Positions 1 to 30,377 of a stretch of 30,377 nt of DNA are shown here, one piece after another (the stretch's first letter is position 1; every line of letters begins with the position of its first letter). The position numbers were made by a program, and so were the translations under genes. Origin of the DNA: a virus; IMG/VR virus record IMGVR_UViG_3300033816_000075, positions 1 through 30,377 of that record. One strand, 5' to 3'. Below the pieces are notes generated by a model. That model was given only the letters and a program-made list of their open reading frames with translations, did no database searches and had not been told where the DNA came from.

Positions 1-125
1 TAAACAACAAGAACAATAAAAGATAGTGTCAGGAGATGGAGTAGATAACCAACACCTCCCCGATTGCGTAGTCGTAAGTAGCTGAATACAAAAGCCCTGA
101 CACTTTATTTTAAACAACAAGAACA
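1..125. repeat. Terminal direct repeat, left copy
   Basis: These 125 bases are identical to positions 30253-30377. This most simply means that the contig is circular and the assembler repeated the overlap, giving a closed length of 30,252 bp. A physical short terminal repeat or two real copies of the element are alternatives. The repeat begins and ends with the same 15-mer, TAAACAACAAGAACA (1-15 and 111-125), and encloses the structured element described at 22-107. Confidence 0.9.
22..107 (+). ncRNA. Candidate structured RNA, 9-bp closing stem
   Basis: This stretch has no convincing reading frame. AGTGTCAGG (25-33) pairs perfectly with CCTGACACT (96-104), closing a roughly 80-nt domain. Inside, GGAG (38-41) can pair with CTCC (56-59). 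GATT (62-65) can pair with AGTC (70-73) across a GCGT loop. Either GTA/TAC (78-80 with 87-89) or GCT/AGC (81-83 with 93-95) can form. The shape is a multi-branched domain. It lies between the stop of the last small paralogue (30271) and the gene at 126, flanked by the 15-mer leader repeat. It does not look like a tRNA (no T-loop) or a hammerhead (no CUGANGA/GAAA core). I know no family for it. Confidence 0.45.
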
Positions 126-341
126 ATGAAAGAAGTAACTAAATACCAATTAAAAATAATTGAAGCACTTAAATTAGGTGCTAGATTACAATCTAATGAG
201 GGTAAAGACTATAAAACGTGGCTTATTTATCCAAATGGAGATGAGTTAATAGTTAGAAGAGACTCCGCAGAAAAAGTATGTGAGATTTATGACAGGCAAT
301 TAATTTTTGGAGAACATCTTGGTATAAGATGGAGATATTAG
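126..341 (+). CDS. Small hypothetical early protein, 71 aa
   Basis: This is a short soluble protein of unknown function, with no signal peptide or membrane segment. The middle, around GKDYKTWLIYPNGDELIV (residues 27-44), reads as two or three beta strands, and the N-terminus as a helix. The ATG directly follows the 15-mer leader TAAACAACAAGAACA at 111-125, which also precedes several genes of the neighbouring paralogue array and supports this start. It is the first gene after the structured RNA candidate and belongs to the early small-gene cluster. Confidence 0.6.
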   Translation: MKEVTKYQLKIIEALKLGARLQSNEGKDYKTWLIYPNGDELIVRRDSAEKVCEIYDRQLIFGEHLGIRWRY

Positions 342-364
342 TAACAATTTAAAATTAAAATAAG

Positions 365-526
365 ATGAAAAAAGAAGCCCAAACATTTGAAGAAGCAGTA
401 AAACCATTAATGAAATGGCTGTGTGAGAACAAGCATCCACACACAACAGCAATTGTAACGGGAAATGTTGCAGAGTTAGTTGAAGGAGTAGAGGTTGTGA
501 AGACAGATGAATTTATTGTAGACTAA
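365..526 (+). CDS. Small conserved-looking phage protein, 53 aa
   Basis: ATG at 365 to TAA at 524-526 encodes 53 residues. The core, WLCENKHPHTTAIVTGNVAE (residues 18-37), resembles small proteins I recall from Bacteroidetes phages and plasmids with a HPHT-AIVT-AELVEG pattern; their function is unknown to me. It has an amphipathic helical N-terminus, then a His-Pro-His segment and a short strand. Its stop codon lies inside a variant of the 15-mer leader (524-538) that precedes the next gene, so the two genes are tightly linked. The length and intact frame argue for a real gene. Confidence 0.65.
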   Translation: MKKEAQTFEEAVKPLMKWLCENKHPHTTAIVTGNVAELVEGVEVVKTDEFIVD

Positions 527-538
527 ACAAAAAGAACA

Positions 539-832
539 ATGAAACAAACAGCAGTAGAGTGGTATTGTAATGAAATGGAAAGCCTTAGAGTTAATGCAGA
601 AATTAATAATATGGATGCTTATAAGTTTATAATAAGAAGAGCTGAAATCTTTGAACAAGCCAAAGAAATGGAGAAGGAGCAGATTGAAGAATTAGTTATC
701 GCCACTTACACTGACTTAAAAATGAAAGATTGTCAGTTGCCTTATGGTATACAGTATCATAATGAACTTCTTACAGCATTAGAAGAAGCAAAAAAATATT
801 ATAACGAAACATTTAAACAACAAGAACAATGA
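539..832 (+). CDS. MKQTAVEW-family small protein A, 97 aa
   Basis: This is the longest of six paralogues in the genome. They share an N-terminus MKQTAVEW, a central QAKEMEKEQI helix (here residues 40-49) and a C-terminus YYNETFKQQEQ. Between these blocks the sequence is unique to each copy. It is charged and helical, with no membrane segment. Function is unknown; the arrangement of fixed ends around a variable core suggests small regulatory or host-takeover proteins, which is only inference. The last codons form the 15-mer leader for the next gene, and stop and start overlap as ATGA at 829-832. Confidence 0.7.
   Translation: MKQTAVEWYCNEMESLRVNAEINNMDAYKFIIRRAEIFEQAKEMEKEQIEELVIATYTDLKMKDCQLPYGIQYHNELLTALEEAKKYYNETFKQQEQ
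814..828 (+). promoter_or_regulatory. 15-mer translation leader inside a coding tail
   Basis: TAAACAACAAGAACA lies exactly at -15 to -1 of the ATG at 829 while also encoding the C-terminal FKQQEQ of the upstream gene. The same 15-mer, or a one-base variant, abuts the ATG at 126 (111-125), 539 (524-538) and 1047 (1032-1046). Flavobacteria rarely use Shine-Dalgarno pairing and favour A-rich leaders, so this probably works as the initiation signal. At 1-15 and 30253-30267 the same 15-mer is followed by ATA instead of ATG. Confidence 0.7.
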
Positions 833-1050
833 AAACAGCAGTAGAATGGTTAGTAAATGAATTAAGAAATGGTAAAGAATTTAATGATGAATTAATTGAA
901 CAAGCCAAAGAAATGGAGAAAGAGCAGATTATTAATTCACGAGAAGATGGCTTCCTTTGGGGAATGAGAAACACTAATAATTTTTATGCTGATAAAGTTA
1001 TTGAATCAGAACAATACTATAACGAAACCTTTAAACAACAAGAACTATGA
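829..1050 (+). CDS. MKQTAVEW-family small protein B, 73 aa
   Basis: This is the second paralogue in the array. The N-terminus is MKTAVEWLVNEL, lacking the Gln found in the others. QAKEMEKEQI is at residues 25-34 and the C-terminus is EQYYNETFKQQEL. The middle, with GFLWGMRNTNNF, is unlike the other copies. It shares ATGA overlaps with the genes before (829-832) and after (1047-1050), so the array is translationally coupled. No enzymatic motif is visible and its function is unknown. Confidence 0.7.
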   Translation: MKTAVEWLVNELRNGKEFNDELIEQAKEMEKEQIINSREDGFLWGMRNTNNFYADKVIESEQYYNETFKQQEL

Positions 1051-1286
1051 AACAAACAGCAGTAGAGTGGTTGATAGATGAACATTTCGGGGGAATAGAA
1101 AATTGTACTCCCGATTTTAGGTTTTGTATACAACAAGCCAAAGAAATAGAGAAGCAAAGAATGATAGACTTTGCATTTAATTTTTACTATGATTTTTGTA
1201 ATAAAACAGATGTTCCGTTTAATTTAATTAGTGAAAATAGAGGAAATGCAGAACAATACTACAACGAAACCTTTATAGTGCCTTAA
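1047..1286 (+). CDS. MKQTAVEW-family small protein C, 79 aa
   Basis: The third paralogue has MKQTAVEWLIDE at the start, QQAKEIEKQRMID in the centre and EQYYNETF near the end. It departs from the usual FKQQEQ tail and ends in FIVP. The cause is visible: its last codons and stop lie inside the first hairpin of the repeat element at 1276-1372, so that element has replaced the usual 15-mer junction. The core contains several aromatic residues (FAFNFYYDF). Function unknown. Confidence 0.68.
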   Translation: MKQTAVEWLIDEHFGGIENCTPDFRFCIQQAKEIEKQRMIDFAFNFYYDFCNKTDVPFNLISENRGNAEQYYNETFIVP

Positions 1287-1372
1287 GATGCACTATTTAA
1301 TTCAAGTACATAAGAAAAGCCAATGGATGTATAATAAAGTGCTATTTACTGCACGAATAAATAAATAATAAG
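1276..1372 (+). promoter_or_regulatory. Double-hairpin element, copy 1
   Basis: This noncoding leader lies between two array genes and carries two small hairpins. TAGTGC (1276-1281) pairs with GCACTA (1290-1295) over an 8-nt loop, and GTGC (1339-1342) pairs with GCAC (1351-1354) over another 8-nt loop. The four arms are mutually complementary, so alternative pairings exist. A second, diverged copy with the same layout lies at 29737-29834. Both copies end directly before an ATG of the same gene family. It could be an RNA switch or a four-half-site operator; nothing here decides which. Confidence 0.6.
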
Positions 1373-1612
1373 ATGAAACAGACAGCAGTAGAGTGGTTAT
1401 TAACACAAATTGAAAATAAGAATGGTAAAGAATTTAGTTCTTACTATACAGAATTTATTGAACAAGCCAAAGCAATGGAGAAGGAGCAGATAATGAAGGC
1501 TTTTTATAAAGGTAGGCAAGAAGAACAATATAAAAACTTATTTAATAACCACGTTAGAAAATCAGAAGAACAATACTACAAAGAAACCTATGAAAGCAAA
1601 ACTAACCTTTGA
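1373..1612 (+). CDS. MKQTAVEW-family small protein D, 79 aa
   Basis: The fourth paralogue starts MKQTAVEWLLTQIE and carries IEQAKAMEKEQIM at about residues 28-40. It ends EEQYYKETYESKTNL, so only the YY-ETY part of the family tail is kept. Its 3' end overlaps the next gene (start 1590) by 23 bases, and that overlap explains the diverged tail. It follows the double-hairpin element rather than the 15-mer leader, so it may be controlled separately from copies A-C. Function unknown. Confidence 0.68.
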   Translation: MKQTAVEWLLTQIENKNGKEFSSYYTEFIEQAKAMEKEQIMKAFYKGRQEEQYKNLFNNHVRKSEEQYYKETYESKTNL

Positions 1613-1811
1613 CCTACCCGAAGACGAACACGAATTTTACTGCGCAACAAAAGGCAAAGATATGTTTGTAGTTCTTTGGGAACTTCAACAAGAAATGCGT
1701 AAGTTATACAAGTACGAAGAACTAAACGAAGACGAATGGAAGATAGTAGAAAGGCTACAAGATTTTCTAAACAATAGCCTAAACGAAAACGAAATAAACT
1801 TAAATAAATAA
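1590..1811 (+). CDS. Small acidic phage protein, 73 aa
   Basis: This small, acidic, mostly helical protein starts MKAKLTFDLPEDEHEF and contains VLWELQQEMRKLYKYEEL (about residues 28-45). I recall similar short proteins with a beta strand, a DLPED turn and two helices in many Bacteroidetes phages, always without assigned function. It overlaps the preceding paralogue D by 23 bases, and the next gene starts 3 bases after its stop. From here on the DNA becomes richer in CpG-containing codons than the array before it. Confidence 0.65.
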   Translation: MKAKLTFDLPEDEHEFYCATKGKDMFVVLWELQQEMRKLYKYEELNEDEWKIVERLQDFLNNSLNENEINLNK

Positions 1812-1814
1812 AAA

Positions 1815-2051
1815 ATGGAAACAAAAGTAAACACGGGAGCAATTTTTAAGAATGACAAAAAACAAGGTAACCAACCCGACTACCGAGGAAAAGTAAACGT
1901 AAACGGAAAAGAAATGGAAATAGCGTTATGGCTAAAGGAATCTTCGAAAGGAATGAAATACTTTTCGTGTTCATTCAGCGAGCCTCGAACCAACGAAGCG
2001 CCTAAACAAGTTAACACGCAAATAATTGAAAACGACGATTTACCCTTTTAA
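1815..2051 (+). CDS. Small protein with SSB-like acidic tail, 78 aa
   Basis: Residues 7-55 (TGAIFKNDKK, then a YRGKVNVNGKEMEIALWLK stretch and MKYFSCSF) read as a compact beta fold, similar to DUF736-type small proteins. The last residues, ENDDLPF, match the acidic DDxPF tip that single-stranded-DNA-binding proteins use to recruit replication partners. The body is shorter than a full OB-fold SSB (usually over 100 aa), so I call it SSB-like in its tail only. It sits in the early cluster just before an HTH protein and a sigma-like factor. A role in ssDNA metabolism is plausible but inferred. Confidence 0.6.
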   Translation: METKVNTGAIFKNDKKQGNQPDYRGKVNVNGKEMEIALWLKESSKGMKYFSCSFSEPRTNEAPKQVNTQIIENDDLPF

Positions 2052-2053
2052 TT

Positions 2054-2263
2054 ATGTTTATAGACGATAATAGCTTACGTAAGGAGTTGAAAAATATACT
2101 CCTTACCAAAACACGAAACCAAGTTGTAAAGGAAATTAAATCCAAAGGGTTAAAAATGCATCAATATACAATAGACCGTTTTTTGTCGGGCACATTGGTA
2201 AGCATTAAAACCCTTCGAACATTGGACGAATACGTTTACCGACAACAAAAAGGATTCAAATAA
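2054..2263 (+). CDS. Cro-like helix-turn-helix protein, 69 aa
   Basis: TRNQVVKEIKSKG (residues 20-32), then HQYTIDRFLSG (36-46) and SIKTLRTLDEYV (50-61), follow the pattern of a small XRE/Cro helix-turn-helix: a Gln in helix 2, a recognition helix ending R-FL-G, and a following TL--L-EYV helix. The size suits a DNA-binding domain with nothing else attached. It lies directly upstream of the promoter for the sigma-like gene, which makes it a candidate regulator of the early-to-late switch. That role is inferred from position only. Confidence 0.55.
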   Translation: MFIDDNSLRKELKNILLTKTRNQVVKEIKSKGLKMHQYTIDRFLSGTLVSIKTLRTLDEYVYRQQKGFK

Positions 2264-2284
2264 GTGTAATTAAAATATAAACAT

Positions 2285-2292
2285 TATATTTG
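2285..2292 (+). promoter_or_regulatory. Putative -7 box for the sigma-like gene
   Basis: TATATTTG matches the Bacteroidetes -7 consensus TAnnTTTG and lies 18 bases before the ATG at 2310. No TTG is present at the usual distance upstream; only GTG at 2264-2266 with 18-bp spacing. This is therefore a half-convincing promoter. Confidence 0.45.
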
Positions 2293-2309
2293 ATGACAAA
2301 TTAAACAAA

Positions 2310-2843
2310 ATGGAATGGGTAAGCGTAGTCGCAAAAGACCATAAAGAATGGGTTAAACTTGTAAAAACTTTTGGCGAAGATTTTTACGCGGAAGACATTG
2401 TACAAGAAGCCTACCTACGTTTGTATCGTTATTGCAAACCTGAAAACGTTATTCAAAATGGGCAAGTTAATAAAGGTTTTATGTATTTTGTGCTACGCAA
2501 TCTTTACTTATTACACGTTAAGAGCGAAAAAAAGGGAGAAATGGTAAACTTAGATAACTTACCCCTACTAAAAGACGAACCAACCAACTTACCAAAGGAA
2601 GAAGCCTACTCAAGAATGTTAGCTAAGATTTACGAAGAAGTTGATTCTTGGCATTGGTACGATAAACAACTATTTACAATTTACAAAGACACGGACTTAA
2701 GTATTAGAGACATAGCCAAAGAAACTACGATTAGTTCGAGTTCGATTTTCAACACGTTAAAGAACTGCAAAAGTAAGGTAAGGAATAAGTTTAAGGAGGA
2801 TTACGAGGACTACAAAAACACGGATTACGAATTAATTAAATAA
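2310..2843 (+). CDS. Sigma-70-like factor, possible late-gene activator
   Basis: The 177-aa protein has the two-domain layout of an ECF-type sigma factor. Region 2 is seen around YAEDIVQEAYLRLYRY (residues 26-41), with the typical acidic DIVQE-FLRLY pattern. Region 4 spans about residues 113-165, with LSIRDIAKETTISSSSIFNT as a helix-turn-helix followed by a basic KSKVRNKFK helix. The length fits small phage sigma-like proteins seen in flavobacterial phages. It is preceded by a possible host-type promoter and followed by the late operon, where I find no host-type -7 boxes upstream of the structural genes. A role in switching host polymerase to late genes is inferred. Confidence 0.7.
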   Translation: MEWVSVVAKDHKEWVKLVKTFGEDFYAEDIVQEAYLRLYRYCKPENVIQNGQVNKGFMYFVLRNLYLLHVKSEKKGEMVNLDNLPLLKDEPTNLPKEEAYSRMLAKIYEEVDSWHWYDKQLFTIYKDTDLSIRDIAKETTISSSSIFNTLKNCKSKVRNKFKEDYEDYKNTDYELIK

Positions 2844-2850
2844 AACAACT

Positions 2851-3246
2851 ATGGCACGACCAAGAAAAAAACAAGCCGAAGGGCTAGGAGACACGGTAGA
2901 AAACATTTTAGAAGTTACAGGAATAGCAAAGGTAGCTAAGTGGGTACTAGGCGAGGACTGCGGTTGCGAAGAACGTAAACAAAAATTAAACGAACTTTGG
3001 AGGTACACTAAACCCGAATGCCTAACGGAAGACGAATACAAATACCTAGACGATTTTTATACTAACCTAAAAAGCAGCGTAAGTCCTAACCAACAAAGGG
3101 AACTATTGAAGATTTACAACCGAGTATTTAAACAAAGAATGCAGCCTACTTCCTGCGGTAGTTGCGTTAGGGAAATCGTAAACAAGTTAAACAAGCTATA
3201 CGCAATTTACAAAGAAGAAAATGCCAATACCGAAGCCGAATCCTAA
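2851..3246 (+). CDS. Conserved-looking phage protein with two Cys pairs, 131 aa
   Basis: It starts with a basic tail (MARPRKKQ) and contains a CGC motif in GEDCGCEERKQKLNELW (Cys37, Cys39) and a second CGSC motif (Cys102, Cys105) in the C-terminal helix region. The two pairs could bind a metal or form disulfides. I recall proteins with the DCGC-ERK-KLN pattern just upstream of terminase genes in other flavobacterial phages, with no known function. It follows the sigma-like gene by 7 bases and overlaps the next small gene. Confidence 0.65.
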   Translation: MARPRKKQAEGLGDTVENILEVTGIAKVAKWVLGEDCGCEERKQKLNELWRYTKPECLTEDEYKYLDDFYTNLKSSVSPNQQRELLKIYNRVFKQRMQPTSCGSCVREIVNKLNKLYAIYKEENANTEAES

Positions 3247-3400
3247 CGAAGAAAAAAAAGAATTCGTTATGCGTTGTATGGGGGACGATACAATGGTAAA
3301 AGAATTTCCCGACACCGACCAACGTTTAGCGGTTTGTTCGTCTACTTATGAAGAAAACTTATCAAATGAAAATAGAAAAAGTAAAACTATCGGAAATTAA
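3221..3400 (+). CDS. Small Cys-containing phage protein, 59 aa
   Basis: This frame starts at ATG 3221 inside the previous gene and stops at TAA 3398-3400. It begins MPIPKPNPNEEKKEFVMRCM and continues with FPDTDQRLAVCSSTYEEN. The pattern of F--RCM, then an acidic QRLAVC-S-Y block (Cys19 and Cys39), resembles a short module I recall from tailed phages, sometimes fused to head proteins. It overlaps the upstream gene by 26 bases and the ParB-like gene by 53. The motif, not the length, is what supports it as real. Confidence 0.6.
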   Translation: MPIPKPNPNEEKKEFVMRCMGDDTMVKEFPDTDQRLAVCSSTYEENLSNENRKSKTIGN

Positions 3401-3959
3401 ACCGAACCCAAAAAACCCACGACTAATTAAAGACGAAAAATTTAAGAAATTAGTCAAATCAATTAAGGACTTTCCACAAATGTTAGAACTACGTCCAATA
3501 GTAGTGGATGAGAATAACATTATTTTGGGCGGAAATATGCGTTTTAAGGCACTTAAAGAAGCAGGACATACCGAAGTATCAATAGTTAGAGCAAACGACC
3601 TTACAAGCGAACAAAAGGACGAATTTATAGTAAAGGATAACGTTGGTTTTGGGGAATGGGATTGGGATATGTTAGCTAACGAATGGGACACTGAAAAGTT
3701 AGATGAGTGGGGTTTAGATTTACCTGTTGATTTAGAAAGTATAAAAGCGACAAAAGATATTTCAGATATTGGAGAAATTCAATTCAGCGAAGAATTACTT
3801 TTAGAACATAATTACATTGTTTTATATTTTGATAATGCTATGGATTGGGAAGTTGCTCAAGAAGTGTATGGATTAAAACAAGTAAAAAGTAAAACAAGCG
3901 CGGAAGGAACTCAAAAAATTGGTATTGGTAGAGTAATAAACGGAAAAAATTTTATATGA
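3348..3959 (+). CDS. ParB/Srx-fold protein
   Basis: Residues 11-100 form a ParB N-terminal (ParB/sulfiredoxin) domain: KLSEIKPNPKNPR, then LRPIVVDENNIILGGNMRFKA with the GGxxR motif at 61-65, then a helical VKDNVGFGEWDWDML stretch. Phage versions of this domain often sit next to DNA-modification genes. After residue 130 a separate region of unknown fold follows (YIVLYFDNAMDWEVAQEVYG). Codon and CpG use change visibly around 3,650-3,740, so the 3' part looks like a later addition. A second start, ATG 3366 (MKIEKVKL), is possible. It shares a 4-base overlap with the glycosyltransferase-like gene. Confidence 0.75.
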   Translation: MKKTYQMKIEKVKLSEIKPNPKNPRLIKDEKFKKLVKSIKDFPQMLELRPIVVDENNIILGGNMRFKALKEAGHTEVSIVRANDLTSEQKDEFIVKDNVGFGEWDWDMLANEWDTEKLDEWGLDLPVDLESIKATKDISDIGEIQFSEELLLEHNYIVLYFDNAMDWEVAQEVYGLKQVKSKTSAEGTQKIGIGRVINGKNFI

Positions 3960-4714
3960 ATGTTATAATACCAAGTTACAAAAGAAGCCACGATTTAAAA
4001 GGAAAAGATTATTTCTTTATGGCTAAATATTGCGTTCCTGAAAGTCAAGAAAAAGAATATATTGAAGCAGTTGGAAAAGATAGAGTTATTACTTTGCCTG
4101 ATAGCGAAGACGGAGATATAGTAAAAAAACGGAATTGGATTTTAAATAACGTAGAATTTCCTTTAATAATGATTGATGATGATGTTTCAAGTATTAATTA
4201 TTATGAAAATAGAAAAGGAGAAAATAACGGAGAGCATAAAAATAAAGAATTAGACAAACACGAATTAATTAATTTTTTTAAACATAATTTTAAGTTATGC
4301 GAAGATTTTAATTGTAAAATGTGGGGATTATCTCAAAACGAAGATAATAGAATATATAAAGAATTTTTACCTTTTAATTTAACAAATGTTGTTTTGGGTC
4401 CTTTCCAAGCTCATTTAAAACACGAATTAAAATTTGATAGTAGGGTAGGAACAAAAGACGATTACGATATGGCTTTACAACAATTACATAAATATAAAAA
4501 AGTGTTGAGGTTAAACAAGTTTCATTATTTATGTGAACACGGAGATAATAAAGGTGGCATTGTAAGTTATAGAAGTAAAGAAAAAGAAATAGAATATTGT
4601 AAACAGATAATGTTAAAGTGGGGTAAAAAAATAATTCAGTATAGAATACCACCAAGAAAAATGACTGATTTATTAAATGCAAAAAAAGTAAATGTTCCAA
4701 TTAAAGGAGTTTAA
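3956..4714 (+). CDS. TET-associated-type glycosyltransferase (TAGT-like)
   Basis: The 252-aa protein opens with NVIIPSYKRSHDL, then CVPESQEKEYIEAV, DGDIVKKRNWILNN and LIMIDDDVSS with the DDD metal-binding motif at residues 74-76. This is a GT-A-fold nucleotide-sugar transferase layout. The IPSYKR, VPESQ-EY, KRNWILN, DDD order matches what I know of the TET/JBP-associated glycosyltransferase family, found in phage DNA base-hypermodification operons. No TET/JBP or methylase is visible in this window. It is coupled to the ParB gene and lies just before terminase. DNA is thus a plausible acceptor, though a protein target is possible. The gene is AT-rich and CpG-poor compared with its neighbours, suggesting recent gain. 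Confidence 0.6.
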   Translation: MNVIIPSYKRSHDLKGKDYFFMAKYCVPESQEKEYIEAVGKDRVITLPDSEDGDIVKKRNWILNNVEFPLIMIDDDVSSINYYENRKGENNGEHKNKELDKHELINFFKHNFKLCEDFNCKMWGLSQNEDNRIYKEFLPFNLTNVVLGPFQAHLKHELKFDSRVGTKDDYDMALQQLHKYKKVLRLNKFHYLCEHGDNKGGIVSYRSKEKEIEYCKQIMLKWGKKIIQYRIPPRKMTDLLNAKKVNVPIKGV

Positions 4715-4715
4715 A

Positions 4716-4739
4716 TAAACAACGAATAAACAACGAACA
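4716..4739 (+). promoter_or_regulatory. Tandem leader repeat before terminase
   Basis: TAAACAACGAA occurs twice head-to-tail (4716-4726, 4727-4737), followed by CA and the ATG at 4740. It resembles the 15-mer leader of the early array (TAAACAACAAGAACA) and probably serves as an A-rich initiation signal. Confidence 0.5.
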
Positions 4740-5075
4740 ATGGCAGGTAAAGGACAAATAGAACCACGTTGGGAAAAAGGCGAAAGCGGAAACCCTGCGG
4801 GAAGACCAAAAGGAAGTAAGAACCGAAGCACAATAGCGCGCCGTTGGTTAGAAGTTAATCAATCATTAAAGAATCCAATTACAGGCGAGAACGAAACAAT
4901 GAGCCAAGAAGACCTAATGACCTTAGCGCTAATTAAAAAAGCGCGTGAGGGTGATGTAAACGCGTATAAAGCATTAATGGATAGTGGTTATGGCGCTCCC
5001 GTTCAGCAAATAGAACAAACGTTAATGGAACAACCTTTATTCCCCGATGTTCAAGAGGACAACAGCAACGAATAA
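4740..5075 (+). CDS. terS: Terminase small subunit-like, DUF5681 N-terminus
   Basis: Residues 12-28 carry EKGESGNPAGRPKGSKN, the DUF5681 signature common at the N-terminus of small proteins encoded directly upstream of phage large terminases. The rest is helical and acidic, with MTLALIKKAREGDVNAYKAL (about 60-79), typical of such proteins. At 111 aa it is within the size range of small terminase subunits, which recognise phage DNA and load the motor. Its 3' end overlaps the large terminase gene by 29 bases. The role rests mainly on position and the signature. Confidence 0.75.
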   Translation: MAGKGQIEPRWEKGESGNPAGRPKGSKNRSTIARRWLEVNQSLKNPITGENETMSQEDLMTLALIKKAREGDVNAYKALMDSGYGAPVQQIEQTLMEQPLFPDVQEDNSNE

Positions 5076-6207
5076 GGTACTCGCCCTTAAAAGACGGATT
5101 AAAATAATACAGGGCGGTACTTCGGCTTCAAAAACCTATTCAATTTTAGCCGTACTAATTAACAAGGCGGTAACGATTCCAAGTTTAGAAATAAGCGTAG
5201 TAGCGGAAACTATACCGCATTTAAGACGGGGTGCGCTAAAGGACTTTATTAAAATACTAAAGTGGACAAACCGATTTAACGAAAACCAATTTAACAAATC
5301 TTTACTTACTTACGAATTTAAGAACGGAAGCGTTATCGAATTCTTTTCCGCAGACGATTCGAGTAAACTACGGGGAGCAAGGCGCGACATTCTTTATATC
5401 AACGAATGTAATAACGTTACATTTGATTCCTATAACGAGTTAGCTATTCGAACACGAAAGGAGGTTTATTTAGATTTTAACCCTGCTAACGAATTTTGGG
5501 TGCATACTGAATTAAAGAACGAACCCGATTCGGACTTTTTAATTCTTACATATAAGGATAACGAAGCACTTGACCAATCAATTATAGACCAAATCGAAAA
5601 GAACAAAGAGAAAGCGAAAACGTCTACATATTGGGCTAATTGGTGGAAGGTTTACGGCGAAGGGCAATTAGGAATGTTAGAGGGGGTAGTGTTCTCAAAT
5701 TGGAAACAAATTGATACGATACCCAAAGAAGCGAAGTTGCTTGGAATAGGTTTGGACTTTGGTTACACAAACGACCCGACCGCTATTATTGAAATATACA
5801 ATTACAACGGGCAACGAATCGTTAACGAGGTAGCATACCAAACAGGGTTATTAAATAGCGAAATAGCGAAACTCCTACCAAAACACGTACCCGTTTACGC
5901 GGATAGTTCCGAACCCAAATCAATAGACGAAATTAAACGCTTTGGAATAACGATTAAAGGGGTAACAAAAGGTAAGGATTCGATTAATTACGGAATAGAT
6001 GTAATTCAAAGACAAGAATACTTAGTTACTGCGAATAGTCAAAACCTAATCAAAGAATTGCGCTCGTATGTTTGGGACACGGACAAACAAGGCAAACGAT
6101 TAAACAAGCCTATCAATTTTAACGACCACGCTATTGATGCGTTCAGGTATCACGAAATGGAAACTTTAGGCATAGGAGCAAATTACGGAAGCTATGCAAT
6201 ACGGTAA
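5047..6207 (+). CDS. terL: Terminase large subunit (ATPase and nuclease)
   Basis: This 386-aa DNA-packaging motor belongs to the Terminase_3 (XtmB-like) group. Domain 1 is the ATPase, with Walker A at residues 23-30 (GGTSASKT) and a Walker-B-like ILYINE at 115-120, followed by the coupling-type LDFNPAN motif at 142-148. Domain 2 is the RNase-H-like nuclease, with acidic residues in GLDFGY (Asp237), YADSSEP (Asp286) and FNDHAIDAF (Asp360, Asp364). Walker A lacks the usual Gly before Lys, and the residue before the catalytic Glu is Asn, not Asp. I recall similar deviations in other Bacteroidetes phage terminases. Length is typical. The ATG chosen overlaps the small-subunit gene by 29 bases. Confidence 0.92.
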   Translation: MFKRTTATNKVLALKRRIKIIQGGTSASKTYSILAVLINKAVTIPSLEISVVAETIPHLRRGALKDFIKILKWTNRFNENQFNKSLLTYEFKNGSVIEFFSADDSSKLRGARRDILYINECNNVTFDSYNELAIRTRKEVYLDFNPANEFWVHTELKNEPDSDFLILTYKDNEALDQSIIDQIEKNKEKAKTSTYWANWWKVYGEGQLGMLEGVVFSNWKQIDTIPKEAKLLGIGLDFGYTNDPTAIIEIYNYNGQRIVNEVAYQTGLLNSEIAKLLPKHVPVYADSSEPKSIDEIKRFGITIKGVTKGKDSINYGIDVIQRQEYLVTANSQNLIKELRSYVWDTDKQGKRLNKPINFNDHAIDAFRYHEMETLGIGANYGSYAIR

Positions 6208-6376
6208 GACGGACGATATGCAAGTAATGATTCGCGCCGTAGAAGAATACATTTACGAACGTAAGGGCGTAAGGGTGCAAATAGTGTTTAACAATATGCA
6301 AAGGTTTCCCATTCACTTCGAAATGCTTTTGAAGGCTTATGAAGTTGCCATGAGTTACAAAAATCAAAATAAATAA
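6194..6376 (+). CDS. Small hypothetical protein, 60 aa
   Basis: The frame overlaps the terminase end by 14 bases and is followed 10 bases later by the tail chaperone gene. A downstream ATG at 6218 (MQVMIRAVEEYIYERKGV) is an equally good start and would avoid the overlap. The protein reads as helix, strand, helix (VEEYIYERKG, VRVQIVF, PIHFEMLLKAYEVAMSY). No family recognised. Its compact fit between two certain genes and its well-formed secondary-structure pattern support it as coding. Confidence 0.6.
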   Translation: MQYGKTDDMQVMIRAVEEYIYERKGVRVQIVFNNMQRFPIHFEMLLKAYEVAMSYKNQNK

Positions 6377-6386
6377 TTAATTATAT

Positions 6387-7115
6387 ATGAAAGTTGAAAT
6401 AACTATTCCTAGTTCAATTAGCGAAATTCCTTTAATGAATTATCAAAAATTCCTGAAGGTTCAAAAGAATTCAAACGACGAAGAATTTATAGCGCAAAAA
6501 ATGATTGAAATATTCTGCGGAATAGAATTAAAGGAGGTTGTTAAAATGAAGCTAACTAGCATTAACGATTTGGTTTTACATTTTAATCAAATCTTTTCCG
6601 TTAAGCCAAAGTTTCAACCTAGATTTAAAATTGGGAATATGGAATACGGATTTATTCCCGACTTAGAAAATATAAGTTTTGGGGAATACGTGGATTTAGA
6701 CAACTACCTATCTAATTGGGACGATTATAACAAAGCTATGGCAGTAATGTACCGACCAATTACGGAAACACGAAAAGAAAAATATAACATTTTAGAATAT
6801 AACGGAGCATCTGAATTCAGCGAAGCAATGAAGTACGCGCCTATGGACATAGCAATAGGAGCAAGCGTTTTTTTTTGGACTTTAGGAAGCGAGTTATTAA
6901 CCGCTACCCTAAACTATTTAAAAACGGAAACGAAGAAGATGACTCAAGAACAAGCGACTTTAGCGCAAGAACTCAGTTTGGAAAAAAATGGGGTTGGTAT
7001 TCAAGCATATACGGACTTGCTAAAGGAGACCTTACAAAATATGACGAAGTTACAAAATACGGATTATTTAAATGCCTTACCTATCTTACCTTCGAACAGG
7101 AAAAAACAGAAATAG
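6387..7115 (+). CDS. Tail assembly chaperone, unshifted product (gpG-like)
   Basis: This 242-aa protein comes from reading straight through the frame. It is acidic and helical, with LMNYQKFLKVQ near the start and YVDLDNYLSNWDDYNKAMAV at residues 101-120. The position after terminase and upstream of the tape measure gene fits the lambda G role: binding tape measure during tail assembly. At codons 162-163 the frame crosses a run of nine T followed by a stem-loop, where a -1 shift yields a second product (see 6387-7147). The unshifted tail, from W164 on, is also well formed (LGSELLTATLNYLKTETKK), so both products are probably used. Confidence 0.72.
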   Translation: MKVEITIPSSISEIPLMNYQKFLKVQKNSNDEEFIAQKMIEIFCGIELKEVVKMKLTSINDLVLHFNQIFSVKPKFQPRFKIGNMEYGFIPDLENISFGEYVDLDNYLSNWDDYNKAMAVMYRPITETRKEKYNILEYNGASEFSEAMKYAPMDIAIGASVFFWTLGSELLTATLNYLKTETKKMTQEQATLAQELSLEKNGVGIQAYTDLLKETLQNMTKLQNTDYLNALPILPSNRKKQK

Positions 7116-7147
7116 AAATAATGGAAATGAAAAAACCTAGAATATGA
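6387..7147 (+). CDS. Tail assembly chaperone, -1 frameshift product (gpGT-like)
   Basis: Shifting -1 at T TTT TTT (6869-6875) joins residues 1-163 of the upstream frame to a 90-residue extension read from 6875 to the TGA at 7145-7147, giving about 253 aa. The extension has no good start of its own (it opens at a TTG inside the slip site). It is clearly coding, with FGKKWGWYSSIYGLAKGDL and CLTYLTFEQEKTEIE, a pattern I recall from the C-terminal part of flavobacterial phage tail chaperones. Its stop overlaps the next gene's ATG (7144), as expected if this frame is translated. In lambda the matching GT extension contacts the tail tube protein. Confidence 0.72.
6869..6913 (+). promoter_or_regulatory. 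Programmed -1 ribosomal frameshift signal
   Basis: The slippery heptamer T TTT TTT is in the correct phase (zero-frame codons 6870-6872 and 6873-6875). After a 5-nt spacer (6876-6880) a 13-bp stem-loop begins. TTTAGG (6881-6886) pairs with CCTAAA (6908-6913). AGCG (6888-6891) pairs with CGCT (6902-6905). GTT (6893-6895) pairs with AAC (6899-6901). Slip site, spacer and stem together match the standard architecture. The nine-T run could also permit transcriptional slippage. Confidence 0.8.
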
Positions 7148-7599
7148 ATGGCTATTACTCCTTATTAGACCAACTTAAAACACACTTTAACGCAGACCCG
7201 TTAGTAAACACCGTTTCGCAAGGTTCGATTTTTAACGTTGACTTAGGAAAACAAACGATTTTCCCGTTAGTTCATATAATGGTTAATCAAGTTACGTTTA
7301 ATGATAACGTAATGACCGCGAATGTAACTTTACTTGCTATGGATAACGTAAGCCAAAGAAAAGAAGAAGCACCTAACACGTTCGAAACTGCTGATAACGA
7401 AATAGACGTTTTGAATACTCAGTTAGCAATCTTAAACCGAGCCTTCGAAATGCTAAAACACGGAAACATTTGGGACAACCTTTACCAACTTAACGGCTCT
7501 CCTACGTGCGAACCTTTTACCGAGCGATTCGAAAACTATCTATCAGGGTGGGCAATGACCTTTGACGTAGATTTTCCAAATGATATGACACGTTGTTAA
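7144..7599 (+). CDS. Putative tail terminator/completion protein
   Basis: The 151-aa protein has the mixed alpha-beta pattern of small tail-completion proteins. An N-terminal helix (YYSLLDQLKTHFN) is followed by IFPLVHIMVNQVTFNDN and MTANVTLLAMDNV as paired strands, then a long helix (VLNTQLAILNRAFEMLK) and a C-terminal strand (WAMTFDVDF). I recall proteins with the FPL-HI-VN-V pattern next to the tail chaperone in flavobacterial phages. Its ATG overlaps the stop of the frameshifted chaperone. A role capping the tail tube is inferred from fold pattern and neighbours. Confidence 0.55.
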   Translation: MNGYYSLLDQLKTHFNADPLVNTVSQGSIFNVDLGKQTIFPLVHIMVNQVTFNDNVMTANVTLLAMDNVSQRKEEAPNTFETADNEIDVLNTQLAILNRAFEMLKHGNIWDNLYQLNGSPTCEPFTERFENYLSGWAMTFDVDFPNDMTRC

Positions 7600-7600
7600 A

Positions 7601-8137
7601 ATGGATAAGGAGTTACAATTACAAGCCTTAGAAAAGTTTCGCGACATAGTTATAAAAAACGCGAAAAATAACCTACGTCAAAAATCCGCTTCAGGAAAAT
7701 TAAAAGATTCTTTAAACGCCCAAGTAAAGGTTATGCCTAATTCTATTCGTTTATTTTTTGAAATGGAAGAATACGGGTTTTATCAAGACCAAGGGGTAAA
7801 GGGTGTAAGTAGTGGACGAAGCCTAAGTAGCTTTAGGTTTGGTTCGGGTTCAGGTAAAAAAGGTGGATTAACCGAAGGAATAAAAAAATGGGTTAAATAT
7901 CGTAGCATTCAATTTAGAGACAAGAAAGGAAGGTTTTTAAGTAGCGACGCTACGGCATTTATAATTACGCGTTCTATTTGGCAAAAAGGAATAAAGCCTA
8001 GTATGTTTTTTACCAAGCCATTTGAACAGGCATTTAAAACATTACCAAACGAAATGATAGATGCTTACGGTTTGGAAAGCGAGGAACTATTCGATACAAT
8101 AATGAAAGAAAATATGAAGAACTATGGCTATAAGTGA
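7601..8137 (+). CDS. HK97 gp10-like head-tail/tail completion protein
   Basis: At 178 aa it shows the pattern of the HK97-gp10/minor-tail-completion group. A long N-terminal helix is followed by SASGKLKDSLNAQVKV, a strand pair ending in EYGFYQDQGVKG, a glycine- and serine-rich loop (SSFRFGSGSGKKGG) and a C-terminal FIITRSIWQKGIKPSMFFTK. I recall the -YG-Y-D-G-KG and RSI--KGIKPS-FF blocks from Bacteroidetes phage relatives. It probably acts at the head-tail joining site. It overlaps the next gene by 14 bases. Confidence 0.6.
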   Translation: MDKELQLQALEKFRDIVIKNAKNNLRQKSASGKLKDSLNAQVKVMPNSIRLFFEMEEYGFYQDQGVKGVSSGRSLSSFRFGSGSGKKGGLTEGIKKWVKYRSIQFRDKKGRFLSSDATAFIITRSIWQKGIKPSMFFTKPFEQAFKTLPNEMIDAYGLESEELFDTIMKENMKNYGYK

Positions 8138-9212
8138 GATATTCGTTAGAAGCCCGTTTATTTTGGAAATAGACGTAGTAGGGCAAACAGGAAGTAAAAT
8201 AGAATTATACATATATAAAGACGGAACAACACCGCCAACGTTACCAAGTTACACGCTCGAAAAACTGATTCCCGCGAGTAACAATACGCAAACGCTTTAT
8301 AACATTTCTCCTTATTTGATGGAGTATATAAAGCATGATAGTTTTCAAAACAACTTTAGTTCTAACACGGCTTTGTTAAACGTAGACGAATACATTTTAG
8401 TAGACGTTAAAAGATATTACCTAATCGCAGGAACTTACGTACTAATTGACACGCTTAATTTTTATGCTTACGACGGTTATGGATATTATCAACAGGGGGT
8501 TAATCCTAGCAATTTATTTTTAGTTCATTTAGAGCCGAAGAATTATTATTTTTGGAGCGGTGCGAATAACATTCCTATTGCCAACCCTTTGCAAAGAGCG
8601 GGAACGTTTGTAAGTTATTTAGAAAATGGGTATAGCGTAAAATATACGCAACTTCAAACGGGATTAAGTTTTACGAATAACATTACTACGGACGGGATTT
8701 ACAACCTTTACCGCGTTTATTCTCCTTATTATTTGACGGGAAATAAAGTAGAAGTGTTTGATACTTTTTCCAACTTAGTTTGGGAGGCTACGTTTTACCC
8801 CATAGAAGAATGCTACTACGATGTACAAGTAGTGGACTTTATAAATATGTACGGAACTTGGCAACGTGAATTCTTTTTCAAAGCCTCCTACGAAAGTTTA
8901 AACACAACCACAAGCGAGTTTAATTTAATGCAAAAAATAGGGGCTTCTGCACAATGGGACACAAACCTAAACCAACGGCAAGTATTTAACACTAACGGAA
9001 TAATAACCCATAGAGTAAACACGGGATGGGTAGACGAATCCTTTAACTCAAATCTTCAGCAGTTACTTTTAAGCGAACGAATTTTATTAGACGGAAAACC
9101 CGTTAAAATGAAAACAAAAGATTTTAACAAAGAAAAGAACCTAAACAACAAAAAAATAAATTACACTTTAGAGTTCGAAGAAAGCTACGATTTAATTAAC
9201 AACGTGATTTAA
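8124..9212 (+). CDS. Putative tail structural protein, 362 aa
   Basis: This large, aromatic-rich, beta-strand-rich protein has no signal peptide, membrane segment or enzymatic motif. The N-terminal part (IFVRSPFILEIDVVG, then KIELYIYKDG) looks like a beta-sandwich module. Many Tyr, Asn and Ser residues are typical of tail proteins. The last part (GKPVKMKTKDFNKEKNLNN, then YTLEFEESYDLINN) is more charged. It lies between tail completion genes and the next large tail gene and ends with a 1-base overlap. A distal-tail or baseplate role is plausible, but the exact function is not determinable here. Confidence 0.6.
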   Translation: MAISEIFVRSPFILEIDVVGQTGSKIELYIYKDGTTPPTLPSYTLEKLIPASNNTQTLYNISPYLMEYIKHDSFQNNFSSNTALLNVDEYILVDVKRYYLIAGTYVLIDTLNFYAYDGYGYYQQGVNPSNLFLVHLEPKNYYFWSGANNIPIANPLQRAGTFVSYLENGYSVKYTQLQTGLSFTNNITTDGIYNLYRVYSPYYLTGNKVEVFDTFSNLVWEATFYPIEECYYDVQVVDFINMYGTWQREFFFKASYESLNTTTSEFNLMQKIGASAQWDTNLNQRQVFNTNGIITHRVNTGWVDESFNSNLQQLLLSERILLDGKPVKMKTKDFNKEKNLNNKKINYTLEFEESYDLINNVI

Positions 9213-11587
9213 TGAAAAGGCAGGTTAGAATTTTTGTAGAAGGTAGGCAATTAGATTTATTTAACGATGAAAGTATAGAGGTAACTTCTACCATTCAAAA
9301 TATACAGGACATTTCGAAAACGTTTACCGACTTTTCGCAATCCTTTACGATTCCTACGAGCGCAAATAATAACGCTATTTGGCAATACTTCTATGAAAAC
9401 GCGTTAAATAGTTCTATTAACTACCAAGAACGTTTAGAAGGTTACATAGAAATAGATATGACATTTTTTAGAAGGGGAAAAATCCAAATGGAAAAGAGCC
9501 AACTAAAAAACGGACAACCTAACTCCTACACTATAACGTTTTATGGTGATGTTACTACGCTCAAAGATTTAGTAGGCGAGGACTTGTTAAGTGTGTTAGA
9601 CCATTCCACACTTGACCACGACTACTCGTTTACGGAAATATACAACCGCATAACCAATCCAACTATTGATTGGGACGTATGTTACCCCTTAATAACTTCA
9701 AATCGAGTTTGGCAATACCAAGGGGTAGACCCAAGCGGTAATTTTCCTAATTGGTATTCAAACACGGGACCAAACAATATAAGCAACAACGCGGGCGCAA
9801 TAGATTACCGCGAGTTGTTCCCTGCGGTTAGAGTTAAAAGTATTTTCGATTTAATTGCAGCGCAATACGGAGTAACGTTTACAGGAAGTTTCTTAACGGA
9901 CAATAGATTTAAGCAGGCTTACCTTTGGTATAAGAATAAAAACGATTTTGACTTTATCGGGCAGGCGCAAAACGTTACCTTTAATTCAGTAATAGCGCAG
10001 GGAGGAAGTACGTACAACCTTAACCCTTCTATGCCTCCTTACGTTTTTGATTTTACGCAAAACGTGTTAAACGTTTACTACCAAAACGGCGCTTCTTTTA
10101 TGGGCATAACTTTTTCGGTAGCTAGTAACTCTAACCCTTCGGTAATATATTACTTAGATACTTACGTAAATGGTTCACTTTATCAAACTACGCAAGGTCA
10201 AGGATTTACCTTAAACGCAAGCATTACTAACATTCCAAATGTACAAGGTTTATATGATGTTTACGAATTTAAATTAAGAGCGAGCGCGGCGGTATCTATT
10301 ACCTTGGATATTACCTACTCGGTTAGTTATTTTATAGGGGCTAACTTTTTTACTGATTTTGTTACCGTAGATACAAACGTAAACAACCTAACTACTTTTA
10401 GCGATTTACAAACCTTAGCGCCTACTATGAAGGTGCAGGATTTTATTTCGGGCATTCTTAAACAATTTAACCTAACTTGCTACGGCACTAAGCCAAACAC
10501 CTTTAATATAGTTCCTTTAGCCGATTGGTACGGAGCAGGAGCGGTAATAGACATAACCGAATTTACGGACAAAGACGAAATAGGAATAGACCGCGTAAAA
10601 CTTTACAAAAAAATAGGTTTTAAGTTTCAACCTTCGGAAAATTTCATGAATAAAAAATATTTTGAAGTGGGCTTAAAGGAATGGGGGAACACGGAATACC
10701 AATACCCGTACGATGGGGGCGAATTTACTTTAGAAGTTCCGTTTGAAAATATGCTATTTAACAAATTTACGGGTACGAACTTGCAGGTTGGATACTCGTT
10801 AGACAGTTCGTTTTCGCCTAATATTCCTAAGCCTTTGTTAATGTACAAATACGGAGGGGTAACACTATCAACGCACGTACATTACACGGATGGAACTAAT
10901 CACTTTACGAATTTAGATTATACGATGTTCGGGCAGGATTTAACAAATAACGGAATTAAATACTCGTTAAACTTTGCGCCCGAAACTTCTTCTTATTGGC
11001 TTACTCCTATACAACAAAGTATTTTCGCAACGTATTATTTTCCGTATTTAGCTAACTTATTTAACCCTAAAAACAGGCTAACAACGGTAAAAGCTAATTT
11101 ACCCGTTTCAATTCTTACAGGAATCCAATTAAACGATAGGGTAATAATTAGGGACAAAAGGTATTTAATAAATCAAATGAAAACGAATTTAGTTACAGGA
11201 GTAACGGAGTTCGAATTACTTAACGATTTTATGCCCGTTAACCCCGTTTATATTTTGCAACCACCACCCGACAAAGACGTAGTAGTAGTTCCTATTACGT
11301 TACCTAACGTAACTTCGAAAACGGGTTCTGTGGCTTCGGTTAGATTTACTTCTACAAATTCGGATGTAGTAATAACACCCGACGAAATAACGGAAGAACG
11401 TAGCGTAGAAATAACCTTACCGACTTTAGATACCGCGACACGGATAACCGAGGAAAGCGATACAAGAATAACGGAAGACGGATACACCTTAGAAACAGAA
11501 GGGCGCAACGATGTTATTTTTATTGACGTAGAATACGAATACGCAAACGGAGAAATACTTAACGGACAAATTATAATTATAAGATGA
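9212..11587 (+). CDS. Large tail protein, probable hub/baseplate component
   Basis: This 791-aa protein starts MKRQVRIFVEGRQLDLFNDE, followed by TFTDFSQSFTIPTSANNN. I recall this N-terminus from large tail proteins of flavobacterial phages. The central part alternates beta-rich and Asn/Thr-rich stretches, and around residues 445-475 contains a charged IDITEFTDKDEIGIDRVKLY segment. The last 75 residues look like an appended domain, with the repeated motif RITEESDT-RITEDGYT and a C-terminal strand pair (IDVEYEY, NGQIIIIR). It lies upstream of tape measure and is probably part of the tail tip. Host recognition is possible but not shown. Confidence 0.62.
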   Translation: MKRQVRIFVEGRQLDLFNDESIEVTSTIQNIQDISKTFTDFSQSFTIPTSANNNAIWQYFYENALNSSINYQERLEGYIEIDMTFFRRGKIQMEKSQLKNGQPNSYTITFYGDVTTLKDLVGEDLLSVLDHSTLDHDYSFTEIYNRITNPTIDWDVCYPLITSNRVWQYQGVDPSGNFPNWYSNTGPNNISNNAGAIDYRELFPAVRVKSIFDLIAAQYGVTFTGSFLTDNRFKQAYLWYKNKNDFDFIGQAQNVTFNSVIAQGGSTYNLNPSMPPYVFDFTQNVLNVYYQNGASFMGITFSVASNSNPSVIYYLDTYVNGSLYQTTQGQGFTLNASITNIPNVQGLYDVYEFKLRASAAVSITLDITYSVSYFIGANFFTDFVTVDTNVNNLTTFSDLQTLAPTMKVQDFISGILKQFNLTCYGTKPNTFNIVPLADWYGAGAVIDITEFTDKDEIGIDRVKLYKKIGFKFQPSENFMNKKYFEVGLKEWGNTEYQYPYDGGEFTLEVPFENMLFNKFTGTNLQVGYSLDSSFSPNIPKPLLMYKYGGVTLSTHVHYTDGTNHFTNLDYTMFGQDLTNNGIKYSLNFAPETSSYWLTPIQQSIFATYYFPYLANLFNPKNRLTTVKANLPVSILTGIQLNDRVIIRDKRYLINQMKTNLVTGVTEFELLNDFMPVNPVYILQPPPDKDVVVVPITLPNVTSKTGSVASVRFTSTNSDVVITPDEITEERSVEITLPTLDTATRITEESDTRITEDGYTLETEGRNDVIFIDVEYEYANGEILNGQIIIIR

Positions 11588-11760
11588 GTTACATAAAACA
11601 AATTATTGGATTATTACAAGTAGATGAGTTCGTAGGAAAACACGAATTTATCGAAATCGCAAAGGGGAAATATAAACTACATAACGACATTAAAGGGCTT
11701 TGGAAACAAGGAATGCGCGAAATAAAAGTAAAGAGAAATGGCAGAAAAAAGAACGATTGA
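11584..11760 (+). CDS. Small hypothetical protein between tail genes, 58 aa
   Basis: ATG 11584 overlaps the previous stop as ATGA, and the frame runs to TGA 11758-11760, overlapping the tape measure start by 23 bases. The protein reads MSYIKQIIGLLQVDEFVGKH, then a short strand and a basic C-terminus (IKVKRNGRKKND). It fills what would otherwise be a 150-base gap in a tightly packed operon. No family recognised; a small chaperone or tail-assembly factor would fit the position. Confidence 0.6.
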   Translation: MSYIKQIIGLLQVDEFVGKHEFIEIAKGKYKLHNDIKGLWKQGMREIKVKRNGRKKND

Positions 11761-14020
11761 ACTCGAAATAAAGGATAACACTAAAACGCTTAAACAACAA
11801 TATAAAGAAGCGGTTGTAGAATTGCAAAACATGGCGGCAGCTTACGGGGAAACGTCTACCGAAGCCGCACAGGCAGCCAAACGAGCCGCTGAATTAAAAG
11901 ACCAAATCGAAGACACTAACGACTTGTTACAATCGTACAAGGGCGAAGGTACTTTTATCGCTATGGGTAAAGCAATGTCCGCGGTCGCAAGTGGTTTTAG
12001 CGCTATAGAAGGCGGGTTAGGTTTAGTCGGTGTTGAATCGGAAAACGTTCAAAAAACTATGCTTAAAGTTCAAAGCGCAATGGCTTTAGCGCAGGGTTTA
12101 GAAGGGTTAGAAGATGCGGGGCGTTCGATGAAAAACCTATATAGTCGAATTAAAGAAACTTCGTTGGCGCAAAAAGTTTTAACGGGAGTTCAAACTGCCT
12201 ATAATTTTGTAGTGGGCGCAGGAAGTGGAGCGTTAAAGGCTTTTCGTGCTGCTTTAATTAGTACGGGAATAGGTGCTATAATTGTAGCGGTTGGGTTACT
12301 AATCGCAAACTTTGATTTGTTGTTAGATGCGCTACAACCCGTTATTGAATCTTTAAAAGCGGTTGGGGACTTTTTAGGCTTTACTGATTTTGCAGGCGAA
12401 GAAGCGCACGAAAATGAAATGAAGCGTTTAGAAGCAGAAAAAGAAGCACGCGAAGAATTAGCCGCCGCAAGGGAGGCGCAATTTAACGCAAGCCAAAAAC
12501 AATACGAGCGCGAAATTGCTTTAATGGACGCGCAGGGCAAGGATACCAAAAAACTAACTAAACTCAAAATTGAAGAGTCCATTCGCTACATGACGCAAAA
12601 GAAACAAGAACTTGCATTGGAAATTCAGTCGCAGGAGAAAGTTATAGAAAATTTAAAGTGGATGAATGGGTATAAACAAGGAGAACACTATAAACAACTT
12701 CAAGAACAAAAAAAGCAACAGGTTGAATTAACCGAAAGTATTAAGGATGCGCAAAACCAATTAATAATAAATGAAGTAAACAATAATAAGAAATCCGCAG
12801 AAGCAGCACAAGCCGCCGCCGAAAAAGCGAGGGAAGCAGCTAAGAAAAAACGCGAAGATTACGTAAGCAACTTACAAAAACAAAACGAAGATGCTGCAAA
12901 ATTAGAAGAAGAAGCAGAAAACCAAAGGTTGGCGTTAATGCAAGACGGAATAGAAAAAGAAAAAGCATTACGAGAAGACCAATTTAATGACTACCGCGAC
13001 AACTTTTTAAAAGAACGTACAAAGGAAGAACAAACCGCTTTAGATAACCAATACAAAGAGGGAAAAATAAGCCGTGAAACTTACAATAAATTAACGGAAG
13101 AATTACAAATTAACGCTTATAATAAATTAACCCAACAGGAAAAAGATATTTTAAAAAACGCTAAGGAACTTTTAAACAAAGATTTATTAGCGATTGACGA
13201 AAAGTACCAAGCCGAAGTAAAAAAACGTGCGGAGGATTTTCAAAAGAAAATGCAAGACGATGAAAAGCAAAGAAAGTTAGCATTTGATATGGAAATCGAG
13301 CGAATGGAGGAAGAAAACTACCAAGCAAGTTTAACCGCTCAAGACAAAGAACTTTATTTGATTTCAGAAAAATACGCCGAAATGGAGCGTATGGCTAAAG
13401 GTAACGCGGATGCCGAAAAAACGATAGCCGAAATGAGAGGAAGGGAGGTAGCCGCTATTAATCAAAAGTACGACAAAGAAAACGAAGAGCGTAAACGCGC
13501 AGAACTTGAAAGAAATGTAGGTTTTGCAAAACAAGGCTTAACCATTATTCAAGACCTTACCGACTTATTCGGAAAAAAAGGAATAGAAAGCGCACGTAAA
13601 GCATTCAAGGTAAAGAAAGCCGCTCAAATGGCAAGCGCCTTAATCGACACTTATATGAATGCAACCGCAGCCTATGGTTCGCAATTCTTGCCATTACCCG
13701 ACCCAAGTTCACCCGTTCGAGGTGGAATAGCAGCAGGGTTAGCCGTTGCAGCGGGTTTAGTTAATGTCGCTAAAATTGGCGCTCAAAAATTCGAAGGTGG
13801 AGGTTCTTCGGGTGGTGGTGGCGGTGGTGGCGGTGTTAGTGGTGGTTCTCTTTCCGCAGGCGGTGGAATGCAAGCCCCTAACTTTAATGTTGTAGGAAAT
13901 AACGGACTAAACCAATTAGCCCAACTTCAACAACAACCCACGCAAGCATTCGTAGTTAGTGGCGAAGTAACAAGCGCTCAGAGTTTGGATAGAAACAGAA
14001 TACAAAACGCAACACTTTAA
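11738..14020 (+). CDS. Tail tape measure protein
   Basis: At 760 aa this is one of the longest proteins in the window. It has the usual tape-measure layout: long alpha-helical, Ala/Glu/Lys-rich coiled coil (about residues 10-70, then 205-620), with a hydrophobic segment at about 173-195 (STGIGAIIVAVGLLIANF). A second hydrophobic Ala/Gly stretch is near 670-690, followed by a poly-Gly/Ser linker. The protein sets tail length and is threaded inside the tube, so its size predicts a flexible siphovirus-type tail. It follows the chaperone and completion genes, as expected, but lies far upstream of the capsid gene. Confidence 0.88.
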   Translation: MAEKRTIELEIKDNTKTLKQQYKEAVVELQNMAAAYGETSTEAAQAAKRAAELKDQIEDTNDLLQSYKGEGTFIAMGKAMSAVASGFSAIEGGLGLVGVESENVQKTMLKVQSAMALAQGLEGLEDAGRSMKNLYSRIKETSLAQKVLTGVQTAYNFVVGAGSGALKAFRAALISTGIGAIIVAVGLLIANFDLLLDALQPVIESLKAVGDFLGFTDFAGEEAHENEMKRLEAEKEAREELAAAREAQFNASQKQYEREIALMDAQGKDTKKLTKLKIEESIRYMTQKKQELALEIQSQEKVIENLKWMNGYKQGEHYKQLQEQKKQQVELTESIKDAQNQLIINEVNNNKKSAEAAQAAAEKAREAAKKKREDYVSNLQKQNEDAAKLEEEAENQRLALMQDGIEKEKALREDQFNDYRDNFLKERTKEEQTALDNQYKEGKISRETYNKLTEELQINAYNKLTQQEKDILKNAKELLNKDLLAIDEKYQAEVKKRAEDFQKKMQDDEKQRKLAFDMEIERMEEENYQASLTAQDKELYLISEKYAEMERMAKGNADAEKTIAEMRGREVAAINQKYDKENEERKRAELERNVGFAKQGLTIIQDLTDLFGKKGIESARKAFKVKKAAQMASALIDTYMNATAAYGSQFLPLPDPSSPVRGGIAAGLAVAAGLVNVAKIGAQKFEGGGSSGGGGGGGGVSGGSLSAGGGMQAPNFNVVGNNGLNQLAQLQQQPTQAFVVSGEVTSAQSLDRNRIQNATL

Positions 14021-14041
14021 GCAAATTAAAATTATTAAGTT

Positions 14042-14623
14042 ATGAGAATTATTGAACTCATTATAGACGATGAAGACCCGCAGAGCGGCGTGGATGCGTA
14101 TAGCGTTGTTTATTCGCCCGCTATAGAAGAAAGTTTTTTAGCCCTAAATAAACACGAAGTCGAATTAAAAGAAGTTGACACCGAGAAAAAAATTTTAATG
14201 GGTGCGGCTTTAGTGCCTAATAAGCAAATTTACCGCAGAAACGCAAAGAACGAAGAATACTATATTTACTTTAGTTCGGAAACGATTCGAAAAGCTAGCG
14301 AACTTTTTTTAATGCGCTCTAAACAAAACAACGCCACCTACGAACACGAAAAAAAGTTAACGGGGTTAAGTGTTGTGGAATCGTGGGTAATTGAAGACGA
14401 AGAAAAAGACAAATCTAAACTTTACGGATTCGACCTGCCAAAAGGTACTTGGATGATTTCAGTGAAAGTAAACAACGAAGAAGTTTGGAACGATGTTAAG
14501 GAGGGTAAGGTAAAAGGGTTTTCAATAGAGGGATATTTTGCGGACAAATTTGAAATGAGCGCAGAAGAAGCCGAAGCTACCGAAGTAATAAACGAACTTA
14601 AAAATCTATTAAACATAAAATAA
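14042..14623 (+). CDS. Prohead protease, XkdF-like (peptidase S78_2)
   Basis: The 193-aa protein has the XkdF/S78_2 pattern. N-terminal YSVVYSPAIEESFLAL is followed by KKILMGAALVPNKQIYRR, a TYEHEKK segment with the likely catalytic His, and GLSVVESWVIED with the likely catalytic Ser. WMISVKVNNEEVW and VKGFSIEGYFADKFEM come last. Such enzymes trim scaffold and capsid proteins during head maturation. It opens the head module, downstream of the tape measure and upstream of the scaffold-like and capsid genes. Length is typical of stand-alone versions. Confidence 0.82.
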   Translation: MRIIELIIDDEDPQSGVDAYSVVYSPAIEESFLALNKHEVELKEVDTEKKILMGAALVPNKQIYRRNAKNEEYYIYFSSETIRKASELFLMRSKQNNATYEHEKKLTGLSVVESWVIEDEEKDKSKLYGFDLPKGTWMISVKVNNEEVWNDVKEGKVKGFSIEGYFADKFEMSAEEAEATEVINELKNLLNIK

Positions 14624-14624
14624 A

Positions 14625-15035
14625 ATGAGTAACTTAAACACTATCCTAAACAAATTAGGAAAAATTGAATTAGAAAACCACCAAGTAAGTTTAGCTTTGG
14701 TTGACGATTTAAAAACTATTGTGGCTAAAATAAAATCAGAGGAAGGAGAATCTAATAAAATGAAAAATGATTCTTTAAAGGCTAAAAAAATGTTTGACGA
14801 TGCTATTAATTTGAAAAACGCATTACAAAATAATTACGAAGCAAACAAAGTTAAATATGAAAAACAACGTAAAGAAAGTAACGATTTCTTTAAAAAGATT
14901 TCAGCTCAAGCAAAAGAATTAGGAATATCAATTAATGATTTACCTATTTACAAAGAATATTTAGACGCAAGTAATCTTCTTAATCAATTAGATAAATCAA
15001 ACCAAGATAATTGGAGTTTAATTTCTAAATATTAA
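14625..15035 (+). CDS. Coiled-coil head-module protein, paralogue 1
   Basis: The 136-aa protein is almost wholly helical and charged. It shares blocks with the gene at 15380. KIELENHQVSLALVDDLK matches KVELGKHEVELALVEDVQ there, and AQAKELGISINDLPIYKEY matches MSKELGVQLPNDITKLKGL. The two are therefore diverged copies. The DNA is AT-rich and poor in CpG compared with the protease before it. Position between protease and scaffold suggests an internal head or assembly protein, but no family function is known to me. It starts one base after the protease stop codon. Confidence 0.65.
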   Translation: MSNLNTILNKLGKIELENHQVSLALVDDLKTIVAKIKSEEGESNKMKNDSLKAKKMFDDAINLKNALQNNYEANKVKYEKQRKESNDFFKKISAQAKELGISINDLPIYKEYLDASNLLNQLDKSNQDNWSLISKY

Positions 15036-15169
15036 TGGCTAAACAAGTTGCAACTTCTAACCACGTTCAAAAGCCGAAAGTAAAGCGTCCTAACGTACAC
15101 GCCAAAAGTAAAACGAGCAAACTAAAGAGTTCAAAGAATTACGTTAAACTAAATAAAGGTCAAGGATGA
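15035..15169 (+). CDS. Small basic phage protein, 44 aa
   Basis: ATG 15035 overlaps the previous TAA by one base and the frame ends at TGA 15167-15169. The sequence MAKQVATSNHVQKPKVKRPN is followed by HAKSKTSKLKSSKNYVKLN. I recall almost this same small Lys/Ser-rich protein in many Bacteroidetes phages next to the Cys-rich gene that follows here. Such basic peptides could bind nucleic acid inside the head; that is conjecture. Confidence 0.7.
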   Translation: MAKQVATSNHVQKPKVKRPNVHAKSKTSKLKSSKNYVKLNKGQG

Positions 15170-15342
15170 ATGAAAACGGAAATAAACCAAGGGCAAGCCG
15201 TACAAGTGGTAAAAGAGCCTGCCTATGTAAAGACGGAAAATACAGGCGTAAATGTTGTACAGGCGAACTACAAAACCAAGGTATAGGAGGGGATGTTACA
15301 CCACCACAACCACCCGCGCCAAATTGGAATCCACTACCATAA
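15166..15342 (+). CDS. Small Cys-rich phage protein, 58 aa
   Basis: The start ATG 15166 overlaps the previous stop. The core ACLCKDGKYRRKCCTGEL holds four Cys (residues 19, 21, 30, 31) in a CxC...CC layout, then QGIGGDV and a Pro-rich tail (TPPQPPAPNWNPLP). I recall the CLC-DG-Y---CC-GEL-NQGIG pattern from short Bacteroidetes phage proteins encoded in the head region. The Cys could bind a metal or form disulfides. No function is known to me. A second in-frame ATG does not exist nearby, so the start is reasonably fixed. Confidence 0.7.
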   Translation: MNENGNKPRASRTSGKRACLCKDGKYRRKCCTGELQNQGIGGDVTPPQPPAPNWNPLP

Positions 15343-15379
15343 AAATGCAACAAACAAAAATCAAATAAGTTATTAAGTT

Positions 15380-15748
15380 ATGAAAAACATTTTAGACAAA
15401 ATTAACCGAGCGGACGAAATTCAAGCTAACAAAGTTGAGTTAGGTAAACACGAAGTCGAGTTGGCTTTAGTTGAGGACGTGCAAAATTTATACAATGCTG
15501 CTAACAAATCTTACAAAGCAAACACAGACCAATTAATGTCTTTTGCAAGTAAAATGGAATCTTCATTTCAAAAAACCGCAGATGAATATAAAAAAGCATT
15601 AGATAAATATAGTCAATTAGAAAAAATGTCTAAAGAATTAGGAGTTCAACTTCCTAACGATATAACCAAACTTAAGGGATTAATTGAATTCGGATTAAAA
15701 GATTCATTAGATAGTAAATCAAATGCGGTTAAAATAGCTGCGATTTAG
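15380..15748 (+). CDS. Coiled-coil head-module protein, paralogue 2
   Basis: This 122-aa helical protein is the diverged copy of the gene at 14625, sharing the KxEL-xHxVxLALVxDxx block near residues 18-35 and the SKELGV-L-xDI block near 92-105. Its leader, TTATTAAGTTATGA, is nearly the same as the one before the protease (about 14,033-14,045), suggesting shared regulation or duplication. The pair brackets the two small genes at 15035 and 15166. The second half of the gene is AT-rich. A structural or assembly role in the head is inferred from location only. Confidence 0.65.
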   Translation: MKNILDKINRADEIQANKVELGKHEVELALVEDVQNLYNAANKSYKANTDQLMSFASKMESSFQKTADEYKKALDKYSQLEKMSKELGVQLPNDITKLKGLIEFGLKDSLDSKSNAVKIAAI

Positions 15749-15775
15749 AAAATTTTAATAAATAAATAAACACAA

Positions 15776-16375
15776 ATGAAAAATAGCACACTTTTACAAC
15801 ACATTAAAAGCCTTCTTAGCAAAGAAATTAAGTTAGAGCAAATGCTTATGGGCGACGGAGTAACCAAAATCGAAGCGGATTCATTCGAAGCAGGTAAAGA
15901 AGTTTTTGTCGTAACGGAAGACGAACAAAAGATAGCCGTTCCCGTTGGAGAATACGAATTAGAAGACGGACGTATTTTAGTAATCGTTGAAGAAGGTATT
16001 ATTTCCGAGGTTAAAGAAAAAGAGGAAGAAGTAGAGGAAGTAGAAGAAGAAACCAAAGAGGAAGTAACCGAGCCTATGCCCGAAGAAGAAATGAGCGCTC
16101 CTGTATCTACTCCTAAAAAAACTATCGAATCAATCGTTAAAGAAACGTTCTTTAGCGAAATGGAAAAACTTAAAGAAGAAAACGAATTGTTAAAAGCTGA
16201 ATTGGCAAAGTTATCCAAAGTTAACGAGACCGCAACCGAAGCGACCGAACTTAGCGAAACACCCGAGCCTATCGCGTTTAACCCTGAAAATGAAGCTAAA
16301 GCGGACTTCGTTAAGATAGGCGCTAAAGCACCACGCGGGATTATGGATTCCGTACTAAACAAAATGTATAAATAA
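15776..16375 (+). CDS. Putative scaffold protein
   Basis: The 199-aa, very acidic protein has three parts. Residues 20-75 form a beta domain (KIEADSFEAGKEVFVV, then EDGRILVIVEEGIISEV). A Glu/Val-rich low-complexity stretch follows (about 78-110). A coiled coil at about 125-160 (MEKLKEENELLKAELAKL) precedes a C-terminal tail ending APRGIMDSVLNKMYK. A beta domain, acidic linker and coiled coil directly before the major capsid gene are typical of scaffold proteins in this phage group. The upstream protease would cleave it. Confidence 0.72.
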   Translation: MKNSTLLQHIKSLLSKEIKLEQMLMGDGVTKIEADSFEAGKEVFVVTEDEQKIAVPVGEYELEDGRILVIVEEGIISEVKEKEEEVEEVEEETKEEVTEPMPEEEMSAPVSTPKKTIESIVKETFFSEMEKLKEENELLKAELAKLSKVNETATEATELSETPEPIAFNPENEAKADFVKIGAKAPRGIMDSVLNKMYK

Positions 16376-16391
16376 CTAAAAATTAGAAAAA

Positions 16392-17333
16392 ATGCCAAAT
16401 CCAAACATTACAACAACGTACGCAGGTCAGTGGGCAGGTAAGTACGTTTCTGCGGCTCTTTTGAGCGCACCAACTATCGAAGGCGGAGGGGTAACCGTTA
16501 TGCCGAACGTAAAATTCAAAAGCGTTATCCAACGTTTAGAAACAACTAACTTTTTGCAAGACGCAACTTGCGACTTTAACCCTGCAGGTCAAGTTAACTT
16601 AACCGAGCGTGTGTTAGAAGTTAAAGACCTTCAAGTAAACATGACACTTTGTAAAAAAGAGTTTCATTCTACTTGGCAATCTATCGAAATGGGTTATTCT
16701 TCTTTTGACACTTTGCCTAAATCTTTCGCTGATTACCTTATAGCTTACGCTGCTGAAAAAGTAGCTGCCGCTAACGAAATTTCTATTTGGCAAGGTTCTG
16801 CATCAACTTCGGGTCAATTTGACGGGTTGTACGCCACCGCATTGGTAGACCCTTTATTGCCTGCGGGTCAATTAGTACCTTCTTCTCCAATTACTCCTTT
16901 GAACGTAGTAGGTGAATTACAAGCTATTGTAGACGCTATTCCTGCTTCTTTGTACGGAAAGCCTGATTTGAAAATTTACCTTTCTCAAAACTTCGTAAAA
17001 GCGTATATTTCTGCTTTGGGTGGTTTTGGTGCTGCGGGTTCAGGTTCCCTTGCTAACGCGGGTATCAATGCTCAAGGTACTATGTGGTACACTAACGGAA
17101 ACCTTAGCTTTAATGGTATTCCAATCTTTATGGCTAACGGACTTGCGAATAATACCGCTATGGCTACAACTACTTCTAACCTTTACTTTGGATGTTCTTT
17201 GTTGAGCGACACTCAAGAAGTTAGAGTAATTGACACTTCAGCTACTTTGGGCGATGATAACGTACGTGTTATCATGCGATATGCAGCGGGAGCGCAATAC
17301 GGAGTTATCGAAGATATCGTAGTTTACGGATAA
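16392..17333 (+). CDS. Major capsid protein
   Basis: This 313-aa protein starts right after the scaffold-like gene and ends just before a strong terminator. Its composition is that of a capsid protein: Ala/Gly/Ser/Thr-rich and few Lys clusters, with ERVLEVKDLQVNMTLCKKEF, then YLIAYAAEKVAAANEISIWQ as a long spine-type helix. VRVIDTSATLGDDNVRVIMR and QYGVIEDIVVYG lie at the end. An HK97-like fold is expected but cannot be confirmed by eye. Codon use shifts towards C- and T-ending codons compared with neighbours, as seen for very highly expressed genes. Gene position makes the call strong. Confidence 0.85.
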   Translation: MPNPNITTTYAGQWAGKYVSAALLSAPTIEGGGVTVMPNVKFKSVIQRLETTNFLQDATCDFNPAGQVNLTERVLEVKDLQVNMTLCKKEFHSTWQSIEMGYSSFDTLPKSFADYLIAYAAEKVAAANEISIWQGSASTSGQFDGLYATALVDPLLPAGQLVPSSPITPLNVVGELQAIVDAIPASLYGKPDLKIYLSQNFVKAYISALGGFGAAGSGSLANAGINAQGTMWYTNGNLSFNGIPIFMANGLANNTAMATTTSNLYFGCSLLSDTQEVRVIDTSATLGDDNVRVIMRYAAGAQYGVIEDIVVYG

Positions 17334-17355
17334 TCCACATAACTAAAATATAACG

Positions 17356-17388
17356 GGGTGGTGGATAAAACTGCCACCCTTTTTTTTT
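17356..17388 (+). terminator. Intrinsic terminator after capsid gene
   Basis: GGGTGG (17356-17361) pairs with CCACCC (17374-17379) over a 12-nt loop, followed by nine T (17380-17388). It lies 22 bases after the capsid stop codon and would raise capsid transcript ends relative to downstream genes. Confidence 0.8.
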
Positions 17389-17409
17389 AACAAATAAAAA
17401 ATTTAAATT

Positions 17410-17970
17410 ATGAGCTGCGACATTAGCCACGGAAGAATTGAGCCTTGTAAAGATGCGGTAGGGGGATTGAAAAACCTTTATATTCTTAATTACGGGCTTT
17501 ACGACGAAACCGATATTACCTACGATACTACGGCAGGTTATGAAGACCAAATTACGGCAATTACTTTGCCTGCTTTGTCTTCTATTTACAAGTTCGAACT
17601 GAAAGGAACTAACTCCTTCGAGCAAACAATTACAAGTTCACGCGAAAACGGAACTACTTTCTTCGAGCAAGTGTTAACCGTTATGCTTAAAAAGCAAGAC
17701 GCGATTACGCACAAACAAATTAAATTGCTTTCTTACGGACGTCCTAACATTATCGTTGAAAACAACAACGGGCAATACTTTATTGCAGGACTTTTGAGAG
17801 GAATGGACGTAACCGCGGGTACTATTTCCAACGGAACTGCGTTAGGTGACATGAACGGGTACTCTTTGACTTTCACAGGTCAAGAGGCAACCCCTGCGAA
17901 TTTCCTAGATGCGGCAACCGAAGCGCAATTAGTAACTTTGCTTAACAACCCTACGGTAGTTAATTCATAA
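17410..17970 (+). CDS. Major tail (tube) protein
   Basis: The 186-aa protein starts MSCDISHGRIEPCKDAVGGL. I recall this opening from tail tube proteins of Bacteroidetes phages. The body is a beta-rich mix (YKFELKGTNSFEQTIT, then TFFEQVLTVMLKK, NIIVENNNGQYFIAGL, GYSLTFTGQE) typical of the tube fold. It is bracketed by terminators, which fits a protein needed in many copies. It lies just after the capsid gene rather than next to tape measure, an unusual position. Confidence 0.75.
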   Translation: MSCDISHGRIEPCKDAVGGLKNLYILNYGLYDETDITYDTTAGYEDQITAITLPALSSIYKFELKGTNSFEQTITSSRENGTTFFEQVLTVMLKKQDAITHKQIKLLSYGRPNIIVENNNGQYFIAGLLRGMDVTAGTISNGTALGDMNGYSLTFTGQEATPANFLDAATEAQLVTLLNNPTVVNS

Positions 17971-17991
17971 GATGTTCTAAAAAGGTAAAGA

Positions 17992-18014
17992 GGGGGTTAA
18001 TAGCCCCCTTTTTT
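17992..18014 (+). terminator. Intrinsic terminator after tail tube gene
   Basis: GGGGG (17992-17996) pairs with CCCCC (18004-18008) over a 7-nt loop, followed by six T (18009-18014). It lies 22 bases beyond the tail tube stop codon. Confidence 0.75.
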
Positions 18015-18049
18015 ATTGCACAAAAAACACGTTAAAGAGTTATATTAAT

Positions 18050-18382
18050 ATGATAGTAGTTCAACAAACTAACGTAACTCAAACGTTTAACTTTATTCTT
18101 AGGTTCGGAAGTGGTGTAACGCTCGAATTAACGGACGAAAACACGAACGATACCGTACCCGTTGCGGGGTTATTTACTACAGGCGATTATGTCCATTCCT
18201 TTAGTGGTGTTTTACCAACTTTGGAGAATCATTTTTATTGGGCGGTAATTAAAGACGGAGGAGGAAACCTACTATTAAAAGAACGAATGTTTTGTACTAA
18301 CCAACCGATTGACACGTTTTCGGTTAACGACGGGGAATACATTTCGAATACAACAACTAACGACTTTATAATGTATGAATAA
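18050..18382 (+). CDS. Small beta-rich structural protein, 110 aa
   Basis: The protein consists of alternating strands (VTQTFNFILRFG, VTLELTDENTND, HFYWAVIKDGGGNLLLKERM, ISNTTTNDFIMYE). I recall the pattern of FY--V-KD-G-L--KE-MFCTNQ and a SVN-GEY-SNTT ending from flavobacterial phages, near portal genes. It overlaps the portal gene by 8 bases, which suggests coupled translation and a connector or decoration role. No enzymatic motif is visible. The function is inferred from place and fold. Confidence 0.6.
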   Translation: MIVVQQTNVTQTFNFILRFGSGVTLELTDENTNDTVPVAGLFTTGDYVHSFSGVLPTLENHFYWAVIKDGGGNLLLKERMFCTNQPIDTFSVNDGEYISNTTTNDFIMYE

Positions 18383-20174
18383 CGTTCACGTTTTACAATT
18401 AGCAGAATACCAACAACCGACTATCCAAGAATCTAAACGCGATGCATGGGTAGAATTTGGGGAAGATAACAATTACTTTAATTACCTAATTGATAGGTAC
18501 ACGAAATCCACCACAAATAGCGCGATAATAAACAACGTAAGCCGTTTAATTTACGGCAAAGGTTTAAGCGCCTTAGATGCTTCGCGTAAGCCTAACGAGT
18601 ACGCTCAAATGATGACCTTGTTTAGTGCGGAATGCTTGCGTAAAATGGTATTCGACCGCAAGTTATTCGGGCAGTTTGCAATGCAAGTTCATTACAACGA
18701 AAAGCACGATAAAGTATTAAAGGTTTACCACATTCCCGTTAACTTATTACGTGCGGAAAAATGTAACGAAAAAGGCGAAATTACGGGTTATTACTATTCC
18801 GATAATTGGGAAGATGTACGCAAGTTCCCTCCTACGCGAATTCCCGCGTTTGGACATTCTAAAGATAAGGTAGAAATAATGTTCGTTAAGCCTTACGGGG
18901 TTGGGATGAAATACTATGCCTACTGCGACTACCAAGGGGCAGTTCCCTATTGCGTTCTTGAAGAGGAAATAAGCGACTATCTAATTAACGAAGTTCAAAA
19001 CGGGTTTTCAGGCACGAAGGTAGTAAACTTTAACAACGGAATTCCAAGCGAAGAACAACAGGATTTAATTAGCCAAAAGGTTTTATCTAAACTTACAGGC
19101 TCAAAAGGGCAAAAAGTTATTGTAGCGTTTAACCAAAACCAAGAATCTAAAACAACGGTGGACGATATTCCATTAAACGACGCGCCCGACCATTACACCT
19201 ATTTAAGCGAGGAATGTTTACGCAAAATAATGTTAGGGCATAACGTTACAAGCCCGTTACTTTTTGGTATTGCTTCGGCTAACGGGTTTAGTTCAAATGC
19301 AGACGAACTGCAAAACTCTTTTATTCTATTTAATAATATGGTTATTAAGCCATTTCAAGACGAAATAATAGAGGCTTTCGACCGAATCTTAGCGTTTAAC
19401 GGAATAGCCTTAAAATTATTCTTTAGAACGCTAAAACCTTTAGAATTTACCGACCTTGAAAACGCAACTACGGAAGAACAAGTAACCGAGGAAACGGGAG
19501 CGGATGCAACCGAACTTAAAGCACAAAGCACGGAAGAACAAATAGCGTTAGCCTTGCAGGAATTCGGGGAAGAACCGCAAGCGGATTGGTTACTAATAGA
19601 CGAAGCGCCCGTAGATTACGAAACGGACGAAAAAGAAAACAAAGCCTTAAAAGGTGAAAAAAGTTTATTTTCTAAGTTAGTAGAATTAGTAAACACAGGC
19701 GTAGCATTTCCCAACGCAAAGTCCGAACAAGACGAAGTAATAGACGGGGTAAAGTTTATTACTCGTTATGTGTACGAAGGCGAAGACGGCGGTAAAAGCG
19801 GTAAAACACGCCCGTTTTGTAGGTTAATGAAATCTGCTAAAAAGATTTACCGCAAAGAAGACATTCAACGTATGAGCAAAAGTATAGTAAACGGATTCTA
19901 CGTTAATGCGGAAGGCGAACAAATAGGCTTTGGTCCAAAAGGAAATTTAACGTACGATATTTGGTTGTATAAAGGCGGCCCGAATTGCCACCACCGTTGG
20001 AATAAACAAGTTTACGCGCAGTTCGATAGTAAGTTTGGAATTGACGTAAATAGTCCAAACGCAAAAAGAATTGCCGTTAAAAAAGCGGAAAAATTCGGAT
20101 ACAAAATTAAAAATAACGCATTGGTTTCGACACGTCCAATAGATATGCCGAACCGAGGTTTTTTACCTAAATAG
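18375..20174 (+). CDS. Portal protein with MuF-like C-terminal region
   Basis: Residues 1-360 read as a portal: SAIINNVSRLIYGKGL, then FGQFAMQVHYNEKHDKV, the helical stem-type region (EEISDYLINEVQNGF) and SPLLFGIASANGFSSNADEL. After an acidic, Glu/Thr-rich linker (about 361-420) comes a separate region, about 450-599, with KTRPFCRLMKSAKKIYRKED (Cys482), GFGP, YDIWLYKGG and CHHRW (538-542). That layout resembles the C-terminal part of Mu gpF/SPP1 gp7 minor head proteins, which have a late Cys/His cluster. So portal and minor head protein appear fused, at 599 aa. The zinc-like residues are visible; metal binding is inferred. Confidence 0.8.
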   Translation: MNNVHVLQLAEYQQPTIQESKRDAWVEFGEDNNYFNYLIDRYTKSTTNSAIINNVSRLIYGKGLSALDASRKPNEYAQMMTLFSAECLRKMVFDRKLFGQFAMQVHYNEKHDKVLKVYHIPVNLLRAEKCNEKGEITGYYYSDNWEDVRKFPPTRIPAFGHSKDKVEIMFVKPYGVGMKYYAYCDYQGAVPYCVLEEEISDYLINEVQNGFSGTKVVNFNNGIPSEEQQDLISQKVLSKLTGSKGQKVIVAFNQNQESKTTVDDIPLNDAPDHYTYLSEECLRKIMLGHNVTSPLLFGIASANGFSSNADELQNSFILFNNMVIKPFQDEIIEAFDRILAFNGIALKLFFRTLKPLEFTDLENATTEEQVTEETGADATELKAQSTEEQIALALQEFGEEPQADWLLIDEAPVDYETDEKENKALKGEKSLFSKLVELVNTGVAFPNAKSEQDEVIDGVKFITRYVYEGEDGGKSGKTRPFCRLMKSAKKIYRKEDIQRMSKSIVNGFYVNAEGEQIGFGPKGNLTYDIWLYKGGPNCHHRWNKQVYAQFDSKFGIDVNSPNAKRIAVKKAEKFGYKIKNNALVSTRPIDMPNRGFLPK

Positions 20175-20176
20175 AA

Positions 20177-20677
20177 ATGGCAGAAGCATTACTAATTACA
20201 AGAGACGATTTGGTGCGATTTACCGCACTAAACGGCAACATAGATACCGATACCTTTATTCAATGGATTAAAGTTGCGCAGGACATCCACATTCAGCAGT
20301 ACACGGGAACGCAACTACTTGAGAAAATTAAAGCGGATATAGTAGCGGGAACTTTGGCTAACCCTTATTTAGATTTAGTCGAAACCTACTTAAAGCCTAT
20401 GCTTATTCATTGGGCGATGGTTGAATATTTGCCGTTTATGGCTTATACAATGGCGAACAAAGGTATCTTTAAGCATAGTTCGGAGAACGCTTCAAACGTA
20501 GATAAAAACGAGGTGGATTTTCTTATAGACAAACAAAGGTATTTAGCGCAAAATTACACCGAGCGGTTTGTTCAATTTATGATTTTTTCGGGTAACACTT
20601 TCCCCGAATACTACACTAACACGAACAACGATATTTATCCAAACACGGATTCAAACTATACAGGTTGGGTTATATGA
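20177..20677 (+). CDS. Head-tail connector-like protein (DUF6712-like)
   Basis: This 166-aa, mainly helical protein opens with ALLITRDDLVRFTALNGNID, then FIQWIKVAQDIHIQQYTGTQ and YLKPMLIHWAMVEYLPFM. The pattern of a short adaptor with four to five helices resembles gp6-type connectors, and I associate it with DUF6712 from Bacteroidetes phages. It starts 2 bases after the portal stop, the usual place for an adaptor that docks below the portal ring. The C-terminal end is Asn/Tyr-rich and probably flexible. Confidence 0.65.
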   Translation: MAEALLITRDDLVRFTALNGNIDTDTFIQWIKVAQDIHIQQYTGTQLLEKIKADIVAGTLANPYLDLVETYLKPMLIHWAMVEYLPFMAYTMANKGIFKHSSENASNVDKNEVDFLIDKQRYLAQNYTERFVQFMIFSGNTFPEYYTNTNNDIYPNTDSNYTGWVI

Positions 20678-20784
20678 AAAAGCAATACGAGCCAAAGAAA
20701 AGCAATATAATTAAGTTACAAAAACTTGTTAAAAAACTAACGAATGGAGAAAAAAATAAGCCAATTAACGGCAAAGGGCGCTAA
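20674..20784 (+). CDS. Small basic protein, 36 aa
   Basis: The frame starts at an ATGA overlap (20674-20677) with the connector gene and stops at TAA 20782-20784, overlapping the next gene by 41 bases. The peptide is very basic: MKKQYEPKKSNIIKLQKLVK followed by KLTNGEKNKP. The overlap junction supports it as coupled coding, but it is short and unrecognised, and the 66-base gap could instead be a leader for the next gene. Confidence 0.45.
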   Translation: MKKQYEPKKSNIIKLQKLVKKLTNGEKNKPINGKGR

Positions 20785-21352
20785 CTTAGCTTCTACCGAT
20801 TTATTAGAAATTTCCGAAGTTACTGCGGATGGTTACGCGAGTAAATACGTAACGGGAGCGGAAATAATAGGAGCTATTCCTATTACTGAAACAAACCCTA
20901 GCACGATTGGAACGGCTAACGGAACGGCAATTACAGGAACAACCATACAAATAAGCGCGTCCGTTTTAATTCCTGCGGGAACGTTAGTAGCAAATAATAC
21001 TATTTATATTAAAGCATTCATAAACAAAACGGCGGGTACGGGGGTTACTACCCCACGTTACTACGTTAACACGGCTAACACTTTAACGGGCGCAACGTTA
21101 CTTGGAGCGGGCGGTGGAATGTCAACAAGTGTTTATTTTCAACGATTCGAAAGAAACATTTTCTTCGATGGAACGAACTTGAATTCGTTTTTGGCGGGTA
21201 CAAGTGCGGCAAATGATTATACTTTGAGTGGAATAACTTTGACCGCTTTTAATCCATTGGTAGATAATTATTTGATTTTTGCAATAAGCAACGGAACAAC
21301 AACACCCGACAACGGAAACTTTAAACGCGTAATAGTTCAAAAATATGATTAA
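20744..21352 (+). CDS. Putative tail fibre or receptor-binding protein
   Basis: Residues 2-45 carry EKKISQLTAKGANLASTDLL and a following ISEV-ADGYASKYVTGAEI. I recall this attachment module from the N-terminus of short fibre and appendage proteins of flavobacterial phages. The rest is Thr/Asn/Gly-rich and beta-stranded (GTANGTAITGTTIQISASV, YYVNTANTLTGATLLG), which suits a trimeric shaft or head. At 202 aa it is short for a fibre, so it may be an adaptor or decoration. It lies last in the structural module, directly before the lysis genes. Confidence 0.6.
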   Translation: MEKKISQLTAKGANLASTDLLEISEVTADGYASKYVTGAEIIGAIPITETNPSTIGTANGTAITGTTIQISASVLIPAGTLVANNTIYIKAFINKTAGTGVTTPRYYVNTANTLTGATLLGAGGGMSTSVYFQRFERNIFFDGTNLNSFLAGTSAANDYTLSGITLTAFNPLVDNYLIFAISNGTTTPDNGNFKRVIVQKYD

Positions 21353-21545
21353 CATAACCAAAATTCAAAGCGGGTTTGTAATGCACGAAACCGAGTATTT
21401 ACTAGAAGGTGAAGCCGAAGTATTAGATACTACGCAGGCGCATTTTCCTACCGATAGAGGAACTATTTTACTAGATACTTCCGTAACCATTGACGAACAA
21501 GAATTTAGCACGATTCAATTATTTATTGATTACCTATACAAATGA
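21345..21545 (+). CDS. Small hypothetical protein, 66 aa
   Basis: This acidic small protein sits between the fibre-like gene (8-base overlap) and the lysis genes (4-base overlap). It reads as several short strands and turns: TKIQSGFVMHETEYLLEGEA, then DRGTILLDTSVTIDEQEF and a terminal helix. No family recognised. It may be a partner of the fibre-like protein, judged only from coupling. Confidence 0.6.
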   Translation: MINITKIQSGFVMHETEYLLEGEAEVLDTTQAHFPTDRGTILLDTSVTIDEQEFSTIQLFIDYLYK

Positions 21546-21730
21546 ATTATAAAGGGGTAGCGGGAATGTATTTTGTTTTGGCTTATGCGGGTTGTTTTGT
21601 TGCTTTATTAGAAGGGGAACAAAGCTACGTACGTATTTTGGCAGCCGCATACATTTGCCTACTTACTTTTCAATTATTACAATCTTATGAAAGCAACCGC
21701 GACGATTTTACTAACGACGATTCAAACTAA
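21542..21730 (+). CDS. Small membrane protein in lysis cassette, 62 aa
   Basis: It has two predicted membrane segments, about residues 5-22 (GVAGMYFVLAYAGCFVAL) and 29-47 (VRILAAAYICLLTFQLL), joined by a short charged loop, and an acidic soluble tail. The layout suits a class II holin, antiholin or holin partner. It lies directly before a larger holin, sharing 44 bases with it. A hydrophobic pair before an amidase is typical of lysis modules, but the division of labour between the two cannot be read from sequence. Confidence 0.6.
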   Translation: MNYKGVAGMYFVLAYAGCFVALLEGEQSYVRILAAAYICLLTFQLLQSYESNRDDFTNDDSN

Positions 21731-22151
21731 ATGGCTTTCCCTTTTGGGAATCGTTTTATCCTTTTTTATGCCTATTACAGGAATGGTTTTAGCGGTTGGT
21801 TTTGCTATCTTTTTAGATACTATTACAGGTATTTGGAAAAGTCGTAAAAACGGAGTTCCGATTCGTTCACGAAGGTTAAGCGCGGTAATATCTAAGATGT
21901 TTTTATATCAATTAACAATAATTCTTTTTTTTCTTATTGATTATTTTATTTTAAATGACATTTTAAAAACTATCTTTACAACGGAATTACTATTAACTAA
22001 GGTTCTTTCGTTGGTACTTATTTCAATCGAGGTTGTAAGCATTAATGAAAATTACAAAGCGGTTCGAGGTATTGACCTTTGGGCAAGTTTGAAAAAATTA
22101 TTAAGTAGAGCAAAAGAATTAAAAAATGATACCGACGAAATTAGACACTAG
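21687..22151 (+). CDS. Phage holin, holin_4-like
   Basis: The 154-aa protein has three to four membrane segments: about 17-43 (SLLGIVLSFFMPITGMVL and onward), 68-88 (MFLYQLTIILFFLIDYFIL) and 100-115. FLDTITGIWKSRKNG and PIRSRRLSAVISKMF match the D--TGI-KS-K-G--I-SRR pattern of the phage_holin_4 family, which opens the inner membrane for the endolysin. The C-terminus is charged and cytoplasmic-like. It is followed by the amidase with a 26-base overlap, which supports the lysis role. Confidence 0.78.
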   Translation: MKATATILLTTIQTKWLSLLGIVLSFFMPITGMVLAVGFAIFLDTITGIWKSRKNGVPIRSRRLSAVISKMFLYQLTIILFFLIDYFILNDILKTIFTTELLLTKVLSLVLISIEVVSINENYKAVRGIDLWASLKKLLSRAKELKNDTDEIRH

Positions 22152-22782
22152 CAAAATAATCCAAGTTCCGTTGGATAAATCGCAATACTTCCAAGAAGAA
22201 GTCACAAAGAAACAAATCTATTTGCACCATACCGCGGGCGGTGGTAATGCAAGGGCGGTAAGTCAATTTTGGAATTCTAACGAAACACGGATAGCAACGG
22301 CTTTTATTATAGCTAACAACGGAGAAATAGTACAATGTTTTTCGTCTAAACATTGGGCGTGGCATTTAGGAATAGATGCGGAGGATTTCGCAAAGAACGG
22401 AGCGCCTTACCAAAACTTAAATAAAAGTTCGGTAGGAATCGAGGTGTGTAACTTTGGTATGTTAAAATTCCGCAACGGGAAATTTTACAACTACGTTAAC
22501 GGAGTAGTTGACCCCAAAAACGTTACTACGTTAGAACAACCTTACAAGGGTTTTTTACATTGGGAAAAATACACGGATGCCCAAATAGAAAGCACCCGAC
22601 AATTACTCGTTTACCTTTGCGACACGTATAAAATTTCAAAGGCTTATAGAAGCGAGATTTTCCAAATAGACAAAGAAGCATTTAAAGGAACTGCGGGCAT
22701 ATTTACGCACAATTCAGTTCGTAAAGACAAATCCGATATTTATCCGTGTCCTCGAATGATTCAAATGCTCAAAAATTTATGA
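22126..22782 (+). CDS. N-acetylmuramoyl-L-alanine amidase (endolysin)
   Basis: The 218-aa enzyme is an Amidase_2 (T7-lysozyme-type) protein. Zinc ligands are expected at His34 or His35 in YLHHTAGG, His195 in FTHNSVR and Cys208 in PCPR, matching the His-His-Cys set of T7 lysozyme. VGIEVCNFG (103-111) and the WAWHLGID region (77-84) fit the active-site strands. There is no signal peptide, so it relies on the holin for export. It cuts the amide bond between peptidoglycan sugar and peptide. Its stop overlaps the start of the spanin-like gene (ATGA at 22779-22782). Confidence 0.9.
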   Translation: MIPTKLDTSKIIQVPLDKSQYFQEEVTKKQIYLHHTAGGGNARAVSQFWNSNETRIATAFIIANNGEIVQCFSSKHWAWHLGIDAEDFAKNGAPYQNLNKSSVGIEVCNFGMLKFRNGKFYNYVNGVVDPKNVTTLEQPYKGFLHWEKYTDAQIESTRQLLVYLCDTYKISKAYRSEIFQIDKEAFKGTAGIFTHNSVRKDKSDIYPCPRMIQMLKNL

Positions 22783-23240
22783 TTAGAATAATAGCGATTT
22801 TAAGCGTTTTAACGCTCTTTTCTTGTTCAAGTGAACGCTTGGCACAATACCACGTAAGAAAAGCGCTTAAACACGGCGCAAAATTGACACAAGACACCGA
22901 CACGATTCGAATTGCAACCGTTGATTCGTTTCCCGTAATAAAACACGATTCAATCGTTTGGGAAAAGTTTATCGCGTATCGCGATACCGTGATAAAATTT
23001 CAAAATGTTTATGTGCCGAAGACACGTTGGCAAACGCGAATCGAATACAAAGAACGCGTGAAGACGCTTCGAATCAAAGGAAAAACCGAATGGAAGACCG
23101 CTAAGGCGCAACAAGTTGTTAAATATAAGTTCCGTTTGTGGTGGGTTATTGTGGCGTTTTGTGTTGGGTTTTTGGTTCGTTACATTTTATCGCCTACTTT
23201 TATCGGTAGAATCAAACTATTTATGAAATTATGGAGGTAA
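22779..23240 (+). CDS. Putative single-protein spanin (u-spanin)
   Basis: I start this gene at ATG 22779, where it overlaps the amidase stop, rather than at upstream codons, because that gives a clean lipoprotein signal: MIRIIAILSVLTLFSC with lipobox LFSC and Cys16. A 100-residue charged periplasmic stretch follows, then a membrane segment at about 119-137 (RLWWVIVAFCVGFLVRYIL) and a basic tail. An outer-membrane lipid anchor plus a C-terminal membrane helix in one 153-aa chain is the layout of phage T1 gp11, the u-spanin that fuses inner and outer membranes at lysis. Position right after holin and amidase agrees. Sequence similarity to T1 is not claimed. Confidence 0.68.
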   Translation: MIRIIAILSVLTLFSCSSERLAQYHVRKALKHGAKLTQDTDTIRIATVDSFPVIKHDSIVWEKFIAYRDTVIKFQNVYVPKTRWQTRIEYKERVKTLRIKGKTEWKTAKAQQVVKYKFRLWWVIVAFCVGFLVRYILSPTFIGRIKLFMKLWR

Positions 23241-24097
23241 TAAAACACGGACGAAACATCCACGAATTAAGGATAGACGGTAAAACGGCGCACGTTGCTA
23301 TGTTATCGGACATCCATTGGGACAACCCAAAATGCGAGCGCGATTTATTAAAGAGGCATTTAGAATTTTGCAAGTCGAATAATATTCCCGTAGTAATAAA
23401 CGGGGATTTCTTTTGTTTAATGCAAGGACGCGGCGATAATCGACGCAATAAATCGGACATTAGAACCGAACACAATAACGGAAGGTACTTAGATAGTATC
23501 GTAGAAACTGCGGTAGAATGGTTTTCCCCATACGCGGGAATCATTAAAGTTATCGGATATGGCAACCACGAAACGGGAGTAATTAAGTTCCAAGAAACGG
23601 ATTTACTTCAAAGATTCGTAGATTTATTAAACTACAAAAACGGAACTCAAGTTTATACGGGCGGGTACGGAGGTTGGATAATTGTTAGACAAATGTTCCA
23701 TTCAACGGTTTCATTAAGTACAAAAATTAAGTATTTTCACGGGAGCGGAGGTGGTGGAGTAGTTACTAAAGGAGCGTTAAACCTTACCCGCGCTTTGGAA
23801 ATGTACGAAGATTTCGACGTATTTACAATGGGACACATTCACGAAAATAGCGCACGTAATGACGTAAGGGAATGCCTTAACCATAATGCCAAGGTTGGTT
23901 ATTCGGTTAAACAAAAGTACATTCATTCGATGTTAACGGGTACTTATAAGGAGGAATACGGCGATGGCTCGCACGGATGGCACGTCGAACGAGGCGCGCC
24001 CGTTAAGCCGTTAGGAGGTCGAATCTTAAAAATAGAATGCAAAGAAGTTGAAAATTCGTTGATAAAGAACATAGATAGTTTTAAATTTCCTTTGTAA
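23231..24097 (+). CDS. Calcineurin-type metallophosphoesterase
   Basis: The 288-aa protein has all the metal motifs in order: SDIHWD (Asp27, His29), NGDFF (Asp59), YGNHE (Asn112, His113), FHGSGG (His170) and MGHIHE (His202, His204). This is a two-metal phosphoesterase fold of the kind that cleaves phosphomono- or phosphodiesters; the substrate is not evident. It overlaps the spanin-like gene by 10 bases and is last in the late operon before the terminator. Nuclease, nucleotide phosphatase or counter-defence roles are all possible. Confidence 0.82.
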   Translation: MEVIKHGRNIHELRIDGKTAHVAMLSDIHWDNPKCERDLLKRHLEFCKSNNIPVVINGDFFCLMQGRGDNRRNKSDIRTEHNNGRYLDSIVETAVEWFSPYAGIIKVIGYGNHETGVIKFQETDLLQRFVDLLNYKNGTQVYTGGYGGWIIVRQMFHSTVSLSTKIKYFHGSGGGGVVTKGALNLTRALEMYEDFDVFTMGHIHENSARNDVRECLNHNAKVGYSVKQKYIHSMLTGTYKEEYGDGSHGWHVERGAPVKPLGGRILKIECKEVENSLIKNIDSFKFPL

Positions 24098-24121
24098 TTT
24101 AGCAACATATCGTTAAGGGGG

Positions 24122-24144
24122 GGGGTAGAAATACCCCTTTTTTT
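24122..24144 (+). terminator. Intrinsic terminator ending the late operon
   Basis: GGGGTA (24122-24127) pairs with TACCCC (24132-24137) around a GAAA tetraloop, followed by seven T (24138-24144). It is preceded by a run of nine G starting at 24117. It separates the late operon from the early promoter about 80 bases further on. Confidence 0.88.
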
Positions 24145-24219
24145 ATGTCTTAAAAACGCTTGAAAATCAACGAGTTAGAAATTATTTTGTTGAAAATCGA
24201 AAAAAAGTTTTGAAAAAGT

Positions 24220-24250
24220 TTGGTCAATTGAAACTTAGTATTTATATTTG
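24220..24250 (+). promoter_or_regulatory. Bacteroidetes-type promoter of the early operon
   Basis: TTG (24220-24222) and TATATTTG (24243-24250) are 20 bases apart, matching the TTG/TAnnTTTG consensus of Bacteroidetes primary sigma factor promoters. The first gene begins 35 bases downstream at 24286. The surrounding sequence, TTAGTATT before and GTATA after the -7 box, recurs at the promoter near 28,478. Confidence 0.78.
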
Positions 24251-24285
24251 CGTATAGTTATTCACTAAACAATTAAAAAAACGCT

Positions 24286-24444
24286 ATGGAAACAATTATT
24301 AAAGCCTACGAGCAAGAACTACGCGAAATAATGCAAGAAAATATCGACGCATTCGGACATTTAGACACGGATACCCAACGAGCAATCGAACGTTGGTTAG
24401 TTATCGAAGAATTATTAACCCGCTTAAATTTGAACAATGATTAA
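24286..24444 (+). CDS. First early-operon protein, 52 aa
   Basis: ATG 24286 to TAA 24442-24444 encodes an acidic helical protein, METIIKAYEQELREIMQENI, then FGHLDTDTQRAIERWLVIEE and LLTRLNLNND. It is directly behind a strong early promoter and overlaps the next small gene by 8 bases. No family is recognised. Being first transcribed, it could act in host takeover, which is inference only. It shares the ACGCTATG start context with the ERF gene at 28510. Confidence 0.7.
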   Translation: METIIKAYEQELREIMQENIDAFGHLDTDTQRAIERWLVIEELLTRLNLNND

Positions 24445-24520
24445 AGATTTTTTACTTTCGACTTTATTATTGGTTGCGATGCCATTTTTATTGTATTACC
24501 TTTTAATTTTTTTATTATGA
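24437..24520 (+). CDS. Tiny membrane peptide, 27 aa
   Basis: The frame ATG 24437 to TGA 24518-24520 encodes MIKDFLLSTLLLVAMPFLLY, then YLLIFLL. Almost the whole chain is one membrane-spanning helix. It is coupled to both neighbours: 8 bases of overlap before and an ATGA overlap after. No other frame fills this stretch. Small single-span peptides of this kind often regulate a membrane protein, but no target is evident. Confidence 0.6.
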   Translation: MIKDFLLSTLLLVAMPFLLYYLLIFLL

Positions 24521-24843
24521 GTTGGCAAATAGAATTAGAAAACGATTGTTGTAATTTTTACTTTGAAAGAAACGGAACGGATATTTGGGGTTCGTGTTTA
24601 TTTACGCTCTCTCCCGACTTCGACGGAGGGTTTGAAGTTGAAACCGAAAACATAACCGCTTGGTTTGATGCTAACGAATGCGAATTACCTTGTAAACTTA
24701 CGTTCGACGAAGAGTTAAATTTAGCGGATGCAATCGCAAACGAAGCAAATAATTTAATGCTTTGGGAAAAGATGTTACAAGAAAGATTGGACGATTTAGA
24801 AAACGAAAAAATAGACGAATGGAAAAGCAACAGATGGAATTAG
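24517..24843 (+). CDS. Acidic early protein, 108 aa
   Basis: This protein has a beta-rich first half (WQIELENDCCNFYFERNGTD, then GSCLFTLSPDFDGGFEVETE and ITAWFDANECELPC) and a helical second half (LADAIANEANNLMLWEKMLQ). It has five Cys, including an adjacent pair, and a strongly acidic charge. No known family. It is translated from an ATGA overlap with the tiny membrane peptide and overlaps the next gene by 25 bases. Acidic early proteins can mimic DNA or bind host factors; nothing here proves that. Confidence 0.68.
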   Translation: MSWQIELENDCCNFYFERNGTDIWGSCLFTLSPDFDGGFEVETENITAWFDANECELPCKLTFDEELNLADAIANEANNLMLWEKMLQERLDDLENEKIDEWKSNRWN

Positions 24844-25043
24844 GCGCGCAGGTTTATTGGTGGTGTCACGGAGGCGGGGCATTTGTAAAAGGTGGGCATT
24901 TTAATTGGAAACATTATTGTAAAGTAATCGAGGCAAAAAATGAAATTATACGAAATACTATATTGGCAGAGGAAGTTCGCAACGAGCAAACCAACGAAAA
25001 CACGGATAACGATAACGGCTTACGACAAAATGGATGCGGTTAG
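24819..25043 (+). CDS. Small early protein, 74 aa (start uncertain)
   Basis: The frame is open further upstream, but ATG 24819 gives MEKQQMELGAQVYWWCHGGG and avoids most overlap with the previous gene. ATG 24834 (MELGAQVYW) is also possible. The first 40 residues look genuine, with WWCHGGGAFVKGGHFNWKHY, a His/Cys/Trp-rich stretch. The last 34 (from NEIIRNT) overlap in another frame with the gene at 24940 and are low in complexity (RNEQTNENTDNDNG). The overlap of 104 bases means one of the two C- or N-terminal parts may not be translated. Confidence 0.5.
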   Translation: MEKQQMELGAQVYWWCHGGGAFVKGGHFNWKHYCKVIEAKNEIIRNTILAEEVRNEQTNENTDNDNGLRQNGCG

Positions 25044-25092
25044 GCGCTTGGATATTTGGGAAAAACTAATAATTAAAATACGGGAATTATGA
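24940..25092 (+). CDS. Small early protein, 50 aa
   Basis: ATG 24940 to TGA 25090-25092 encodes MKLYEILYWQRKFATSKPTK, then RITITAYDKMDAVRRLDIWE and KLIIKIREL. The strand-then-helix pattern and the ATGA overlap with the next gene (25089) support translation. It overlaps the gene at 24819 by 104 bases in a different frame. Of the two overlapping frames this one looks better formed at its end and is the only one that couples to the next start. No family recognised. Confidence 0.6.
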   Translation: MKLYEILYWQRKFATSKPTKTRITITAYDKMDAVRRLDIWEKLIIKIREL

Positions 25093-25271
25093 CTGCAAAA
25101 GACAAAGCCATTTATTTAATCGTCAAGTTTAACAAGGTTTCAATTTGCGTAAATTTTACGAACGAAATGCTAAACAATTTAGAACATATTAAAAACCTAA
25201 CCCCAAGTAAAACAATTTATGATTTAATCGAGTATTGGGAAAACGTTAAAAAAGAAATAGAAAATTTATGA
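25089..25271 (+). CDS. Small early protein, 60 aa
   Basis: The protein starts MTAKDKAIYLIVKFNKVSIC and ends YDLIEYWENVKKEIENL. It is a short strand/helix protein with no enzymatic motif. ATGA overlaps join it to the genes on both sides (25089-25092 and 25268-25271), so it is part of a tightly coupled early string leading to the DnaA-like protein. Function unknown. Confidence 0.65.
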   Translation: MTAKDKAIYLIVKFNKVSICVNFTNEMLNNLEHIKNLTPSKTIYDLIEYWENVKKEIENL

Positions 25272-25648
25272 TAGAACAAGCCGAACATTTAATAATAAAA
25301 TACAACCTACGTAGACGTTGCAGAAATCAATATTTAGTGCATCAAAGAGCGTTTTTAATGAGCCGACTAAGCAAACACGGATTAAGCGTTACAAGAATCG
25401 CAAGGATGTTTAAAATGAACCACGCTACCGTATTACACAACGTTCGAAACGCAAAATATTACGAAGAAATTGAAGACAAATATTATTTAGCAGACGTTGC
25501 CGAAATACGCGAGGAATTAGAAAGCAACCCCGTAGTTAGAAACGTTACGGATTTAGTTTCCGAAATTCTTGAATGCACCACGGTAAGACGTTTAGAAAAA
25601 ATACAACGAAGAATTTTACGAAATGAGTACAAGTTAACGGAAGAATAG
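25268..25648 (+). CDS. DnaA domain IV-like HTH protein
   Basis: Residues about 25-66 match the DNA-binding domain IV of DnaA: an N-terminal basic helix (HQRAFLMSRLSKHG), then LSVTRIARMFKMNHATVLHN with NHATVLH in place of DnaA's DHxTVLHA recognition signature. No AAA+ domain is present, so it can bind DNA but not act as an ATPase. The C-terminal half is helical and charged. It may mark the phage origin or recruit the helicase encoded at 26360. It is last before a leader with a terminator hairpin. Confidence 0.68.
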   Translation: MIEQAEHLIIKYNLRRRCRNQYLVHQRAFLMSRLSKHGLSVTRIARMFKMNHATVLHNVRNAKYYEEIEDKYYLADVAEIREELESNPVVRNVTDLVSEILECTTVRRLEKIQRRILRNEYKLTEE

Positions 25649-25649
25649 T

Positions 25650-25657
25650 TATATTTG
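25650..25657 (+). promoter_or_regulatory. Putative -7 box before the leader RNA
   Basis: TATATTTG fits TAnnTTTG exactly and starts one base after the DnaA-like gene's stop codon. No TTG stands at the expected upstream distance, so it is a weaker candidate than those at 24220 and 28456. If used, transcription would start near 25,664, just before the paired region at 25,668. Confidence 0.45.
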
Positions 25658-25667
25658 TACTCGGCTT

Positions 25668-25752
25668 CCTTCGACACTATAAAGCCAAAAGATGTTATTA
25701 ACCCTGTTAATGAAGTAGAGGTCGAAGGCTACGGATTTAATAGGGTTTTTTT
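25668..25752 (+). terminator. Leader terminator hairpin, possible pseudoknot
   Basis: An 11-bp stem (25700-25710 with 25737-25747, including one G-U pair) is followed by seven T (25746-25752), a standard terminator just 18 bases before the next ATG. The 26-nt loop holds GTCGAAGG (25721-25728), which is perfectly complementary to CCTTCGAC upstream (25668-25675). The two helices would form a pseudoknot or compete. GGCTT (25663-25667) can also pair with AAGCC (25682-25686). This looks like a regulated leader or a short stable RNA rather than a simple operon end. Confidence 0.65.
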
Positions 25753-25770
25753 ATTGATTAAATTTTTTTT

Positions 25771-26370
25771 ATGGAAAGGGATTCTATGATTATTTACCGC
25801 AGTTTCTTCGAAGCGATTAAGGAACTACCAAAGACAAACCAAGCGGAGGTTTGGAACGCCGTTTATGAGTTAGGGTTAAATGGAAAGTACGTTGAACTGA
25901 ACGGAATTAGTAAAACTATTTTTACTTTAATAGCACCACAAATCGAAGCTAATTACAAGAAATTTGTAAACGGGAGCAAACCTAAAACGAAACAAATCGA
26001 AAGCAAACCCGAAGCAAAAGAGAAGCAAACCCGAAGCAAAACCGAAGGCAATGTAAATGTAAATGTAAATGATAATGTAAATGTTATACCCTCTTGCGAG
26101 GAATTTATAGCTTATGCAGTTAGTAACGTTTTGGATATAAACACGGAGGAAGTTCGATTGAAGTACGAATCGTGGAAGGTAAATAATTGGTGTACGAATG
26201 TTAAAGGCAAAGAGAAACCAATTAAAAATTGGAAATCAACGCTTTTAAATACTTTACCTTACCTTGGTAGGATAAAACCCGAAGAATTATCTTTGGAACA
26301 ATTGCAGTACAACCACGTACAAAAGATGTTAAATTACAAAGACACTAAAGATTATTCAAATGCTGACTAA
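25771..26370 (+). CDS. Replisome organiser-like protein
   Basis: The N-terminal region, IIYRSFFEAIKELP with QAEVWNAVYELGLNGKY and TIFTLIAPQIEANYKKFVNG (residues 7-68), matches what I recall of DUF6291-type proteins from Bacteroidetes phages. A basic, repetitive linker follows (about 69-105, ending in Asn-Val repeats). The C-terminal part (about 110-199) contains VRLKYESWKVNNWCTN and KNWKSTLLNTLPYL, a DnaD-like helical end. This two-domain layout next to a helicase gene is typical of helicase-loading or origin-binding proteins. ATG 25786 (MIIYRSF) is a second possible start. It overlaps the helicase gene by 11 bases. Confidence 0.65.
   Translation: MERDSMIIYRSFFEAIKELPKTNQAEVWNAVYELGLNGKYVELNGISKTIFTLIAPQIEANYKKFVNGSKPKTKQIESKPEAKEKQTRSKTEGNVNVNVNDNVNVIPSCEEFIAYAVSNVLDINTEEVRLKYESWKVNNWCTNVKGKEKPIKNWKSTLLNTLPYLGRIKPEELSLEQLQYNHVQKMLNYKDTKDYSNAD
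26001..26041 (+). repeat. 22-bp period tandem repeat in linker
   Basis: A 19-bp sequence, AAGCAAACCCGAAGCAAAA, occurs at 26001-26019 and again at 26023-26041. The 22-bp offset is not a multiple of three, so the two copies are read in different frames. It lies in the linker of the replisome-organiser-like gene. Confidence 0.85.
26051..26086 (+). repeat. Hexamer microsatellite encoding Asn-Val repeats
   Basis: Six consecutive hexamers of the ATGTAA type (with ATGATA and ATGTTA variants) encode an Asn-Val run with one Asp. As a multiple of three, gain or loss of a unit would change linker length without breaking the frame. Confidence 0.85.
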
Positions 26371-27241
26371 ACAAGGGGACACGATACAATACTTACTTGA
26401 CTTAAAAGCGGGCAAAATAAAAGCAGGATTAGGCATTGACTGCGTTTTAGATAACTTTTTAAGGTTTAAACGCAAGCAAGTAAACATAATTTTGGGACAC
26501 GATAACGTAGGTAAAACGTATTGGATAAATTGGTATTTCCTTTGTCTTGCATTAAAACACGGACTTAAATTTTGCCTATGGTCGGGGGAAAATCAAAAGG
26601 GACAAGTTCTAAGGGATTTAATCCAACTTTACGCAGGCGAACCATTCAAGAACTTAACTAATAACCAAATACAAAGCTACCTTACCTACATTGAACAATT
26701 TTTTATCTTCGTCGATAATTCTAAACTTTACAAGCCGTTGGAACTTTTGGAGGTATTTAAGCAAAGCGAATGCGATGTAGCGTTAATAGACCCTTTTACG
26801 GGGTTAGACCGAGAAATGAGTTACGAAGGCAATTATACTTTTATGAATAAAGCAAGGGAGTTTGTCAATAAAACGGGAATAACGCTTTACATTAACACGC
26901 ATCCAAACACGGAAAGCGGGCGAAGCGGAAACCTTTACACGGAAGGCGAATGGAAAGGACATCTTAAACCCCCATTAAAAGACCATATCGAAGGGGGTAA
27001 GGCTTTTCTAAATCGATGCGACGATATGTTAGTAATTCACCGCCTAATAAAGCATGAACAAATGAAATATAAAACAATGATTAGTATTGAAAAAGTAAAG
27101 GACACGGAAACGGGAGGAAAAATAACGGGAATAGGCGAGCAACTATTATGCGATTGGAATAGTGGTTTAGGCTTTGAATTATACGGAGTTAATCCTTTGC
27201 GAGATATGCGAAACCCAAAGAAATCTAATTTACCTTTTTAA
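26360..27241 (+). CDS. DnaB/RecA-fold replicative ATPase
   Basis: The 293-aa protein has a RecA-type ATPase core. Walker A is GHDNVGKT at residues 46-53. SGEN with a likely catalytic Glu is at 75-78. Walker B is VALID at 140-144, and NTHPNT follows at 179-184. The N-terminal half of DnaB (primase-interaction domain) is absent, so it is shorter than a full DnaB (about 450 aa) and more like the compact helicases of small phages. The gene follows the replisome organiser and overlaps it, which fits loader and helicase working together. Unwinding activity is inferred from the fold. Confidence 0.78.
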   Translation: MLTKQGDTIQYLLDLKAGKIKAGLGIDCVLDNFLRFKRKQVNIILGHDNVGKTYWINWYFLCLALKHGLKFCLWSGENQKGQVLRDLIQLYAGEPFKNLTNNQIQSYLTYIEQFFIFVDNSKLYKPLELLEVFKQSECDVALIDPFTGLDREMSYEGNYTFMNKAREFVNKTGITLYINTHPNTESGRSGNLYTEGEWKGHLKPPLKDHIEGGKAFLNRCDDMLVIHRLIKHEQMKYKTMISIEKVKDTETGGKITGIGEQLLCDWNSGLGFELYGVNPLRDMRNPKKSNLPF

Positions 27242-27242
27242 G

Positions 27243-27536
27243 ATGGACGATTTAACGATATTAAAAGCGAAGGTATTAACCACATACACCGCAACAAAAG
27301 TACAAAGCAGTTTGGACGAAATAAAAGAGAAAAACGGACACCGAACCGATTTAATCGAATCAATGGAAGCCACGTTGTTAGACCTTAACGAAATACGGAG
27401 AATAATTGACGGCTTAGAAAAAGAACTAAGGTTTGCAAATTCATCCGCGTTTAGGTTAGAACGGTTATGCTTAGAACTGAAAGCCGAAAATAAAGAACTG
27501 AAAAACGAAATAAAAGCGTTAACCACGGAGTTATAA
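27243..27536 (+). CDS. Coiled-coil early protein, 97 aa
   Basis: I place the start at ATG 27243 (MDDLTILKAKVLTTY), two bases after the helicase stop, rather than at in-frame codons inside the helicase gene. The protein is nearly all helix, with heptad-like LNEIRRIIDGLEKELR and LERLCLELKAENKELKNEIK, so it probably dimerises. No other motif is visible. It stands between the helicase and NinG genes and may be a scaffold for replication proteins; that is inferred from place. Confidence 0.65.
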   Translation: MDDLTILKAKVLTTYTATKVQSSLDEIKEKNGHRTDLIESMEATLLDLNEIRRIIDGLEKELRFANSSAFRLERLCLELKAENKELKNEIKALTTEL

Positions 27537-27565
27537 AATAAACTGAAAACTTTAACCTTTGAGTT

Positions 27566-28084
27566 ATGAAGTGTAAGAACTGTAAAGCCGAATTTACTCC
27601 CGTTCGATTTAATCAAAAATTTTGTTTGGAATCGGATTGCGTCCGTGTTTGGATAGAATCCGAAAAGGAAAAGCAATGGAAGAAAAAAAAGAAGGTATTA
27701 AAAGACGAACTCCAAACCTTACCCGAACTCCTTAAATTGGCTCAAATAACCTTTAATAAGTACATACGACTACGCGACAAGGATAAACCTTGCGTAAGTT
27801 GCGAAAAGCCGTTAGGAGCAAAATTTGACGCGGGTCATTACTTTAGTATGGGAGGGCATAAGTCGGTAACTTTTGACGAAGAAAACGTACACGGGCAATG
27901 TGTTACTTGTAACCAACATAAACACGGAAATATATTGCACTATCAAATTGGAATCCAAAAGAGAATTGGAGCAGATAGGCTAATAGAACTTCACGCCCGC
28001 GCATACGAAACAAAGAAATGGACACGTGATGAACTAAACGAAATAATTAAACGCTATAAATCAAAAATAAATGAATTTCAATAA
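27566..28084 (+). CDS. ninG: NinG-like recombination protein
   Basis: The 172-aa protein has the NinG/Rap layout: an N-terminal zinc-ribbon-like part (CKNCKAEF at residues 3-10, then Cys20 and Cys25), a basic helix (KEKQWKKKKK) and a C-terminal HNH-like region. That region shows CVSCEKPLGAKFDAGHYFSM (Cys76, Cys79, His91), then CVTCNQHKHGN (Cys112, Cys115). In phage lambda, NinG (Rap) is a Holliday-junction and D-loop endonuclease that promotes recombination. Here it accompanies a PD-(D/E)xK nuclease and the ERF/exonuclease pair. It overlaps the next gene by 14 bases. Confidence 0.82.
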   Translation: MKCKNCKAEFTPVRFNQKFCLESDCVRVWIESEKEKQWKKKKKVLKDELQTLPELLKLAQITFNKYIRLRDKDKPCVSCEKPLGAKFDAGHYFSMGGHKSVTFDEENVHGQCVTCNQHKHGNILHYQIGIQKRIGADRLIELHARAYETKKWTRDELNEIIKRYKSKINEFQ

Positions 28085-28424
28085 CGATTTTAAGTTTGAT
28101 TTAATGGTAGGTCAAACATACGAAAACCAATTAAGCGAATTACTCCAACAAAAAATAGAAGTTAAACGCGATTTTAAATGCTTGGAAACGGGAAATATAT
28201 TCGTAGAATACGAAAGTAGGGGTAAACGTTCGGGAATAGCCACAAGCGAAGCGGAATGGTGGTGTTATTGGCTTAGTGAATCGCATTTTGTAATGATAAA
28301 AAAAGACGAATTAAAAAAACTTTGCAGAAAATATATAGGAACAAAACGAGACGTAAACGGCGGGGATTCCAATACGAGTAAAGGAATCTTGTTGCCTATT
28401 CAAGAATTCATAAATAAAATTTAA
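28071..28424 (+). CDS. PD-(D/E)xK nuclease, resolvase-like
   Basis: The 117-aa protein starts MNFNNDFKFDLMVGQTYENQ, with Glu18 in the first helix. IEVKRD (Glu30-x-Lys32) and a NIFVEYESRGKRSGIA strand (42-57) follow. This order, E, ExK and then a VEYE strand, fits small PD-(D/E)xK nucleases related to Holliday-junction resolvases. Together with NinG it could process branched DNA made during replication and recombination. The upstream Asp of the full motif is less clear (Asp10 is a candidate). It is the last gene before the second early promoter. Confidence 0.65.
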   Translation: MNFNNDFKFDLMVGQTYENQLSELLQQKIEVKRDFKCLETGNIFVEYESRGKRSGIATSEAEWWCYWLSESHFVMIKKDELKKLCRKYIGTKRDVNGGDSNTSKGILLPIQEFINKI

Positions 28425-28455
28425 CATTTTTTAACAAATAAATTATATTGAAATA

Positions 28456-28485
28456 TTGCTAATTCAAATATTAGTATTACATTTG
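28456..28485 (+). promoter_or_regulatory. Bacteroidetes-type promoter of the recombination operon
   Basis: TTG (28456-28458) and TACATTTG (28478-28485) are separated by 19 bases, a full match to the TTG/TAnnTTTG consensus. The ERF gene starts 24 bases downstream of the -7 box. The TTG also forms an in-frame alternative start for that gene, which would place the promoter inside the coding sequence and is therefore rejected. Confidence 0.82.
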
Positions 28486-28509
28486 TGTATAATTAAAAAC
28501 GAAAACGCT

Positions 28510-29037
28510 ATGAAAAATTTATTTAAATCGTTGGCAGCCTTCCAACAAGAAGTACCCGTAATTCACAAGGGTACGCAAGGCCTCGGGTATTCTTACGCAG
28601 ATTTACCCGCTATCTTTGAAAAAATTAACCCGTTACTAAAAAAACACGGATTAGGCTTTACGCAGTTGCTTAATTCTAAAGATGGGGAAAACTATTTAGT
28701 TACCGTTCTTTTCCACGTAGAAACGGGCGAATCAATCGAAAGCACTACATTAATTCCGCAAGTTGAACTTAAGGGTATGAATTCTTACCAATCATTCGGG
28801 AGCGGTTGCACCTATTTCCGTCGTTACTGCCTTAGTTCAATTTGTGGTTTGGTTACGGACAAAGATACGGACGCAAGCGGTGAACAAGTAAAAGACGAAC
28901 CAAAGAAACCAACCATTGATAACAAGAGGTTAGGCAAGGCAATCGAAACCATTTCCGCGGGTAAATACACTAAGGAGGAATTGTTAGCTAATTTTAGCCT
29001 TACGGAAGCGCAGTTAAAAATGATTGAAACTATTTGA
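28510..29037 (+). CDS. erf: ERF-family single-strand annealing protein
   Basis: I start at ATG 28510 (MKNLFKSLAAFQQEVPVI); the open frame further upstream runs over the promoter. The 175-aa protein shows the ERF core: GYSYADLPAIFEKINPLLKK at residues 26-45, a strand region (YLVTVLFHVETGES) and SFGSGCTYFRRYCLSSICGL at 95-114, with VTDKDTDA after it. ERF proteins anneal complementary single strands in phage recombination. The partner exonuclease is encoded 23 bases downstream. The C-terminus is a small helical bundle (KYTKEELLANFSLTEAQLK). Length is typical. Confidence 0.88.
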   Translation: MKNLFKSLAAFQQEVPVIHKGTQGLGYSYADLPAIFEKINPLLKKHGLGFTQLLNSKDGENYLVTVLFHVETGESIESTTLIPQVELKGMNSYQSFGSGCTYFRRYCLSSICGLVTDKDTDASGEQVKDEPKKPTIDNKRLGKAIETISAGKYTKEELLANFSLTEAQLKMIETI

Positions 29038-29060
29038 GCGTCTAATTTAATAAAGTTGTT

Positions 29061-29732
29061 ATGAAAGTAAGATGCTCACAAATTGGCAAGATAATGGCAA
29101 CCCCGCGTAAAGCGGGGGAGGTGCTATCGGAAACGGCTAAAACCTACGTTCACGATTTAGTATTGGAAGAAAAATACGGAATAAAAAAAGAGTTTAGTTC
29201 GCGTTACACGGATAAAGGTAACGAGGTAGAGGAAATCGGAATAGCATTAGTAAACGAGGTGTTAAACTATAAATTCATTTACAAGAATTACGAGTTTTTC
29301 GAAAACGATTGGGTTAAGGGAACGCCCGACGTAAACACGGACGAAGTTTTATTAGATGTTAAATGCTCTTGGGGCGCTACAACATTTCCTTTTTTCGATA
29401 CGGAAGTACCTAATAAGGATTATTTTTACCAACTGCAAGGTTATATGTGGCTAACGGGAAAACAAGAAAGCATTTTAGCATATTGCCTAATTAATACACC
29501 TTTTCAAATGGTAGAAGATGAAATAAGGAGGGCGCATTGGAAATTCAATCTAATCGAAGAAAACACGGAATTAAGAAAAGAAGTAGAAAGTAAACACGTT
29601 TTTGACCACATACCCGAACATAAAAGGGTAAAGTATTGGGTTATTCGAAGGGACGAAGCCGTAATTGAAAAAATAAAAGAACGCGTAGAGTTATGCCGCG
29701 AATACTATAACCTATTAATGAAAACGATATGA
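29061..29732 (+). CDS. YqaJ/lambda-exonuclease-like recombination nuclease
   Basis: The 223-aa protein has the PD-(D/E)xK exonuclease layout. The N-terminus is CSQIGKIMATPRKAGEVLSE and KGNEVEEIG carries the first acidic residue (Glu55 or Glu57). KGTPDVN gives Asp90. LLDVKCSWG has Asp99 and Lys101. Gln124 lies in a YFYQLQGYMW helix. This is the arrangement of YqaJ and lambda exonuclease, which resect double-stranded ends so that an annealing protein can act. The neighbouring ERF gene makes this a two-component recombination system like Red. Confidence 0.82.
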   Translation: MKVRCSQIGKIMATPRKAGEVLSETAKTYVHDLVLEEKYGIKKEFSSRYTDKGNEVEEIGIALVNEVLNYKFIYKNYEFFENDWVKGTPDVNTDEVLLDVKCSWGATTFPFFDTEVPNKDYFYQLQGYMWLTGKQESILAYCLINTPFQMVEDEIRRAHWKFNLIEENTELRKEVESKHVFDHIPEHKRVKYWVIRRDEAVIEKIKERVELCREYYNLLMKTI

Positions 29733-29736
29733 CAAT

Positions 29737-29834
29737 AAGTGCGTTAAAATACACTATTTAATTTAAGTAAATAAGAAAAACAAAGAATTGTAAAATATAG
29801 TGCGATTTACTGCACGAAATAATAAATCAATAAT
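29737..29834 (+). promoter_or_regulatory. Double-hairpin element, copy 2
   Basis: This is the diverged second copy of the element at 1276-1372. AGTG (29738-29741) pairs with CACT (29752-29755) and GTGC (29800-29803) pairs with GCAC (29812-29815). Stretches such as CACTATTTAATT and ATTTACTGCACGAA are kept between copies while the linker differs. It ends at the ATG of array gene E. The first hairpin is weaker here (4 bp), the second is unchanged. Confidence 0.6.
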
Positions 29835-30059
29835 ATGAAACAAACAGCAGTAGAATGGTTGGTAGATGAACTCAATAAAAAAATAGATTTTATTCCTTTG
29901 AACAAATGGGATGAAATTAGAGATATTGTTCAACAAGCCAAAGAGATGGAAAGAAAAGAAAGATTAAAGTACCAATTATTTATAGGTAAAGTAGATGAGA
30001 TAGTTGGCTTTGATAAGACACTTGAATTATTAAAAGAATGTAACAACAAAATACTATGA
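29835..30059 (+). CDS. MKQTAVEW-family small protein E, 74 aa
   Basis: The fifth paralogue begins MKQTAVEWLVDELNKK and keeps VQQAKEMERKERLK at about residues 32-45, but lacks the YYNETFKQQEQ tail and ends LELLKECNNKIL. It follows the second double-hairpin element, as gene D follows the first. Its stop overlaps the next start as ATGA. The different C-terminus suggests this copy has recombined or degraded at its end. Function unknown. Confidence 0.66.
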   Translation: MKQTAVEWLVDELNKKIDFIPLNKWDEIRDIVQQAKEMERKERLKYQLFIGKVDEIVGFDKTLELLKECNNKIL

Positions 30060-30271
30060 AACAGACAGCACTAGAGTGGTTATATGAAGAATTTACTAAA
30101 ACAAATTACTTAACGGAGGATGAATTTTATATGATATTTAACCAAGCCAAAGAAATGGAGAAGGAGCAGATAATAGATACTTTTCAAGATAGCAGAATTT
30201 TATCTGTTACTAATAATTGCAGTAGCGGAGAACAATACTATAACGAAACCTTTAAACAACAAGAACAATAA
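30056..30271 (+). CDS. MKQTAVEW-family small protein F, 71 aa
   Basis: The sixth paralogue has MKQTALEWLYEEFTK, NQAKEMEKEQIIDTF at about residues 29-43 and the full tail EQYYNETFKQQEQ. The tail codons again form the 15-mer leader (30253-30267), but here the following triplet is ATA, the stop is TAA, and the structured RNA candidate follows rather than another gene. Its last 19 bases lie in the terminal direct repeat. Function unknown. Confidence 0.7.
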   Translation: MKQTALEWLYEEFTKTNYLTEDEFYMIFNQAKEMEKEQIIDTFQDSRILSVTNNCSSGEQYYNETFKQQEQ

Positions 30272-30377
30272 AAGATAGTGTCAGGAGATGGAGTAGATAA
30301 CCAACACCTCCCCGATTGCGTAGTCGTAAGTAGCTGAATACAAAAGCCCTGACACTTTATTTTAAACAACAAGAACA
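30253..30377. repeat. Terminal direct repeat, right copy
   Basis: This is an exact copy of positions 1-125, containing the end of array gene F and the second copy of the structured RNA candidate (30274-30359). If the genome is circular, this and the left copy are one and the same locus. Confidence 0.9.

Follow-up and report, generated by a model that had tools for sequence, protein, structure and literature searches.

A kissing-loop RNA folded onto its own terminator ahead of phage replication genes, a candidate attenuating leader

Loop-loop kissing is the way in which RNA I and RNA II of ColE1 recognize each other, and the known kissing RNAs that control replication, which belong to plasmid systems, mostly act between two molecules. 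Short RNAs from phage replication leaders are represented by the CI immunity RNA of satellite phage P4, whose mechanism with seqA and seqC is described in PMC4825925. The same paper covers IsrK of the Salmonella prophage Gifsy-1, where one promoter gives rise to a short terminated RNA and to a read-through mRNA, the translation of which is controlled by pairing (PMC4825925). For plasmids, the rep leaders of IncI-alpha, IncB and IncL/M with the repZ pseudoknot appear as titles cited in PMC10724649.

The locus described here lies in a window of 30,377 nucleotides (positions 1 to 30,377 of IMG/VR record IMGVR_UViG_3300033816_000075, the whole stretch analysed), a tailed-phage record of ~30 kb with terminase, portal, tape-measure, lysis and recombination genes. 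Here the RNA is folded on its own terminator; in relatives, the pairing tag recurs at the start codon of the following gene. Rfam contains no family that matches the window or 13 homologue loci at the curated cut-off, with hits at chance level only, and this includes the antisense RNA family of the P4 CI/C4 type. A search of the open literature, with most subscription journals beyond its scope, returned no description of the RNA. On the basis of sequence comparison we regard it as a new, undescribed family, for which we infer the mechanism proposed below.

Architecture and covariation of the leader

The initial annotation had pointed out a -7 box, an 8-nt segment, an 11-bp stem with the complement of that segment in its loop, and a GGCTT/AAGCC pairing, and all of these are present in the window (Table 1). 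Missing from its list was hairpin P3, which is nested inside the terminator loop of P2. The L1xL3 kissing helix comprises 8 bp and joins the loop of P1 to the tip of the terminator hairpin. One of the 11 base pairs of P2 is G-U, and the stem runs into T7, so that a GC-containing stem is directly followed by a U-run, as in intrinsic terminators, and is conserved as RNA. Nearest-neighbour estimates are about -16 to -20 kcal/mol for the terminator hairpin and about -8 to -12 kcal/mol for the kissing duplex. Single-sequence folding of the window leader gave no signal (z -0.64); the thermodynamic fold of the window alone is unremarkable, and the significance of the RNA comes from comparison. A short ORF in the linker (ATGTTATTAACCC...) was dismissed as a coding element, as it is not conserved in relatives.

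Table 1. Coordinates of the leader and its flanking genes in the window
Feature	Position	Strand	Basis or remark
DnaA domain-IV-like helix-turn-helix gene	25268-25648	+	PF08299, E 9e-6, under gathering score
Predicted promoter, Bacteroidota -7 box TATATTTG (TAnnTTTG)	25650-25657	+	start site expected near 25660-25663
Hairpin P1, GGCTT 25663-25667 x AAGCC 25682-25686	25663-25686	+	99.6% of cells paired in alignment A3
P1 loop, 14 nt (kissing arm and conserved tail ACA..ATA)	within 25663-25686	+	
L1 kissing arm CCTTCGAC, 8 nt	25668-25675	+	partner 25721-25728; 97% of cells paired, 103 double-changed (count inflated by relatedness)
J1/2 linker	25687-25699	+	conserved TTATT immediately 5' of terminator stem, in main form and compact form alike
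P2 terminator stem, 5' strand AACCCTGTTAA	25700-25710	+	11 bp with 25737-25747; 98.9% of cells paired
P2 terminator stem, 3' strand	25737-25747	+	as for 5' strand
J2/3, TGAA, internal loop facing GGA	25711-25714	+	conserved in main form
Hairpin P3, GTAG 25715-25718 x CTAC 25729-25732	25715-25732	+	presents second kissing arm
L3 kissing arm GTCGAAGG, in terminator apical loop	25721-25728	+	covaries with L1
Terminator U-run T7	25746-25752	+	first two T also paired in P2; T-run in essentially all homologues
First gene of replication operon, 199 aa, DUF6291	25771-26370	+	Pfam PF19808, E 7e-12
Primase/helicase-type protein	26360-27241	+	phrog_239, E 1e-21

For the comparison, more than 200 IMG/VR loci were gathered using the replication protein, the helicase and the RNA pattern as queries. 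Among 100 loci a covariance model of three nested helices found 88 matches, and among a further 84 it found 61; 79 distinct main-form sequences were recovered (about 80 distinct homologues in IMG/VR). In an alignment of 16 sequences (A2), all 447 cells are paired (100%) with double changes in 20 of the 28 pairs, and slid structures reach 32-48%. Alignment A3 contains 50 distinct sequences and was aligned by a model without the kissing helix; here, 98.6% of 1393 cells are standard pairs, double changes affect 23/28 pairs (four of five in P1, 9 of 11 in P2, all four in P3), and slides, those of the kissing helix included, pair only 28-47% of the cells, none coming near the observed value. The number of double-changed cells, although inflated by the relatedness of the sequences, is 287 compared to 77 +/- 6 after shuffling (reached in 0/500 shuffles), and the kissing helix alone contributes 103 against 37 +/- 4 with 97.0% of its cells paired, its own slides reaching 28-45%. 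Covariation in homologous leaders, which the initial annotation had put forward as a check, is thus strong. Besides, a search for terminators that did not require the complement found 6-7 nt of loop complement upstream of every complete one; homologues with the terminator but no complement, which the initial annotation had named as a refutation, were thus not encountered.

A model-free scan of all column pairs by mutual information placed the 22 strongest covarying pairs inside one fold and revealed no alternative antiterminator helix that covaries. The complementarity of the two hairpin loops covaries as expected for an intramolecular kissing loop, and the mutually exclusive antiterminator helix of a two-state attenuator or riboswitch was not found. 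Hence, the reading as a leader of interlocking helices holds insofar as terminator and kissing helix are both selected as RNA, but not with respect to mutual exclusion: the GGCTT/AAGCC pairing, originally taken as a competitor, is P1, which presents the L1 arm, and all helices fit one fold. P2 is rich in G-U pairs (UG in 28, 15, 22 and 8 cells), and Watson-Crick pairs make up almost all of P1, P3 and the kissing helix; this tolerance of G-U in P2 argues for selection on RNA and not on DNA. Taken together, we consider the existence and the fold of the RNA near certain.

The kissing helix is also the fastest-changing helix. Between close pairs of sequences, which are not independent of each other, 0.16 of its base pairs have changed in comparison to 0.03 for P1, 0.04 for P2 and 0.10 for P3. 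These changes occur as coordinated blocks between near-identical relatives (L013/L040, L124/L131, L057/L058), and the kissing arms are the sole difference between L013 and L040. A natural chimera (L282:3379-3469) combines L1 CCTTCGAC with L3 GTCGGATG, leaving one mismatch and one G-U. That pairing is preserved while the letters turn over indicates, on comparative grounds, that the RNA is real.

The -7 box is equally well defined. Among 73 distinct upstream sequences, conservation at the fixed T, A, T, T, T and G of TAnnTTTG is 97-100%, variation falls mostly at nn, and the spacing between box and P1 is 4-6 nt. This motif is the consensus that PMC7366714 quotes for promoters of Bacteroidota. 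The window has just two other TATATTTG boxes on the + strand, at 2285-2292 ahead of a sigma-factor-like gene (2310-2843, phrog_1740) and at 24243-24250 ahead of a small gene at 24286. In addition, a sequence resembling a terminator (GGGGGGG...CCCC T8) is located at about 24118-24145.

Distribution, genomic context and a third copy of the tag

The RNA usually occurs once per record of ~30 kb, and the order promoter, P1, linker, P2/P3 terminator, U-run and ATG recurs in nearly every complete region; exceptions are the distantly related L026, where the RNA is missing, and L303, which lacks the -7 box. Several loci unmatched by the covariance model carry a compact form with fully paired loops of 6-7 nt. 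This form has an AGTA/GAA internal loop where the main form has TGAA/GGA (window 25711-25736), which we take to resemble a bulged-G (sarcin-ricin) internal loop. In other unmatched loci the contig end cuts the region, and in L078 the RNA lies outside the fetched flank, with the same contig carrying it in L169. Searches of bacterial genomes yielded no matches, neither to the helicase profile nor to the RNA pattern, the latter being an exact-match pattern that divergent copies could escape. The RNA is absent from cultured phages that share distantly homologous genes (Riemerella, Maribacter and a faecal contig). The carriers are a family of uncultivated phages, the hosts of which are very probably Bacteroidota. 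One record of 47 kb (G011) contains the replication locus in two differing versions that lie 28.5 kb from each other (L309/L310), each with its own RNA allele, which probably reflects two related phages joined in assembly.

In the window, the 3' end of the DnaA-domain gene overlaps the promoter region of the RNA, and the ATG of the 199-aa gene follows 18 nt past the end of the RNA model. In relatives, the upstream neighbour is usually likewise a small gene with similarity to domain IV of DnaA, and the first ATG of the operon is found about 20 nt or less after the RNA. Since this gap is too short for a second promoter in most relatives, the replication genes would have to be reached by read-through. 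The position of the RNA is constant while the next gene varies (DUF6291-like, MSGWIK type, HNH type and others), and it is retained in some phages whose helicase is of a different type. Genes of the HNH type (MEEIWK...) are situated between the RNA and the replication gene in L107, L159, L229, L261 and L278. Elsewhere in the window, 3956-4714 encodes a protein similar to the phage beta-glucosyl-HMC alpha-glucosyltransferase (phrog_842) and adjoins a ParB/methyltransferase-like gene, a neighbourhood that possibly deals with DNA modification.

Compact relatives and one main-form lineage contain a third element, R, a further copy of the L1 arm 1-10 nt ahead of the start codon. In these relatives R covaries with both loops, L1 and L3, and the L3 arm is complementary to the start-codon region as well; in L250, for example, L1 is GTTGCAG, L3 is CTGCAAC and the leader reads GTTGCAG-ATG. 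R matches its own allele in 14 of 57 leaders, representing 7 alleles, whereas shuffled labels yield 1.2 on average and never more than 6 (0/20000 reach the observed number). An R of the own allele directly precedes the replication gene's start codon in L232, L236, L238, L243, L244, L248, L250, L209, L212 and L109, and likewise in L254, L261, L275, L278, L280 and L159. L213, L221 and L222 keep R at the replication gene despite ~1.8 kb of genes after the RNA. In the window each arm sequence occurs once without a third copy, and the same absence applies to most main-form relatives. Own-arm 7-mers are not enriched elsewhere in the phages (0.76 against 0.79 per 10 kb).

Proposed mechanism and rival explanations

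Judged from its sequence and position, we see about an even chance that this structured RNA of ~90 nt, with its own promoter and intrinsic terminator, is a cis-attenuating leader of the replication operon. The RNA probably meters the timing or strength of phage DNA copying, and the earlier proposal of a control of replication-gene expression is plausible. Transcription would start at P1, which folds first, and its loop would capture the loop of P3 as this emerges during transcription. The L1xL3 kiss would then lock the AU-rich terminator hairpin together, so that the majority of transcripts stop there and yield a compact stable RNA, with only a metered share continuing into the replication genes. 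Read-through would rise whenever some factor or state opened the L1xL3 contact. In R-bearing relatives, a freed L3 arm could in addition cover the ribosome-binding region and thereby add translational control. Because the covariation supports one fold, "attenuator" refers here to a clamped terminator and not to the classical antiterminator/terminator pair; a single fold without a switch would also be compatible with a constant terminator or a stand-alone RNA, which counts against a regulatory role.

The main rival to cis attenuation is trans action, which we hold to be possible though rather doubtful. The terminated product would be a small RNA in the manner of the P4 CI immunity RNA or Gifsy-1 IsrK, whose L3 finds a matching site, L1 of another molecule or R, on nascent or read-through transcripts. 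Through this pairing it would repress or activate the replication genes. The third element suggests such a trans or translational action in some relatives, given the match of R to its own allele and its retention at distant replication genes in L213, L221 and L222, and the fast block-wise change of the kissing helix is as expected of a specificity tag. Nevertheless, R is missing in the window and most main-form relatives, own-arm sites show no enrichment elsewhere, and L1 of the same molecule should outcompete sites in trans. Antisense-like control, as suggested in the initial annotation, thus finds some support only where L3 also complements the start region, and the window has no third element. 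Going further, it is conceivable, if unlikely, that the RNA represents a new class of riboregulators in phages, with three interchangeable copies of the tag, in leader loop, terminator loop and start-codon region, and with the terminator loop deciding whether the terminator is locked or the ribosome site covered. If this were true, block diversification would make each phage answer only to its own RNA, resulting in an RNA-coded replication timing and possibly in superinfection specificity.

A ligand- or protein-sensing leader, in which the kissing fold is an aptamer or a site for a phage or host protein and is coupled to the terminator, for instance for autogenous control by a replication protein, appears quite unlikely. 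The unpaired ACA..ATA, TTATT and TGAA/GGA that are conserved around the kissing fold, as well as the presumed bulged-G likeness of the compact form, would fit a binding site, but these residues differ between main and compact form, no Rfam riboswitch or leader reaches the cut-off and a mutually exclusive covarying helix is absent. Nothing points to ligand binding, which had also been considered in the initial annotation. Very improbable is a stand-alone structural RNA unrelated to the following genes, serving for example host takeover, with the replication genes transcribed by leaky read-through: own promoter, terminator, compact fold and independence from the identity of the next gene agree with it, yet the RNA always heads the replication operon, and the start-codon copies in relatives link it to translation of the next gene. 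Least of all do we expect an element acting at the DNA level (an origin or a binding site in the form of a hairpin) or an ordinary terminator whose complementarity arose by chance, an extremely improbable reading. Such an element would suit the proximity of replication genes and DnaA-domain gene, but not the G-U tolerance of P2, the conservation of U-run and promoter or the covariation of the loop pairing; an origin is further disfavoured by the window itself, which shows a single TTATNCACA at 28484 and no DnaA-box cluster.

Comparison with known systems

A weak resemblance to an Rfam entry concerns RT-14 RNA (RF02921), which scored 29.5 bits (E 0.014) against the compact relative L243 and shares the AGUA..GAA internal loop within a long 3' hairpin. 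Its 5' half is unmatched, the score is below the cut-off of 48.1 bits and neither the window nor other relatives repeat the match at the RNA, so we dropped this identity.

The P4 CI RNA, with its mechanism as described in PMC4825925, and the C4 antisense RNAs of P1/P7 resemble ours in being short RNAs from the leader of replication genes, with premature termination before those genes, which here is predicted. One internal segment is complementary upstream and downstream, an arrangement that we find in R-bearing relatives and not in the window, where the downstream partner is missing. In contrast to the P4 CI RNA as described there, the upstream partner is part of the same folded RNA and engages in a loop-loop kiss with the terminator, and there is no Rfam match; the lack of relatives in bacterial genomes gives no sign of prophages. 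With IsrK, as presented in the same paper, our RNA shares a single promoter, predicted here to give both a terminated short RNA and an mRNA by read-through; fold, host and target of IsrK are different. The Inc rep leaders, to judge from the titles cited in PMC10724649, likewise involve a leader loop that pairs beside the start of a replication gene, which here holds only for R-bearing relatives; they differ from our RNA, which has a transcription terminator within the fold and, in the window, lacks the segment at the start site.

The fully paired loops of 6-7 nt in the compact relatives recall ColE1, except that the kissing here is intramolecular, within one transcript. What sets the RNA apart is a tertiary (kissing) contact that forms part of a terminator and covaries with unusual clarity. 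It sits where it would govern the expression of replication genes, in uncultivated phages of a widespread group. It offers a compact and directly testable case for asking how termination is tuned by loop-loop contacts, and possibly an orthogonal regulatory part.
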